DNA of 64,000 nt. It comes from Nitrosomonas sp. Nm51 (GTDB taxonomy: Bacteria > Pseudomonadota > Gammaproteobacteria > Burkholderiales > Nitrosomonadaceae). Below, one piece after another: positions 1 through 64,000 of this stretch. The notes beneath the pieces are model-generated. The model saw nothing but the letters and a program-made list of their open reading frames with translations. It did not search any database and had not been told where the DNA came from. How positions within the stretch are numbered: position 1 is the stretch's first letter; the number at the start of each line of letters is the position of its first letter. The stretch is taken from the NCBI RefSeq assembly GCF_900111165.1, contig NZ_FOGH01000007.1:1-64000 (forward strand). The letters are read 5' to 3'. A program made the translations under genes and the position numbers.

Positions 1-135
1 GCGCGGACGTTTTTGAGGCATATTCGTGTTTCCTCCAAGGCCGAATTGCGGGAACGGATACTTAAAGGAATCGAGGAAATTAATTCTACTCCTGTTGTTT
101 ACCGCTGGAAGAAATTCAATCTCGAAATCGTTTAA
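1..135 (+). CDS. IS630-family transposase, C-terminal fragment (cut by window edge)
   Basis: An open frame enters from the left edge and stops at 133-135. Its 44 residues, with the segments LRHIRVSSKAELRERI and YRWKKF, match the usual C-terminal tail of IS630/Tc1-mariner transposases (DDE endonuclease fold). The catalytic residues lie outside the window. Whether the whole gene is intact cannot be told. Confidence 0.75.
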   Translation, partial: ARTFLRHIRVSSKAELRERILKGIEEINSTPVVYRWKKFNLEIV

Positions 136-166
136 TTTGTAAATAATTTAATGAATCGAAATACTA
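1..166 (+). mobile_element. Right end of an IS630-type insertion sequence
   Basis: About 30 bases after the transposase stop, a TA at 165-166 is followed directly by sequence coding for a serine recombinase tail. IS630 elements insert at TA and usually end a few tens of bases past the transposase. I therefore infer that the element ends here and interrupted the recombinase gene. The left end and the second TA copy are outside the window, so the exact boundary is inferred. Confidence 0.4.
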
Positions 167-167
167 G

Positions 168-541
168 CTTCTTGATCGGGTTGTCGATGCAGAATCGCCG
201 CTAGTGGCTAAAGCACTCGAAAAACGACAGACCTACAAAGTCAGAAGCTTATCATCGAGGAAAAAATTAACAATTGCGGTCGTCCAATCAGACACTATGA
301 CGAAATGTATCGAACCTCGTTACAATTCCTTCAAGAACCCCATAAAATCTGGTCCTTAGGAAGATTTGAAGACAAGCGAGCGGTGCTAAAACTGACCTTT
401 TCCGACCGTCTGATTTATGTCCGAAATCAAGGATATCGAACCCATGATTTATCATTGCCTTTCAAGATGTTAGGCAACGATTTTGACCGGAATATAAGAA
501 TGGCGTCCCCAAGGGGATTCGAACCCCTGTTACCGCCGTGA
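168..541 (+). pseudogene. Serine site-specific recombinase, broken C-terminal fragment
   Basis: Two frames together give the C-terminal tail typical of large resolvase-type recombinases. The first, from 168, reads DRVVDAESPLVAKALEK. It then shifts near 225-235 into the frame carrying SQKLIIEEKI, CGRP, a segment like FLQEPHKIW, and GYRTHDLSLPFK. The catalytic N-terminal domain is missing and an IS630 end lies directly upstream. The second frame runs on into the minus-strand tRNA-Glu gene and stops at 539-541; its last residues (ASPRGFEPLLPP) are just tRNA read as protein. This is a dead remnant of an integrated element beside tRNA genes. Confidence 0.7.
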
Positions 542-576
542 AAGGGCGATGTCCTAGGCCTCTAGACGATGGGGAC
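501..576 (-). tRNA. tRNA-Glu (anticodon TTC)
   Basis: On the minus strand a 76-base cloverleaf begins GTCCCCATCG and ends with an encoded CCA at 503-501. The anticodon loop reads CTTTCAC, giving anticodon TTC. The T arm contains GGTTCGAATCC. The acceptor arms (GTCCCCA/TGGGGAC) pair. It lies 33 bases downstream of tRNA-Ala and on the same strand as the glutamyl-tRNA synthetase gene. Confidence 0.96.
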
Positions 577-609
577 CTAGTGAATATTAGCGCTAGCTTT
601 TAAAGAAAC

Positions 610-685
<76 letters not shown>

Positions 686-732
686 TGATCAAAGGAACAA
701 GGATTATACTGAGGCGCGCTATCAAAGTAAAG

Positions 733-2136
733 TCATTCCGAATCCAGAAACTTATCCATCTGGGCGGTCATGCGCGCGAGTGTTTCATCGCGCCCCAGCA
801 GTTCAAGCACGGCGTCGATGGATGGTGTATGCACTTCTCCGGTAACCATCACGCGCAGCGGCATGGCGACTTTCGGAAACTTGACGCCTTGTGCTTTTAC
901 GGTGTCCTTGATTGCCTGATGAATTGATTCCCTGTCCCAGTTTTCCAGCTGAATCAGCTTCTTCAATAGATCCGACAATACCGTTCTGCTTTCCAGGGTG
1001 TAAAATTGCTGCCGCAATTCTTCGGCAGGTTCAAGTGGCCGGAAAAAGAACACGGCGGCGTCTGCCAGTTCTTCTACGGTGTTGACTCTTTCTTTCAGCA
1101 GATCAACCACTTTTGTCAAGTCCGGGCCTTGATCCAGATTGCAATCGTCTCTTGACAGAAAAGGTCTGGCCAGCTCGGTCAGACGGCTGTTGTCGGTTTT
1201 TTTCAAGTATTGCTGATTGAGCCAGTGCAGTTTTTCGGGGTTGAATTTGGCCGGGGAACGGTTGATTGATCCTAAATCAAACCATTCAACCAGCTGCTCC
1301 CGGTTGAAAATTTCTTCGTCGCCGTGAGACCATCCCAGCCTTGCCAGATAGTTGACCAAAGCTTCCGGCAAATAACCGTCTTCACGGTATTGCGTTACCG
1401 ACACCGCACCGTGCCGCTTGGACAGCCGTTCGCCGTTTGCACCCAGTATCATGGGTACATGCGCGTAATCCGGTAACGGTGCGTTAAGCGCCTTCAGAAT
1501 ATTGATTTGCCGGGGTGTGTTATTGACATGGTCGTCACCCCGGATCACGTGCGTGATATTCATATCCAGATCGTCCAGTACCACGCTGAAATTATAGGTG
1601 GGAATGCCGTCGCTTCTGATCAGCACCAGATCGTCCAGTTCCTGATTGGCAACGGTGATTTTGCCTTTAATCAGGTCGCTAAACGTCACGTAACCCGACG
1701 GCGGGTTTTTAAAACGGATAACCGGCTTGATGTCTGCAGGCGGCGTTAGTTTGGAATCGCGCCAGCGTCCGTCGTATCTGGGTTTCAAACCGGCTGCAAG
1801 CTGCTGCTGGCGCATTGCTTCCAATTCTTCCTTGCTGGCATAACAATAATACGCCTGATCATTCTCCAGTAATTGCTGTGCAACCTCCTGATACCGTTGC
1901 AGACGTTCCATCTGATAAAACGGCCCTTCGTCATAGTCCAGGCCTAGCCAGTCCATGCCGTCGTGAATGGCTTGAATCGACGCCTTGGTTGAACGTTCAA
2001 GGTCGGTATCCTCTATGCGCAGCACAAACTGGCCGCCGTGTTTGCGTGCGTAAGCCCATGAAAACAGCGCAGTGCGCGCGCCACCGATATGAAGATAACC
2101 GGTCGGGCTGGGTGCGAATCGGGTTCGTACGGTCAT
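733..2136 (-). CDS. gltX: Glutamyl-tRNA synthetase
   Basis: This 467-residue enzyme charges tRNA-Glu with glutamate using ATP and also supplies glutamyl-tRNA for tetrapyrrole synthesis. The class I signature is clear: FAPSPTGYLHIGGAR at residues 7-21 contains the HIGH-type motif, and ERLSKRHGA near residue 238 is the KMSKS-type loop. The length is normal for bacterial GluRS, and the C-terminal anticodon-binding region is present to the end. The start MTVRTRFAPSP leaves the usual short N-terminus. The gene follows the alanine and glutamate tRNA genes in chromosome order and faces away from the protease gene upstream. Confidence 0.97.
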   Translation of the reverse strand: MTVRTRFAPSPTGYLHIGGARTALFSWAYARKHGGQFVLRIEDTDLERSTKASIQAIHDGMDWLGLDYDEGPFYQMERLQRYQEVAQQLLENDQAYYCYASKEELEAMRQQQLAAGLKPRYDGRWRDSKLTPPADIKPVIRFKNPPSGYVTFSDLIKGKITVANQELDDLVLIRSDGIPTYNFSVVLDDLDMNITHVIRGDDHVNNTPRQINILKALNAPLPDYAHVPMILGANGERLSKRHGAVSVTQYREDGYLPEALVNYLARLGWSHGDEEIFNREQLVEWFDLGSINRSPAKFNPEKLHWLNQQYLKKTDNSRLTELARPFLSRDDCNLDQGPDLTKVVDLLKERVNTVEELADAAVFFFRPLEPAEELRQQFYTLESRTVLSDLLKKLIQLENWDRESIHQAIKDTVKAQGVKFPKVAMPLRVMVTGEVHTPSIDAVLELLGRDETLARMTAQMDKFLDSE

Positions 2137-2352
2137 AAGTCAATTAGCAATTCAGTAATAATGTGATAATGTGCCGCGATACTGTTATTTGTCTTGAGGT
2201 CATCCATAACGCATCTTGCAATCTGGATAGTACAGTTTCAGGCACCATTCGTTAGTAGTTATTTGATTCTCGGATTTTGTGTAATGACTGAAATACAGTC
2301 CTTTTTAATTATGATTAAATTATCGTTGATCTTTTTTTTCCGGCAACTGTTA

Positions 2353-3132
2353 ATGCACGGTAACCGGAGAACATTGTGCATTCTTGTCGCGTTCAGCCTG
2401 TGCATTTTATCATCTGTTGGCAACACGCAATTGGAAGAAACCATCACCAGAATCAAACCCGCCATTGTCGGCATCGGAACGTATCAAAAAATGAATTCTC
2501 CCCCCATCACTTTTAGGGGTACAGGTTTTGTTGTTGGCGATGGCCTGCACGTTGTCACCAATGCGCATGTGATCCCCGAAGCGCTGGACTTGGAGAAAAT
2601 GGAAAAACATGTTGTCATTACCGGACAGGACAATAAACCCGAGCTCCGGGATGCTGCCATTGTTTCCTTAGACAGAGCGCATGATATCGCTTTGCTGAAA
2701 ATCAGCGGCGCTGCCATGCCTGTGATGCGGTTCGGCGAATCGGAGACCGTCAGAGAAGGAAAAAAAATGGCTTATACCGGTTTTCCAATAGGGATGGTGC
2801 TCGGTTTTTATCCTGTTACGCATCAGGCAATTATCTCCTCCATTACGCCAATTATCAGGCCTGCGCACAACACAGCACAGCTGGATGCAAAATTGATCAG
2901 ACAACTGCAATCCCCTTTCCTGGTGTTTCAGCTCGACGGCGTTGCCTATCCGGGTAACAGCGGCAGTCCGTTGTACGATCCAGACACCGGATTGGTTTAT
3001 GGCATTATCAATATGGTGTACGTCAAAGGCAGCAAAGAAGCTGCGTTATCCGCGCCCAGCGGGATCAGCTATGCAATACCCGGAAAATATATTGCGGATT
3101 TACTTAAACGGTCCAATGTTCCGGTTCAATAA
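2353..3132 (+). CDS. Exported trypsin-like serine protease (DegP-type catalytic domain, no PDZ)
   Basis: The mature part has a chymotrypsin-fold triad: His in VVTNAHVIPEA, Asp in AHDIALLKI and Ser in YPGNSGSPLYD. The GTGFVVGDG strand before the His is typical of HtrA/DegP-like proteases. No PDZ domain follows, so this is a stand-alone protease domain, probably periplasmic or membrane-tethered. I chose the ATG at 2353 because it gives a good signal peptide (MHGNRRTLCILVAFSLCI then SSVGN). The same frame stays open upstream to a TTG at 2194 and an ATG at 2284. None of the starts has a strong ribosome binding site, so the start is uncertain. The substrate is unknown. Confidence 0.75.
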   Translation: MHGNRRTLCILVAFSLCILSSVGNTQLEETITRIKPAIVGIGTYQKMNSPPITFRGTGFVVGDGLHVVTNAHVIPEALDLEKMEKHVVITGQDNKPELRDAAIVSLDRAHDIALLKISGAAMPVMRFGESETVREGKKMAYTGFPIGMVLGFYPVTHQAIISSITPIIRPAHNTAQLDAKLIRQLQSPFLVFQLDGVAYPGNSGSPLYDPDTGLVYGIINMVYVKGSKEAALSAPSGISYAIPGKYIADLLKRSNVPVQ

Positions 3133-3343
3133 AAGTCCGTACAATCGTTGATAATCCGGAGGAAGACAATATCGGCTAAACATCTGAATACCGAATGCTG
3201 TGCATGGCCTGCATAACTATGCGAGGCGCAGTCAACCAGGGGTGTCGTCAAAAAATGTCCATTGCTGTGAAAAAAGCGGATAATGTTTACACATAGAAGT
3301 TGACGCGGCACAGTGTGATTCACAAAATAGAAGGGATGCGAAT

Positions 3344-6300
3344 ATGACACTCTCCAGTATTCCTTGTAAACAGGGCCTATATGAGCCCGTTTTTGAACAT
3401 GACGGCTGCGGTATTGGTTTTGTCGTCAATATCAAAGGTAAAGCGTCTCATCAAATCGTTGAGCAGGCATTGACGGTTTTGCAAAACCTTGATCATCGCG
3501 GCGCTTGTGGTTGTGAAGAAAATACCGGCGACGGGGCCGGTGTTCTGCTGCAGATTCCGCATGCACATCTGCAGCGGGCCTGCGAAGGACTCGGTTTTCA
3601 GCTGCCCGGACCGGGGCAGTACGGTGTCGGCATGGTTTTTTTGCCGCCTGACAGAGAGCAGCGCCACCACTGTGAAAAACGGCTGGAAGCTATCGTGCGC
3701 CAGCAAGGGCTGTTGCTACTCGGCTGGCGCAGCGTGCCCACCGACAACTTTCATCTGGGTGCTGCCGCCAGGTCATGCGAACCGTTCATACGCCAGATTT
3801 TCATAGGCCGGCATGCCGGACTGCAAGACGACCGGACGTTTGAACGCAGGCTTTACGTAATCCGCCGCCTGGCCGAGAACACAATCCGTTACGGGAATAT
3901 TGACGGCGGACATTATTTTTACCTGCCTAGCCTGTCCAGCCGTACAATCGTCTATAAAGGCATGTTAACCCCGCGGCAGGTCGTCACTTTTTATCCTGAT
4001 TTATCCGATGCCGCTGTCGAATCGGCGCTGGGCCTGGTGCATTCGCGCTTCAGCACCAATACATTTCCGAGCTGGGAGCGCGCACACCCGTACCGCAGCA
4101 TGATTCATAACGGTGAATTTAACACGCTGCGCGGCAACGAAAACTGGATGCGCGCCCGCGAGGCCATGCTGAATTCCGAAATGTTCGGTAATGACCTGTC
4201 CAGACTGTTTCCGGTGATTCAGCAGGATGGCAGTGATTCGGCCAAGTTCGATAATTGTCTTGAGTTTCTTGTATTGAGCGGTTATGCCTTGCCGCACGCG
4301 ATGATGATGATGATTCCGGAACCGTGGGAGAATCATCCCGGCATGCGTGCGGAAAAGCGCGCCTTTTATGCGTATCACAGCTGCCTGATGGAGCCATGGG
4401 ACGGCCCGGCATCCATCGCCTTTACCGATGGAATCGGTGTGGGCGCCATGCTCGACCGCAACGGTCTGCGGCCGTCACGGTACTACGTTACTACTGACGA
4501 CCTGGTCATTATGGCGTCCGAAGTGGGTGTGCTCGATGTGCCGCCGGAAAGGATTCTGGAAAAGCGGCGGCTGCAACCGGGCCGCATGTTCTGGGTCGAT
4601 ACGCAGGAGCAGCGGATTGTCAGCGACGACGAATTGAAACTGAAAATCGCCACGGCGCAACCCTACCGCAAATGGCTGGACGAGAATCTGCTGCATATCG
4701 ACGATTTGCCAACTAATGCCGGACAAACGCTCCTGAACGATCATCGTGCGACGTTGCAGCGGCAACTGGCTTTTGGTTACAGTTTTGAAGATTTGCGCCT
4801 GATCATTGGCCCGATGGCAACAAACGGCGTTTCGCCTATTGGTTCAATGGGGACGGATACGCCGCTGGCCGTGCTGTCCGATCGACCCCAGCTGTTGTAC
4901 AACTATTTTAAACAGCTTTTTGCCCAGGTCACCAACCCGCCTATCGATCCGATTCGTGAGGCATTGATTACCGCTACCACGCTTACCCTGGGTTGCGAAG
5001 GTGATTTACTGCGGCCGGGGGCGGAAAATTGCCGCAGGCTCAGGCTCCAGACGCCAATCCTGAAAAATGCGGATGTGGAAAAATTACGCCAGCTCAACCG
5101 GCCAGGAATGATCAGCGCAACCCTGCCAATCCGATTCAGGGCGGCCGGCGGCAAGGAGGCGCTAGAGCATGCCCTGGACACACTGTTTGACGCTGCAGAC
5201 CGGGCTATTGCCGACGGCGCAACCATTCTGATTCTGTCAGACAGGCAAATTGACAGTGATTATGCACCGATCCCGGCTTTGCTGGCTTCCGCAGCGCTGC
5301 ACCATCATTTGATCCGTGCGGGAGCGCGCACACGGGTCGGCCTGGTGCTTGAATCCGGCGAGCCGCGTGAAGTGCATCATTTCTGCCTGTTACTGGGCTA
5401 TGGTGTACAGGCGATCAATCCCTACATGGCGTATGAATCCCTAAACGATATGATTCTAGAGGACATGCTGCCCGGCATTCAGTATCGCGAGGCGGTAAAA
5501 CAATACAATCAGGCTGCAGTGAAAGGTATTGTAAAAGTGATGTCAAAAATGGGTATTTCGACTGTTCAGTCCTATTGCGGCGCACAGATTTTTGAGGCAG
5601 TCGGGCTGAACCGGGAATTCGTTGACCGGTATTTTACCTGGACAGTTTCGCGTGTTGGCGGTATCGGTCTGGCCGAAATTGCCCGGGAAGCGGTGCGACA
5701 GCATGCAAGAGCTTTTCCGAAACCGGCTGCAGACCGCTTTACGCTGGATGTTTACGGCCAGTACCAGTACCGCAAGGATGGTGAACTGCATCTGTTCAAT
5801 CCCAAAACCATACACCTGCTGCAAAAAGCTTGCCGCAACGGTGATTATGCAACGTTCAAAGCATACAGCGCGCTTATCGATGATCAGTCGCAACGGCTGG
5901 CAACATTGCGCGGCCTGCTGGAACTAAAATATGCCGACAGTCCAATTCCAGTCGAAGCGGTGGAACCGGTGGAAAGTATTGTCAGGCGCTTTAAAAGCGG
6001 GGCGATGTCTTACGGCTCTATCAGTCAGGAAGCACATGAGGCGCTGGCCATTGCAATGAATCGCATCGGTGGCAAAAGCAATACCGGAGAAGGCGGAGAA
6101 GATCCGGCCCGTTATATTCCCGATGCGAACGGCGATTCACGTAACAGCGCCATTAAGCAGGTTGCTTCGGCGCGTTTCGGCGTTACCAGCTATTACCTGA
6201 CCCAGGCTAAGGAATTGCAGATCAAGATGGCCCAGGGCGCCAAGCCCGGCGAAGGCGGCGAACTGCCGGGCCGCAAGGCGTATCCGTGGATTGCAAGGGT

Positions 6301-7942
6301 GCGGTACTCGACGCCGGGTGTCGGGTTGATCTCGCCGCCGCCGCATCATGATATCTATTCGATTGAAGATCTGGCGCAGCTGATTCACGACCTGAAAAAC
6401 GCCAACCATCACGCCCGCATCAGCGTCAAGCTGGTATCGGAAGCAGGTGTCGGCACCATTGCCGCCGGCGTGGCCAAAGGGCATGCGGACGTGGTATTGA
6501 TCAGCGGACATGACGGCGGCACCGGTGCTTCACCGCTGACCAGCATCAAACACGCCGGCTTGCCGTGGGAACTCGGGCTGGCGGAAACACATCAGACATT
6601 ATTATTGAATAACCTGCGCAGCCGTATTGCGGTGGAAGCCGATGGTCAGTTAAAAACCGGGCGCGATGTGGTGATCGCCGCGTTACTGGGCGCTGAAGAA
6701 TTCGGTTTTGCCACCACCGCTCTGGTCGCTATGGGATGTATTATGATGCGGGTCTGTCATCTGGATACTTGCCCGGTCGGCGTGGCAACGCAGAATCCTG
6801 CATTACGCAGGAATTTTACCGGCAGCCCGGATCATGCCGTCAATTTTATGCGTTTCATCGCCCAGGAAATGCGTGAATTAATGGCGCAAATGGGTTTTCG
6901 CACGGTCAATGAAATGATCGGCTGTACCGATCGACTGAAAGCCAGGCAGGCGATTGATCATTGGAAGGCTAAGGGGCTGGATCTTTCGCAGATACTGTAT
7001 CAACCGCAGGTTGGGCCTGAGGTGGGGCGTTACTGCCAGATACCGCAGGACCATGGACTCGAAAACGCGCTCGATAATCTGGCGCTGCTGGATCTGGCTG
7101 AGCCGGCATTGGAACGATGTGAAAAGGTTAAGGCCGGTCTGGCCATCCGCAATACCAACCGTGTGGTCGGCACCATGCTGGGCAGCGAAATCACACGGCG
7201 ATTTGGCCCGGACGGCTTGCCGGAAGACACGATCCATTTTCGTTTTCAAGGTTCCGCCGGCCAGAGTTTTGGCGCATTTATACCGCCGGGCCTGACGCTG
7301 GAGCTGGAAGGGGACGCCAACGACTATGTTGGCAAGGGGCTGTCCGGCGGCAAACTGATTCTGTACCCGCCGCAACAATCAACGTTTGTACCAGAGCAAA
7401 ATATCATAGTCGGTAATGTGGCGTTTTACGGCGCTACGGGCGGAGAAGCCTACATTCGCGGTACGGCAGGCGAACGGTTTTGCGTACGCAACAGTGGCGC
7501 GCATGTCGTCATTGAAGGGGTCGGTGATCACGGTTGCGAATATATGACCAATGGCCGTGTGGTTGTGCTCGGTTCTACCGGGCGTAACTTCGCTGCTGGC
7601 ATGTCGGGTGGAATCGCGTACGTTTATGACGAACACGATGCATTCTGCAGTCTGTGCAATCCCGAAACGGTTGCGCTGGAGGCGCTGGACGGCGAAGATA
7701 TTGACACAGTCAAACGCATGATCGCTCAGCATGCCGCTGCGACCCGCAGTGAACACGCAGAAAAAATTCTGGCGGCGTGGAATGCCAAGGTGCACAAATT
7801 TATCAAGGTCATGCCGAAAGACTACCGGCGTATGCTGGACGCGATTGAACGCGCAGAAAATGAAGGAATGACTGGAGAAAAAGCGGTTATGGCGGCCTTT
7901 GAGGAGAACAGGAATGATCTGGCGCGTATCAGCGGAAATTAG
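3344..7942 (+). CDS. gltB: Glutamate synthase (NADPH) large subunit
   Basis: This 1532-residue alpha subunit of GOGAT transfers the amide of glutamine to 2-oxoglutarate, the central ammonia-assimilation step together with glutamine synthetase. The class II amidotransferase nucleophile is Cys22 in HDGCGIGF, which implies removal of a 21-residue propeptide. The central and FMN-binding synthase domains follow; GEGGELPG and [15 protein letters not shown] are conserved there. The 3Fe-4S cluster cysteines are C1132, C1138 and C1143 (spacing Cx5Cx4C). The C-terminal beta-helix region ([16 protein letters not shown]) is complete. gltD starts 51 bases downstream, so the two form one operon. Confidence 0.97.
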
Positions 7943-7993
7943 CATGCGCCGAAACTACGCCAATGCTGCTCAACGGCAGGAGGTGACAGTAAC

Positions 7994-9478
7994 ATGGGCA
8001 AACCAACCGGATTTATAGAATATCAGCGCGAGCTGCCTGAAAGCCGCTCGCCACTGGAACGGGTGCGCGACTGGCGCGAATTTCATACACATCTTTCAGC
8101 GCAGAAACTCAAAACACAGGCCGGCCGCTGCATGGACTGCGGTGTGCCGTTTTGCCATACAGGCACCCTGATCAGCGGTATGGCTTCCGGCTGTCCGATC
8201 AACAATTTGATTCCGGAATGGAATGATCTGGTATATCGCGGCTTATGGAAACAGGCGCTGGAGCGCCTGCATAAAACAAATAATTTTCCTGAATTTACCG
8301 GCCGTGTGTGCCCAGCCCCCTGCGAGGGTTCATGTGTGCTGGGCATCATCGATCCGCCGGTTGCCATCAAAACTATCGAACAGGCGATTGCTGACAAAGG
8401 TTTTGAAGAAGGCTGGATAGTCCCGGAGCCCCCGCCGCAACGCAGCGGAAAGAAAGTGGCTGTTGTCGGCTCAGGCCCGGCAGGGCTGGCATGCGCTGCA
8501 CAGTTGAACCGCGCCGGTCATCAGGTAACGGTTTATGAACGTGCCGACCGCGTCGGTGGATTGCTCATGTACGGTATTCCCAATATGAAACTCGACAAGG
8601 CGATTGTGCAAAGACGCGTCGATCTATTGGCCCGTGAAGGCGTGCTTTTTGTGACCAACACCGACATTGGCAAAGGACTTGCGGCTACCGCACTGCGGGA
8701 AAAATTTGATGCTGTCGTGCTTTGCTGTGGTGCGACCCGGCCGCGCGACCTGCCCATCGAAGGACGCAATCTCGAAGGCGTTCACTTCGCAATCGAATTT
8801 CTGCATGCCAATACCAGGCATTTGCTGGACAATAATTTCAGCAGCAATACGGTAATTTCGGCTAAAGACAAACATGTGATTGTTATCGGCGGCGGCGATA
8901 CAGGCACCGACTGTGTTGGAACGGCGATGCGCCACCAATGTAAAAGCCTTGCCCAGTTTGAAATCATGGCGCGGCCGCCGGGTGCGCGGCAGCCAGATAA
9001 TCCCTGGCCTGAATGGCCGAAGGTCTACAAGCTTGACTACGGGCAGGAAGAAGCTGCAGCCCGTTTTGGAGACGATCCGCGTGCGTATTTGATAATGACC
9101 GAGCAGTTTTCTGGAAATGACAATGGCCATGTCAGAGCCCTGCATACTGTCAATGTCGAATGGATTCAGGACGGGAATGGCCGTTTTTCGCCCAAAAAAA
9201 TTCCGGGAAGCGATAGAGAATGGCCGGCCGATCTGGTGTTGTTAGCGATGGGGTTCCTTGGCCCGGAGGATGTCATTCTCGACCAGCTGGCTGTTGAGCG
9301 CGATGGGCGTTCTAACGCGAAAGCTGAGGAAGGAAAATATGCGACCAATATCGCCGGTGTTTTCGCTGCCGGTGATATGCGCCGGGGCCAGAGCCTGGTT
9401 GTCTGGGCGATTCATGAAGGACGTGGTGCGGCACGTGAATGCGACCGCTATCTGATGGGAACGACCGCACTGCCCTGA
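7994..9478 (+). CDS. gltD: Glutamate synthase (NADPH) small subunit
   Basis: This 494-residue beta subunit passes electrons from NADPH through FAD to the large subunit. The N-terminal cysteine clusters CMDCGVPFC and CPAPCEGSC hold the 4Fe-4S centres. [13 protein letters not shown] near residue 155 is the FAD-binding Rossmann motif, and [10 protein letters not shown] near residue 298 is the NADPH-binding motif. An AGGTGATAG-type ribosome binding site precedes the ATG. Length and domain order are normal for bacterial GltD, and it directly follows gltB. Confidence 0.97.
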
Positions 9479-9502
9479 AATTGTTTGCCGGGTACCGCCA
9501 TA

Positions 9503-9529
9503 TTGAAAAAAAATCCGGAATCCCTATTT
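9503..9529 (+). promoter_or_regulatory. Candidate sigma-32 (RpoH) heat-shock promoter for hsp20
   Basis: TTGAA at 9503-9507 and CCCTATTT at 9522-9529 are separated by 14 bases. This resembles the RpoH pattern CTTGAA, 13-14 bases, CCCCATnT. It lies about 58 bases upstream of the small heat-shock gene start, with a strong AAGAGGAGGA ribosome binding site between. The match is by eye only. Confidence 0.5.
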
Positions 9530-9586
9530 TCCAATAGAGAGTCTTAAAGATGCGTTTAATCAATGTGATTAAGAGGAGGATTTGAC

Positions 9587-10168
9587 ATGGATTTACATAA
9601 ACTTTATCCCTGGAACTGGTTCAAGCATGAAGAACCTGAAGAAGCTAAACATGAGGCTATTCAGGTTAAACCGGACAACCAGTCATTATCGCCGGTTTCG
9701 CAAGTCAACAATCTGAATCAGCTGCACAGGGAAATTGATCGCTTGTTTGATGATGCCTTTCGTGGTTTTGGTTTGCCTGACCGTTCGCGATCAGAATTTC
9801 TGAACCGGCTTTTTTCAGATGATTTGACGCCGGCTTTCAGAGCCAGTATTAATATCGCCAGCGATGATAAGCAATATACCATTACGCTTGAAGCGCCCGG
9901 ATTGTCGCAGGATGACCTGTCGATTGAATTAAAAGACCGGGTGTTGGTAATCAAAGGAACCAAACAGGACGAGCAGGAAGATAAAGACAGGCATTACTAC
10001 CGCAAAGAATGCCGTTATGGTGCATTTGAGCGCGTGCTTGCGGTACCGGATGATGCGAATACCGACGGTATTCAGGCCAGCATGGATAAAGGGCTACTGA
10101 CTATTAACGTCCCGCGCACGGAAACCGGCAAATCGGACGTTAAGAAAATTTCTATCAAAAGCGCATAG
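9587..10168 (+). CDS. Small heat-shock protein, Hsp20/alpha-crystallin family
   Basis: This 193-residue ATP-independent chaperone should bind unfolding proteins in the cytoplasm. The alpha-crystallin domain covers roughly residues 84-185. It starts at INIASDDKQYTITLEAPG, includes LSIELKDRVLVIKG, and ends with the conserved strand GLLTINVPR. A variable N-terminal arm of about 80 residues includes the helix LHREIDRLFDDAFRGFG, common in class A bacterial Hsp20 proteins. Translation starts at the ATG 6 bases after AAGAGGAGGA. A sigma-32-like promoter lies upstream and a strong hairpin downstream, so it is probably transcribed alone. Confidence 0.93.
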   Translation: MDLHKLYPWNWFKHEEPEEAKHEAIQVKPDNQSLSPVSQVNNLNQLHREIDRLFDDAFRGFGLPDRSRSEFLNRLFSDDLTPAFRASINIASDDKQYTITLEAPGLSQDDLSIELKDRVLVIKGTKQDEQEDKDRHYYRKECRYGAFERVLAVPDDANTDGIQASMDKGLLTINVPRTETGKSDVKKISIKSA

Positions 10169-10191
10169 CACATGGCGACACCCCCTAAGCG
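10163..10191. repeat. Dispersed short repeat, copy 1
   Basis: The core CACATGGCGACACCCCCTAA occurs here straddling the hsp20 stop codon. Related copies occur at 10822-10848, 29819-29844 and 63333-63361. The shared pattern is roughly CATAACACATGRCGACACCCCCTAA. All copies are at gene ends or between genes. Confidence 0.5.
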
Positions 10192-10204
10192 ATTGATTGA
10201 AAAA

Positions 10205-10253
10205 TTACCGGCCAGCCATCGTACTTTGACAGGTGTCGATGGTTGGCCGGTTA
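10205..10253. terminator. Bidirectional hairpin between hsp20 and the universal stress gene
   Basis: The arms 10205-10221 and 10237-10253 pair over 15 of 17 positions (core CCGGCCAGCCATCG with CGATGGTTGGCCGG), around a 15-base loop. The genes on either side converge, so the hairpin can end both transcripts. There is no long T-run. Confidence 0.6.
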
Positions 10254-10268
10254 CAGAGGAATAATAAA

Positions 10269-10703
10269 CTATTGACGCCTCAGATTTTGAGGCGGACGCA
10301 CCAGTAATATTGATGCATCAACATGCGTGATAAGCTGTTCTGCAACAGAGCCTAAAAAGAATCGCTTCAGTCCCCTGCGATTGGCCGTTCCGACCACAAC
10401 CAGATCGGCATCCCGGTCTGCAACCGCATCGGCAATGGTTTCAATAATGCCAATTAAGCCGAAACCGGATTTAGAGACCAGCAGCTGCGTTTTTACATTT
10501 GATATGGTGACAGCGGATCTGGCCTGATCAATAATATCCTGGCCCTTTTTTTTGTCGCCTTCCAGGTCGCCGCCCATGGTGAGGACGATTGCATGAACGA
10601 TACATAGTTCCGCATTGTATGTTTTTGCTATATTCTCTGCTTCAACCAGAGCCTGTTGAGCGGTTTCGCTGCCATCAACTGCAACAACAATCTTGTTATA
10701 CAC
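10269..10703 (-). CDS. Universal stress protein, UspA family (ATP-binding type)
   Basis: This protein of about 144 residues has the Usp fold, beginning MYNKIVVAVDGSE. Near the C-terminus lies a motif of the G-2x-G-9x-G(S/T) type (RRGLKRFFLGSVAE), which marks the ATP-binding subgroup, and it ends with the usual strand SILLVRPP. I place the start at GTG 10703-10701 because AAGGAG lies exactly 6 bases upstream. The ATG at 10730 in the same frame has no ribosome binding site and would add nine residues not typical of the family. It converges with hsp20, which fits a stress-response neighbourhood. Confidence 0.88.
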   Translation of the reverse strand: MYNKIVVAVDGSETAQQALVEAENIAKTYNAELCIVHAIVLTMGGDLEGDKKKGQDIIDQARSAVTISNVKTQLLVSKSGFGLIGIIETIADAVADRDADLVVVGTANRRGLKRFFLGSVAEQLITHVDASILLVRPPQNLRRQ

Positions 10704-10730
10704 GGAAAACTCCTTGGCCTGTTGCTCCAT

Positions 10731-11099
10731 ATAGGATGCAAGTTATGTGCTCATAATACTTAAAAAGCTGTGTGGTGTCATGTCTTAATGTTTCCATACA
10801 CTGGTAAGCTCACTGGAACCGGCAATAACACATGACGGCACTCCTCGGCATAGCGAAAACCATGGCATAGATTGCCGAATCTGGCTTCTCGCCTGAAAAT
10901 GAGTGTATTATTAGCAATGAACGCGTTGCGGCCTGGTGTTATCTTTTTTCATTGAATGGCGATATTTCACAGATAGATATGTATGTATGAGCAACAATGG
11001 GACAAGCATGGAATATATGCAATAGCGTGTGCGTACAAGACTAATTCCCTTAAGTGTAGAGCAGCACAGTGTCGTGTCAGTTAATACGAATGCTTTAGT
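10731..11099. other. Intergenic region upstream of the first NarL-type regulator
   Basis: No convincing gene. It holds the second copy of the dispersed repeat (10822-10848). The repeat's first half pairs with 10772-10783 (10 of 12 positions), giving a loose stem with a 46-base loop. The genes on both sides point away from it, so both promoters must lie here. I could not assign -35 and -10 boxes with confidence. Confidence 0.5.
10822..10848. repeat. Dispersed short repeat, copy 2
   Basis: It reads AATAACACATGACGGCACTC, the same pattern as the copies at 10163, 29819 and 63333 but with a degraded C-rich end. An inverted partner is at 10772-10783. Confidence 0.45.
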
Positions 11100-11771
11100 A
11101 TGTCTGGTCCAAAAACACAAATAATGCTGGTAGACGATCATGCCATGATGCGCCATGGCATCACATTGCTTGTCAACATGGAGCCCGATATGGAGGTGTG
11201 CGCTGAGGCTGGTGATGGTACCGAGGCCTTGACCCTGCTTAAAAAAAATGGACGAGTGGATATTGTTTTGCTTGATATAACACTCAAGACCGTTCCAGGT
11301 TTCGAGGTCATTAAGAGCATGCACCTTCTGCTGCCTGCATTACCTGTACTCTTTGTCTCCATGCATGATGAAGATGCGTATGCTGAACGGGCCTTACAGG
11401 TTGGCGGGCGCGGTTATGTTTCAAAACAGGAACCGGGTGCAGTGCTGATAACCGCGATACGTGAGGTGTTAAAAGGCAATATTTATCTGAGTAAAAAAAT
11501 GCATGCCAAACTGCTGAGGAAAATTTCAGCCGGATATTCGGAACCCGAGCAGTTGATTAACACGCTAACCCTCAGTGAATTTGAAGTTTTTCATTTGATT
11601 GGAACTGGACATAGCAGCCAGGAAATCGCCAGATTACTCAACCGGAGTGTTAAGACAATTGAAACACATCGCTTTAATATTCGCACTAAATTGAATCTGA
11701 AAGATGGTGCTGATTTGATACGTTACGCGACGCAGTGGAATCTGGACGAACTCAGAAAATCAATGTCTTGA
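11100..11771 (+). CDS. NarL/FixJ-type response regulator (receiver plus LuxR helix-turn-helix)
   Basis: This 223-residue two-component regulator has a complete receiver domain. The acidic pair is D12-D13, the phospho-acceptor is D59 (LLDI), the switch residue is S87 and the conserved lysine is K109. The LuxR/GerE DNA-binding domain occupies about residues 155-215 (LTLSEFEVFHLIGTG, NRSVKTIETHRFNIRTKL). No histidine kinase is nearby, so the partner is unknown. A paralogue with a dead receiver lies 353 bases downstream on the same strand. There is no clear ribosome binding site, but the start aligns with the paralogue. Confidence 0.92.
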   Translation: MSGPKTQIMLVDDHAMMRHGITLLVNMEPDMEVCAEAGDGTEALTLLKKNGRVDIVLLDITLKTVPGFEVIKSMHLLLPALPVLFVSMHDEDAYAERALQVGGRGYVSKQEPGAVLITAIREVLKGNIYLSKKMHAKLLRKISAGYSEPEQLINTLTLSEFEVFHLIGTGHSSQEIARLLNRSVKTIETHRFNIRTKLNLKDGADLIRYATQWNLDELRKSMS

Positions 11772-12124
11772 CAATATAAGATGCCGTCATTGAATTCGGT
11801 GCATCTATCCGATATACGCATTTTTGTGTCAGAAAACTAAGTGCGTAATTGTCATCCCGTCAGCTTCTTTTGTTGTTCATCCGAAAAATCAAAGAATGTA
11901 TTTTACTGCTGAAATAATCACGCCATTCTTTACTGTACAGCAGATAAAAACACCATACAATCGCGTACAATTGAATCACTTTATCATGCAAATTAAACGC
12001 ACATAAAACAGCAATGTGATTTGACAAATTTCTGGATGCAGGGTTCGTTGTCCGGGTCAGGCATGCAGATTTCTGACGACTGAGTACTAAGCTTCGCCTC
12101 TAATATATAATAGATTGATAACGA
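11772..12124. other. Intergenic region between the two regulator paralogues
   Basis: AT-rich, with no supportable gene. A 60-codon frame at 11824-12006 has no family resemblance and no ribosome binding site. The length suggests that the second regulator has its own promoter. Confidence 0.5.
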
Positions 12125-12790
12125 ATGATTAATATGCCAACTTCAAAAGCACAGGTTATGCTGGTGGATGGTCATGCTATGATGCGGCAAAGTATCGCGA
12201 TACTTGTCAATCTTGAGTCAGATATGGAAGTATGCGCCGAAGCTAAAGATGGTCGTGAAGCGGTAGCAGCATTGAATCATAACAGTCATGTCGATATCGT
12301 GCTGTTAGCCGTAACATTCAGGACAATTTCTGGGTTTGAAATCATAAAGGATATACAGTCCCTGAATCCCGTGTTGCCCGTACTTTTTGTTTCCATGAAC
12401 GACGAAGAAATTTATGCTGAACGGGCCTTGCAGGCAGGTGCCCGTGGTTATGTCATGAAGCAGGAATCCGGCGAGGTGCTGATCAGCGCCATTCGTGAAG
12501 TACTCGGTGGCAATATTTTTCTCAGCAAGAAGATGTACACCAAACTACTGAATAAAGTAACAATTAAACGTTATGATACAGAACAGCTGATCAATACGCT
12601 AACCCCGTGTGAATTTGAAGTAATGAATCTGATCGGGGAAGGGTGCAGCAGCCAGAAAATTGCCCAGCTGCTTGGCCGCAGCGTTAAAACAATCGAGACG
12701 CATCGTTTTAATATTCGAATTAAATTGAATTTAAAAGACAGAACCGACTTGATACGTTATGCCACGCGCTGGGTCAGCGGACAACAATAG
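12125..12790 (+). CDS. NarL/FixJ-type regulator with degenerate receiver (no phospho-acceptor)
   Basis: This 221-residue protein is a close paralogue of the regulator at 11100; the two align without gaps over nearly their whole length. The receiver has lost key residues. The acidic pair DD is D15-G16, and the phospho-acceptor aspartate is Ala62 (LLAV in place of LLDI). The switch serine and conserved lysine remain. The LuxR helix-turn-helix is intact (LTPCEFEVMNLIGEG, GRSVKTIETHRFNIRIKL), including the recognition helix, so it probably binds the same sites. It cannot be controlled by ordinary aspartyl phosphorylation. It may act constitutively or as a dimer partner of the first protein. The ATG at 12134 matches the paralogue's start better than 12125. 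Confidence 0.9.
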   Translation: MINMPTSKAQVMLVDGHAMMRQSIAILVNLESDMEVCAEAKDGREAVAALNHNSHVDIVLLAVTFRTISGFEIIKDIQSLNPVLPVLFVSMNDEEIYAERALQAGARGYVMKQESGEVLISAIREVLGGNIFLSKKMYTKLLNKVTIKRYDTEQLINTLTPCEFEVMNLIGEGCSSQKIAQLLGRSVKTIETHRFNIRIKLNLKDRTDLIRYATRWVSGQQ

Positions 12791-12824
12791 AACCCTTAGC
12801 CTGTTTTCGGCTTGTTTTCGGGTT
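12791..12824. terminator. Weak hairpin between convergent genes
   Basis: Short arms AACCC (12791-12795) and GGGTT (12820-12824) enclose a smaller AGCC/GGCT stem and T-rich loops. The flanking genes converge. The stability looks modest. Confidence 0.3.
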
Positions 12825-12826
12825 AT

Positions 12827-13756
12827 TCAATGCGTATCAATTTTTTTGGTATTTTCTGCATGGTCATGATTGTGAAGCTTGCTGTCAAGCGGATGTGAAT
12901 GAATCAGATTGCCATGCCGGTGAAAATTGGCCTGCAAGGCGATTTTTTCCCGGATATGTCTGATTAAAACAGCAAAACAAAATATCATGGCGCCAAACAA
13001 TACAATCGTTGCACCCGAGGAAACATTAAAAAAATAGCTCAAAAACATACCGCCGGCTCCGATCATAACGCCTATTGCGACAGAAAATAGCTGCATCATA
13101 CTGAACCGGTCTGTCAGCATGCGTGCTGTCATTGCCGGCATAATTAAAGCAGCCGCGATCATCGTTACACCAACAATGTTCATTGCAACAATGACGGATA
13201 ATGTGAGCAACAAGGAAAAAAGTAATTGCAGCGCCCCGGTTCTAATGCCGAAAACCTGCGCTGCTTCCTGATCAAATGTGGCAAAAAGCAGCGGCCTGTA
13301 TGAAAAGAATATGATGATTATTGTAGCCGCAGTAACCAGTCCGATAATCATCAAATCGTTGTCTGTTATTCCCAGAATATTGCCGAATAATGCTGCCTCG
13401 AGGCTTTTGTTTAGATTGCGCTGCTGGCTGATGATCGCCACGCCGAGCGCAAAAATGGCGGTAGTAACAATACCGATAGCTGCATCTGATTTGATCTTTC
13501 TGTTTTTTGTCAGCTGGTTGATCATTAATGCCGCAAACAGACCCATAACGCCGGCGCCAATATAAAAATTGAAATTGAGTACGAAGCCGACCACCGCGCC
13601 GCCAAACGCGGCGTGAGACAAGCCGTGGCCGACGTAACTCATGCCGCGCAGCACAACATGCACCCCAACCAATCCACATAAAGCGCCAACCAAAACAGCA
13701 GCTATCAGGCCATGCCGGAAAAATTCGTAATACAACGGTTCGAGAAAAAGTTGCAT
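12827..13756 (-). CDS. Metal ABC transporter permease, ZnuB/MntB type
   Basis: This 309-residue inner-membrane protein has about eight hydrophobic segments. It shows the family pattern of manganese/zinc/iron ABC-3 permeases: an N-terminal GALCGLVGVHVVLRGMSYVGHGLSHAAFGG-like segment (G-M-S-Y-V-G-H-x-L-S-H-A) and the cytoplasmic coupling region around FGIRTGALQ. The C-terminus is a histidine-rich tail (HSHPLD, HNHDH) that may bind metal. It is the last gene of the minus-strand run ureE, binding protein, ATPase, permease. The metal cannot be fixed from this subunit. Confidence 0.9.
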   Translation of the reverse strand: MQLFLEPLYYEFFRHGLIAAVLVGALCGLVGVHVVLRGMSYVGHGLSHAAFGGAVVGFVLNFNFYIGAGVMGLFAALMINQLTKNRKIKSDAAIGIVTTAIFALGVAIISQQRNLNKSLEAALFGNILGITDNDLMIIGLVTAATIIIIFFSYRPLLFATFDQEAAQVFGIRTGALQLLFSLLLTLSVIVAMNIVGVTMIAAALIMPAMTARMLTDRFSMMQLFSVAIGVMIGAGGMFLSYFFNVSSGATIVLFGAMIFCFAVLIRHIREKIALQANFHRHGNLIHSHPLDSKLHNHDHAENTKKIDTH

Positions 13757-13763
13757 TGATGCG

Positions 13764-14549
13764 TTACATTGTGTGATTGAATTTTAGTGGCGTGCTGTTG
13801 GCGATTAGATGATAGTCTCCGTGCTTGATGATGATAATGTCGCTGCCATAGGTTTTGGTGAGAATATCGTTGGTAAAAATATCACGCGGCCGGCCTTCCG
13901 CGACGATACCGTTGTTAAAACAAATCACCCGGGGCAAATGAGAGGCAACTGCATTTAAATCATGCGTTGTCAATATGATGGTCATGCCTTGGTTGCTGAT
14001 ATCGCCCAGCAGATGGAGAACTTCATGCTGCGTTTTGATATCCACACCGGAAGTTGGTTCATCAAGTACTAAAAGCTTAGGGTTATTGATCAAAGCGCGC
14101 GCTAGAAACGCGCGCTGGCGTTGTCCGCCGGACGTATGCGCAATATGCTGGCGCAGGCAGTTATAAATTCCCAGTTTCGCGGCCAGGTCCTCAACACGCG
14201 CACGCTCCGCTTTGCTTTGCCATGGCAACAAGCGCCTGCCGGGATAGAGCCCCATCATAATGACATCTTCCACGGTAACCGGAAAGCTCCAGTCAACGCT
14301 TTCCAGTTGTGGAATATAACCGATTTTTTTGTTACGGACTTGTTCGACCGGTTGGCCATTCAATAAGACCCGGCCACAAAATACCGTTTGCGCGCCCAGA
14401 ATCGTTTTAAGCAAGGTTGTTTTTCCGCATCCGGTTGGACCGACTATACCGACAAACTGACCCGATTCTATTTGAAGCGATAAACGCGTAAAAACGACAT
14501 TATTCTCATAACTCGTTGTGACATTGATCAATTGAATGGCAGGGGGCAT
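13764..14549 (-). CDS. Metal ABC transporter ATP-binding protein, ZnuC/MntA type
   Basis: This 261-residue ATPase powers the adjacent permease. The Walker A motif is GPTGCGKTTLLK near residue 36, the ABC signature is SGGQRQRAFLARAL (HTSGGQ), and Walker B is LLVLDEPTSGVD. The switch histidine is in LTTHDLNAV. Two bases of Walker spacing are ordinary for the zinc/manganese family. It lies between the permease (7-base gap) and the binding-protein gene (8-base gap), so the three are clearly one transcript. Confidence 0.94.
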   Translation of the reverse strand: MPPAIQLINVTTSYENNVVFTRLSLQIESGQFVGIVGPTGCGKTTLLKTILGAQTVFCGRVLLNGQPVEQVRNKKIGYIPQLESVDWSFPVTVEDVIMMGLYPGRRLLPWQSKAERARVEDLAAKLGIYNCLRQHIAHTSGGQRQRAFLARALINNPKLLVLDEPTSGVDIKTQHEVLHLLGDISNQGMTIILTTHDLNAVASHLPRVICFNNGIVAEGRPRDIFTNDILTKTYGSDIIIIKHGDYHLIANSTPLKFNHTM

Positions 14550-14557
14550 CCTGCAGA

Positions 14558-15526
14558 TTAATCAAGCAGGTTACCGGCATCTACATGACTTGCGCAGGCG
14601 CTGTCGCCGCCTAACGCCTCAGTCATGATTTCGATGTTGTTGACCATCATGCCGATAAATGAATGGTTGGGTTTTTCCGGTAATTCATCGTCCGACAGTT
14701 CGTCTACAAACCTGGCGCCCGATTCACGGGCGATCTGTTCCATAATTTTGCTGGGAAAAACCTCTGACCCGAAAATTGCCGGAATTTTTTCACGTTTGAT
14801 CTGTTCGATGATATGCACAATATCGCGTGGGCCGGGTTCGGTGAAACTTGCAGGCTGTATTGCCGCGATAACTTCCATTCCGTAGCGGGGCGCGAAATAG
14901 GCGAACGAATCATGATAGGTCACCAGCTTGCGGCTGTTTTTTGGAATGGTGTTGACACACGCAAAGATAGCCTGGTCAAGCTGTGTCAACTTGGCTATGT
15001 AGGTTGATGCATTTGCTGCATAAATATCGGCATGCCGGGGATCATGTTCAGCCAAGCGGTCACGGATGATCTCCACATATCGTATTGTCAGCGCAATATT
15101 CGGCCAAAGGTGGGGATTGGGGTTGCCATGTTCTTTGGGAAAACTGAAATCATACTGCCATTCTTCCTCGGGCAGCGTTTCGTTCGCCAGGCGTATAATC
15201 GGTGTACCGGGTTTTTTTACTTTTTCGGCCAGTTTAATTGTTGGCACTTCGAGACTCATGCCGTTAACGAAAATAATATCTGCATGCGCCAACGTTTTTG
15301 CATCAGTCGGTACAGGTTCAAATGTATGCGAATCCATTCCATTTGGAACAATGCCGGAAACTGTAACCAGTGGACCGCCAATATTTTCTACAATATTGGT
15401 TATCGGCGGTACGGTCGTCGCAATACGCAGTATCTTTTCAGTTTTTTCAGCATGCGCCAGGCTTGAAGTCAGTACGAGTGCCGCAAAAAATATAAATATT
15501 GTGTCCGCTAACGACAGCTTTTTCAT
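14558..15526 (-). CDS. Periplasmic metal-binding protein of the ABC transporter (ZnuA/MntC type)
   Basis: This 322-residue exported protein begins with a signal peptide ending AHA near residue 26. It belongs to the cluster 9 (A-I) metal-binding proteins. Likely ligands are the His in GMDSHTFEP, the His in NPHLWPN and the His in TYHDSFAYF. A third histidine at the last position, rather than the glutamate of manganese proteins, is the zinc-type pattern. The acidic, histidine-rich loop of classical ZnuA is absent. It sits directly behind ureE, which raises the possibility that the system delivers metal for urease. That is inference; the ligand pattern favours zinc. Confidence 0.9.
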   Translation of the reverse strand: MKKLSLADTIFIFFAALVLTSSLAHAEKTEKILRIATTVPPITNIVENIGGPLVTVSGIVPNGMDSHTFEPVPTDAKTLAHADIIFVNGMSLEVPTIKLAEKVKKPGTPIIRLANETLPEEEWQYDFSFPKEHGNPNPHLWPNIALTIRYVEIIRDRLAEHDPRHADIYAANASTYIAKLTQLDQAIFACVNTIPKNSRKLVTYHDSFAYFAPRYGMEVIAAIQPASFTEPGPRDIVHIIEQIKREKIPAIFGSEVFPSKIMEQIARESGARFVDELSDDELPEKPNHSFIGMMVNNIEIMTEALGGDSACASHVDAGNLLD

Positions 15527-15535
15527 GTGAATATA

Positions 15536-16069
15536 TTAGTGTTTTTCAGTTGCGCGGTGTATCTTCTGCCGCGCGGGGATCGGCGCCAGCGGTTCGTGTG
15601 TATGACTATGACTGTGGCCATGATGATGTTCGCCGTGATGGTGGTGGCCCGAACTGTAAGCGCCGGATTCCGGTTCGAATTGTGCTGATTCTTCAACGAC
15701 TGTCGCACCGAGGCCTTCCAGCATTTCTTTCAGCACACTATCCTGATAGATTCGCAAAAATCCATCCGCCACCTGGGTGACGGTATGCCGATTACCAAGA
15801 TGAAAAGCGCAGCGCAGCAGGTCAAGCGCACAATTACATGTGATGCGATACGTGGGCTCCTCGGCGGATATGATTTCAACAACCTTGCCATCCTCACTGC
15901 TGAGCAGGTCGTGATTATTTAAAACCGTGCCCCGTTGCGTAAAAATGGCCACTTCCTCGCCCGAATCCAGTGTGGTTCGCAAGCGGCTGTTCACACGTAA
16001 CTCATAAGGCAGGACCAGGCGCGCATAGACTGAATCAGCGTGCGAAACTTTCGTATTTAATATGAGCAT
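15536..16069 (-). CDS. ureE: Urease accessory protein UreE (nickel metallochaperone)
   Basis: This 177-residue cytosolic chaperone delivers nickel to the urease apoenzyme through the UreD-F-G complex. The N-terminal peptide-binding-like domain includes LRVNSRLRTTLDSGEEVAIF. The metal-binding domain includes HLGNRHTVTQV, the conserved UreE histidine. The C-terminus is extremely histidine-rich (HHHHGEHHHGHSHSHTH, residues about 141-158), a nickel store. The gene is separated from the other ure genes, lies on the opposite strand and heads an operon with a metal ABC transporter 9 bases downstream. It completes the accessory set ureD, F and G found at 19-24 kb. Confidence 0.95.
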   Translation of the reverse strand: MLILNTKVSHADSVYARLVLPYELRVNSRLRTTLDSGEEVAIFTQRGTVLNNHDLLSSEDGKVVEIISAEEPTYRITCNCALDLLRCAFHLGNRHTVTQVADGFLRIYQDSVLKEMLEGLGATVVEESAQFEPESGAYSSGHHHHGEHHHGHSHSHTHEPLAPIPARQKIHRATEKH

Positions 16070-16126
16070 TGTTATTCCTTATTCGATTCCTTAAATACGT
16101 TTATTTACGTTTACTTGCTCTTGCTG

Positions 16127-16576
16127 TCATTCTGCTGTTTTGGGAATGACCAGAACCGGAACTGTCGCCATTCTAAGAACTTTCTGAACGGTGCTGCCGA
16201 TAAATAAACTGCCCAGCGCACCTCTGCCCTGACCGGTCATAACAATCATATCAATCGCATCGTCTTTTGCATATGTGCAAATTTCAGATGCAACATCTTC
16301 GTCACATACTACGACATCAGTTTTTATGTTTGTACCGGTAAAAAATTGATTGGCAATGGATTCGAGTTTTTCTTTTGTTTGTTCCAGAACCTTCTCCCGG
16401 TACTCCTGAATAACGCCCGGGTCCGGCATTTGTTTCAACAGATCGGGCGGGACATCACCCATTTGCAGAATACTTAAAAGTGTAATCTGATTTTCCTTCA
16501 TTTTTGCTGCATAGGTCAGGGCAGCAAACGACACATCGGAGAAATCTGTAGTAACCAATACCTTTTTAGATTCCAT
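16127..16576 (-). CDS. Universal stress protein, UspA family
   Basis: A protein of about 149 residues with the Usp fold, starting MESKKVLVTTDFSD. The ATP-binding motif GQGRGALGSLFIGST fits G-2x-G-9x-G(S/T). It ends with the typical strand VPVLVIPK. I place the start at the ATG 16576-16574. A GAAGAGG ribosome binding site lies about 10 bases upstream. A TTG at 16585 in the same frame is too close to that site. It is the second Usp in the window, only distantly similar to the one at 10269, and is transcribed toward ureE. Confidence 0.87.
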   Translation of the reverse strand: MESKKVLVTTDFSDVSFAALTYAAKMKENQITLLSILQMGDVPPDLLKQMPDPGVIQEYREKVLEQTKEKLESIANQFFTGTNIKTDVVVCDEDVASEICTYAKDDAIDMIVMTGQGRGALGSLFIGSTVQKVLRMATVPVLVIPKTAE

Positions 16577-17599
16577 CTCAGGCAAACCTCTTCAATTAAT
16601 TGAAAATGCAGATCGTTCAAACATCGTTGCTCGCTGTTATCGTTGTTCGGGATTTCTGACGGCAGCGATGTTTAATGCAAAACGCCCCCCACGCCGGTTA
16701 CCCGTAATTTCTTTTGTCACTAGACCGCAGTCATTCAAGTTACCGGCAAGCAGATCATTGCTACGATGGTCTGCTGCCAAGAAGGCTATTGAGGGCCGTT
16801 CTCAATTAGTGGACTGTTTTTGCCGGTATCCATTTTCCATTTGGGGTCTCGGCAAGCCGGAGTACGCATGGTGTATAGCCGATCCAGCTCTGCACAAACA
16901 AACGATCCCGGCGTCATCTCAGGAGCAACCGAAGCAATTCACTCATCGGGAACACCCCTAGTAGACTTCAACTCGCATAAAACTGTCAATACTTTCTGAA
17001 CACACACATGCAGCCGGAAAATCAGATTTTTGATCTTTCGAGTTTCCGGTATGCGGATATTTCAACTTAACTATCTGTAGTTGGCAATCACCGGCGCAAA
17101 TTTCTAATGGTTTTTCTTAGATAAAAATAAAAATTCCCCTGATAAAAAAATAAAAGTCCCCCCGAGTTGAAAACAAAACATTCCCTATTGGTAGAAGATC
17201 GCCAGCCAGCTTACTATCTATCAGGGTTGCGATCTGTATCCGTTTTCCGGAGAAATTTGCAAAAAATATATAAACGCGGGGTGTTAACAATCAATGAATT
17301 ATTTCCGGTGTCCCTGAAATTATTCACTCGCGCTGGTGTGACGTCTGTTTCGTTTTATGAAACGGGTAACTGAACTGAAATGATGTATGATACGAAAATC
17401 GAAATGAAGAAATGCGCAAAGCTCAACTGCTCCTTTTGCTTGATCAAATCCGCAATCCAGGCAGAAAAACAATCGATTTAAAATTGATGAATGCTTCAAA
17501 GCTTTAAAAGTTTTTCCGGCAGAATTTAGCATTCTGTTTTTATTAAAATAATAAATAGGCCGCATGTCATTTGTCGTCAAAAAAGTGGGAGATACGTGA
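16577..17599. other. 1.0-kb intergenic region before the porin gene
   Basis: I see no supportable gene. A 97-codon frame (16668-16961) has no domain, signal or ribosome binding site. The region contains GAACACCCCTAGT at 16950-16962 and a weak stem around 17018-17051 (CCGGAAA with TTTCCGG). It turns AT-rich toward the porin, which fits a regulatory region. A decayed gene cannot be excluded. Confidence 0.4.
16950..16962. promoter_or_regulatory. GAACACCCCTAGT motif, copy 1
   Basis: The motif is nearly identical to GAACACCCCCTAGT at 43410-43423 upstream of a giant DUF4347 gene. It could be a shared operator. The regulator is unknown; the NarL-type proteins at 11-13 kb are possible candidates. 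Confidence 0.3.
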
Positions 17600-19075
17600 A
17601 TGAAGTTTTATTTCGCAAGGATGCATTGTAGGCCCGGCATCATCACAGGCAGGCCAGAAAGCGGGCCTTTGTATCGTTACCCAAACGATAAACCGTGGAA
17701 ATTTCTGCTGTGTTTGTTTTTTGCAATAACCATGGCGCTGGCCGGCACAATTATTGCGGCCGATGCACGCGCGGACTTTCTTGATGGCGGCGAACTCGAA
17801 GCCAGTCCAGGTCATGATGAAACAGGCGGTGTCGGCAATAGGGAAGAACTGGACTGGTGGCTCCGGGGCAATAACTTCCAGGCCAACCATGCCAAAATCG
17901 GCGATGTAAAAGTCGGGTTTGATAAATTCAAATTTCGAATGGAGTATGATGAGTATCGATGGTTAACCATCGGCGCAGGTTACCGGGGTTCAGGTGTATG
18001 GGCGCAGAATGAGCAGAACAATTACCGGGACCGCTACAGCAATGACAATGCCCGTATCTATGTAAATGGACAGATTCATCGGTTTATCAAGTTTGAGTTT
18101 AATACCGAATGCTTCTGGTGTAACAACACGGCTAAAGGCGATGATCCAAAAATTCTTTTCACAGTGCTGGATGCCGTCGGCAAGTTCGAATATAACCGCT
18201 ATTTCAATGTCTGGGGTGGCCGCATGCTGGTTCCGACAGAGCGTGGAGAACTGAGCGGCCCTTACTTTCAGGCAACGCACGATCCGTTTAAAACTCCATT
18301 CTTTCCGAGTGATTTCAGTACTAATTTTGGCGCGGGTGGAGCTGGACGGTACGGCCGTGATGACGGCGGAACATTCTGGGGAAGTTTTGAACCCGGTTTT
18401 CTCCCCGGTACATTGAGCTATGCGGGCGGTGTTTTCAGGGGGCTGTCATCAAAAAATGACCTGGGGCCCAATCAGGGCGACGATGTAAAGTGGGCCGGCC
18501 GTGTCACCTATAATTTTTTAAATCCCGAAAATAATCCTGGCTACTATACCAGCAGCACGTATTACGGAACCGCCGGCGATATACTCGCTGTGGCATTTGG
18601 TTTTGCATACCAGAAAAATGGTGCCGGATCCCTTGCAAGCCGCAGCGATTTTCTCGGTCTGGTAACCGATGTTCTGTTTGAAAAGGTATTGCCGGAAAAC
18701 CTTGGCGTATTCACCGTCAACGGCGAATATAAACATTTCTATGCGGATTACGACAGCAGGGCGTTTGCAGATCCGGATTGTTTTTGTATTTTTGACGGAC
18801 AATCCTGGACGGTAACCGGACTGTATTTGTTTCCCACTAAAATAGGAATCGGCCAGTTCCAGCCGTACGGCAGATATACCAGCGTGCAGCCGGATAACAG
18901 CAGCAACCGGGAAGAAGTTGAAGGCGGCGTGAACTATATTATTGATGGTTTTAATGCCCGTATTTCGGCGTACTATCAATACGGCGACTTATTTACGAAA
19001 GGCTTGAATTATGCGCCTGACGCTTTTGGAGAAAAAGTCAATGTATTTAAATTGTCGTTTCAGATACAGATTTAA
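17600..19075 (+). CDS. Outer-membrane porin-like beta-barrel protein
   Basis: This 491-residue protein has a long N-terminal signal: a charged start, a hydrophobic stretch at about residues 36-50, and a cleavage-like ADARA before DF. The rest alternates short aromatic strands with Gly/Asn/Asp turns and ends in FKLSFQIQI, the aromatic-terminated final strand recognised by the BAM complex. No plug or TonB box is present, so it is a general or substrate-selective porin. Lying 160 bases upstream of ureD on the same strand, it may help urea or short amides cross the outer membrane, but that role is inferred from position only. Confidence 0.7.
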   Translation: MKFYFARMHCRPGIITGRPESGPLYRYPNDKPWKFLLCLFFAITMALAGTIIAADARADFLDGGELEASPGHDETGGVGNREELDWWLRGNNFQANHAKIGDVKVGFDKFKFRMEYDEYRWLTIGAGYRGSGVWAQNEQNNYRDRYSNDNARIYVNGQIHRFIKFEFNTECFWCNNTAKGDDPKILFTVLDAVGKFEYNRYFNVWGGRMLVPTERGELSGPYFQATHDPFKTPFFPSDFSTNFGAGGAGRYGRDDGGTFWGSFEPGFLPGTLSYAGGVFRGLSSKNDLGPNQGDDVKWAGRVTYNFLNPENNPGYYTSSTYYGTAGDILAVAFGFAYQKNGAGSLASRSDFLGLVTDVLFEKVLPENLGVFTVNGEYKHFYADYDSRAFADPDCFCIFDGQSWTVTGLYLFPTKIGIGQFQPYGRYTSVQPDNSSNREEVEGGVNYIIDGFNARISAYYQYGDLFTKGLNYAPDAFGEKVNVFKLSFQIQI

Positions 19076-19235
19076 CAGACTGTTGAAATACGGTTTCAAG
19101 TTAGACCGGAGGCAAAGTTTACGTAAGATAGTAAACAGATCACACTCATCTTGCTTAAAAACAGGGATGGGAGAAATTTCATCCGGTTTTTTTGGACAGA
19201 AACTGACTTGACTGAAACAAAAAACACATAAAAAA

Positions 19236-20219
19236 ATGTCTATTCTTCCCTATACACAAAAAAATGCAAAAGCAGATGCCTCAATTTCATCAATAGGAAA
19301 TATCAACAATCGTAAGAAGCTGCCAGGAACCAGTCAGTCGGAACCGGCGGTTCAGACGCAAAATGAATCTGCATTGCCGGCTTCAGAGATAAAACCGGAT
19401 GCGAGCATTTCACTGACGTTCGATAAACAAGCAGGGAAGTGCCGCCTGGCGTCGCGCCGGCATTTTGGGCAGTTGTATGTGCAAAAACCTTTTTATCCTG
19501 AAGGGCCGGACGTGTGTCATGTAGTGCTGGTTCATCCGCCCGGAGGGGTGGTCGGAGGCGACAGGCTGGAAATTGCCAGCCATGTCGGCGCAGATGCCAG
19601 TGTGCAAATAACGACACCGGGCGCGGCAAAGTGGTATAAGTCCAACGGCCGTATCTCTTTTCAGAACGTGGCGATTGACGTAAAAACCGGTGCAACGATG
19701 GAATGGTTGCCGCAGGAGACGATATTTTTTGACGACGCGCAAGTAGAGCTTGCTCAAAGCATCAATCTGGAAAAGGATTCAATCTATATCGGTTGTGAGA
19801 TTTTTTGCCTTGGCCGCACCGCTTTTGGCGAATCGTTCAATTCCGGGCGAATCAGGCAGAAAGTAACCATTCAACGCGAAAATCAATTAATCTGGTATGA
19901 GCAGCTCAATCTGCATGGTGGCAGCAAGGCGATGCGCAGTCCGCTCATTATGGCAGATAAAACGGTTTGCGCGACACTGCTGGCTGCGAGCAATTCGTTA
20001 CACGCCGGCGATTTAATTAACGCACTGCGCAGTCAGGCGGCCGACATCGATAACGGCGACGGGATGCTGGGTGTCTCGCAGGTAAAATCAGTGATCGTGG
20101 CGCGTTATCTGGGCAACTCAAGTGAAGTTGCGCGTGCGGTGATGTTAAAACTCTGGGATGTGCTGCGGCCTGCGTTACTGGGGCGCGCAGCACAAGTCCC
20201 GCGCATGTGGAATACATAG
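19236..20219 (+). CDS. ureD: Urease accessory protein UreD
   Basis: This 327-residue protein is the scaffold that binds urease apoenzyme with UreF and UreG during nickel insertion. Family motifs are visible: VVLVHPPGGVVGGDRL, TPGAAKWYKS and EWLPQETIFFD. It is about 45 residues longer than usual at the N-terminus, a Ser/Asn/Ala-rich stretch without a signal. A later start is possible, but no good ribosome binding site was seen at either place. It is the first of the ureDABCFG run. Confidence 0.93.
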   Translation: MSILPYTQKNAKADASISSIGNINNRKKLPGTSQSEPAVQTQNESALPASEIKPDASISLTFDKQAGKCRLASRRHFGQLYVQKPFYPEGPDVCHVVLVHPPGGVVGGDRLEIASHVGADASVQITTPGAAKWYKSNGRISFQNVAIDVKTGATMEWLPQETIFFDDAQVELAQSINLEKDSIYIGCEIFCLGRTAFGESFNSGRIRQKVTIQRENQLIWYEQLNLHGGSKAMRSPLIMADKTVCATLLAASNSLHAGDLINALRSQAADIDNGDGMLGVSQVKSVIVARYLGNSSEVARAVMLKLWDVLRPALLGRAAQVPRMWNT

Positions 20220-20300
20220 TAAAACGATAGCGGCAGGTGGGTAATCACAGTATTTGTTACAGGAAAGCTTTTTTAATTATTTGTTACTGAGGAGAAAACC

Positions 20301-20603
20301 ATGGATCTAACCCCAAGAGAAAAAGATAAACTTCAGATATTTACTGCAGGATTGCTTGCAGAAAGACGCAAGGCGCGCGGGGTCAAGCTCAATTATCCCG
20401 AAGCGATCGCACTGATTACCTGTTCGGTGCTGGAAGGCGCGCGCGATGGGCGCACAGTCGCCGAACTCATGTCGGAGGGTGCGCGCGTTTTAACCCGCGC
20501 GGACGTCATGGAGGGCGTTCCTGAAATGATTCACGACATTCAGGTTGAAGCAACTTTCCCGGATGGTACTAAACTGGTCACCGTTCACAACCCGATTGCT
20601 TAA
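20301..20603 (+). CDS. ureA: Urease gamma subunit
   Basis: This 100-residue protein is the smallest of the three structural urease subunits. [29 protein letters not shown] and the C-terminal VTVHNPI are diagnostic. A strong GAGGAGAA ribosome binding site precedes the ATG. Separate ureA and ureB genes are the common bacterial arrangement. It is followed 20 bases later by ureB. Confidence 0.97.
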
Positions 20604-20623
20604 TATTCTAAGGAGATACACGC

Positions 20624-20953
20624 ATGATTCCAGGAGAGACAATCATTGAAGCGGGTAACATTCAATTAAACGTTGGCCGCAAAACAAAAACAATCAAGGT
20701 GCGCAATGCCGGGGACAGGCCGGTGCAGGTCGGGTCACATTTCCATTTTTATGAAGTCAATTCAGCACTCAGTTTCGAACGAGAAGAAGCATATGGTATG
20801 CGGCTTAATATTATGGCAGGTACGGCAATTCGTTTTGAGCCGGGTCAGGAGCGTACGGTTGAGCTGGTCAACCTTGCCGGAAGCAAAATAGTGTATGGCT
20901 TTAACCAGAAAGTGATGGGGTCATTGACTCAGAAAGGTCATAGACTTGCATAA
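20624..20953 (+). CDS. ureB: Urease beta subunit
   Basis: This 109-residue structural subunit packs against UreC. Diagnostic segments are [18 protein letters not shown] and [22 protein letters not shown] lies in front of the ATG. It overlaps nothing and is 35 bases ahead of ureC. Confidence 0.97.
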
Positions 20954-20988
20954 TCATAGCCAGTTTTTTTATTCGAAGGAGATTAAAC

Positions 20989-22695
20989 ATGAGTTTTGAA
21001 ATTTCTCGACAGGCTTATGCAGAAATGATGGGGCCGACAACTGGTGACCGCATCCGCCTGGCCGATACCGAATTATTCATTGAAATTGAAAACGATTTCA
21101 CTACATACGGTGAAGAGGTCAAATTTGGTGGCGGCAAGGTCATTCGTGACGGCATGGGACAGTCACAACGTGCTCATGAGAATGTCATGGATACCGTAAT
21201 CACGAATGCGACAATTATAGATTATTGGGGAATTATCAAAGCCGATATCGGCATTAAAAACGGAAAAATAGCGAATATTGGCAAAGCAGGTAACCCCGAT
21301 ATCCAGTCAGGGGTAACTATGGCGATAGGGGCTGCTACCGAAGCAATTGCGGGTGAAGGCATGATTGTTACGGCTGGTGCTTTAGATGTCCACATACATT
21401 TCATCTGCCCGCAACAAGAAGAAGACGCCATGATGAACGGAATTACCACCATGCTGGGTGGCGGCACCGGACCTGCGGCAGGGACGAACGCAACCACCTG
21501 TACGCCTGGGCCATGGCATATTCAATCCATGCTGCGCGCTTCTGACGGCATGGTCATGAATACCGGTTTCTTCGGAAAAGGCAATGTCAGCGTACCGAAG
21601 CCAAACGAAGAACAGGTGCTTGCCGGCGCATGCGGATTAAAGTTGCATGAGGACTGGGGTACGACTTACGGCGCAATTGATAATTGCCTGTCTGTCGCCG
21701 ATAAAATGGACGTGCAGGTCGCCATTCATACCGATACGATTAATGAGGGCGGTTATCTCGAAAATACGATTAGCGCTTTCAAAGATAGAACGATTCATAC
21801 TTTCCATACCGAAGGCGCGGGTGGCGGACACGCGCCGGACATTATGAAAGTGGTGGAACTTGAAAATGTATTGCCGTCATCGACCAATCCGACACGCCCT
21901 TATACCCGCAATACACTGGATGAGCATCTGGATATGCTGATGGTATGCCACCATTTGCATGCAAATATTCCTGAAGACGTGGCATTTGCCGAGTCGCGGA
22001 TTCGTAAGGAAACAATCGCGGCAGAGGATATTTTGCATGATATCGGCGCCATTTCCATGATGGCCTCCGATTCTCAAGCCATGGGACGTATCGGTGAAGT
22101 TGTTACACGCACCTGGCAAACCGCGCACAAAATGAAAGTACAGCGCGGTGCACTCAAGGAAGATTCAGCAAGAAATGATAATTTCAGAGTCAAACGGTAT
22201 ATTGCCAAATACACGATCAACCCGGCGATATGCCATGGTATTTCGCATGCGGTAGGGTCGATTGAAGTCGGCAAATATGCTGACCTTGTTATCTGGAGAC
22301 CCGCACATTTCGGTGTCAAGCCTTCAGTGATTCTGAAGGGCGGTATGATTGCAGCCGCGCTCATGGGTGATCCAAACGCATCAATTCCAACGCCGCAGCC
22401 TGTGCATTACCGGTATATGTTTGGCGCCTATGGGTCTGCGCTTAAAAACACCTGCTATACCTTTGTTTCAGAAGCTTCCCTGGCAGCAGGCCTGGTTGAA
22501 CAGCTAAAGGCCGACAAGCCGCTGATAGCTGTCAAAAATACGCGCGGTTTGCGCAAGAAAGATATGATTCATAACGATGCGACACCTAAAATGGAAATTG
22601 ATCCAGAAACATATGAAGTACGCGCTGACGGGGAGCTATTGACGTGCGAACCGGCGGAAACGCTGCCGATGGCGCAGCGTTACTTTTTATTCTAA
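20989..22695 (+). CDS. ureC: Urease alpha subunit (catalytic)
   Basis: This 568-residue catalytic subunit hydrolyses urea to ammonia and carbamate at a di-nickel site. Nickel-ligand histidines H135 and H137 lie in VHIHFICP, and the carbamylated lysine is K218 in GLKLHEDWG. Further active-site segments are HTDTINEGG and [12 protein letters not shown]. The flap cysteine and histidine are C320 and H321 (MVCHHLH). All expected residues are present and the length is normal. The ribosome binding site is AAGGAG. Confidence 0.98.
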
Positions 22696-22717
22696 AACAA
22701 TTCCACGATGTTTTTCG

Positions 22718-22749
22718 GTAAAAGAAGGATTTCCAACTCTTTCTTTTAC
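22718..22749 (+). terminator. Hairpin after ureC
   Basis: Nine-base arms GTAAAAGAA (22718-22726) and TTCTTTTAC (22741-22749) pair perfectly around a 14-base loop. No T-run follows. It may attenuate transcription or protect the structural-subunit mRNA from decay, since ureF and ureG continue 245 bases further on. The 299-base gap itself has no supportable gene. Confidence 0.4.
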
Positions 22750-22994
22750 TGGATTCTGATTCGTGGCAATAGTTTTATTTTATCCGGGATTCTGGATAAA
22801 TAAGTTTGAAGGAACAGATACCAAATGCGTTGCGAAGCCAAAAACAGGCGCCAGGCAGCAACGCATGCCATTGTTCACATACCGGGGAACTACAGGTAAT
22901 CACGCAAATTGTGGCTGGTTGCTGGTTAGAAATTTCAAACCCGGCAATGACTGTTTGATAATCATCCAAACGCATATTAATACGTAAACAAAAA

Positions 22995-23684
22995 ATGATA
23001 GGTGAAAGACAACCCGCTGAATTGCTCAGTTTGATGCACCTGGCAAGCCCATCGTTGCCGATTGGCGCTTATACTTACTCACAAGGACTGGAAGCGGCGA
23101 TAGAGACCGGTCAAATCGCAAACGAAGAATCTGCGCGCGCCTGGATTAAAGAATCTTTATCCGTCGTTGCTGATTTTGAAGCGCCTGTTTTCTGGCGTCT
23201 GTTGCACGCATTTGCAAACAAGAATGAAGCGGCGGTTTCACACTGGACGCAATTGTTTCTTGCAGCCCGCGACACGCAAGAATTCCGGGCTGAGACTATA
23301 CAGATGGGGTATTCACTTAGCAGGCTGGTATTTGATTTGAACATTGCAGACGAATCACTGCAATCAATGATGGCGCGGCAGACGGAAGTTCCCCTGCCGA
23401 CAGCGTTTGCCTGTGCGGCTGTGGCATTGAAGCTGTCACATGAAGCCGCTCTATTAGGCCTGTTATTTTCGATCGTAGAAAATCAGGTGCTCGTATGCGT
23501 TAAATCCATACCGCTTGGGCAAGTTTCAGGCCAACGCCTGCTGTTGTCGCTGCATTCGGAAATAGAAATGGCGGCTGAGCAGGTAAAGCGGCTCGAGGAT
23601 GATGCGCTTTCCAACTGGGCGCCCGGTTTGTCGATATTGTCGATGATGCACGAAGTACAATACAGTCGAATTTATCGGTCCTGA
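22995..23684 (+). CDS. ureF: Urease accessory protein UreF
   Basis: This 229-residue protein is part of the UreD-UreF-UreG complex and gates GTP-dependent nickel transfer. Family motifs are LMHLASPSLPIGAYTYSQGLE at the N-terminus and the C-terminal helices around GQVSGQRLLL. The length is typical. The ribosome binding site is weak. It is separated from ureC by about 300 bases with a hairpin, so it could be less strongly expressed than the structural genes. Confidence 0.95.
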   Translation: MIGERQPAELLSLMHLASPSLPIGAYTYSQGLEAAIETGQIANEESARAWIKESLSVVADFEAPVFWRLLHAFANKNEAAVSHWTQLFLAARDTQEFRAETIQMGYSLSRLVFDLNIADESLQSMMARQTEVPLPTAFACAAVALKLSHEAALLGLLFSIVENQVLVCVKSIPLGQVSGQRLLLSLHSEIEMAAEQVKRLEDDALSNWAPGLSILSMMHEVQYSRIYRS

Positions 23685-23710
23685 AACAATAATCTGGAAT
23701 ATTGAATAGC

Positions 23711-24340
23711 ATGGAAAATAAATCTAATCCGCTCCGTGTCGGTATCGGTGGACCGGTTGGTTCCGGCAAAACCGCACTATGCGAGATATTAAGCAAGAAA
23801 ATGCGCGGCAACTATGAAATGGCGGTTATTACAAACGATATTTATACCAAGGAAGATCTTGAGATCCTGCTGCGCGCAGAAGCGCTGCCCGCGGAACGGT
23901 TGATTGGCGTTGAAACCGGTGGCTGTCCGCATACTGCAATCAGAGAGGATGCGTCGATTAATCTCGAAGCAATCTCCCGTATCACCCGGGAGATTCCCAA
24001 CCTGGATCTGGTGCTGGTTGAATCTGGCGGCGATAACCTGGCGTCTACGTTCAGTCCTGAATTATCTGATCTGACCATTTATGTCATTGACGTTGCCGCT
24101 GGAGAAAAAATACCCAGAAAGGGTGGGCCAGGCATTACACGTTCCGCACTGCTGGTTATAAATAAAATTGATCTTGCCCCGTATGTTGGCGCGGATCTGG
24201 ATGTAATGGCGCGCGATGCCAAGCGGATGCGCGGTGACCGGCCATTCGTTTTTACCAATATGCGTACCGGCCAGGGTGTACAGGAAATTATTGATTTTAT
24301 TGTCAAGCAGGGTCTTTTGGAAGAGGTAAAAGCACATTAA
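23711..24340 (+). CDS. ureG: Urease accessory GTPase UreG
   Basis: This 209-residue SIMIBI-class GTPase powers nickel insertion into urease. The P-loop is [11 protein letters not shown]. The invariant nickel-binding CPH motif is in [21 protein letters not shown] and the guanine-specificity motif NKIDL are present. I use the ATG at 23711; a TTG three codons upstream is in frame but has no support. It begins 26 bases after ureF. Confidence 0.97.
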
Positions 24341-24456
24341 TTTCCAGTGCGCTGCTGTTGAAAAATCCTTATCAATAGTGGCTTTAAACGCAGATTCCTG
24401 GGTATTGGCTTTGGTTCAAAAAATTTTTAGTCGAGAAATAATCCGGAGATAAAAAA

Positions 24457-25440
24457 ATGCAATGGGCAGTGAAAGTAGACATGGCTTTGCCACGTCCAAT
24501 CCGAGTAATATTACGGGGTGTGGGTCAAGTGTTTTTTTGTGGCAACGCTGTTACAGGCCTGGTTTTTTTAGTTGCGCTTTACATCGGTGGCATAACTGCA
24601 GGACTGGCGGCCACTGTTGGCGTGGTAACCAGTACCGTTACGGCATATTTGCTCGGCTTCTCGGAAGATGATATTGACGCCGGACTTTATGGATTTAATG
24701 GCACCCTGGTCGGCCCATGCTTGTTTTTGTTCCTTGAAAATACGCCTTTGTTATGGGTATACGTCGTATTTGCTTCCATTTTATCAAGCGTAGTTCTCGC
24801 GGCTTTGATCAGAATTCTGACACCCTACAAAATACCGGCCTCGACATCGCCTTTCGTTCTGACCTGCTGGATGTTCATGGTTGCAATCTACTCATTTGAC
24901 AGCCTCTCGCCCAGCGCTGTTCTGCCGCCACCAGGCGTGCCCGAAGCGATTGCAAGCACTGATTTGCCTGTCACGGCCTGGCTTGCGTCCATGACGGATG
25001 AAACGGCTGAGCTCTGGTATGTGGCGCTGACCAAAGGAGTTGCAGAGGTCATGTTTGCGGACAATGTGCTGGTTGGTATTTTATTTTTGACCGGTATCGC
25101 GATCACGTCTTGGCGTGGCGCTTTTATGGCGCTTTGCGGAACATTTGTAGGGGTGCTGGTGCCCGTATTACTCGGGGCGGGTCAAAGCTTGATAGAAATG
25201 GGATTATACGCGTTTAATCCGGTGCTGACCATGATGGCGATTGGCTGGGTTTTTCTCAAACCTTCAGCAGGAACAGCTGTTCTGGCTTTGCTGGCCGGTA
25301 TTCTGACTGTCATTTGCCAAGCGGGCCTGGCTAACTTTTTGGCGCCAATCGGTTTGCCCACGTTGACTTTTCCATTCGTACTGACGATGTGGATGTTTTT
25401 GTTCGCTGCATCTGTATCAAAACACTGGTCATCGGAATAA
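24457..25440 (+). CDS. Urea transporter (UT/SLC14 family channel)
   Basis: This 327-residue inner-membrane protein has two homologous halves of five membrane segments. Each half carries the family signature: FNGTLVGPCLFLF and STSPFVLTCW in the first, FNPVLTMMAIG and LTFPFVLTMWMF in the second. Such channels let urea move down its gradient, which urease maintains by hydrolysis. A CCGGAGAT ribosome binding site precedes the ATG. It follows ureG by 116 bases on the same strand and precedes a carbonic anhydrase. Confidence 0.92.
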   Translation: MQWAVKVDMALPRPIRVILRGVGQVFFCGNAVTGLVFLVALYIGGITAGLAATVGVVTSTVTAYLLGFSEDDIDAGLYGFNGTLVGPCLFLFLENTPLLWVYVVFASILSSVVLAALIRILTPYKIPASTSPFVLTCWMFMVAIYSFDSLSPSAVLPPPGVPEAIASTDLPVTAWLASMTDETAELWYVALTKGVAEVMFADNVLVGILFLTGIAITSWRGAFMALCGTFVGVLVPVLLGAGQSLIEMGLYAFNPVLTMMAIGWVFLKPSAGTAVLALLAGILTVICQAGLANFLAPIGLPTLTFPFVLTMWMFLFAASVSKHWSSE

Positions 25441-25463
25441 TTCATAAAGTATCAGGAATTCAA

Positions 25464-26225
25464 ATGCAAAGAAAAAATCTGAATGTTGAAAAGCAACAAA
25501 AAGCGCGGCAAAGGCGCTGGCTACTTAAAATGACAACGGCATCCCTGCTTGGCATGGGCCTGCCGGTTTCGGGGACAGTAAACGCAATATCCGGCATGGT
25601 TAAAATGCCGCCTATACCCGAGAATGTATTAAGTCCGGAAGCAGCCCTCGAGCGTCTAATGAAAGGAAATGAACGCTATGTAACAAATCGCTCAACACCC
25701 TTGAATTTTAAAGATGAGCGTTTGGATTTAGTTAGAGGGCAAAATCCCTTTGCGTGTATTCTGAGTTGCTCGGACTCCCGGGTGAGTCCGGAATTCTGTT
25801 TTGATGAACAGCGTGGGGACTTGTTTGTTGCCCGTGTTGCCGGTAACTATATTACAACAGATTTTATTGCCACCCTTGAATACGCTGCAGCAATTTTGCA
25901 TGTTCCGTTGATCATGGTTCTGGGTCATGAAAACTGCGGAGCCATCAAAGCGGCGATTGATGCAACCGATAATTACGAACAGTTTCCAGGGCATATACAG
26001 ACAATTGCTACAGCATTAACGCCGGCGGTCAGATCTGTACGCAAAACTCCGGATTATGTCGCCAATGACCGATATTTTGACATTGTTAAAAAAAATGTTG
26101 TTCTTAATGTTGAAGAATTAAGGAAACAGCCGCCGATTCTAAGCCGGATGGTCGATGATAAAAAACTTAAGATCGTCGGTGGTGTTTATCATTTAAAAAC
26201 CGGTAAGGTTGAATTGATTTCCTAA
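25464..26225 (+). CDS. Beta-class carbonic anhydrase with Tat-type export signal
   Basis: This 253-residue zinc enzyme interconverts CO2 and bicarbonate. The zinc site and dyad are visible in CSDSRVSPE (Cys, with Asp-Arg dyad) and in GHENCGAIKAA (His and Cys). The N-terminus carries a twin-arginine motif (RQRRWLLKM) followed by a hydrophobic stretch ending near VNA, so the folded, metal-loaded enzyme is probably exported to the periplasm. I use the ATG at 25464 after an AGGA; the frame is open to 25389, but that start overlaps the urea transporter. Beside urease it could trap CO2 released from urea. Confidence 0.9.
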   Translation: MQRKNLNVEKQQKARQRRWLLKMTTASLLGMGLPVSGTVNAISGMVKMPPIPENVLSPEAALERLMKGNERYVTNRSTPLNFKDERLDLVRGQNPFACILSCSDSRVSPEFCFDEQRGDLFVARVAGNYITTDFIATLEYAAAILHVPLIMVLGHENCGAIKAAIDATDNYEQFPGHIQTIATALTPAVRSVRKTPDYVANDRYFDIVKKNVVLNVEELRKQPPILSRMVDDKKLKIVGGVYHLKTGKVELIS

Positions 26226-26290
26226 CCTGTAAATTTATGGCCGGAAAATCAGTGCGTATTGGCAATTATTTACCAACTGCAGGAGTATAA

Positions 26291-29005
26291 GTGTCTACCC
26301 GTTACGTTTTTACAAAGCATTTTGTGCTTTTGTCGCTAACTGGGCTGGTTTTGCTGGGTGTTTTCGTTACGCTGTCATCCACTGCCCTTTTGCAAATTTC
26401 TTTCAATACTTATTTCAACAGGGACTGGAACGAGGGATTTCTGCATCCATTAACGGGATGGGATCATATTGTCGTCATGGTGGCTGTCGGTATCTGGGCG
26501 GCGCAGCTACGCGGTCAGGCACTGTGGATACTGCCGGTTGTATTTGTCAGTGTCATGAGTCTTGGCGGCCTGGCCGGTGCGGCCAGCTATATTATTCCGG
26601 GCGCGGAAGCGATGATTCTTTTATCGTGCTTCACGATCAGTGCATTGATCGTGCGTGGAATACGATTCAGTGCACCAGTCAATGTGATCATTATTTCACT
26701 GTTTGCTTTTTTTCACGGCTACGTCCACGGACAGGAAATCTCCGCATCCGCCAGTCTGGCCTCATACACAGCCGGTTTTGTGTCCGCCACGTTATTGTTA
26801 CATGGTGCAGGCATTCTGATTTCATGGTTGACCGTACTGGCGATTACTTTTTTTATCAGCACCAGTATTAATGCCCAGGAAAAAGGCCTGTCCGCTTATG
26901 CAGATACCGCAAAACCCGGTTCACAAATCAACAAACTGGCGCATGCCGTACTGGAGGAAGTACGCGTTACCGGACGCGCGGATGAACTGACCGGCATCGC
27001 CGACAGCGCTTCACAAGGCAAGGTGGGGCAGGATCAGATCAGATACCGGCCGATGATCCGTCCCGGTGAAGTGCTCGAAACGGTGCCCGGTCTGATTGCA
27101 ACGCAACACAGCGGCGAAGGCAAGGCAAATCAGTTTTTTTTGCGTGGTTTCAATCTGGATCACGGTACCGATTTTCTGACCCGGATTGAAGGCGTGCCGG
27201 TCAATCAACTATCCCATTCGCATGGTCAGGGGTGGACCGACACCAATTTTTTGATTCCCGAGCTTATTGAATCGATTGATTTCAGGAAAGGGAACTATTT
27301 TGCCGACACGGGCGATTTTTCCAGCGCCGGATCGGCCAATATCCGCTATTTCAACCGTTTGCCCGAGAACCTGTTCAGATTCACCGGCGGCAGTTTTGAC
27401 TACTACCGGGGGCTGGCGGCCGGGTCGCATCGACTATTGAAAGGCGATGTCTTGTATGCCGGAGAAATCGTGCACAATGACGGCCCCTGGACCGTCGGAA
27501 ACAACTATCTGAAATTCAACGGTCTGCTTCGATACAGCCGCGAATACGGCAATCACAGCTGGCGTATCACAGCCATGGCGACGCAATCCGACTGGCGGGC
27601 GACCGATCAGATTCCAAGACGCGCGCTTAACCAGGGTTCCGTCGGCCGGTTCGATGCGCTGGATCCGACCGATGGCGGAAACAGCCAGCGCTATGGTCTG
27701 ACAGGTGAATGGCGCATGCAGGGGGAAAACAGCATCACGTCCGTCATGGCGTATGGTATTTATTCCAAGTTGAATCTGTATTCAAACTTTTCTTTTTTTC
27801 TGGATGACAATGAGACGACCAATCCGGCAGGCTGCGCCAGGCTGCGCGGATTGCTGCCTGGAAACCGGGTTTCTTCCGGGTTGTTTCGAACCTGTGGCGA
27901 TCAATTCGGACAGCCGGATGACCGTTGGACGACCGGCTTTGCTGGCAGTCACACGCTGTTTCACAAGATTGGCGCATTCGATGCCGAAACGACGCTGGGC
28001 ATACAGGTACGTAACGATAACATTCAAAATGCCCTGACAAAAACCCATGCGCAAAAAACGGTCGGCATTACTCGTCAGGATACCGTCTGGGTTACCAGTG
28101 TCAGTCCCTATCTTGAAAACAAAATCCACTGGCAGAAATGGTTGCGTACCAGTCTGGGCGTGCGCTTCGACGGTTTTCGTTTTGCAGTCAACAATAGCAA
28201 TATCCAGAAAAACAATGGCACGCGTTACGATGGTCTGGTCAGTCCGAAATTAAGCATCGTATTTGGCCCCTGGGCGGATACCGAGCTGTATCTAAACGGC
28301 GGCCTCGGTTTTCACAGCAACGACGCACGCGGAATCAATACCCGGATCGATCCGGCAAGCGGTGACGCCGTCAGCCGCGCCGATCCGCTTGCGCGCACAT
28401 ACAGTGCTGAAACAGGCATCCGTTCAACCTGGGTACAGGGATTGCAAAGCACGCTGACTGTCTGGTGGATGGATCTCGAGTCCGAACTGGTTTTTGTGGG
28501 GGACGCAGGCACTACCGAAGCAAGCCGGCCGAGCCGGCGCTACGGACTCGAATTCGCCAACTATTATCAGCCGGTGCACTGGCTGACATTTGACGCCGAT
28601 TTCAGTTTTTCGCGTGCGCATTTTCGCGGCGCACTGGCCGGTGAGGGCGATCATGTTCCCAACGCCGTGGAAACGGTCATTGCAGCAGGCGCAACATTTC
28701 ACGATGTGTTTGGCGGGTTCTATGGCGGACCCCGGTTGCGCTACCTTGGGCCGCGCGCGCTGAATGAAGACAATACCAGACGGTCAGACAGTACAATATT
28801 GCTGTCAGCGATGCTGGGGTATGAGATCAGCAAGTCACTGCGCATCCAGGCCGAAGTATTCAACATTCTGAACCGCAAGGATGATGCAATCACGTATTTT
28901 TATACGTCACGCCTGCCGGGAGAGTCCATCGCGGGTATGGATGACTTTCACTTTCATCCCGTCGAGCCGGTGAGCTTCCGGGTGGGGTTTGTCATCAATT
29001 ATTAG
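26291..29005 (+). CDS. HupE/UreJ nickel permease fused to a TonB-dependent receptor
   Basis: This 904-residue open frame joins two families. Residues about 1-190 are a HupE/UreJ permease with about six membrane segments and the signature HPLTGWDHIVVMVAVGIWAA (residues 52-71), plus FAFFHGYVHGQE (138-149). From about 196 it is a TonB-dependent outer-membrane receptor. A TonB-box-like EEVRVTG lies at 222-228, a plug with ETVPGLIATQHSG and FFLRGFNLDHGTDF follows, and then a full barrel ending in VSFRVGFVINY. The junction (TVLAITFFISTSINAQ) looks like a receptor signal peptide overlapping the last permease helix. Cleavage after INAQ would free the receptor. A GTG start follows AGGAG. Position behind the urease genes points to nickel uptake. 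Confidence 0.85.
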   Translation: MSTRYVFTKHFVLLSLTGLVLLGVFVTLSSTALLQISFNTYFNRDWNEGFLHPLTGWDHIVVMVAVGIWAAQLRGQALWILPVVFVSVMSLGGLAGAASYIIPGAEAMILLSCFTISALIVRGIRFSAPVNVIIISLFAFFHGYVHGQEISASASLASYTAGFVSATLLLHGAGILISWLTVLAITFFISTSINAQEKGLSAYADTAKPGSQINKLAHAVLEEVRVTGRADELTGIADSASQGKVGQDQIRYRPMIRPGEVLETVPGLIATQHSGEGKANQFFLRGFNLDHGTDFLTRIEGVPVNQLSHSHGQGWTDTNFLIPELIESIDFRKGNYFADTGDFSSAGSANIRYFNRLPENLFRFTGGSFDYYRGLAAGSHRLLKGDVLYAGEIVHNDGPWTVGNNYLKFNGLLRYSREYGNHSWRITAMATQSDWRATDQIPRRALNQGSVGRFDALDPTDGGNSQRYGLTGEWRMQGENSITSVMAYGIYSKLNLYSNFSFFLDDNETTNPAGCARLRGLLPGNRVSSGLFRTCGDQFGQPDDRWTTGFAGSHTLFHKIGAFDAETTLGIQVRNDNIQNALTKTHAQKTVGITRQDTVWVTSVSPYLENKIHWQKWLRTSLGVRFDGFRFAVNNSNIQKNNGTRYDGLVSPKLSIVFGPWADTELYLNGGLGFHSNDARGINTRIDPASGDAVSRADPLARTYSAETGIRSTWVQGLQSTLTVWWMDLESELVFVGDAGTTEASRPSRRYGLEFANYYQPVHWLTFDADFSFSRAHFRGALAGEGDHVPNAVETVIAAGATFHDVFGGFYGGPRLRYLGPRALNEDNTRRSDSTILLSAMLGYEISKSLRIQAEVFNILNRKDDAITYFYTSRLPGESIAGMDDFHFHPVEPVSFRVGFVINY

Positions 29006-29021
29006 CCGGTGAAAGCCATAA

Positions 29022-29066
29022 GGAGCCGCGAATAAATAAGTGTTACAGTTATTTATGAACGACTCC
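29022..29066 (+). terminator. Hairpin after the UreJ-receptor gene
   Basis: Arms 29022-29039 and 29049-29066 pair over about 14 of 18 positions (AATAAATAA with TTATTTAT and GGAG with CTCC) around a 9-base loop. It lies 17 bases after the stop codon and probably ends the urea operon. The remaining bases to 29239 hold no gene. Confidence 0.5.
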
Positions 29067-29239
29067 TAAGGAAATTGCCGCAGATTTATTCCGATGTTCG
29101 GCAAAATATTTCTTCTTGAATACCGGCCATTTCCGGATGCCATGCTGAAACCAGCGGCGAAGACCGATGGTGGTGCGGCCGTTTTCAGCTAGAGATCAAG
29201 GGCTGCGGCATTGTGAAAAACCCGTCCGGATTTTTGCGT

Positions 29240-29749
29240 TTATGGTTGCGCGTCACGATTGGTTGATTTTTTTGCTTTTTTCTTTCTGGTGCTGGTGTTG
29301 GACTGTTTGGCGGCGGCATGCGGCCGGTTTTGTCTGCCGGTATCTGGCTGTGCTTTACCGCCCAGTCTCCTGATAAATGCCTGTTTGTCGGCAGGTGAGA
29401 CAAGAATTGCTTTGTCCGTGCCGTATTTTATTTCCAGACGGTCTAATGACAGTGCCGGGCTGGCGCCTGCACTCCGGGTTTCCTGTACAGAAATAATCGA
29501 TTGAATCGGAATAATCCATGAAAACGGCCCGCTCATTATTTTAAGATTTTCGTCATCGACGATATACCGTGTGGATAACAGTATCCATAATGGAAAACCC
29601 GCGCCGGCTATCAACGTGACAGCCGCCAGAATGGCATTGAACGTGCCGCCGACTTCCAGCATCACAGATGCGCCCATCAGACATGCAATTATTGAGAACG
29701 CCAGCAGGAATAATAACGATCTGTCAATTTTGGATTTAAACGCGCTCAT
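29240..29749 (-). CDS. Membrane protein with bacterial PH-like domain (YyaB/DUF1200 type)
   Basis: This 169-residue protein has two membrane helices at about residues 11-30 and 38-58. A PH-like domain follows: a STRYIVDDENLKIMSG strand pair, PFSWIIPIQSIISV, then SPALSLDRLEIKYG, ending with the helix SPADKQAFIRRLG. This matches the pattern of the YyaB-like PH family. The C-terminal 35 residues are a basic, disordered tail (KKKAKKS). The function is unknown. It faces the UreJ-receptor gene convergently. Confidence 0.75.
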   Translation of the reverse strand: MSAFKSKIDRSLLFLLAFSIIACLMGASVMLEVGGTFNAILAAVTLIAGAGFPLWILLSTRYIVDDENLKIMSGPFSWIIPIQSIISVQETRSAGASPALSLDRLEIKYGTDKAILVSPADKQAFIRRLGGKAQPDTGRQNRPHAAAKQSNTSTRKKKAKKSTNRDAQP

Positions 29750-30101
29750 AAAAAAATAGAAAATCGGTGTTTGCAGTATTTACATTGGGAAGTGTCGCCA
29801 TGTGTTGTAGCAAATTACGCATAACACATGGCGATACCGCCTGGGAAAAAGATAACGCCACGCTGCGCCATCGGCTGACATTATTATGTCACATCTGAAA
29901 TTGCGAGAGATGTATTTGTTGATAATACTGTACTCAATTTTGCTTGCAGTTTGTTGTAAATGCTGGTTACATAGCAATTGTCAGCTGTGCAATTCTCCAA
30001 CTGAAGAGGATAGCTGTTTTATTATAGAAGCACTTACATTCACTGCTAGCCGTTGAAGCTTCCTGGTCTGCCGGCCGGGCATTTAATCTGGAGGTGAAAT
30101 C
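29750..30101. other. Intergenic region before the capsid-like gene
   Basis: It holds the hairpin repeat at 29792-29844 and no supportable gene. The genes on both sides point away, so it must contain both promoters. A GGAGGTG ribosome binding site for the gene at 30102 is present at its right end. Confidence 0.5.
29792..29844. repeat. Dispersed short repeat, copy 3, in a near-perfect inverted repeat
   Basis: GTGTCGCCATGTGTT (29792-29806) pairs with AACACATGGCGATAC (29823-29837) at 14 of 15 positions around a 16-base loop. The right arm and the following bases match the repeat at 10163, 10822 and 63333. It could be a structured dispersed element or a protein-binding palindrome. Confidence 0.6.
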
Positions 30102-31091
30102 ATGCAACCCATTGGCGCTAATGCGCAGCTTCTTTCCAATGATGTGCTGGCAAAATGGCTGATTGAAGATTTTCCGTTTCGCATACAGCTTTCATCCATT
30201 TTTCCGTTTCTTTCCGTTTCAGGTCATTCGCTGCGTTATGCCACAACGGGCCCCTTGATTCCGGGTGCGGCCATCGGTCAGAACGACACGATACCGGAAG
30301 ATACCAAACAGCCGGCCGATCCAAATCGCGTGCACCGGTTTGCCGAAATCGCCACCCATTTCCGGGTGAGTTATAAAGCACAGGATATTTTTTCATCCAA
30401 TGTGAATGATCAGGTTGCCGTTCAAATGGCGCTTGCTGTCAGAGAATTGCTATACAGGTTCTGGATACTGTTTGAACGGGGCGATACGTCAACAAATCCG
30501 GAAGAATTTGACGGATTGCTGCGGCTGGTCAATCCTGACAACACAATTGACCTGCAGGGACGTGCGCTTACACTCGAAGATCTGGACAGTGCCAAGGAAT
30601 TGGTGCGCGCCAATGACGGGCGCTGTATTGTGATATTCACAAGCAGCATTGGCAAGCGCGCCATCAATGCATCCCATTACGTGAGGGGACTCAGGCCCGC
30701 CAGTGAAGAAATGGAATTTACCTGCCCGGATGGCACGACAAAATTTGAGCATGTGCTTAAATTCGACGGCGCACCAGTGTATATCAATGATCTGAATCAG
30801 ATTTTTGAATGCAGTCATAACCAGGTTGGCGCTGCTATACCACCGGAGAGAGTCCTTGCGCTCAATGGTACGGAACCGCCGCTGGCAACAAATATCTGGT
30901 TCTTTTCGCTGGGACCGGGCAGCCTGCATGGGATAAAGCCTGAAAAAGCACAAAGCATCATTACGCGTTCAACGATTCTGGCCGACGCTTCCACACTGGT
31001 CTATCATTTAGCGATGCCTGTCGGCATCGCACTGGGCAGTTCAGCCGCACTGTCTGTAATCAGACATGCAACCATTCCGGGTTGCAGGTAG
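30102..31091 (+). CDS. HK97-fold major-capsid-like protein, orphan
   Basis: This 329-residue protein follows the sequence plan of one group of phage major capsid proteins. A spine-helix-like part lies at residues about 92-142: a VNDQVAVQMALAVREL helix, then FERGDTSTNPEEFDGLL, equivalent to the phage pattern in which a helix leads to FxxGD, NPxxFDGL. RALTLEDLDSAKELV (154-168) is the next conserved helix. FDGAPVYINDL (221-231) matches the GxPV-x-ND strand, and LATNIWFFSLGPGSLHGIKP matches the TSIYAVxFG-x-GLxG strand. No terminase, portal or protease gene is near, so it is not an ordinary prophage. It could be a domesticated capsid or an encapsulin-like shell. A strong GGAGGTG precedes the ATG. 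The family call is from pattern only. Confidence 0.55.
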   Translation: MQPIGANAQLLSNDVLAKWLIEDFPFRIQLSSIFPFLSVSGHSLRYATTGPLIPGAAIGQNDTIPEDTKQPADPNRVHRFAEIATHFRVSYKAQDIFSSNVNDQVAVQMALAVRELLYRFWILFERGDTSTNPEEFDGLLRLVNPDNTIDLQGRALTLEDLDSAKELVRANDGRCIVIFTSSIGKRAINASHYVRGLRPASEEMEFTCPDGTTKFEHVLKFDGAPVYINDLNQIFECSHNQVGAAIPPERVLALNGTEPPLATNIWFFSLGPGSLHGIKPEKAQSIITRSTILADASTLVYHLAMPVGIALGSSAALSVIRHATIPGCR

Positions 31092-31144
31092 CTCTGTCGG
31101 CGGCTGAAAAAGCAATTCACGGTTACAACGTAAAATGAATCGTT

Positions 31145-33019
31145 ATGACTAAAAACAGAGATGAACGGCACCGTTCCGGAACGGACGTCGACACGCCGCA
31201 TTCTTTGGAGAACCCCCTGGATATTTCTCCTGAGGCACGGGAATTGCTGCAAACGGCAAACACCCCGCTGGAATTCAGGAAAGAAGTTCAGGTAACTGAA
31301 TGGCCCGTCACAGCACATGCGATGGAAAAAGAGCATTGGACCATTTTTCCCGGAACGCAAGAAACGTCAATTGATTCGGCAACATTAGAAACCCCAGCAG
31401 AACCCGAATGGCAGGAATCTGACGAATTTCCGCATGATGCCTGGCCGTTGCCGGAAGCTGACCGCATGGACGAAACAGAATGGGAATCACCGTCCGGTGA
31501 TGTTCATGTTGCAACATCGGAAATCAGTTATCTGTCAGACATAACGCTGAATATGACCGGTGTTGCGCACATGACGTCAGGCTTGCAAAATCTGGCCGGC
31601 ATCCCGATCGGCGGCCTGGTCAGCGCCAGCTATTCGGCATTCTGGCTGCCGCCTGGTAATGGCATGCTATATACCGATATCGATGATTACGGCAGAACGG
31701 TTGTACGCAACAAATGTGAAATGACTGTTTTCTTTCAAATCGAAATCCTGAAAGACGGTAAAGTCCATCTGCCGAGGACCCGGTTCAGTGATTTCAGACC
31801 GGAACTGAAGCTCTTTAAAGGCGCCAGTCTTCGCATGCATATATCGGCAAGAAGCATTAAAGGCTTGCCGGGAAAACTGATCATCGAATGGCAACGAAAT
31901 GGCAGGCCCGTCAAATTCGTCAATATCAAGAAACCCGGTCAGCAGGCTCAAGAAAAGGATCAATTCGAAGTCACCGCGAAAGATAAAGAAGACCTGGAAG
32001 CGAAGATCAAAAAAATAGAGAAAGAAGGCTGGGTATTTCTGGTACCGCCACCGCAACCGTTGCCCAAACATCCCGCGACAATTCAGGAAATGCTTGTCGG
32101 TACTATCAAGCTTATTCCCGACAACGACCCACAGAACCCCTGCGAAGACAGCGACAGGCTGAGCGTAATCTGGAGCGCAGCCGAAAAATCCGGCAGTTTT
32201 TCCCACAAAGGCCCTCGTTCCTTTTATGCCGGAAGCAATTTGATACAGATAGCGGAGAAGCCCAGGGATTACACGCGCGAAGGAACGCGGTATAAAATTT
32301 TTGATCTGGAGCTTTACTGGGCTGTCAAAAATCTACTCAATTGCTGCAAGACCTCGCATCCCTATGCGGTGATCCAATTTGCCTGGGCCAGGGCGCTGAT
32401 TAAGCAACAAGGCAAATTCAGAAAACAAGTGCTCGGTCATGACTGGACGCTGGACATTCTGGATTCGGAAAAAAGCCTGGCCCGCAACGGAAACGCATAC
32501 GACCCCAGGTTTACCAACAATCCCCGGAATACGCGGCCGCAAACAAAACCCGACATCAGGCCCGGTAAAACACCCGGTTCCAAGCCGGCCATTGTGCAAC
32601 AGGACTCTCCGGGTATTTCCTTCAGTCATTTCTTTGGCGAAAGGGGCGACGACAATAAATTCATTCCAGGGCTTTCAGGCAGGGGCGGATGCGTCATTAT
32701 AGATTTTATCGCGTTTCTCGTTTGCGACAATCCGGCATTCCAGCAGGGCAACCCTGCCGAAAACTATAAACGCGCCAAAGTTGAGAAAAGGATACAGTAC
32801 AGGATTGTTTACAGCTTCAAAGGAAATGCCCAGGCGCCGAATGTCGTCCCGCAAATCATTCGCGTAAAGGAGATCAAGTGTAAAACGTTTGGATATTATT
32901 TGAAAAAATCCAGAGTACTGCGACAAGCGTACAGCAGACCACCGGAAAGCCTGCTGGAAGAAGATGAAAAATACAAAAAAGAAAACGAAAAGGTTACGTT
33001 CAAAGGCTGTTTTGGTTGA
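31145..33019 (+). CDS. Unknown 624-residue protein next to the capsid-like gene
   Basis: I do not recognise this protein. It has no signal peptide or membrane helix. Residues 1-125 are acidic and probably disordered (many E, D, P and W). A beta-rich stretch at about 140-255 includes GGLVSASYSAFWLPPGNG and RMHISARSIKGLPG. A lysine-rich helix at about 275-300 (DKEDLEAKIKKIEKEGW) follows, then a Cys-containing part (NLLNCCKTSHPYAVIQFAWARALIK) and a basic C-terminus. It starts 53 bases after the capsid-like gene on the same strand, so the two are probably co-expressed. It may be cargo or a structural partner, but nothing in the sequence proves it. Confidence 0.75.
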   Translation: MTKNRDERHRSGTDVDTPHSLENPLDISPEARELLQTANTPLEFRKEVQVTEWPVTAHAMEKEHWTIFPGTQETSIDSATLETPAEPEWQESDEFPHDAWPLPEADRMDETEWESPSGDVHVATSEISYLSDITLNMTGVAHMTSGLQNLAGIPIGGLVSASYSAFWLPPGNGMLYTDIDDYGRTVVRNKCEMTVFFQIEILKDGKVHLPRTRFSDFRPELKLFKGASLRMHISARSIKGLPGKLIIEWQRNGRPVKFVNIKKPGQQAQEKDQFEVTAKDKEDLEAKIKKIEKEGWVFLVPPPQPLPKHPATIQEMLVGTIKLIPDNDPQNPCEDSDRLSVIWSAAEKSGSFSHKGPRSFYAGSNLIQIAEKPRDYTREGTRYKIFDLELYWAVKNLLNCCKTSHPYAVIQFAWARALIKQQGKFRKQVLGHDWTLDILDSEKSLARNGNAYDPRFTNNPRNTRPQTKPDIRPGKTPGSKPAIVQQDSPGISFSHFFGERGDDNKFIPGLSGRGGCVIIDFIAFLVCDNPAFQQGNPAENYKRAKVEKRIQYRIVYSFKGNAQAPNVVPQIIRVKEIKCKTFGYYLKKSRVLRQAYSRPPESLLEEDEKYKKENEKVTFKGCFG

Positions 33020-33077
33020 TAAGGTGCACTAGCGCCTGTTATTTGACGATCCGATATCGCCCATTCTATTCGGTGCG

Positions 33078-34115
33078 CTAAGGTCTAACCCCAGTAACGA
33101 TACTGTGATAGCCAAACGCTTTATGAATCTGAATGTCTTGAAAACCGATTTCATCCAGCATCGTTGTCAATTCTCCGCCGGAATATTGTTTTCCCTCTGT
33201 CCAACCCATCATAACCATGCTGAAGGCGGCCGCAGTAAACGGGCCGGTTTTATCGTCATCATAGAGCATTTCATGAATCACAATCCTTCCGCCGGGCTCA
33301 AGGCTGGTGAAGCTTTTAGCCGTTAAAAAGTGGCACTTATCGGGCATCCAGTCATGGTACATGTTTGAGAAGAAATGAAGGTCAGCTGCCGGCCAGTGAT
33401 CCTGCCAGATGTTGGCCGCATGCGTTTTGACGCGATCCTGTACGCCAAACCGGACAATATACTCTTCCGCCACTTCGCAGACCGGTGAAAAATCCAGCAG
33501 CAACGCTTGCTTCAGATTCGGCAGTTTCAATACCGCGCCGATCGAATGCGCGCCGGACCCTCCCCCGATATCGAGCATAACGCGGTGTCCGGAAAAATCC
33601 AGCAGCGTCGGCCAAACCAGCGCCGACGTGATGCTGATACTGTGCATACCCGCTGTAAACCGGCGCAACAACGCCGCCTGTTCTTCATGCGTTTTAAAAA
33701 TATCGCCACCGCCGTATGCCTGGGGAGCGTCGGCGAGAACGGCTTTTTCCAGACCCGCAATCGTGGAAACCTGATAATTATCAATCATCATGTCCCAAAA
33801 AAACCCGAAGTAATTCGGACTTTCCTCAAGCAGATACGTTTCGGTAACCGGTGTCAGGCTGTAACGTTCTTTATTCAGTGACAGAAAACCCAGCGAAGTT
33901 GCTGTTGTCAGGATCGCTTCGGCCGGACGTTGTTTAAGATTAAGCGTTTCGCAGATTTCCGGCAATGTGCGCGCTTTTTCAGCAAGAGTAGAAAAAATTT
34001 TGAGACGATGCGCCAGAAGCAGCGCCGGATAACCGTATATTGCAAAAACCACATCCCACAGTGGCCGATCATCCACCCCAGGTAATTGAAGACCGGAAGT
34101 TTTTTCTTGCGCCAT
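33078..34115 (-). CDS. SAM-dependent O-methyltransferase (COMT/acetylserotonin type)
   Basis: This 345-residue enzyme has an N-terminal winged-helix dimerisation domain (LAHRLKIFSTLAEKARTLPEICETL) followed by a Rossmann methyltransferase domain. The SAM site is MLDIGGGSGAHSI near residue 188. The catalytic-base region is HFFSNMYHDWMPDK, and GGRIVIHEML follows. The acceptor is unknown, probably a small phenolic or polyketide-like compound. I use the ATG at 34115, with AAGG 7 bases upstream; a GTG one codon earlier is possible. The SRPBCC gene upstream on the same strand could act with it. Confidence 0.85.
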   Translation of the reverse strand: MAQEKTSGLQLPGVDDRPLWDVVFAIYGYPALLLAHRLKIFSTLAEKARTLPEICETLNLKQRPAEAILTTATSLGFLSLNKERYSLTPVTETYLLEESPNYFGFFWDMMIDNYQVSTIAGLEKAVLADAPQAYGGGDIFKTHEEQAALLRRFTAGMHSISITSALVWPTLLDFSGHRVMLDIGGGSGAHSIGAVLKLPNLKQALLLDFSPVCEVAEEYIVRFGVQDRVKTHAANIWQDHWPAADLHFFSNMYHDWMPDKCHFLTAKSFTSLEPGGRIVIHEMLYDDDKTGPFTAAAFSMVMMGWTEGKQYSGGELTTMLDEIGFQDIQIHKAFGYHSIVTGVRP

Positions 34116-34249
34116 CACTTTTCCTTTTTACTGATACATCTGATAATTAAGAGACCTGTTACCGATAGCATGCAAAGCCCCCTCACAACACATAACCTTG
34201 TCTGTTTATCGATTTATGCCACTGATAGAATCTCAATTAAAATTAATTT

Positions 34250-34750
34250 TTAACCGGATTTTAGTTTCTCGATCTCAACCAGCCGTTTGATATTCTGAAC
34301 CGTTCTGCCAACGCCATCCTTGATGGTCGCGCGTATCAGCCCTTCCAATGGGCGCATAATCGCCAGCAATTCAAGCAGCTCAAATGTAAACGTCAACTTT
34401 GTTGCATTCTCAGTATCTATAGCTTGCAATTCATAGGAGCAACGGTATGGATCGGATACGCCGACAAATGTTAACCGTTCACCTGCGGCAAATTCGGATA
34501 TTTTAAAGCGGGATTCTGAGCGGTGCCCCTGGTCGACACGTACTTGCCGTCCGATTGTGCCCGGTTGTACGGGACCGGGTGTAATTTGTTCGAGTTCCTT
34601 GACTTCGGGCGACCATTTAGGATAATTCTGAAATAGATTTTCCCCTATATATTGAAACAGTTCGCCGGTCGAGCACTTCACAACGACGGATGCGCTGCCA
34701 ATGACAGGTTCAGTTGAACCCAGATTCAGCATGGAACCTAAATTGAACAT
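34250..34750 (-). CDS. SRPBCC (START-like) family protein
   Basis: This 166-residue protein shows the pattern of the polyketide cyclase/dehydrase-like SRPBCC fold. The first strand-helix part is ASVVVKCSTGELFQYIGENL, the central strands include QVRVDQGHRSESRFKISEF and RLTFVG, and a long C-terminal helix (GLIRATIKDGVGRTVQNIKRLVEIEKL) closes the hydrophobic cavity. Such proteins bind or transform hydrophobic ligands. It lies 134 bases upstream of the O-methyltransferase on the same strand. The ligand is unknown. Confidence 0.8.
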   Translation of the reverse strand: MFNLGSMLNLGSTEPVIGSASVVVKCSTGELFQYIGENLFQNYPKWSPEVKELEQITPGPVQPGTIGRQVRVDQGHRSESRFKISEFAAGERLTFVGVSDPYRCSYELQAIDTENATKLTFTFELLELLAIMRPLEGLIRATIKDGVGRTVQNIKRLVEIEKLKSG

Positions 34751-35103
34751 TTTAACTTATCCTTTTTTCGGGATATTATCCGGCTTCACAATGAAAATTC
34801 AATGTATTTATTAATACCATCTGCTTTTGCGGAATACATGCGTATCCGCCATACCCGCCATGGCTGTTTTTTACCGGCATGTGCTTAAACAATAACCGAA
34901 ACGCGCATGTACTTCAACCGGGGGCATTTTAATCTATTTGCACTGCCGTTTAAGCGGCACAAGTAAAAGTGGATACACGTACGTGTGACATGCGGGTGCA
35001 TTACCTGTAATATCAGCCGGTTCCTGGATTGTTAAGTTAAATCACAGATGAATGGCGGTATCGGATACGTTGCTGTTCATACATAAAATATCGGAGTCAG
35101 TTC
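34751..35103. other. Divergent intergenic region
   Basis: No gene is supported. It contains a perfect 12-base palindrome ACACGTACGTGT at 34975-34986 and a small stem TGCCG/CGGCA near 34944-34959. These could be operator sites between the divergent genes. Confidence 0.45.
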
Positions 35104-36180
35104 ATGCCGGACGAGAATTTTATGGATCGGGCCAAAGGCGCGGTCATGGGTGCATTTATCGGTGACGCGCTGGCCTTGGGGCCGCACTGGTACTATAGCC
35201 TCGATGCGCTTCACCGGGATTACGGTAATTGGATCGGCGGCTATACGGATCCCAGGCCCGGGCGTTATCATGACGGCATGAAAGCCGGTCAGCTGTCACA
35301 GGCCGGCTTTATCCTGCATCTGATGATTCACTCGCTCATTAAATGCAACGGCTATGACAAGGCCGATTTTTGTCAACGCATGGATGAAACGCTGTTTCCG
35401 CTACTGGATGGCACGCCTGTGAGTGGCCCTGGGAAATATACCAGTCAGTCGATCCGTGAAGTCTGGCGGCAACGTACACAGCAGAATCTGCCCTGGGAAC
35501 AGACCGGCAGTCATGCGGACACCACGGAAGCCATAGAGCGCACGCTTGCCATAGCCGTACGCTATGCGCTTCAGCCCGGGCAGCTTGCCGCGGCTGTTAC
35601 CGAAAACACCCTGCTTACGCAGTCCGATGAAACCGTTGTATCGATGACCGTTGCATACGGTGCAGTGCTGGCTTTATTGATCCAGGGACACATGCTGGAT
35701 GCAGAATTGTCGGGCAAGCTGATGACACTGGTTAAAAACGGCGAATTGCCCTTTCATGTGGTAACGCGTGATAATCTGCAGAATCCGCAGCCCGGCGATC
35801 CCGATCCACCCCGTGCCGGCCGTTTTGCGTCACCGGATGCGCTGCTTACGCCTTCCTATATGGCAATGGCGGCGGCGGACCCCGAAATTCGCATCGAACC
35901 GGCATGGAAGGTTTCTATCGTTTACGGCATGCCCTGCGCCATCTATCACCAGTTGCCGGCTGCCTATTATCTTGCGGCCCGTTTCCATGACGATTTCGAA
36001 TCTGCCGTGCTGCACGCGGTTAACGGCGGCGGACAAAACCAGGCACGCGCCATTCTGACCGGTGCGCTGACAGGCGCCCAGACCGGCTTATCCAATATTC
36101 CCAAGCGCTTCGTTCATGAACTGGAGCAATCGGCCATTTTGTTGAAACTGGCCACCGATCTGGCCGCGGATATCGCGTAA
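35104..36180 (+). CDS. ADP-ribosylglycohydrolase-fold protein with altered metal site
   Basis: This 358-residue protein begins with the family motif AKGAVMGAFIGDALALGPHWYY. Active members bind two magnesium ions through TDDT near the N-terminus and GGDTD near the C-terminus. Here the equivalent places read MKAGQLSQAG (about 60-69) and NGGGQNQARA (about 308-317), so the aspartates are missing. It may have lost ADP-ribose hydrolysis or bind another ligand; the same clade exists elsewhere, so this is not a sequencing error. The ribosome binding site is GGAG. It is the first gene of a same-strand run with the aldolase and mtnA. Confidence 0.8.
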   Translation: MPDENFMDRAKGAVMGAFIGDALALGPHWYYSLDALHRDYGNWIGGYTDPRPGRYHDGMKAGQLSQAGFILHLMIHSLIKCNGYDKADFCQRMDETLFPLLDGTPVSGPGKYTSQSIREVWRQRTQQNLPWEQTGSHADTTEAIERTLAIAVRYALQPGQLAAAVTENTLLTQSDETVVSMTVAYGAVLALLIQGHMLDAELSGKLMTLVKNGELPFHVVTRDNLQNPQPGDPDPPRAGRFASPDALLTPSYMAMAAADPEIRIEPAWKVSIVYGMPCAIYHQLPAAYYLAARFHDDFESAVLHAVNGGGQNQARAILTGALTGAQTGLSNIPKRFVHELEQSAILLKLATDLAADIA

Positions 36181-36356
36181 TGTTATTTGTGCCGATGCCA
36201 TATTAAAATTACCTGTTTGAAAACGTTGAATCTTTTGTCTGATACAATAACTGCCGTCTGCTTTCCCGAATCAGACGATGTTGCCGGTACAGCCAAAAGT
36301 GAAAAACCACATGCCCCGTATTGACCGGTCATACATAAGACAGTATCTGACGCGAC

Positions 36357-37028
36357 ATGAAAGACAATACAGAAATAAAACAATATTACCCTATCTGTGA
36401 GGAAATCATTACGGCCGCACGGCGTCTGCATCAAAAAAACATGCTTGCAGCAGCCGATGGCAATATCTCCTGCCGTGTGACCGGAAATAAAGTATTAATC
36501 ACGCCCTCGGGTGTGTCTAAAGCGTTCATGACGCCCGAAGAAATGGCGCTGGTCAGCCTGGATAACAAAACCTTGCAGGGAAAACCTTCATCAGAAAAAA
36601 TAATGCACCTGGAAGTTTACAGGCTGTGCCCAGAGGCAAAAGCGGTTGTCCACGCGCACCCGCCTACCGCAATTGCCTGGACTGTCGCCCGGCCTGAGTT
36701 GGCTTTTTTGCCATCACACGCCGTTAGCGAAGTTATTCTCGCTTGCGGCGATATTCCCTTTGTTCCATATGCGCGTCCCGGAACACAGGCCATGGGCGAT
36801 AATTTGAAACAGTTTCTGCCGCAGCACAGGGCGCTGATTTTATCGCGGCACGGTGCGCTGACCTGGGGAGAAAGCCTTGATGAAGCCTGGATGGGAATGG
36901 AACGCATTGAGCACTCCTCGGAAATATTATGGAAAGCGCATGTACTGGGAGGATTGACTTTTCTGCCTGACGAAGAAGTGCTGGCGCTTAAAGCCATACG
37001 GCAGCGTATCGGCGACCGGTTGCTGTAA
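36357..37028 (+). CDS. Class II aldolase/adducin-family enzyme, probable 5-methylthioribulose-1-phosphate aldolase
   Basis: This 223-residue zinc enzyme has the phosphate-binding and zinc motifs of the fuculose-phosphate aldolase fold: AADGNISCRV, LITPSGVSK and AVVHAHPPTAIA with two zinc histidines, then SRHGALTWG with a third. E73-like SSEK is in the expected place. The next gene is mtnA, whose product is 5-methylthioribulose-1-phosphate. That pairing is known for the DHAP shunt, where a class II aldolase (Ald2) splits this sugar into DHAP and a methylthio-aldehyde. An alternative is MtnB dehydratase of the methionine salvage pathway, but no other salvage gene is in the window. Confidence 0.8.
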   Translation: MKDNTEIKQYYPICEEIITAARRLHQKNMLAAADGNISCRVTGNKVLITPSGVSKAFMTPEEMALVSLDNKTLQGKPSSEKIMHLEVYRLCPEAKAVVHAHPPTAIAWTVARPELAFLPSHAVSEVILACGDIPFVPYARPGTQAMGDNLKQFLPQHRALILSRHGALTWGESLDEAWMGMERIEHSSEILWKAHVLGGLTFLPDEEVLALKAIRQRIGDRLL

Positions 37029-37127
37029 CTGTATTGCCTAGGAAAAGACAATATCTATGATGAATACGATGGCGATTACAATCGTTTAAGACAAATATTT
37101 TTTGTCGTTACCGGGAGAATCAGAGAC

Positions 37128-38237
37128 GTGACACAACTGGAGTCGTTAGCGCTTCGTTTTACCCATACGCCACAACAAACCGCATTATGGATTCTGGACC
37201 AGACCTTGCTGCCGTTAAAGGAAGAATGGGTACGCCTGACAACGGTCGGCGAAACCATTGAAGCCATCAAAACACTGAAAGTCCGCGGCGCGCCTTTGAT
37301 TGGTGTGGCGGCCGCGCTCAGCCTGGGGCAGTCGGCAATCAAAGGAACAAGTCTGAGTCAACTGGAAGAAGAAGCCAATGCGCTGTATGCAGCCCGTCCG
37401 ACGGCAGTGAATCTGATGCTGTGCATGAACCGGATGACCGCCGGCATTCAATCAAAACAAACCCCCGAAGCGCTGTTGACTATTGCGGTTGAATTATTCA
37501 ATGAAGATGCCGGGCTCTGCGAGAATATCGCCGCAAACGGCGCTGGATTAATTCAAAATGGCGACAGCGTACTTACGCATTGCAACACCGGCGGTCTGGC
37601 AACGGCAGGCATTGGCACCGCACTCGGTGTTATCAGGAAATGCCGTCAACAGGGCAAGCAGATACATGTATACGTGGATGAAACGCGACCGTTGCTGCAG
37701 GGCGCCCGATTAACCACATGGGAATTAAAAAAACTGGATATTCCATACACGTTAATAACCGACAGCACGGCCGGGTACCTGATGCAACTGGGCAAGGCGC
37801 AAAAAATCATCGTCGGCTGCGACCGGATCGCGGCAAACGGCGACGTTGCAAATAAAATCGGCACCTATGCACTGGCCGTTCTGGCGCAATACCACAATAT
37901 ACCCTTTTATGTTGCCGGTCCCTATACCACCATGGACGTGCACTGCGCGCACGGCAGTCAAATTCCGGTCGAACAACGCAAGGCGGATGAAGTATCCGGC
38001 GTTTCGGGTGTGTTCGGTCAAATATCATGGGCCGCCGAGGATTCGCAAGTTTTCAATCCAGCATTCGATGTAACGCCGGCAAAGCTGGTGTCCCGCTGGA
38101 TACTTGATTGCGGAGTCTTTAGCAAAACGGACTTTCAACAGGGCAGGGTTAAGCAATATATGCAGCAACTGGCGGAAAATTCATTCTGCATTGAATCAAA
38201 CGTAAAATTTGTCCAGCAATCCCGGAAAGTTAAATGA
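37128..38237 (+). CDS. mtnA: S-methyl-5-thioribose-1-phosphate isomerase
   Basis: This 369-residue enzyme converts methylthioribose-1-phosphate to methylthioribulose-1-phosphate in the recycling of S-adenosylmethionine by-products. Diagnostic segments are KVRGAPLIGVAAALSL, LTHCNTGGLAT (catalytic Cys), VYVDETRPLLQGARLT (with the catalytic Asp further on in VGCDRIAANGD) and NKIGTYALAVLA. The related eIF2B fold is excluded by the MtnA-specific substrate motifs. The GTG start at 37128 has GGGAGA upstream. Its stop overlaps the start of the next gene (ATGA), implying coupled translation. Confidence 0.95.
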   Translation: MTQLESLALRFTHTPQQTALWILDQTLLPLKEEWVRLTTVGETIEAIKTLKVRGAPLIGVAAALSLGQSAIKGTSLSQLEEEANALYAARPTAVNLMLCMNRMTAGIQSKQTPEALLTIAVELFNEDAGLCENIAANGAGLIQNGDSVLTHCNTGGLATAGIGTALGVIRKCRQQGKQIHVYVDETRPLLQGARLTTWELKKLDIPYTLITDSTAGYLMQLGKAQKIIVGCDRIAANGDVANKIGTYALAVLAQYHNIPFYVAGPYTTMDVHCAHGSQIPVEQRKADEVSGVSGVFGQISWAAEDSQVFNPAFDVTPAKLVSRWILDCGVFSKTDFQQGRVKQYMQQLAENSFCIESNVKFVQQSRKVK

Positions 38238-41143
38238 AAAACAAAGATCCGGAAAAATCACCGGCGGCCACATTCGAATCCGGCCAAGAGTCTGCGCCAA
38301 AGGCAACCCAAACGATACCCATTGACCTGATTTCCGGAATGGAAACAATTCTGGACCAGAACAACACCTATATATTTATCAAGGATACTGCGGGGCGCTA
38401 TATTTTTGTGAACCGGGCTGTGAAGGAACTTTTCAATAAGCCGCTCGAGGAGATCATCGGCTATGATGACAGTCAGTTTTTCGACCTGGGACTTTCAAAT
38501 GAATTGATGCTGAATGACCGCCATGTTATGGAACACGGCGAAACCATAGAACGAGAAGAAAAGAATATCGTCAAATCGACCGGTGAAGAAAAAATTTACT
38601 GGACGGTCAAAAAACCCGTGCGCAATGAACAAAGGCGGATTGTTGGCATGTGCGGCATCTCTACTGACATCACCGCACGAAAACGCGCTGAAATTGCACT
38701 GTGCAAACTGAACAAAAGACTCGATTTTCTTCTATCTTCATCGCCTGCAATCATCTATACATGCAAAGCCTCCCCACCCTATACGCCGACATTCATCAGC
38801 GATAATCTCACCAAAATTCTTGGCTATACAGTGGAGGAATTTCTCGATACGCCGGATTTCTGGGCGGAACACATTCATCCGCAAGACCGCGACCGCGTGC
38901 AGGCCGATTTACATTATATGTTTACCAACGGTAAACATATTCATGAATACCGGTTTCAGCACCACAACGGCGACTGGCTGTGGATGAGAGGTGAACTGTA
39001 CACGGTAACATGCCCGGAAGGCGATACTGTGGAGTTGATCGGTTACTTCATCGAAATCACCGACCGCAAAGAAAAAGAACATGCACTGACCGAATCCCAC
39101 CATTTGCTTAAAACGGTTATCGATACCGCACCGGTACGCATTTTCTGGAAGGATACTGAATCCCGGTTTCTGGGCTGCAATCGCGCTTTTGCCGATGATG
39201 CCGGAGAAACCGGCCCTGAGAAAATTATTGGCAAAAAAGACTGCCAGTTGAACTGGAAAGCGCAGGCCAAGCGCAATTACGAAGATGATCAAAAGGTTAT
39301 CAATACCGGCATTGCCAGGCTTGACTGTGAAGAATCGCGGACCGCGCCTGATGGAAAGACTATCTGGTTGCGAACATCCAAAGCGCCGTTGCGCAATGTT
39401 AACAACGAAATAATCGGTGTGCTCGGCATTTATCAGGATATTACCAAACAAAAAGAAAACGAAGATTACATGATGCTTGCCACTACCATCTATCAATTAA
39501 GTAGTGAAGCCATCATGGTAACCGATGAAAATAACAGGATCATGGCGATCAATCCCGCTTTCACGCGCATAACCGGCTATGCGTTGGCCGATGTGGCCGG
39601 TAAAGATCCCAGAATCTTTCAATCCGGGAAGCAAAGCAAATCTTTTTACAGGAAAATGTGGCAGAAACTCCTGCAGGAAGATCATTGGCAGGGTGAAATA
39701 TGGGACCGCCATAAAAACGGAAATATTCATGCGAAATGGTTAAATATCAGCGTTATCCGTAATGCCGATAACAGCATATATTGTTATGTGGCGCAGTTTT
39801 CGGATATTACCGAGAAAAAGCGGCAGGATGAACTGCTCTATAAACAGGCAAACTACGACCCGCTCACCGGTTTGCCTAATCGGAACTTGTTCAAGGATCA
39901 GCTTAACAGAGAAATCAGAAAATCGCATCGCAATGGACGGACGCTGGCATTATTGTTTCTCGATCTGGATCGTTTCAAGGATATCAATGACACACTCGGT
40001 CATGATAAAGGAGACAAGCTGCTCGAGGAGGTTGCCCTGCGTCTTCTGTCCTGCGTGCGTAAAACAGACACCGTTGCGCGCATGGGCGGCGATGAGTTTG
40101 CCATTATCCTGCCGGAGATAGATAAAAAAGCACGCATTGAAACGATTGCCGGGAATATTATTCACAAACTGAGCACGCCGTTTAAACTTGAGAAGAAGCA
40201 TGCCGGTCATGATATTTCAACCAGTATCGGCATTGTGGTCTATCCAGACGACGGCACCGACATGAAGTCCTTAATGAAGCACGCGGATCAGGCGATGTAT
40301 GCGGCAAAATTGGCGGGGCGCAACCGTTTTAACTACTTTACAAGCGCCATGCAGCAGGCCGCGTATGAAAAAATGGTGCTCACGCATGATTTGCGGCAGG
40401 CGTTGGACCGTAATGAATTGCAAGTCTATTACCAGCCCATACTTGACCTGAAAAACGGCCTGATTTGTAAAGCGGAGGCGTTGTTGCGCTGGATTCATCC
40501 GCAGCGCGGCATGATCGGCCCGCAAATCTTTATTCCTCTGGCAGAGGAAAGCGGGCTGATCAAGCAAATCGGGGAAATGGTATTTAATAAAACAATCGCC
40601 AGTATCAAACAATGGCAAAGCCGGTTTGGCTATCTTCTGCAAGTCAGCATCAATATGTCTTCCACGCAACTGAGCCTGTTGAAAAAGAATCAATGGTCGG
40701 ATTATCTGGCCCGGCAGGGATTGCCGGGCCATTGTATTAACGTTGAGATTACAGAAGGCCTGCTGTTAAAAGACACGCCTGTTGTAAAGCGGCGGTTAAT
40801 GGAGTTTCTTGACGCTGGAATAGAAGTGTCCATCGACGATTTCGGCACCGGCTTTTCCTCGCTTTCCTATCTCAAAAAATTCGATATTGACTACCTCAAA
40901 ATAGACCAGTCCTTCACGAAGCATTTAACCGACAACGACACCGACCATGCCCTGGTTGACGCCATTGTTGTAATGGCGCACAAACTGGATATCAAGACGA
41001 TAGCGGAAGGGGTGGAAACGGAAACGCAGCGGGATATGCTCGTTGCTATCGGCTGCGATTATGAACAAGGCTTCCGGTATTCGCCCGCCGTTACTGCGGA
41101 AGCACTTGCCGGGTTGCTTCAACAACAGCAGGATCAGGCATGA
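38234..41143 (+). CDS. Four-PAS GGDEF-EAL cyclic-di-GMP enzyme
   Basis: This 969-residue cytoplasmic protein has four PAS-type sensor domains (about 33-150, 165-280, 290-410 and 415-535), then GGDEF (about 540-700) and EAL (about 715-955) domains. Both catalytic cores look intact. ARMGGDEFAII has the GGDEF signature near residue 617, with the RxxD inhibitory site (RKTD) just upstream. KAEALLRW near 747, EITEG, DDFGTGFSSL and KIDQSF give the EAL metal and catalytic residues. It could both make and break cyclic di-GMP, so the net direction is unknown. It overlaps mtnA by 4 bases. No membrane helix is visible; PAS ligands are unknown. Confidence 0.93.
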   Translation: MKNKDPEKSPAATFESGQESAPKATQTIPIDLISGMETILDQNNTYIFIKDTAGRYIFVNRAVKELFNKPLEEIIGYDDSQFFDLGLSNELMLNDRHVMEHGETIEREEKNIVKSTGEEKIYWTVKKPVRNEQRRIVGMCGISTDITARKRAEIALCKLNKRLDFLLSSSPAIIYTCKASPPYTPTFISDNLTKILGYTVEEFLDTPDFWAEHIHPQDRDRVQADLHYMFTNGKHIHEYRFQHHNGDWLWMRGELYTVTCPEGDTVELIGYFIEITDRKEKEHALTESHHLLKTVIDTAPVRIFWKDTESRFLGCNRAFADDAGETGPEKIIGKKDCQLNWKAQAKRNYEDDQKVINTGIARLDCEESRTAPDGKTIWLRTSKAPLRNVNNEIIGVLGIYQDITKQKENEDYMMLATTIYQLSSEAIMVTDENNRIMAINPAFTRITGYALADVAGKDPRIFQSGKQSKSFYRKMWQKLLQEDHWQGEIWDRHKNGNIHAKWLNISVIRNADNSIYCYVAQFSDITEKKRQDELLYKQANYDPLTGLPNRNLFKDQLNREIRKSHRNGRTLALLFLDLDRFKDINDTLGHDKGDKLLEEVALRLLSCVRKTDTVARMGGDEFAIILPEIDKKARIETIAGNIIHKLSTPFKLEKKHAGHDISTSIGIVVYPDDGTDMKSLMKHADQAMYAAKLAGRNRFNYFTSAMQQAAYEKMVLTHDLRQALDRNELQVYYQPILDLKNGLICKAEALLRWIHPQRGMIGPQIFIPLAEESGLIKQIGEMVFNKTIASIKQWQSRFGYLLQVSINMSSTQLSLLKKNQWSDYLARQGLPGHCINVEITEGLLLKDTPVVKRRLMEFLDAGIEVSIDDFGTGFSSLSYLKKFDIDYLKIDQSFTKHLTDNDTDHALVDAIVVMAHKLDIKTIAEGVETETQRDMLVAIGCDYEQGFRYSPAVTAEALAGLLQQQQDQA

Positions 41144-41604
41144 AAAATTATGAATGTTGCCGAACATGTCGCACCGCGCAGCCAATCGTGTCTGTGTCGG
41201 AATTTTTTACATTTTATTGTGAACGTAAAAACGGTGCCGGACGTGGCTGTTCCTGTATTTACTTGAGGGTGTTAACAACTAACGAGTGTTGCTGCCGGTG
41301 TTAGAGCATGCGTCCTGCGTACAGTGTCACACTCATCTGCTTCATCTGCCGCATTTACTTCGAAGAAATCCCGTCAAAACAAAGGTAAAACCGGATCTTT
41401 ATCCAAAATAAACAAGTACGTTACACCTGTTTTAACCGCCTGTTAGTAATGTCGGAATATTTAACACTTCAAATGTGTCTGTAAATTCTTTCGTATCGCG
41501 TAAAAAGAATTATACATATTAGTCAATAAATTATATTTTATGGCATGGAAATTGCATGATATTTTTGTTAACAATGGTCCGAAACTTGAACTTGCATAGA
41601 GGCG
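41144..41604. other. Intergenic region carrying a sigma-54 promoter
   Basis: No gene is supported in these 460 bases. The right part holds the sigma-54 site described separately. The long upstream stretch is what a sigma-54 activator would need for its binding sites. Confidence 0.5.
41541..41556 (+). promoter_or_regulatory. Sigma-54 (RpoN) promoter
   Basis: TGGCATG at 41541-41547 and TTGCA at 41552-41556 give the -24 GG and -12 GC pairs with exactly 10 bases between them, the strict spacing of sigma-54 promoters (TGGCACG, 4 bases, TTGCW). The start of transcription would be near 41568. It would drive the small decayed frame at 41638 and the LuxR-type gene at 41988. An RpoN activator must exist elsewhere. 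Confidence 0.7.
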
Positions 41605-41637
41605 TTGCTTTATGAATGGCATACAAAAAACAGTCGA

Positions 41638-42016
41638 ATGGTTTTTGGATTCATATTGCTATTGCTCGCTAGCGCCACCTGGGCCAAGCCTGTTAACGTA
41701 ATTACGCGCATCGGTATTCATTTCCACTCCGTGCCAATTGTGGCTTTTAAAGCCAGGCTTGAAAAAGCATTGAGCGGCGTAATACCGGTTTTCCGGAGTC
41801 AGAAGTCTTTAAACGGCTGTATCAATGCAGCCCGTTTTTGCACAAGGCAGGAAAAATACGTAAGAAATCCTGGTTAACATTAATGGCAACACCATAACGA
41901 TAAACAGATTGATTCAAGCGCCTCGGGTTTCGCACGCAACCGCACGTACAACAAATTCAAAAACATTTTGTCAGGAAGGAGCATGCAGTGGCGCATATCG
42001 AGACCGATTTAAATGA
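41638..42016 (+). pseudogene. Small exported protein, probably frameshifted (STN-domain-like)
   Basis: From the ATG at 41638 the frame encodes a good signal peptide (VFGFILLLLASATWA, cleavage before KPV) and then about 60 residues, stopping at 41877. A +1 frame continues with VNINGNTITINRL, which resembles the end of secretin/TonB short N-terminal (STN) domains. That suggests one frameshift in a small STN protein. The second frame stops at 42014-42016, overlapping the next gene's start. The homology is weak; it could also be a genuine short secreted peptide. Confidence 0.35.
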
Positions 42017-42782
42017 TTATGTTGAATCGCTCTATCGAACAAAGAATTTCGAACAGGCTTTTGTCGTTTTTGAAACTTACGCGCTTAAATTTGGGCTGAG
42101 CGGCGTATTTTATATTTACGTTCCCCGTTTTCCCATGGATTCTGGCTCGGCAAGCAAACCGGCATTGCATGTTTCACAACACCTGAGTCCGGCGTGTATT
42201 AGTCACCTGCTTGACACCGGCTTTGGTCAGCCTGATCCATCGTTTAATTCGTCATTGAACGATGCAATGGATGCTATGGAATGGCAAATAAAAAATTGTG
42301 AAGATTGCGGGAGAACAACGAATCGCATTGCTGCGAGTGAATCAAAACATGGCAATGCCGCCAGCGGCATTGCCATGCGGCTCATGTCCAGCGAAAAGGG
42401 GGTTGCCATGGCCGGTTTCGTTCGCTGTCATTCCGGGCTGGACGGTGCGCTTAACACGCTTAACAATAAAATCGTCGACAAACTGGTCCTCAGCGCAAAG
42501 CTGTTTCACAGCATGGTCATATCAAATCTATGCCATATCGGCCATGTTCTCAGACCTGTGCTCAGCGTGCTCAATGATACCGAAAGATGTTTTCTTCAGA
42601 AGCTCGCGCAAGGCAAGTCTCTGACCCAGATATCGCACGAACTCGGCAAAAGCGAAAAATATCTTGACCGCGTGATGTTGAGAATACGGCAGAAACTGTC
42701 GGGTGTAAGCGCGGACGAACCACCAAAAATCAACCGCAATCAGGTGTTATATTACGCCGGGTTGCTTAATTTCTTCGACTGA
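41988..42782 (+). CDS. LuxR-type transcription regulator with divergent sensor domain
   Basis: This 264-residue regulator has a LuxR/GerE helix-turn-helix at about residues 190-245 (LNDTERCFLQKLAQGKSL, then ISHELGKSEKYLDRVMLRIRQKL). The N-terminal 180 residues (FETYALKFGLSGVFYIYVPRF) have the rough plan of autoinducer-binding domains, but the usual conserved tryptophan and tyrosine positions are not obvious, so the ligand is unknown. The GTG start has AGGAAGGAG 6-7 bases upstream. It is downstream of a sigma-54 promoter and upstream of the giant-protein locus, which it may control. Confidence 0.8.
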   Translation: MAHIETDLNDYVESLYRTKNFEQAFVVFETYALKFGLSGVFYIYVPRFPMDSGSASKPALHVSQHLSPACISHLLDTGFGQPDPSFNSSLNDAMDAMEWQIKNCEDCGRTTNRIAASESKHGNAASGIAMRLMSSEKGVAMAGFVRCHSGLDGALNTLNNKIVDKLVLSAKLFHSMVISNLCHIGHVLRPVLSVLNDTERCFLQKLAQGKSLTQISHELGKSEKYLDRVMLRIRQKLSGVSADEPPKINRNQVLYYAGLLNFFD

Positions 42783-43043
42783 TACTCTTTCAATTTGATA
42801 TTGCCGTGTTCAGTGAGCTTGTCAGTGACCATGGAAAGGCGTGTCTTGCAGGTAATAGCATTCTATTTCCAAAAGGCATAACGCAGTCCATGGGCGTTGA
42901 CAAGCTCACCCACAGGGCGTTACCGTGGTGTCCTGCAACCGCGTTGCAGTACTTGAAAAGGGAACAGCCCTTCCCTGTGTACTGCGCCTTGTTGCATAAC
43001 ACCACGGTAGCGCTGTACCCGGCAATATCAAGTTGAAAGAGTA
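42783..43043. mobile_element. 261-bp MITE-like element with 24-bp terminal inverted repeats
   Basis: The ends 42783-42806 and 43020-43043 are inverted copies with a single mismatch (starting TACTCTTTCAA). Both end with TA, which fits TA target duplication of IS630/mariner-type elements. Inside are two more perfect stems. GTGAGCTTGTCA (42813-42824) pairs with TGACAAGCTCAC (42898-42909). ACCGTGGTGT at 42922-42931 pairs with ACACCACGGT (42999-43008), and that hairpin also contains GCAGTAC/GTACTGC and AAGGG/CCCTT stems. There is no coding capacity of note. It begins at the base after the LuxR-type stop codon. Confidence 0.75.
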
Positions 43044-43470
43044 CTGGTTTTTACAGAGATCGGTAATAAATCCAGGCAAGCCCTTTCCCACTTTTCCCGC
43101 TTTTTCCCGCCGCATCATTTGATGTTGCCCCGCCATTGCTGGTAACCATGCTGTTGGCACAGCAAATCATAGAAAACCGGTTCAAACCGGCTGTCATTTG
43201 AAATTCACCAGCCGACGCGCTGTGCGCTGTGTCGACTTATCCATTTGCTGCGTTACACGATAAACCGGCCAACCGGAAATACTAACCTGTTATCCCATCT
43301 CTGACAAGATAGTAAATTCCATCTTACCAAACGCACTTATTTGGATTTAAATGTCCCCCAAACTCAATCGATTGCAATGGTTGGTCTCAATTACATAATA
43401 AGTGAGTGAGAACACCCCCTAGTGCTTCAGAACTTTTTATTTTGTTAACAAAAAATATAAGGATCGTCAG
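43044..43470. other. Intergenic region upstream of the first DUF4347 gene
   Basis: No gene. It contains GAACACCCCCTAGT at 43410-43423 and an AAGGA ribosome binding site before 43471. The AT-rich stretch 43430-43455 could hold the promoter. Confidence 0.5.
43410..43423. promoter_or_regulatory. GAACACCCCCTAGT motif, copy 2
   Basis: It lies 48 bases upstream of the DUF4347 gene start and matches the motif at 16950-16962 with one extra C. It is placed where an activator or operator site would be. The identity of the regulator is unknown. Confidence 0.35.
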
Positions 43471-46400
43471 ATGCTGCAACACAAACCCAATACTGAAAAT
43501 GCACAAAAACTGTTAATTATCGACGCAGACGTTTTGGATGCTGAAATACTGCTCAAAGACCGCAAACCGGGTTATCAGGTTATCCGGCTCGATCCAGCAT
43601 CGGAACCCGTCACGCAGCTGACCGATGCCATTCATCAACATGCGCCGGTGCAGGAAATCGTTCTGGTCGCGCACGCCATCCCCGGACAGATCCATTTTTC
43701 CGGCGGTTTAATCGGTTCGACGCAGCTTGAACGGCACCAACAGCAGCTGCAGGCATGGCGCAAGTCATTGTCACATGACGCCAAACTTTGTGTGTATGCG
43801 TGCGAGCTGGCGGCTGGTGAGGAAGGAACTAACTTTATCAATTTATTGAGCGATCTTACTGGTGCTGAAGTTGCTGCGTCGAGTTTGCCGGTAGGCAAAA
43901 CAGAAACATCCTGGAATTGGGATTTGGATTGTTTGACCAAATTTTTTGAAGTTCCAATTCCATTCAGCAGGAATTCCGTTGAAACGTATCGGTATACGCT
44001 TGCACCCGAGATCAGCATTGCCGGAACAAGCGCTATTGAGGACGGCTTCCTAGAATTTGTCGTGACATTATCGGAAGCATCTTTAGGTGAAGTCCGAATA
44101 CCTTACCGGACACTGGAAGACGCTGGTACAGCGCTGGGAAACTTCAACGATTTCGATGAAGTTACTAACACACTGGTGATTCCGGCAGGGCAAACGAGTG
44201 GGACGATTTTTATCAATACGAGAGCCGACAATTTTGATGAGGCTGACGAAAGCGTCATTCTTGAATTGTTCGATCCGGAAAATGCAGTGTTTCCGAATGG
44301 TGCGGGGAATTTGCGCGCAACCGGCGTGATTTTGGACAATGACGGCAGCGGTAACGACCGTGCGTTATTCGTCAGTCAGGTGAAGATGGTCGAAGGAGAT
44401 AACGGCTCACAGCAGGCTGTCTTTGATGTGCAATTATCCGAGCCTTCAAGCAACGCAATTACGCTGAATTATACGACTTCTGACGGTTCGGCGCTGGCCG
44501 GGCAGGATTATCAGGCGCAAACAGGCAGCGTGACATTCAATCCCGGTGAAACGCTGAAAAGCGTGGCGGTGCCGATCATTGGCGACACGATTGCGGAAGC
44601 CAATGAATTTTTTAATCTGGTGGTCACGCCAACGGTAGCAATTGCCAATGGTGTGGATGGCGCGGTAGGCACGGCAATCATCCAGGACGATGACACCAGC
44701 ACAACAATGCCGGAGATCAGCATTGCCGGAACAAGCGCTATTGAGGACGGCTTCCTAGAATTTGTCGTGACATTATCGGAAGCATCTTTAGGTGAAGTCC
44801 GAATACCTTACCGGACACTGGAAGACGCTGGTACAGCGCTGGGAAACTTCAACGATTTCGATGAAGTTACTAACACACTGGTGATTCCGGCAGGGCAAAC
44901 GAGTGGGACGATTTTTATCAATACGAGAGCTGATAATTTTGATGAAGCGGACGAGAGTGTAGTGCTTGAGCTGTTCGAGCCCGTAAATGGGGTGTTCCCT
45001 GACGGCGTTGAAACATTGCAGGCTACCGGCATCATTTTGGATAACGATGGAACCGGTAACAACTTGGGTCTATTCGTCGGCAATGCCCAAATCGTCGAAG
45101 GTGAAAATAACTTCACGCGAGAAGTCGCTGTTCCGATTCATCTTTCCCGACCTTCTGATCAAACCCTGACATTCCAATACCAGACTGCGGACGATACAGC
45201 CATAGCCGGTTCGGACTATACCGCCCAGTCGGGTACGGTGACTTTCCTGCCGGGCGAAACATTGACTGCGGTGCATATCCCTGTGATTGGTGATGATATT
45301 ACAGAAAATAGTGAAACATTCACTTTGACTGTTACACCGACAGCAGCGATTGCGAATGGTTCGGATGGGGGGACGGGGACGGTAACTATCATTGACGGCA
45401 ACGAGTCTGGCCCAAATAATCCGCCGGTAGCGCAAGACGATGCGTTTGCAACAGACGAAGACACCAGTGTGTCCGGTAATGTGCTGGTTGACAACGGCAA
45501 CGGCGCGGATTCCGATCCGGATGGCGACACGCTCAGCGTCAGCAGCACCGGTGTGATTGCCACCGCGCTGGGCGCAAGTGTGACGGTCAACGCGGATGGC
45601 ACATTTGATTATGATCCGAACGGCCAGTTTGAGTCGCTGGACGACACGGAATCGACTACAGACTCATTTGCTTACACCTTGTCCGATGGCAATGGCGGCA
45701 CCGACACGGCAACGGTTTCAATAACGATCAACGGCGTAAATGATGCGCCGGTCGCACAGCCCGACAGCGTCAGCACCGATGAGGACACAATCCTGAACGG
45801 CAACGTCCTGAACGATAACGGCAATGGCGCGGACAGTGATGTTGAAGGTGACGTATTATCGGTGACCGCTGAAAACATCACAACTGCGGCAGGTGCACTG
45901 GTGACCCTGAATGCAGACGGTACGTTCAGTTATGACCCGAACGGTCAGTTTGAAGCCCTGAATGACGGAAAGTCTGCTGTCGATTCGTTTACATACACAC
46001 TGTCCGATGGCGACCTGACCGACACTGAAACCGTTACGGTAACGGTCAATGGCATCACCGATGTGCCGGTGAATAATCCACCGGTAGCGCAGGACGATAC
46101 GTTTGCAACAGACGAAGATACCAATGTGGCGGGTAATCTGCTGGCCGACAACGGCAGCGGTGCGGATTCCGATCCGGATGGCGACACGCTCAGCGTCAGC
46201 AGCACCGGCGTGATTGCCACCGCGCTGAGCGCAAGTGTGACGGTCAACGCGGACGGCACATTTGATTATGATCCGAACGGCCAGTTTGAGTCGCTGGACG
46301 ACACGGAATCGACTACAGACTCATTTGCTTACACCTTGTCCGATGGCAATGGCGGCACCGACACGGCAACGGTTTCAATAACGATCAACGGCGTAAATGA

Positions 46401-48039
46401 TGCGCCGGTGGCACAGGCCGACAGCGTCAGTACCGATGAGGATACAGTACTAAACGGCAACGTCCTGAACGATAACGGCAATGGTGCGGACAGTGATATT
46501 GAAGGTGACGCGTTATCGGTAACCGCTGAAAACATCACGACTGCGGCAGGCGCGCTGGTGGCGCTAAATGCAGACGGTACATTCAGTTATGATCCGAACG
46601 GTCAATTTGAAGCCCTGAACAACGGAGAGTTTGCCACCGATTCGTTTACATACACGCTGTCTGACGGTGATTTGACCGACACTGAAACCGTTACGGTAAC
46701 GGTCAATGGCGTCCCGGCGGAGAATAATCCGCCGGTCGCGCAAGACGATGCGTTTGCAACAGACGAAGATAGCAATGTGGCGGGTAATCTGCTGGCCGAC
46801 AACGGCAGCGGTGCGGATTCCGATCCGGATGGCGACACACTGAGTGTCAGCAGCGCCGGTGTGATTGCCACCGCGTTGGGCGCAAGTGTGACGGTCAACG
46901 CGGACGGTACATTTGACTATGATCCAAACGGCCAGTTTGAGACGCTGGACGACACGGAATCGGCTACGGATACATTTGATTACACCTTGTCCGACGGCAA
47001 TGGCGGCACGGACGCAGCGACGGTCTCGATAACGGTGAATGGTGTGAATGATGCGCCGGTGGCACAGGCCGACAGCGTCAGTACCGATGAGGATACAGTA
47101 CTAAACGGCAACGTCCTGAACGATAACGGCAATGGTGCGGACAGTGATATTGAAGGTGACGCGTTATCGGTAACCGCTGAAAACATCACGACTGCGGCAG
47201 GCGCGCTGGTGGTGCTAAATGCAGACGGTACATTCAGTTATGATCCGAACGGTCTGTTTGAAGCCCTGAATGACGGGGAGTCTGCCATCGATTCGTTTGC
47301 ATACACGCTGTCCGATGGTGATTTGACCGATATGGCAACTGTTGAGGTTGAGGTAAAAGGTGTTGATGATATTGAACCACCAGTTGTTGTTACAATCGGC
47401 GATGCGCCACTGCGCGTTTCCCGATCCAATCCGGATGTGTGGAAAGATGCCTGGACAGTTGAGGCGGTCAGCATTAGCCATAAAGCCGATCTTGAGGATA
47501 TTGCGGAGATCTGGAGCGGTGTAACGCTGAATGGCCGCAACGCCGGTGTGTTGAACGGTGGCGATCTCTTTGGCGGCGATCTGGGTGTCAGCGGCCAGTC
47601 GCTGGTTTCCAGCACCATACGCCAGGAAATCGACGGGACGGAAGCGCTGCGGTTCGACCTGGATCAGGCGGCAATCAGAGTCACTATCGATTTGTCCCGT
47701 CTTGACGGCAGTACCGCGAACGGTCATTTCGATGCAGGTAGACTGCAGCTGCTGGATAGCGCCGGTGCAGTCGTGGACGAACTGGTTTTCAGTGCCGATG
47801 CAGCTTCGCATGAAAAACAGATTGCCCTGGATTACAGCGCCGGTTTTTCTTCGGTTGTGCTGACTGCAGGCAGTTACAATGGCGCTGATTTCGTTTTCGG
47901 CGGCCTGTCCGATGCAGCCGGGCAGTATCTGAGCGGCCCGCAGGATTTGGGCAACGGCACCTGGAATGCCAGCGACTATCTGGTGGATGCCGTCGAATTT
48001 GAATTCGGCGAAATAACGCTTGTGGGCGCAATAGTTTGA
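43471..48039 (+). CDS. Giant DUF4347 / Calx-beta / cadherin-like repeat surface protein
   Basis: This 1522-residue protein has no Sec signal. Residues about 10-165 are a DUF4347 domain (LLIIDADV, EIVLVAHAIPGQI, AKLCVYACELAAGEEG). Four Calx-beta calcium-binding repeats follow (about 180-640, each with DFxxxxG and ending in DD/DN loops). Six cadherin-like Big_9 domains (about 648-1296) form three two-domain units starting NPPVAQDD and NDAPVAQ. A C-terminal domain of about 215 residues (from IGDAPLRVSR) is shared with the 3193-residue protein downstream and is the likely secretion or anchoring signal. Such proteins are usually type I secretion substrates acting as adhesins. The ribosome binding site is AAGGA. 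Confidence 0.88.
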   Translation: MLQHKPNTENAQKLLIIDADVLDAEILLKDRKPGYQVIRLDPASEPVTQLTDAIHQHAPVQEIVLVAHAIPGQIHFSGGLIGSTQLERHQQQLQAWRKSLSHDAKLCVYACELAAGEEGTNFINLLSDLTGAEVAASSLPVGKTETSWNWDLDCLTKFFEVPIPFSRNSVETYRYTLAPEISIAGTSAIEDGFLEFVVTLSEASLGEVRIPYRTLEDAGTALGNFNDFDEVTNTLVIPAGQTSGTIFINTRADNFDEADESVILELFDPENAVFPNGAGNLRATGVILDNDGSGNDRALFVSQVKMVEGDNGSQQAVFDVQLSEPSSNAITLNYTTSDGSALAGQDYQAQTGSVTFNPGETLKSVAVPIIGDTIAEANEFFNLVVTPTVAIANGVDGAVGTAIIQDDDTSTTMPEISIAGTSAIEDGFLEFVVTLSEASLGEVRIPYRTLEDAGTALGNFNDFDEVTNTLVIPAGQTSGTIFINTRADNFDEADESVVLELFEPVNGVFPDGVETLQATGIILDNDGTGNNLGLFVGNAQIVEGENNFTREVAVPIHLSRPSDQTLTFQYQTADDTAIAGSDYTAQSGTVTFLPGETLTAVHIPVIGDDITENSETFTLTVTPTAAIANGSDGGTGTVTIIDGNESGPNNPPVAQDDAFATDEDTSVSGNVLVDNGNGADSDPDGDTLSVSSTGVIATALGASVTVNADGTFDYDPNGQFESLDDTESTTDSFAYTLSDGNGGTDTATVSITINGVNDAPVAQPDSVSTDEDTILNGNVLNDNGNGADSDVEGDVLSVTAENITTAAGALVTLNADGTFSYDPNGQFEALNDGKSAVDSFTYTLSDGDLTDTETVTVTVNGITDVPVNNPPVAQDDTFATDEDTNVAGNLLADNGSGADSDPDGDTLSVSSTGVIATALSASVTVNADGTFDYDPNGQFESLDDTESTTDSFAYTLSDGNGGTDTATVSITINGVNDAPVAQADSVSTDEDTVLNGNVLNDNGNGADSDIEGDALSVTAENITTAAGALVALNADGTFSYDPNGQFEALNNGEFATDSFTYTLSDGDLTDTETVTVTVNGVPAENNPPVAQDDAFATDEDSNVAGNLLADNGSGADSDPDGDTLSVSSAGVIATALGASVTVNADGTFDYDPNGQFETLDDTESATDTFDYTLSDGNGGTDAATVSITVNGVNDAPVAQADSVSTDEDTVLNGNVLNDNGNGADSDIEGDALSVTAENITTAAGALVVLNADGTFSYDPNGLFEALNDGESAIDSFAYTLSDGDLTDMATVEVEVKGVDDIEPPVVVTIGDAPLRVSRSNPDVWKDAWTVEAVSISHKADLEDIAEIWSGVTLNGRNAGVLNGGDLFGGDLGVSGQSLVSSTIRQEIDGTEALRFDLDQAAIRVTIDLSRLDGSTANGHFDAGRLQLLDSAGAVVDELVFSADAASHEKQIALDYSAGFSSVVLTAGSYNGADFVFGGLSDAAGQYLSGPQDLGNGTWNASDYLVDAVEFEFGEITLVGAIV
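44008..44225 (+). repeat. 218-bp direct repeat, first copy (Calx-beta)
   Basis: These bases recur at 44713-44930 with no difference that I could find, 705 bases (235 codons) apart. Both encode the same Calx-beta repeat, starting EISIAGTSAIEDG. After 44225 the copies diverge. Perfect DNA identity in a coding repeat points to recent duplication or gene conversion. Confidence 0.85.
44713..44930 (+). repeat. 218-bp direct repeat, second copy (Calx-beta)
   Basis: Second copy of the repeat at 44008-44225. The offset is a whole number of codons, so the reading frame is kept. Confidence 0.85.
45415..47360 (+). repeat. Three tandem two-domain Big_9 units inside the DUF4347 gene
   Basis: Units of about 650-660 bases begin at about 45415, 46075 and 46726. 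Each encodes one NPPVAQDD-type and one NDAPVAQ-type domain. Long blocks are identical at the DNA level between units, for example the segment coding DSDPDGDTLSVSS. Copy number is likely to vary between strains. Confidence 0.85.
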
Positions 48040-48080
48040 TGTACGTATCAATTTAAATGACGAACTAAAGGACAATAACA

Positions 48081-48734
48081 ATGAATAGCATTCGACAACT
48101 AACCCTATTGATGTTTCTGATTATTTTTCCGCTGTCGGCCAGCGCGGTCATGCTGGAACAGGCGCCGCTGGATGGCGGGGGCGGCAGCCTGAGCGTCGGC
48201 CCGTCCGGCATACAAATTGCCACCGACGACTTTCAATTTGCAAATACCGTACTGCTGACCAATATCCGCTGGTGGGGCAGCTACGATCCGGTTGCGCCCG
48301 TGACTGAATCACTTACCGTGCGGCTTTTTGCAGATGACGGTTCAGGCAATCCCGAGACCAATGCCTTTTTTGAAACAACGTTTGCCGGCAATGGCGATAG
48401 CAGCGGCGGCCTCACCGATCTGTTCGGTGGCACCGTGTTTCAATACGACCTCGGCGTTAATCAGCTGCTGCAGGGCGGCGCTGATTATTACCTGTCTGTA
48501 TTCAACAATGACGGCGCTCAGGACTGGTATTGGCTGGAAAGCGCGGCAGGCAACAATACCGGCTGGAGCCGGGCTGCGGACGGCGATGCCTGGAACTTTG
48601 ATGCCGCCACACTCAACATGTCATTTCAGTTGACTGCCGGTGTTATACCGGAACCGGCAACCTTGTTGTTGATGACTCTGCCCATGCTGTGGCTTGCTGT
48701 TTCGGTCAGGAGAAGATCGCGCAGTTTGCCATAG
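48081..48734 (+). CDS. PEP-CTERM sorting-signal protein
   Basis: This 217-residue exported protein has an N-terminal signal peptide ending ASA near residue 22. Its C-terminal PEP-CTERM tripartite signal is IPEPATLLLMTLPMLWLAV followed by the basic cluster RRRSR. This signal is cleaved by an exosortase (EpsH/XrtA type) and is common in bacteria that make extracellular polysaccharide. No exosortase lies in the window. The middle part is Gly/Asp-rich and beta-like (FADDGSGNPETN). It sits between the two giant genes, 41 bases after the first, with a strong terminator behind it. Confidence 0.88.
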   Translation: MNSIRQLTLLMFLIIFPLSASAVMLEQAPLDGGGGSLSVGPSGIQIATDDFQFANTVLLTNIRWWGSYDPVAPVTESLTVRLFADDGSGNPETNAFFETTFAGNGDSSGGLTDLFGGTVFQYDLGVNQLLQGGADYYLSVFNNDGAQDWYWLESAAGNNTGWSRAADGDAWNFDAATLNMSFQLTAGVIPEPATLLLMTLPMLWLAVSVRRRSRSLP

Positions 48735-48757
48735 AACGCGCTTTCACCGCTGCATAC

Positions 48758-48805
48758 AGGCCCCGATTATCAGATCAATTCTGCTAATTCGGGGCCTTTC
48801 TAATT
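48758..48805 (+). terminator. Intrinsic terminator after the PEP-CTERM gene
   Basis: Nine-base arms AGGCCCCGA (48758-48766) and TCGGGGCCT (48789-48797) pair perfectly, and a T-rich run (TTCTAATTGTTT) follows. It separates the first giant gene and the PEP-CTERM gene from the second giant gene, whose start is 54 bases further on. Confidence 0.75.
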
Positions 48806-48858
48806 GTTTGGATTCAGGATGTAAAAAAATAAATTGATTCTATTCATAAGGTGCCGGC

Positions 48859-51800
48859 ATGTTTCAAGACAAAAGAGATAACGGAAACGCACAAAAATTA
48901 TTGTTTATCGATGCAGCTATCCAGGATCAGGCAACCCTGTTAAAAGCAGTACGATCTGAGTATCGAATCACCAAACTCAAGTCAGATTGTGATCCTGTTA
49001 TCCAGATCACAAACACGCTTGCAGGCAACGGCTTTGTGCAGGAAATCATCTTGGTTGCACATGCGCGGTCCGGCCAGATCGTATTTTCAAATTATGAATT
49101 AGATTCAAACGAGTTGAGCAAACGCTCAAAAGAATTTGAGGCATGGCAAAAAAGTTTTATCAGTAATCAGACAAAAATTTTTGTTTATGCATGTGAACTG
49201 GCTCGAGGTGAAGTTGGCAGGGACTTTATTCAGCAACTAAAAAACCTGACAGGCGCAGAAATTGCGGCTTCAAGTCTAACGATTGGCCAGTGGGATGGAA
49301 AACAAAACTGGAACCTCGATTTTTTGACGAAGCCATTTGAAGTTTTGATGCCCTTCAGTGGTGGAACAATTGAATACCCACATTGTTTCGCCCCTGTTGT
49401 ATCGGTTACAGGTAATTCCGAGCTTGAAGGAGACGATGAAACGGGTAGTAGTCAGTTTCTAACTTTCGATATTAATATATCAGAACCTTCAACGAGCGAT
49501 ATTCAATTGGGCTGGCTGGCCAGAGATGACAGAACAAATAGCACAGAAATGGATTATATCGGCTCTGACCAGCTAGTGATTCCTGCCGGAGAAGCTTCCG
49601 CATCTATTTTACTAGAAATTTATGGCGACACTATTATTGAGCCTGATGAACGTGTTGTTTTTGAAGTATTTAATTTGAGTGGTGCAGAATTTGAAAGCGG
49701 TGCTCAACGATTGACGACAACAGTATTTATACTAGACGATGATAGCGGTTATCGAGATCCTTCATTATTTGTAAACGATATCGAGCTTGTCGAAGGCGAT
49801 AACGATACCCAGAATGCTGTTTTCACAGTGCAACTGTCGCGCCCAAAGACTTTTGATCTAACGTTTGATTACCAGACAGCCGATGGTTCTGCCACAGCAG
49901 GATCGGACTATACCGCCACCAGCGGTTCACTGATTTTCCCTGCCGGGCAAACTGAAGCTGAAATAACAGTGCCGGTAATTGGAGACACCCTGCTTGAAGC
50001 GGAAGAAAGTTTCAATTTAGTTGTCAGAGCGCAAGGGATATCACAATTTTTTATTGATAATGGTGATTCTCCGGCGGTTGGAACGGCGCATATCATAACC
50101 GATGATGCAGCGGGAATTGCTTCGCAACCGATTGTATCGATACGTGACAGCCGTATTACCGAAATTCAATTTGGTCTGCATATGATGGAGTTCGAGATAA
50201 TTTTATCCGAGCCATCAAGCGGCGAAGTGTCCATGGGTTGGCAAAGTTTGCCTGGAACAGCCAAAATTAACGACCTGGGCATATTCGGTGCTTTAGGCTT
50301 TCCAGCAGGTACTGTAACCTTTTCACCGGGACAGACAACTGCGTTTGTCAACTTTGTGATTCCCGGAGATCCCGACATAGAAGATGAAATTGATGAAAGC
50401 CTGTTACTTGAACTGTTTAATCCCAAAGGTGCGGAATTTGCCGGGGGTGTAGACCGGTTACTTGCGACAGGCACCATCTTAAGCACGGATAATTTACCGG
50501 AATTACGCACTGTTTTTATCAATGATGCAGAACTGGTTGAGGGAGACAGCGGCAGTCAAAATGCAGTTTTCAAAGTATTACTTTCGCGGCCCGCTGCAAC
50601 TGATTTGACGTTTGATTACCAGACTGTCGACGGTTCGGCCACGGCTGGATCGGACTATACGGCCGCAAATGGCGCGTTGACATTTGCAGCAGGGCAAACC
50701 GAAGCAGTTGTCAACGTAGCTGTTACAGGTGATACGTTGTCCGAAACTACGGAAAGTTTTACGCTATTGGTGCGTCCACAAGCAGGGTCAGACTCTGTAC
50801 TTGCTGGCGGACTGACGGTTTTCTCAGCACAAGCCTTAATCGTTGAGGACGACAATACTGCCACCACATTGCCAGTACTTTCCATTCGTGACACTGAAGA
50901 CACTGAAAAAACATCTTTTTTCGGTCCTGGTGGGTTTCTTAAATTTGAGGTTGTTCTGTCACAACCGGCAACGAATGAAATATCGCTCAGTTGGCATGCT
51001 TTACCGGGCACAATCGATGTGTCCGACATAGAGCCGTCCAATTCGAGTGAGTTTCCTGCGGGAAACCTTGTCATTCCTGCAGGAAATACCACGGCCTTTA
51101 TCGATCTGCGTATTACAGGCGATTTCGATTTTGAGCCAGATGAAAGTGTGTTGCTCGAGTTATATGATCTCACCGGCGCCGAATTTGCCGGCGGCACCGA
51201 TCGACTGACTGCTACAGGGATTATCTTGAATGATGATGGCGATGTGGCTCAATCACGTACCGTATTCATCAAAAATGTAGAGCAGATCGAAGGTAGCAAC
51301 GCGAGTAGTCTGACATTTACTGTTAAGCTTTCACGCCCGGCTTCAACTGATCTGGCATTCGACTATCAAACTGCTGACGGTACAGCAATAGCAGGTGTTG
51401 ATTACACAGCCGTTAACGGGATTTTGACCATTCCCCCAGGCCAAACCGAAGCAGCCATCCAGGTTCCGGTGAGTGATGATTTCGATCTTGAATCAGATGA
51501 AACATTTGACTTGACCCTTACCCCGCAGGGCGGTGGCGATACTGTAACCGCAACCGCTACAATTATTTCCAATGACACTGAGTCCATACTGAATAGAGAG
51601 CTTGTCGTCAATGGCGGCGCGGAAACAGGAGATACTTCAGGCTGGGTTAGCACGGGTATCGATGCTGTACCGACAACACCGAGTTCAGAAGAATTCGGTG
51701 ATTTTGCTTTTACCGGCGGTGCGGGCACGGCTGTACAGACACTATTTCAGTCGGTTGACGTAAGCAACGGCGCCAGTCAGATCGATACCGGACACATACA

Positions 51801-54800
51801 ATCCAATTTCAGTATTTATCTGCAAAGTATTACGAACAATATCGTTACTGATCTTGCCAGCGTTGACGTAACGTTTGTTAACAATTCAGGAGAAACGCTG
51901 GATTCTTTCTCGTTGGTTGATGATGAGAACATTTTTACCGTTGGCATTGGTGAAAGTAATCCAATAAAACAATGGAAATTGTTTTCAGATGTCAGAGCTG
52001 TTCCTGCCGGTACACGGTCGATCGAAATACTGTTGACGGCAGACCGAAACGGCGGTATTTCCTCCGATGGTTTTATCGATCAGGTTTCATTGCAACTCGG
52101 CGAGGCGCTTGTTTCAACCGGCGAAGATGCATACGCCACCATCAATGGCTTACCGCTCGTTGTCGATACTGCGACGGGTGTGCTGAATAATGACGCTGGG
52201 AATGTCGGGAATACCTTGACGGCTACAGTTGTCGACGCACCAAGTCACGGCAGCTTGAATCTCAATACCGACGGTTCGTTTTCTTACGCCCCGGATGCTG
52301 GCTTTACCGGTACCGATACGTTTACCTATCGTGCTTCTGATGGTGTTGGTTTGAGTACGCCCACCCAGGTTGACATTACGGTTTCACCCATTTCAGTTAG
52401 TAGCCCTAGTGTTTCAGAAGGAAATACAGGAACGCAGCAGGCCGTGTTTTCTATTCAACTAGAACAGCCATTGTCAACTAATTTGATTTTGAATTACCAG
52501 ACGATCGATGGCACAGCCATAGCCGGTGAGGATTATGTTGCCGCTGGCGATAGTGTAACAATTCCAGCGGGCCAAACCGAAACGACGATACAAATCGCAA
52601 TTAATGGCGACACTGATCTGGAAACAGAAGAAACCTTTACCTTGGCTATTACGCCGCAAGGCGGTGCAGAAACTTTCAATGCGGCAGCAACTATTATTGC
52701 CGATGATGTCCAACAACCACCCGTTGCTGAGCTGGATGCCTACAGTGTTGCCAATGGCGCAACATTAACCGTCAACGTAATTGATGGTGTTCTGACCAAT
52801 GATACGGATGCCGAAGGTGATGCTTTAACGGCTGCAGTGGTTGATGAGCCGAGCCAGGGTGTTTTGAATCTGAATGCGGACGGCTCATTTACCTATACGC
52901 CTAACGCTGGTTTTGCCGGCACCGATACGTTCACCTATCGCGCATTTGACGGAACAGACTTTAGTGTACCCGCTACAGTATCCATTACTGTGGATCTACC
53001 CGTGATATTCGCGATTACCGGTGAACTCATCGTGCCAGACAGCTTGAATCCAGGTGGAACCGGCACGAGTCAGCTGATTTATGAAAACAATTCGTCTACG
53101 GCAATACCCGGTACACTGGTTTTTGCTCAGGCGATAGGCGGCGGTTTATTGGCCGACTCGCTCACCGGGGATTATTCGGACGGTATTTTTCTGCTCGGGC
53201 TTGGCGATGGTGAAGGTGCGATTCAGGTAGCTGAAACCGGTGCGCTTAGCTTTTCTACTAAAATGGCCGATGCACCGAATGGTTCCATGACGGTGTCGGC
53301 TGCCGTTGCCGATCCAAGCCAGACGATTGATTGGGCAGCACTTGAGACTCAACTCAAGCCTGAATCAATGTCCGATGCACTATGGCATCGTATTTACACC
53401 AATTTCCAGTCTGAAGTGGGTGCCAATACAGGCGAATTTATTGCCACACTGGCGGAAAACGGCCAATACTTATCTTCACTTGGTGTCCGAAGCGACAGCG
53501 CTGCAGCAGCATTGAGTTTTGAATTGGAACAGGCCGGTGATTTTGGCTCGCTAGTTGAACGCGAAACGGATGGTACAGCAGGCCGTGGCTGGGCTTTTCT
53601 GGGTGATTTGCGGCTCGATATCGATACGGATGGAAACGCCACCCTGCTTGGTTCAACGTTATTAGGCACACTGTTCACGCTGAATGCCGAAGAATCGGCT
53701 TATTACACCGTGTCTTCGTCCGTAGGGCAGACGGTCAGTCTGAGTGGCAATGTACTTAGTGGCGTAGCGCCAACCCGCCCGATATTCAGTATGAATATCA
53801 ACGGATCGTATACCACTGGCGGTGATTTTGACGGGCAATTGATGCGTACGGCTGATGGATTTAAGCTTGAAAATGCACATGGCGATGCGCTGCTGTTCGA
53901 CCATTCGGGCACATTCGTGAAAGCCATCACCGTCAACGGACTGGAAACAATAGCAGCTTACGACACCGCAGGACGAATCACCAGTTTTACCGGGCCAAAT
54001 GGTAATATATTGACGATCAACCATGATGCTGCCGGCAACGCCATATCGATAACCGATACCAACGGCCAGACAATGACGCTCGGTTATAGCGCAGATGGCG
54101 ATAAACTGGTTGTTGCAACCGGTGCTGCTGGTACCGCGAATTTTAGTTATGACGGCAACGACCTGAGTCAAGCGATAGCCGCAGGCGGCCCGAATATTGA
54201 TTTTACCTACGACAGTGCGGGACGACTTACATCGGTGTCCGTAGCAGGCGGTATTGAACAAACTACCTTCAGTTATGATTCACTCGGTGGATACACCGTA
54301 ACCGACGGCGCAGGCCGTACAGCGCATATCAGTCTCGCACCCGGCGGGCAAGTTGCTGTAATTACCGATAGCGAAGCGGCATCCGCATCATTGCAATACA
54401 GCTCACAGGGTAAATTGGTCGGTATCGAGTTTCCGGATGGAACAACCGCTGCACTGTCCGTTGACGACCTGGGCCGTCCGACAGCACTCGCCGATGCCAA
54501 CGGGGCGACACTGGCTTATGCCTACCATGACAATTTTAACGTGCCTGTTAGCTTTACTGATGCCAATGGTGCAACACGCGCATTTTCTTATAACGATCAG
54601 GGTGAAATGGTACAAGCAGCCTGGGCGGATGGCACGCATCTGGATTTCGGTTATGACGCCAATGGCCAGATTACGGATTTTTCCAACCGGCGTGGTGAAA
54701 GTGTAACCTATGATTACGACGCACGCGGACGGCTCACGGCTGAATCTGCGGGCACTTCCGGCGCGGTGAGTTACACTTACGATGCAGCAGGAAATTTGTT

Positions 54801-57800
54801 GACGGCGACGACAAACGAAGGCACTACCGCGCTGACATACGATGCGGCAAACCGGGTTACCCAAATCGAATACCCCAACGGTCGTTCGCTGAGTTATACC
54901 TACGATGCTGCTGGCAACCGCACGTCGATGACCGATCAGGACGGCAACGCGCAGTTCTATCAGTACGATGCCGCAGGGCGGCTGATTAATCTCAGCAACA
55001 ATGATGGCAGTCTGGTCAGCTACACCTATGATGCAGCAGGTAACCTGATGCGTGAAGACAACGGCAACGGTACGGCAACCACGTACAGTTATGATGCGAC
55101 TGGCCGGTTATTGGAAATCTTCAATCTTGACGCCGTTGGTAATGAAAATTCCCGTATTGTCTACAGTTACGATACCGCAGGACAGCGCACCGGCATGGAA
55201 ACCGCCGACGGCGCGTGGACATACGGTTACGATGCTGTCGGGCAGCTCACCTCGGCTCATTTCACATCAACACGCGCTGGATTGGCGGATAAACAGATCG
55301 AATATGCGTATGACGCAGCCGGCAACCGCATCAGTAAAACGGAAGACGGTGTAACCACACACTACACCACCAATGCACTGAATCAATATGTCACCGCAGG
55401 TGGTGCAACGCTGTCGTACGACGCGGACGGTAATTTAATTACCAAAACCGATTCGAACGGTAGCTGGAATTACATCTACGATCTTGAAAACCGCTTGACT
55501 TCGGTGACTACGCCAACCGGCGATGTAACGCAATATGAATACGATGTCTTCGGTAACCGCTCAGCAGTGATTGAAAACGGTGTGCGTACTGAATTTCTCA
55601 TCGATCCGTTCGGATTAGGTAACGTCATTGACGAATATGCCGCAGACGGCTCACTGATAGCATCCTATGCACATGGACTGGGGCTGGCTGGCCGCATTGC
55701 GGGCGATGGTTCGACCGCGTATTACGACATTGACGGGGTGGGTTCGGTGATCGGCATCACCGACGGCTCAGGGAATGAAGTCAACCGCTATGGCTATACC
55801 CCGTTTGGCAATGAATTGTTCGAGAGTGAAATCATCGCGAACAGTTTTGAGTTCAATGGTGCGTTGGGTGTGTCGGAAGATGCGAACAATCTGAATTATA
55901 TGCGTGCGCGGTTTTATGATAGCGACATGGGACGGTTTTTGTCTGAGGATCCGTTGTGGACGGGGGGTGAAAGAGCCAATTTATATCGGTTTGGCATTAA
56001 TGATCCCGTTGAAAATTTAGATCCACTGGGGCTTTTTTCGTTGCGAAAAATTGTCGATGGAATTGGAAAGATTGGAGAAGGAACTCTGTATGCTGTGTCA
56101 AGCATACCGCTGCCAATAGCGGGAACATATTTAGCGATAAAACTTGCACCAACCACAATAAAAAATGCAATCACCTTCAGTCAACATGCATACAAATTTG
56201 GACCAGGCGCAGCTGTAGTAGCTTTACCAACAGAAGCGGCAACTACTGTGGGAGGCGTTGGCCAACTTTACGTTGCTGCATCTTTTTACAACGATCCGCT
56301 TGGTTTTGTACTTAAGAATCTTCCTGGGTTTAAGAGTATTGTTGAAGGTATTCTTGATATAGAAAATGGGCTCGGTATCATCGATGATGAAATACATGCT
56401 ATTGCTCTGGATCTGCTTGCAAAATCAGCTGGCGATCCTCATCTTAATACTTTCGACGGCTTTAAATACGATTTCCAAGCCGCCGGAGAATTTACGCTGG
56501 TACACGGTATTGATTCCGGTCTGGAAATTCAGGTACGTCAGGAGCCGTGGGGAAATAGTAATTTAGTCTCCGTCAATACCGCCGTGGCAATGCAGGTTGG
56601 CGACGATGTGGTGGGCATCTACCGGGGACAACCCAATCCGGTCAATATCAACGGTGAGTTCGTTGCAATTACCGATGGAGAGACGGTGTCAGTCGGTGAC
56701 GGCTCGATTTATCGGCAAGGCAATACTTATGTGGTAACCAACGCACAAGGCGATGGTTTCTGGGCGCGAGTCGGCTCGTTTATCAATGTGGCGCCGTTCC
56801 TGAGTACGGAGCGACAAGGTGAAATTGCAGGCCTGCTTGGCAATGCTGATGGCGATAAAACCAACGACATCGCACTTGCCGATGGCACCGTATTGACTGG
56901 CCCGCTGACGAAGCAAGACCTATACGGCCCATTTGCGGACTCCTGGCGTGTGACGCCGGAAACCTCGCTGTTCGTGTATGGAGACGGCGAATCCACCGAG
57001 ACGTTTACAATCCCGAATTTTCCGTTGCGCACGATTTCGGTTAACGACCTTGATCCTGCAGTACGCGCAGCCGCCGAAGAAGCGGTACGCAATGTCGGAC
57101 TGACCGAAGGCACGATCGAATTCGAAAATGCGGTGTTGGATGTGGCGCTTACCGGTGAAATTGAATTCGCGCAAGCCGCATTGGAACTGTTGCAAATCTT
57201 CGACCCGTCCACCGGCCTTGCTTTGACTGTAGGTGAGCAAGCGCAACTGAACGAAGGCGACAATTTCAGCCGCCAGATCAGCTTTACCGATGACGTGGAC
57301 AGCGGTGATGCTGATAGAACATACAGCATCGATTGGGGTGATGGATCGGCGATTGAAAGTGGAGTTCTTACAAGCGATATCCAGCTTTTTGATATGACAC
57401 ATCAATTTGTTGATGGTGATGCGAGTTACACAGTGAGTGTGACGGTAGAAGATGGCAGTGACGATATCGCAACGCAGCAGTTTACGGTTAATGTGGACAA
57501 TGTTGCACCAATCATTGCCCTGTCAGGCGCTGCTAAGATCAATGCCGGTGACAACTACACATTGAATCTCGGTGATATCATCGATCCGGGTGATGACACG
57601 GTTACCAGCTTTATTGTCAATTGGGGCGATGGCAGTTCAGATATCTTCAATTCTGCCGGAGATGTTTCACATATCTACTCAGCAGCGGGCAGCAATACTA
57701 TCAGTGTCGATCTGGTTGATGAAGATGGCACCCATGCTAATGCTGGAAGTCTCGCTGTAACAGTTGATTCATCGTCTCAAGCTGAAACCATAAGTATAGG

Positions 57801-58440
57801 CGATGCACCACTGCGCATTTCTCGCTCCGACCCCGACGCTTGGGAGAAAGCCTGGGAAAATGATACGGTCAGCATCAGCCATAAAGCCAATTATCTGGAT
57901 ACAGCTGAGTCCTGGAGCAATGTAATTCTAGATGGCCGTAATTCGGGCGCATTGAGTGGTGGCGATATTTTCGGTGGTGATTTGGGTGTAAGCGGACAAA
58001 CCTCGATTTCCAGCACGATCCGTCAGGAAATCGACGGCACGGAAGCGCTACGGTTCGATCTTGATCAGGTTGCAACCCGTGTCACCATTGATCTGTCACG
58101 CCTGGAAGGCGATTCTACCTTGGGAAGCTTTGATGCAGGCCGGTTACAGTTGCTGGATGGTTCCGGTTTTGTCTTAGATGAACTAACATTTAATGCCGAT
58201 GCGTTTTCTAGTGATCAGCAAATCACACTTGATCATGCTGCCGGTTTTTCTTCCGTTGTGCTGACTTCAGGTGTATACAACGACGCTGACTTCGTTTTCG
58301 GCGGCCTGTCCGATGCAGCCGGGCAGTATCTGAGCGGCCCGCAGGATTTGGGCAACGGCACATGGAATGCCAGCGACTATCTGGTGGATGCCGTCGAATT
58401 TGAATTTGGCGAAATAACGCTTGTGGGAATAGCCGGTTAA
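48859..58440 (+). CDS. Giant DUF4347 / Calx-beta / RHS / VWD surface or toxin-like protein
   Basis: This 3193-residue protein begins with DUF4347 (about 11-165: LLFIDAAI, VYACELARGEVG). Six Calx-beta repeats (about 180-906) and a CBM-like segment (from NRELVVNGGAETGDTSGW) come next. Big_9, Calx-beta and Big_9 domains then alternate to about 1380. A Gly-rich part and a long YD/RHS repeat region (about 1640-2345, many GxxTxYxYDAxGN units) follow. The RHS core RARFYDSDMGRFLSEDP ends at DPLGLFS near 2393. Unusually, the tail is not a variable toxin but a von Willebrand D domain (AGDPHLNTFDGFKYDF, about 2525-2698), two PKD-like domains and the C-terminal domain shared with the 1522-residue protein. 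No Sec signal is present. It is probably type I secreted and displayed. Confidence 0.85.
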   Translation: MFQDKRDNGNAQKLLFIDAAIQDQATLLKAVRSEYRITKLKSDCDPVIQITNTLAGNGFVQEIILVAHARSGQIVFSNYELDSNELSKRSKEFEAWQKSFISNQTKIFVYACELARGEVGRDFIQQLKNLTGAEIAASSLTIGQWDGKQNWNLDFLTKPFEVLMPFSGGTIEYPHCFAPVVSVTGNSELEGDDETGSSQFLTFDINISEPSTSDIQLGWLARDDRTNSTEMDYIGSDQLVIPAGEASASILLEIYGDTIIEPDERVVFEVFNLSGAEFESGAQRLTTTVFILDDDSGYRDPSLFVNDIELVEGDNDTQNAVFTVQLSRPKTFDLTFDYQTADGSATAGSDYTATSGSLIFPAGQTEAEITVPVIGDTLLEAEESFNLVVRAQGISQFFIDNGDSPAVGTAHIITDDAAGIASQPIVSIRDSRITEIQFGLHMMEFEIILSEPSSGEVSMGWQSLPGTAKINDLGIFGALGFPAGTVTFSPGQTTAFVNFVIPGDPDIEDEIDESLLLELFNPKGAEFAGGVDRLLATGTILSTDNLPELRTVFINDAELVEGDSGSQNAVFKVLLSRPAATDLTFDYQTVDGSATAGSDYTAANGALTFAAGQTEAVVNVAVTGDTLSETTESFTLLVRPQAGSDSVLAGGLTVFSAQALIVEDDNTATTLPVLSIRDTEDTEKTSFFGPGGFLKFEVVLSQPATNEISLSWHALPGTIDVSDIEPSNSSEFPAGNLVIPAGNTTAFIDLRITGDFDFEPDESVLLELYDLTGAEFAGGTDRLTATGIILNDDGDVAQSRTVFIKNVEQIEGSNASSLTFTVKLSRPASTDLAFDYQTADGTAIAGVDYTAVNGILTIPPGQTEAAIQVPVSDDFDLESDETFDLTLTPQGGGDTVTATATIISNDTESILNRELVVNGGAETGDTSGWVSTGIDAVPTTPSSEEFGDFAFTGGAGTAVQTLFQSVDVSNGASQIDTGHIQSNFSIYLQSITNNIVTDLASVDVTFVNNSGETLDSFSLVDDENIFTVGIGESNPIKQWKLFSDVRAVPAGTRSIEILLTADRNGGISSDGFIDQVSLQLGEALVSTGEDAYATINGLPLVVDTATGVLNNDAGNVGNTLTATVVDAPSHGSLNLNTDGSFSYAPDAGFTGTDTFTYRASDGVGLSTPTQVDITVSPISVSSPSVSEGNTGTQQAVFSIQLEQPLSTNLILNYQTIDGTAIAGEDYVAAGDSVTIPAGQTETTIQIAINGDTDLETEETFTLAITPQGGAETFNAAATIIADDVQQPPVAELDAYSVANGATLTVNVIDGVLTNDTDAEGDALTAAVVDEPSQGVLNLNADGSFTYTPNAGFAGTDTFTYRAFDGTDFSVPATVSITVDLPVIFAITGELIVPDSLNPGGTGTSQLIYENNSSTAIPGTLVFAQAIGGGLLADSLTGDYSDGIFLLGLGDGEGAIQVAETGALSFSTKMADAPNGSMTVSAAVADPSQTIDWAALETQLKPESMSDALWHRIYTNFQSEVGANTGEFIATLAENGQYLSSLGVRSDSAAAALSFELEQAGDFGSLVERETDGTAGRGWAFLGDLRLDIDTDGNATLLGSTLLGTLFTLNAEESAYYTVSSSVGQTVSLSGNVLSGVAPTRPIFSMNINGSYTTGGDFDGQLMRTADGFKLENAHGDALLFDHSGTFVKAITVNGLETIAAYDTAGRITSFTGPNGNILTINHDAAGNAISITDTNGQTMTLGYSADGDKLVVATGAAGTANFSYDGNDLSQAIAAGGPNIDFTYDSAGRLTSVSVAGGIEQTTFSYDSLGGYTVTDGAGRTAHISLAPGGQVAVITDSEAASASLQYSSQGKLVGIEFPDGTTAALSVDDLGRPTALADANGATLAYAYHDNFNVPVSFTDANGATRAFSYNDQGEMVQAAWADGTHLDFGYDANGQITDFSNRRGESVTYDYDARGRLTAESAGTSGAVSYTYDAAGNLLTATTNEGTTALTYDAANRVTQIEYPNGRSLSYTYDAAGNRTSMTDQDGNAQFYQYDAAGRLINLSNNDGSLVSYTYDAAGNLMREDNGNGTATTYSYDATGRLLEIFNLDAVGNENSRIVYSYDTAGQRTGMETADGAWTYGYDAVGQLTSAHFTSTRAGLADKQIEYAYDAAGNRISKTEDGVTTHYTTNALNQYVTAGGATLSYDADGNLITKTDSNGSWNYIYDLENRLTSVTTPTGDVTQYEYDVFGNRSAVIENGVRTEFLIDPFGLGNVIDEYAADGSLIASYAHGLGLAGRIAGDGSTAYYDIDGVGSVIGITDGSGNEVNRYGYTPFGNELFESEIIANSFEFNGALGVSEDANNLNYMRARFYDSDMGRFLSEDPLWTGGERANLYRFGINDPVENLDPLGLFSLRKIVDGIGKIGEGTLYAVSSIPLPIAGTYLAIKLAPTTIKNAITFSQHAYKFGPGAAVVALPTEAATTVGGVGQLYVAASFYNDPLGFVLKNLPGFKSIVEGILDIENGLGIIDDEIHAIALDLLAKSAGDPHLNTFDGFKYDFQAAGEFTLVHGIDSGLEIQVRQEPWGNSNLVSVNTAVAMQVGDDVVGIYRGQPNPVNINGEFVAITDGETVSVGDGSIYRQGNTYVVTNAQGDGFWARVGSFINVAPFLSTERQGEIAGLLGNADGDKTNDIALADGTVLTGPLTKQDLYGPFADSWRVTPETSLFVYGDGESTETFTIPNFPLRTISVNDLDPAVRAAAEEAVRNVGLTEGTIEFENAVLDVALTGEIEFAQAALELLQIFDPSTGLALTVGEQAQLNEGDNFSRQISFTDDVDSGDADRTYSIDWGDGSAIESGVLTSDIQLFDMTHQFVDGDASYTVSVTVEDGSDDIATQQFTVNVDNVAPIIALSGAAKINAGDNYTLNLGDIIDPGDDTVTSFIVNWGDGSSDIFNSAGDVSHIYSAAGSNTISVDLVDEDGTHANAGSLAVTVDSSSQAETISIGDAPLRISRSDPDAWEKAWENDTVSISHKANYLDTAESWSNVILDGRNSGALSGGDIFGGDLGVSGQTSISSTIRQEIDGTEALRFDLDQVATRVTIDLSRLEGDSTLGSFDAGRLQLLDGSGFVLDELTFNADAFSSDQQITLDHAAGFSSVVLTSGVYNDADFVFGGLSDAAGQYLSGPQDLGNGTWNASDYLVDAVEFEFGEITLVGIAG

Positions 58441-58558
58441 CTGGCATGGTTTGGAGCAACCCGTTACGCATGTGGATTAGTGATGTTACGGAATTAAATT
58501 GATACAAACCGGGTTTTTAATTCTTTCAGCAACGATCTGCTTTTAAGGAGAAACTAAA

Positions 58559-59896
58559 TTGGCAACCGATGAAACACTCGATAATTATCCCGATCTGACA
58601 GCCGATCAGATGGCCAATGCTGTATTACTAACTTTCTCACCTACTCTTGTTGAGTTTGCCACTCCTGAATGGGACAACACAGCTGTTGCTTCAGGAATAG
58701 GACCAATACCATTGCAACACCTTTATAAGATTGAAGCGACAGAAGGTGCAACCTATGACATTTTTGCCAATAGTTTTGAGGAACCTGCGCTGATTGTGTA
58801 TGACAATCAGGGCAACGCAATATTCGTCAATGACGATTCCGATGATCCGGTTCCAGTCCCTACGGAAAATAATCCTGATAAACGGCCATCGGAATTGGAT
58901 GAGATATCCGATTGGGTGGCACCTTATACTGGGGTATTTTTTGTTGCCCCTGGTTGGCAGCAAGGAAGTGTTACTGACTTTGTTTATTCACTTAACATTC
59001 AGGAAGACATCGACACCGTCACATCAAACAACACGGATGGTGATACACCTTCTTCAGCACAAATTCATCTGGCCACTTACGGCGTCACGATTCAGCAAGC
59101 CAGAGATTTTATTCTGTCGCATGTCGACCAACCGGCGACGATTTTCAATGCTGCAAAACAATTTGGTGTGACGACGCAGATGCTCAGCGAGATTACCGGT
59201 TTTTCTACCGATGTCATTGACAGTTTCTTTGCTTCGTTTGGCATGAATACCGATGCGTTGAACGGCGTTATTGCCCCTGATATCCCAAGTGGTCATAAAC
59301 TGCTGCCGGAAAATCTGGCCTCGTTAAGTCATCTGGTCGTGTTCAATACCAATTCAGGGATATTGTCTACCGATTCATTGAGAGAGAATAATTTCCGAGG
59401 TGTGTATGAGCCGGATTATTTTGACGTGTTCGATCCAAATAATTATCAGGGTTCATCGGACGGTGTGTTTACTGCTGAAGAATTGGGCGTTGCTCATCTG
59501 TCAAATCTGCCGGCAACAACAGAAACCCTGGAGTCGTTGATTTACGGTACAATGGTCAATGCATTTCGGGCTATTGGCGAATCAGAGATTATTCAGATTG
59601 CTTCATATTTTCGTTCCCATCCCGATCTAATCGATAATCCAGATACATCTGAATTTGCCGCGTTAATGAACGACGTTTTTAGCGATAGGCCAGCAGATCC
59701 TATTTACAGGGATGATACCCAACTGGCTCAGGCTGTGTATCAAGCTACCAATGTTCTGATCGATGATGTTATACGAAATGACTTTGAAGATATTTTAATT
59801 ATGTCATTGATTGATGTAACCGCTGCATCTATGCTGGAACTAATCTCAAATGGCAGAGCCGATATATTTTTTGATAGTGGCGGCGTGTTCTTGTGA
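58559..59896 (+). CDS. Unknown 445-residue protein with PPC-like domain, downstream of the giant gene
   Basis: I do not recognise the whole protein. Residues about 35-150 resemble the pre-peptidase C-terminal (PPC) beta-sandwich (LYKIEATEGATYDIFANS, LIVYDNQGNAIFVNDDS, PYTGVFFVAPGW). From about 165 it is helical, with GVTIQQARDFILSHVDQPATIF and a stretch like GVTTQMLSEITGFS that also occurs in some large secreted proteins. The TTG start at 58559 has AAGGAG 8 bases upstream, so it is credible. No Sec signal or lipobox. It follows the giant gene by 118 bases on the same strand and may share its export route or interact with it. It ends before the convergent genes. Confidence 0.7.
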   Translation: MATDETLDNYPDLTADQMANAVLLTFSPTLVEFATPEWDNTAVASGIGPIPLQHLYKIEATEGATYDIFANSFEEPALIVYDNQGNAIFVNDDSDDPVPVPTENNPDKRPSELDEISDWVAPYTGVFFVAPGWQQGSVTDFVYSLNIQEDIDTVTSNNTDGDTPSSAQIHLATYGVTIQQARDFILSHVDQPATIFNAAKQFGVTTQMLSEITGFSTDVIDSFFASFGMNTDALNGVIAPDIPSGHKLLPENLASLSHLVVFNTNSGILSTDSLRENNFRGVYEPDYFDVFDPNNYQGSSDGVFTAEELGVAHLSNLPATTETLESLIYGTMVNAFRAIGESEIIQIASYFRSHPDLIDNPDTSEFAALMNDVFSDRPADPIYRDDTQLAQAVYQATNVLIDDVIRNDFEDILIMSLIDVTAASMLELISNGRADIFFDSGGVFL

Positions 59897-60007
59897 GTTG
59901 TCGGACAATAAAATGCAGCCGGTGCAAAGCGGGCAGAAACCTGTGGTGGCGCGGCGGAACCGGTTTTGTCGTGCGCCGGGTTTGTTGGCCGGTATTTGAT
60001 GTTGGAT

Positions 60008-61090
60008 TTACTGCTGCAACGGTTTGTCGTCTGTAACCGGTTTTGTTTTGCTGTTGTTCAGCAGATTCGGCGGCGGGCCGATCGGTTCGAAATCCCGCAA
60101 CAGCGGAACATCGTTTTTGTTGACCCAGCGGATGTTCATATCGTAACTGCCGTGCGGTCCCCAGCTGCCGGTGAATTTCTTGCCATCCGGCGTAAACGTC
60201 CAGCACATATCCTCGCCGCCCGTGTTGATGGTATCGCCGAGGTTTACCGGTTGCTGCCATTCTCCATTTTCATCCTGATGCGCAATCCATTCATCATGCC
60301 CGCCCCGCGAACCCAGGTCCGGCCGCATGCTGGTGATGATTAAGCTTTTGCCGTCTTTCGACAGTCCGGTCCAGTGCATATGGTCGCGGTATGGAGAATT
60401 GATTTTCGGCCCCAGACTTTCAGGCGCCTGCCATACGCCGTCCTTTTTTTCAACTTTCCAGATATCGCTGTCCTGTGTTACGCCCGGTTGATGGTAGCTG
60501 TAGTAAATCAGACTGTCGGAGGCAATGATCGGGCAGTGTTCTTCCCCGGTCGGGGTATTGATATTCGGCAATTCCGGCACATCGTTCCAGTTTCTGGCGG
60601 ATTGCCAGACGCCATCGACTTTCTGAACGACGTAGAGATCGCCGGACAGCATGTTGCCCGGCTCGTATCGCGTGAAATAGATGACATTGCCGTCGTCGGA
60701 AAAACTCGGCTCCAGTTCCCAGGCGGCTGTGTTAATGTTCGGCCCCACGGCCGGGTCAATGTCCGGCCCCAGATGAACCGGCGGCTGCCAGGCGTCATGT
60801 TCGTAGCGAGATATCCAGATGTCGAAGTTGTACGGATTGCCGGGCGACTCGATGCTGCCTTCGCGGGTTGAAACAAAAATGGCCGTTTTGCCATCCGTAC
60901 TGTAGGTAATCTCGAGTTCCGCGCCGGGCGAATTGATCGGCTCGCCCATGCTTTGGGTTACACGCGGTGTTTCTGTAGTTCCGCCATCGTCTGACCCGTG
61001 CATACCCGGCATTGCATAGGAAAGGTTGCAGGTCAGGATGAACGTAAGCGTTACGGAACAAAGTCTGGGTATGCGCAGTGTCGCTTTCAT
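60008..61090 (-). CDS. Exported PD40/TolB-type beta-propeller protein
   Basis: This 360-residue protein has a signal peptide ending SYA near residue 26. The mature part holds about five PD40-type propeller blades with the motif FSxDGxxIYFTS: ITYSTDGKTAIFVST, PSFSDDGNVIYFTRY, LSKDGKSLIITSMRP and FTPDGKKFTG. DIWISR and DLYVVQK repeats alternate with W-Q-x-P-V-x-L-G strands. It is probably periplasmic and may bind sugars or proteins. It starts 78 bases after the stop of the aminopeptidase gene on the same strand and is likely co-transcribed. Enzyme activity is not evident. Confidence 0.8.
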   Translation of the reverse strand: MKATLRIPRLCSVTLTFILTCNLSYAMPGMHGSDDGGTTETPRVTQSMGEPINSPGAELEITYSTDGKTAIFVSTREGSIESPGNPYNFDIWISRYEHDAWQPPVHLGPDIDPAVGPNINTAAWELEPSFSDDGNVIYFTRYEPGNMLSGDLYVVQKVDGVWQSARNWNDVPELPNINTPTGEEHCPIIASDSLIYYSYHQPGVTQDSDIWKVEKKDGVWQAPESLGPKINSPYRDHMHWTGLSKDGKSLIITSMRPDLGSRGGHDEWIAHQDENGEWQQPVNLGDTINTGGEDMCWTFTPDGKKFTGSWGPHGSYDMNIRWVNKNDVPLLRDFEPIGPPPNLLNNSKTKPVTDDKPLQQ

Positions 61091-61168
61091 ACGCTGATCT
61101 CGCTTTCAAAAAATTTTTACTGCCACCATGGCAAGGATAGGCTGATGACGCCGGTTTGGCAATAGCCT

Positions 61169-63223
61169 TCATTCAATCATAAATTTTTGCATTCGAACAG
61201 GCCAGACGCCTCTTTCCACTGCCTGGCGTCCATCAAACACGAGATAACTCTGCCGCCCGTAATGCGGCAGTGGCCGGATGAGGGATTCAAGTGAAGCGCT
61301 GTCTTGTGCGGAAATAATAGCCAGTGATGTGCCTTCCGGGCTGGTCAGGGTCCAGGTCTGCGCGGTTCCTTTTGCGTTAATTTCATCGGGTTTTGCCGGC
61401 AGGTCACGCGCATCGAGCCAGGCATCAACTTCATGATGCAGGCCGATGACCAGAGTGGGTGCGCCGGTAACAGGCCGGCCGGCGGGCAAAATCTGCGGGG
61501 TGCGGCGTTGCAGTTTTTCGGCCAGAATTGTGGCGGTTTGCCGTGTTTCATCATCGCTCGATAATAAAACAGTTGTTGTGGTTGGATTGATCATGATTTC
61601 GCGCAGGATCGGTGGCGCCTCACCGGGTGCGAGCAGGCGGAAAAGGCGCATGTCCGGATCGAGGATGGCGGACTGCGCTTTGCCGTCAAGGTCAAGTGTA
61701 AATGTCTGTTCCGTGTGCCGCAGATTGAGCAGGTGTATTTCTTCGCCCGAATCGGTCTGGATGGCTACCGGCACGCGCAGTTGATATGCCGGCTCGGATT
61801 GCTGCAGTGTGATATGCAGGCGGTAACCCGAACCGCTCTGCTCCTGCATGGCTTCGGTTACAGTCAGACTTGGGGCGCCGGTGCGGGTCAGCCACTGATC
61901 GAAAAAAAACGCCAGATCGCGGGCTGAAATGATTTCAAATGCGGTCTGCAAGTGGCTCCATGAGGTGACTTTGAAACGCTGCATGCTCCAGATGCCCTGA
62001 ATCGAACGGTTAAACATGTCCTCACCGATCAAGTCGCGCAGCATGAAAAAAAGCATCGCAGCCTTGTGATAGCCGACGATTTTTGAGGCGCCGTGCCTGC
62101 GTGAGGTGAATGCCGTTAACGGCGCGTCCTGGCCGGGCTCCAGCGCGGCAAAATCACGCAGCCAGCCAAGCCGCATTTCGCGGGCGGCTTCATCGCTTTC
62201 CTGTTCCTTGTAGGTGTAATCCGCCATGAAGGTGGTCAGTCCTTCCGACCAGTTGCCGTTTTCATAGTCGGGATAGACCGCATTGCCCCACCAGTTGTGT
62301 AGTACTTCATGACCGAGAGAAGTGTCTTTGATGAAAGGCAGCCGCAGCACGTTGATGCCGAGATAAGTCAGCGTCGGCATGCCGAAACCGGTCGGTGTCG
62401 GGCTGGAGACGATACTGAACCCGGTAAAAGGATAAGCCCCAATCCATGATTCGTATAATTCGAAATAGCGTTTGACGGCTGCCAGATAGTCGCGTGCCAG
62501 TTGACCGATCTGAGGATGAAAGTAGGTGCGCAGCTGGATTGGCCTGCCTGTGACGCCCGTGTAGTGATCCGATTCAATTTCATACGGACCGGCCATTAAA
62601 TCAATACCTTTTGCGGCATGATCGAATTCGAAGCGCGCCCGGTAACCGGCATCGTCATCCTGCTCGTCGATCAGGCGCCCCGCCGCCAGTCCGCGCTGGC
62701 CTGGGGGCAGTTTTATCTGTACGCTATAATGGATCAGCCCGTTGGCGACGCGCGGATACCAGTTTGATGCGTCCGGCAGGAATGTGCCAGCCTCACCGCT
62801 CACGGCAATCGGTCTTCCAAGTGTCTGTTCATGATCGAGTGTTTCATCAAGCGGGTGCAGCTGGCCGCGCCAGTGAATTTCGATTTGATGCGGACGCAAT
62901 ATGGCATAGGGAATTTGCCAGTAATGCGACCGGCCGGAATCGGTTTGCGGTGCAAACGGCATTTCGTCAATGAATGCCTGAGTGACTTCGAACCGGCTGT
63001 CAAGTATCAGGGTGTGATCGCGGGTTTTATTGAACGTGATAACGCTTTTGCCCGTTAACATGCGGGTTGCAGGGTCGATACTTACCTCAATGTCGTAACT
63101 GATGGTGCCTTCATGACCGATGTCACTGCCCGGAATCGGTGCAGCCATAACAGTTTCGGCAAAATAAGGCAACACAAAAACTGAAAATAAAAGTAACAGG
63201 CGAATTGTTTGAATGTTTATCAT
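61169..63223 (-). CDS. Exported M1-family metallopeptidase
   Basis: This 684-residue protein has a signal peptide (hydrophobic residues about 8-26, ending MAA). The M1 gluzincin signature is GHEVLHNWWGN near residues 303-313, and the second glutamate (WSEGLTTFMADY) lies 18 residues later, completing HExxH-x18-E. N-terminal strands DIEVSIDPATRMLTGKSVI are the M1 saddle domain. The substrate-binding GAMEN motif is not evident at its usual place (GFGMPTLTYLG instead), so it may be an atypical member. It is probably periplasmic. Confidence 0.88.
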   Translation of the reverse strand: MINIQTIRLLLLFSVFVLPYFAETVMAAPIPGSDIGHEGTISYDIEVSIDPATRMLTGKSVITFNKTRDHTLILDSRFEVTQAFIDEMPFAPQTDSGRSHYWQIPYAILRPHQIEIHWRGQLHPLDETLDHEQTLGRPIAVSGEAGTFLPDASNWYPRVANGLIHYSVQIKLPPGQRGLAAGRLIDEQDDDAGYRARFEFDHAAKGIDLMAGPYEIESDHYTGVTGRPIQLRTYFHPQIGQLARDYLAAVKRYFELYESWIGAYPFTGFSIVSSPTPTGFGMPTLTYLGINVLRLPFIKDTSLGHEVLHNWWGNAVYPDYENGNWSEGLTTFMADYTYKEQESDEAAREMRLGWLRDFAALEPGQDAPLTAFTSRRHGASKIVGYHKAAMLFFMLRDLIGEDMFNRSIQGIWSMQRFKVTSWSHLQTAFEIISARDLAFFFDQWLTRTGAPSLTVTEAMQEQSGSGYRLHITLQQSEPAYQLRVPVAIQTDSGEEIHLLNLRHTEQTFTLDLDGKAQSAILDPDMRLFRLLAPGEAPPILREIMINPTTTTVLLSSDDETRQTATILAEKLQRRTPQILPAGRPVTGAPTLVIGLHHEVDAWLDARDLPAKPDEINAKGTAQTWTLTSPEGTSLAIISAQDSASLESLIRPLPHYGRQSYLVFDGRQAVERGVWPVRMQKFMIE

Positions 63224-63332
63224 GGCTTAGAAAAATTGTTGCGGTGCATGCGTGGGTTAACTTGTAGAACACAAGACTTGATCCGGCAGATGTATGATTG
63301 GACTGTTTCGCGCCGTAACCGGATGCATCATT

Positions 63333-63361
63333 GCACATAACACATGACGACCCCCCTAATT
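63333..63361. repeat. Dispersed short repeat, copy 4
   Basis: CATAACACATGACGACCCCC continues to CTAAT. It matches the repeats at 10163, 10822 and 29819, and lies directly at the end of the ChaN-PDZ gene. The adjacent gene's stop codon overlaps its last bases. Confidence 0.5.
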
Positions 63362-64000
63362 AACGCGCAGTCAATGGCGGAAATTTGGCGATGACTTCCG
63401 TTTCTCTGTTGTTGCGTTTGATTTTGAGCGGCAGCCAGGTGCCCGGCGCATGCCGTCTGACGATATTGATGACATCATCGGTCGTCTTCAGCGTCACGCC
63501 CGCCATTTCCAGGATGACATCGGCGTCTTCCAGGCCGGAAGCCTCAGCAATACTGCCTTTTTCAACCTGCAGCACCAGGGCGCCGCCGCGCGCCATTTCG
63601 AAACGGATGCCAAGACGTTGATGTTTCGGTTCTTCAAATGGATCTGAAATATGCGGCAACACGCCAAAAACCGCATCGGCGACACCTGCCACGAGCTGTT
63701 TGCAGGATTTGTTGGTATCCCAGGGCAGCAGCGACACGATATCGGTGACGCCAAGATCATGTAACTGATGCGGCACGCCGTAACCATGCACGACATGACC
63801 CGAGCCCATAATACCGACCACCAGCGGTTTTCCGTTTTTATCCGAATTGTTCAAAACCTGATGCAATGCTTGCGCCATGGCGCGGTCCCATAATTGCTGA
63901 CCGGCATAGAAACGCTTGAAATCTGGATCGTCATAATTGATCTGTCCGTCTTTTTTATTTTTGCGATCGTGCTGTTTGTAAATCGGCATCAGAAAATCGA
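63360..64000 (-). CDS. ChaN-family haem-binding protein with C-terminal PDZ domain, truncated by window edge
   Basis: The frame is open at the right edge, so the N-terminus is missing. The visible residues carry the C-terminal half of the ChaN/DUF399 domain: a YAGQQLWDRAMAQAL helix and PLVVGIMGSGHVVHGYGVPHQL, the conserved GSGH pattern. A PDZ domain follows (LGIRFEMARGGALVLQVEKGSIAEASGLEDADVILEM read as short motifs). ChaN proteins are lipoproteins or periplasmic proteins linked to iron or haem uptake; the PDZ extension is common in proteobacterial members. Whether it has a lipobox cannot be seen. Confidence 0.8.
   Translation of the reverse strand, partial: DFLMPIYKQHDRKNKKDGQINYDDPDFKRFYAGQQLWDRAMAQALHQVLNNSDKNGKPLVVGIMGSGHVVHGYGVPHQLHDLGVTDIVSLLPWDTNKSCKQLVAGVADAVFGVLPHISDPFEEPKHQRLGIRFEMARGGALVLQVEKGSIAEASGLEDADVILEMAGVTLKTTDDVINIVRRHAPGTWLPLKIKRNNRETEVIAKFPPLTAR

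Follow-up and report, generated by a model that had tools for sequence, protein, structure and literature searches.

The window, that is, the whole stretch of 64,000 nucleotides analysed here (Nitrosomonas sp. Nm51, contig NZ_FOGH01000007.1, positions 1 to 64,000), carries a urease gene cluster and, behind it, a single long gene that joins a permease to a receptor. The features are as follows.

12827..15526, minus strand: ABC-3 permease, ATPase and ZnuA-type binding protein, adjoining ureE (metal presumed)
15536..16069, minus strand: ureE with a His-rich tail (Pfam)
19236..24340, plus strand: ureD-A-B-C-F-G (at 19236, 20301, 20624, 20989, 22995 and 23702; UreD and UreC by Pfam, A, B, F and G named by eye, in a gene order common to other loci)
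24457..25440, plus strand: urea transporter (PF03253; Pfam)
25389..26225, plus strand: beta-carbonic anhydrase (PF00484; longest frame, the true start probably being later)
26291..29005, plus strand: fused gene, 904 residues (GTG start; AGGAG at 26281-26285)
26291..26875, plus strand: HupE/UreJ permease half, residues 1-195 including the last helix (Pfam 45-181; positive-inside topology)
26822..26875, plus strand: last hydrophobic helix, residues 178-195 approximately, proposed to serve also as receptor signal peptide (alignment, charge topology)
26873..26878, plus strand: predicted signal peptidase I cut A195/Q196 (residue pattern over 28 aligned fusions)
26876..26956, plus strand: variable disordered linker, residues 196-222 (low pLDDT; raised dN/dS)
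26951..26974, plus strand: LEEVRVTG, a stretch that we take to be TonB-box-like (sequence)
27020..27331, plus strand: receptor plug domain, residues 244-347 (Pfam)
27584..29002, plus strand: receptor beta-barrel, residues 432-904 (Pfam to 859; AlphaFold2 (AF2) model; PDB fold matches)

The fused gene runs in one frame from the GTG at 26291 to the stop at 29003-29005 with no internal stops, and its Shine-Dalgarno sequence AGGAG lies 5 nucleotides upstream of the start codon; in its own genome (G000) it has a single match, at 100% and free of stops. Residues 45-181 of the product match the Pfam family HupE_UreJ (PF04955; E 1.4e-39, 135.9 bits against a cut-off of 23), and both components of a TonB-dependent receptor, the plug (PF07715, residues 244-347, E 2.9e-12) and the barrel (PF00593, residues 432-859, E 4.4e-23), are present above their Pfam cut-offs. 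The residues of the HPxxGxDH and HGxxHGxE motifs (H52, P53, D58, H59, H142, H146 and E149) are invariant in an alignment of 32 rows, and conserved His/Asp/Glu motifs of this kind in the helices are a mark of HupE/UreJ permeases. A preliminary description of this DNA had proposed exactly these two halves, a permease and then a receptor with no stop between them, and both the domain matches and the open frame of 904 residues bear this out. Judged by its domains, one gene really does encode a predicted inner-membrane metal permease joined to a predicted outer-membrane receptor.

Some part of the query was matched in 107 of 125 Nitrosomonadaceae genomes, and the fusion is present in 14 of the 125 (among these, the copies of G057 and G060 are cut by contig ends, that of G053 lies at a contig start, and that of G051 contains a run of N and is short at its 3' end); G042 contains a second query match beyond the listed one. 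From 112 related loci, 80 were kept for analysis, and in 27 of these, from Nitrosomonas and Methylococcales, a single open frame runs across the joint (the receptors of L056 and L081 are shortened, L036 starts at a contig end, and L057, which begins inside the permease, is left out of the 27). An assembly error or frameshift at the joint is ruled out because the same joint is open in these 27 other loci. The preliminary description had suggested looking for the architecture in complete genomes; one of the 27, L050, does come from a complete genome, and the G044 contig C1 that carries a fusion is 3.07 Mb long. The same description had raised the possibility of two separate genes in the relatives with a start codon at the junction; what was found instead is the joint in 27 other loci and no conserved junction start codon. 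The ordinary two-gene arrangement was likewise rejected, as a permease stands beside the receptor in only two small groups of the 80 loci: L054 and L060-L062, where a HupE gene with a different C-terminal domain adjoins a separate receptor, and L091, L105 and L107 of Methylorubrum, where urease genes, ureJ and receptor follow one another, each separate. Around the remaining 45 of the 80 loci, HupE was not found at E 1e-4 in the DNA examined near each locus. A receptor in a CopC operon of N. aestuarii Nm36 (L042, 8001-10178) has no HupE match, and its frame is broken at the former junction.

The order urease, urea transporter, carbonic anhydrase, fusion agrees with the place behind urease and a urea channel that was first noted for the gene, and among nickel enzymes its own genome has a urease and no match to a NiFe hydrogenase. 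(An Rfam match to the 5' ureB sRNA at 21145-21427, minus strand, lies antisense within ureC and may merely reflect conserved coding sequence.) The proposed nickel role draws on this urease linkage, shared by the window, L031, L033 and L112 (genomes G000, G042, G043 and G044), in all of which urease, urea transporter and carbonic anhydrase precede the fusion, and also on the NikR linkage of the unfused receptors. By their coordinates, NikR is no more than 6 kb away from 54 of 67 unfused receptor places, and ureC no more than 20 kb away from 43 of the 67; of the 13 places not near NikR, six are in a genus without it. The identity of NikR itself is backed by an NCBIfam equivalog match above cut-off in both of the two proteins tested. 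The common setting of the unfused Nitrosomonadaceae receptor comprises a ZnuA-type ABC importer, NikR, a urea transporter and urease (among ten loci looked at, L127 does not have this setting; L066 has it as well), and L092 and L093 likewise have NikR next to the receptor (identified by Pfam in L092). Eight of 10 unfused receptors have, close to their start, a NikR-box-like site with at least 10 of 12 matches (p ≤0.012 against shuffles) to a GTATGA-N15-TCATAC-like pattern, whose half-sites we take to be those of NikR; L124, L128 and L066 of this set are close kin, and L120 and L122, of the ten scored, lack the site. Nickel is thus well supported by genomic context as the probable metal of the receptor family, which in Nitrosomonas is likely to admit nickel through the outer membrane for urease.

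At the window gene itself no NikR box was found (best 8 of 12, p 0.81), and 24 of 26 fusions score no more than 9 of 12; the boxes of L038 (11) and L041 (10) were discarded, the site not being common to their neighbours and the L038 genome having no NikR match. No NikR_C match was obtained in the genome of the window or in G042, G043 and G044, all four of which have urease and have kept the ABC binding protein. In L120 and L126, the position that follows the urea transporter is taken up by carbonic anhydrase, NikR and a separate receptor, and in the four genomes the fusion would appear to have replaced this receptor and NikR. NikR absence alone is weak evidence, because 15 of 75 urease genomes also lack it. 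Co-occurrence with nickel enzymes is uninformative: all 14 fused Nitrosomonas genomes have one, but so do 91 of 111 other genomes of the family (Fisher p 0.12). Among further genomes, a set of 21 that includes five unfused loci (L054, L060-L063), 21 of 21 have a nickel enzyme (urease in 18, hydrogenase in 19). For the window copy, nickel is on this context the likely metal. The description of a one-gene nickel acquisition system, in which nickel finds support, is nevertheless too strong in its 'one-gene' part: HupE is not the sole inner-membrane candidate, because a ZnuA-type protein, ATPase and permease adjoin ureE (12827-16069), and this ABC importer, homologues of which occur in the NikR-receptor-urease neighbourhood of relatives, could import nickel across the inner membrane. 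Some 4 kb behind the urease-linked fusion of L031 there are ExbB/ExbD/TonB-like genes (14824-16765; named by eye).

The most serious alternative is that the same cleaved polyprotein supplies copper to ammonia or methane monooxygenase, the urease neighbourhood being incidental or a later co-option. Nitrosomonas and methanotrophs, which are the carriers of the fusion, are users of copper monooxygenases. Only two of the 27 fused loci lie beside urease in the DNA examined around them (L031, L033), thioredoxin and BNR genes follow the fusion in 12 of the 27, with CopC in 10, and L034 and L056 have AmoC upstream of the fusion; these neighbours make copper a live rival, and around 13 of the 27 the DNA examined has neither a urease nor a CopC-type setting. 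G044 contains two fused copies (C1:558316 and C1:1851570), one next to urease, the other next to CopC, that are 98.5% identical over 2.6 kb and nearly identical throughout except in the first helix, so that one metal should explain both; the two copies form a natural test pair. Against copper stand the NikR linkage and NikR-box-like sites of the receptor family, and the observation that only the urease-linked copy is present in G042, G043 and the genome of the window, the BNR gene of the CopC operon being unmatched there. Members of the HupE/UreJ family have, moreover, been shown to carry nickel, with nickel and cobalt branches predicted, according to the portion of text available from PMC2667541, in which neither 'TonB' nor 'fusion' occurs. 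On balance, copper is an unlikely explanation, albeit one that has to be kept in view.

The history of the fusion was examined in a receptor tree of 56 rows, obtained by a quick search with SH-aLRT values only, without bootstrap and with an unsure root. Within it, the fused and re-split receptors form one clade (SH-aLRT 100) in which Nitrosomonas is nested within Methylococcales (SH-aLRT 99 within 100), and five label changes are needed, which we interpret as a single gain plus four splits or losses; broadly the same picture emerges from the permease tree, whose inner support is weak. The fusion most likely evolved once, and by this topology it most probably originated in methanotrophic Methylococcales and was then passed to Nitrosomonas. 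The copies at urease and those at CopC are not sorted into clades of their own, which implies either repeated moves to urease or sequence exchange between copies. The fusions of G000, G042, G043 and G044 are not one clade in the receptor tree, with L032, from a NikR-bearing genome, falling between them. In comparisons of the window with four Nitrosomonas relatives (L031-L034), for which synonymous sites are near saturation, dN/dS is 0.05-0.10 for the permease, 0.05-0.08 for the receptor, 0.10-0.44 for the last helix (17 codons) and 0.15-0.71 for the linker. Purifying selection acts on both the permease and the receptor halves.

How one chain might serve two membranes is suggested by the junction, which was aligned over 28 rows (the 27 fused loci and the window). 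The residue at -1 of the putative cut site is Ala in 27 of 28 rows and Gly in one, that at -3 is Val, Ala, Ile or Leu in all 28 (Ile in the window), and that at +1 is Gln or Glu in 27. The last permease helix had been likened to a receptor signal peptide in the preliminary description, and a signal-peptidase-like end is indeed present in 28 of 28 aligned fusions. A single cut at the junction, also proposed there, is likely, with its position moved by one residue, so that it would fall after Ala195 (SINA/QEKG; codon 26873-26875) rather than at Gln/Glu. Lys or Arg precedes the last helix in 23 of 28 rows but not in the window, and this, like the window's Ile at -3, speaks against the reading. 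The cytoplasmic loops 2, 4 and 6 contain Lys or Arg in 28, 28 and 23 of the 28 rows, the periplasmic loops 3 and 5 in none, and loop 1 in 4; by this positive-inside pattern the receptor is predicted to start in the periplasm. Beyond the cut, the charge of the chain is mixed, with Lys or Arg in 24 of 28 rows but Asp and Glu more numerous. Three separate Methylorubrum UreJ proteins compared end without the extra last helix, and the re-split L054 receptor, which falls within the fused clade of the receptor tree, starts with a signal-peptide-like stretch, ALSIAIFIGSAAHA/Q, closely like the fused helix. The end of the Pfam HupE match was dropped as a sign of a foreign last helix, because the match of a separate UreJ likewise stops short, at position 161 of 179. 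Cleavage by signal peptidase I after A195, yielding permease and receptor, is most likely the processing that the chain undergoes.

A mechanism can be proposed on this basis. HupE would thread into the inner membrane with its N-terminus cytoplasmic, and the last helix (residues 178-195 or so) would enter from the cytoplasmic side, serving as the signal peptide of the receptor. The cut after Ala195 would leave the permease in the inner membrane and free the receptor into the periplasm; the receptor would then fold into the outer membrane and be driven by TonB. Nickel would then pass from outside to the periplasm through the receptor, and from the periplasm to the cytoplasm through HupE and/or the ABC importer, for the urease encoded upstream; in four Nitrosomonas genomes, the window's own included, the fusion would stand where relatives have NikR and a separate receptor. 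The chain thus probably gives rise to two parts of a nickel uptake route feeding urease. The full reading, a cleaved polyprotein with both halves importing nickel for urease and a single origin in methanotrophs, is judged likely, if well short of assured. More tentatively, and with the doubts outweighing the confidence, the gene may be seen as a self-splitting transporter of two membranes, its parts made in equal numbers because the last permease helix doubles as signal peptide, that arose a single time in methanotrophs, reached ammonia oxidizers, and works for nickel (urease) in one place and within a copper-protein operon elsewhere.

The structure models bear on whether the chain is cut at all. 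In the AF2 model of the whole chain the receptor is confident and the permease poor, with pLDDT below 50 in residues 186-227; modelled alone, the permease reaches a mean pLDDT of 81.5, and residues 156-204 form one long helix with no separate seventh span. This continuous last helix, together with the open frame without a stop, would suit an uncut chain, anchored in the inner membrane and bridging to the outer membrane, or else a non-functional joint. However, only some 48 residues separate residue 196 from the plug at 244, a length that fully stretched barely spans a periplasm and would tie up the TonB-box region; moreover, all 28 rows retain the cut motif, and both halves are under purifying selection, so that an uncut or idle product is highly improbable. 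Still less credit is due to the production of two proteins by internal re-initiation at the junction, for which an in-frame ATG 40 to 13 residues before the cut in 13 of 28 rows might speak; these ATGs differ in position and are absent from 15 of 28 rows, the window included, and no junction start codon in any of the 28 rows has a 5-of-6 Shine-Dalgarno match. A sequence search of the PDB with the permease gave no match up to E 1, and the top fold matches of the receptor, which include PqqU/YncD, FoxA, FecA and OprC, do not tell the metal apart. Cobalt (vitamin B12) uptake, to which the predicted cobalt branch of HupE and a weak resemblance of the plug region to BtuB (E ~1e-6) might point, is equally hard to credit given the neighbours seen, which are urease, NikR or CopC genes, and given that no cobalamin or NiCo riboswitch reached gathering score in any of 12 loci or in the window itself, for which reason riboswitch control of the fusion was also dropped.

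Transporters of the inner and outer membranes are normally encoded by separate genes. A precedent for the preferred reading, the cleaved polyprotein, is FbcH, the cytochrome b/c1 precursor of Bradyrhizobium, a single chain that carries an inner-membrane protein first, then an internal signal sequence, then an exported protein. The window gene has the corresponding parts, a single frame and, between its two proteins, an internal signal-like helix with an A/Q site (28-row alignment; export predicted). Both products of FbcH, however, remain in one inner-membrane complex, whereas the second product of the window fusion is predicted to be an outer-membrane barrel. Compared with other HupE/UreJ permeases (PF04955), with which it shares family and His/Asp/Glu motifs, the fusion adds an extra helix and a receptor of about 700 residues. 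Nickel TonB receptors under NikR control are represented by FrpB4 and FecA3 of Helicobacter (PMC11247825, as far as its accessible text extends); the unfused relatives of the window receptor resemble these in adjoining NikR and carrying NikR-box-like sites, but the window receptor lacks an own, separate signal peptide and its genome gives no NikR match; the likeness meant here is one of gene context. Comparable as well are the Ang-HupE/UreJ-2 'anglerases', HupE-superfamily permeases with metal-binding N-terminal domains (PMC12537917, in the part consulted), which like the fusion join a permease to an exported metal-handling domain, but whose extra domain is, in that part of the source, N-terminal, small and not released. 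Behind the CopC operon of L038 there is a HupE_UreJ_2 protein (PF13795; 14142-15281) in which a signal-peptide-like start is followed by HPPGLSS, with similar genes in L039, L043 and L054. The copper-regulated BfrG receptor operon of Bordetella resembles the CopC-linked fusions in placing a TonB receptor in a copper-linked operon; it consists of DUF2946, receptor and PepSY_TM protein, and HupE is not named in the available text (PMC9426467). A fusion of HupE to a TonB receptor was not described among the matches listed from the openly licensed PMC literature, in titles and the starts of abstracts.

If the proposal is true, a conserved two-membrane polyprotein would be a simple way to fix the ratio of permease to receptor, and the whole uptake path would be movable as one gene in nitrifying and methane-oxidizing bacteria. 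The fusion also offers an in-vivo test of a permease helix doubling as a signal peptide. A further arrangement was observed in L043 (6472-7929), L054 (7890-9254) and L061 (7830-9305), where HupE, with an AxA-type helix end, is followed by a further domain, some 280 residues long and unmatched in Pfam, with the common motif FKxY[FY]PDINxTPGxxxLSxGxGLTSPP; these genes perhaps represent a second kind of HupE polyprotein.
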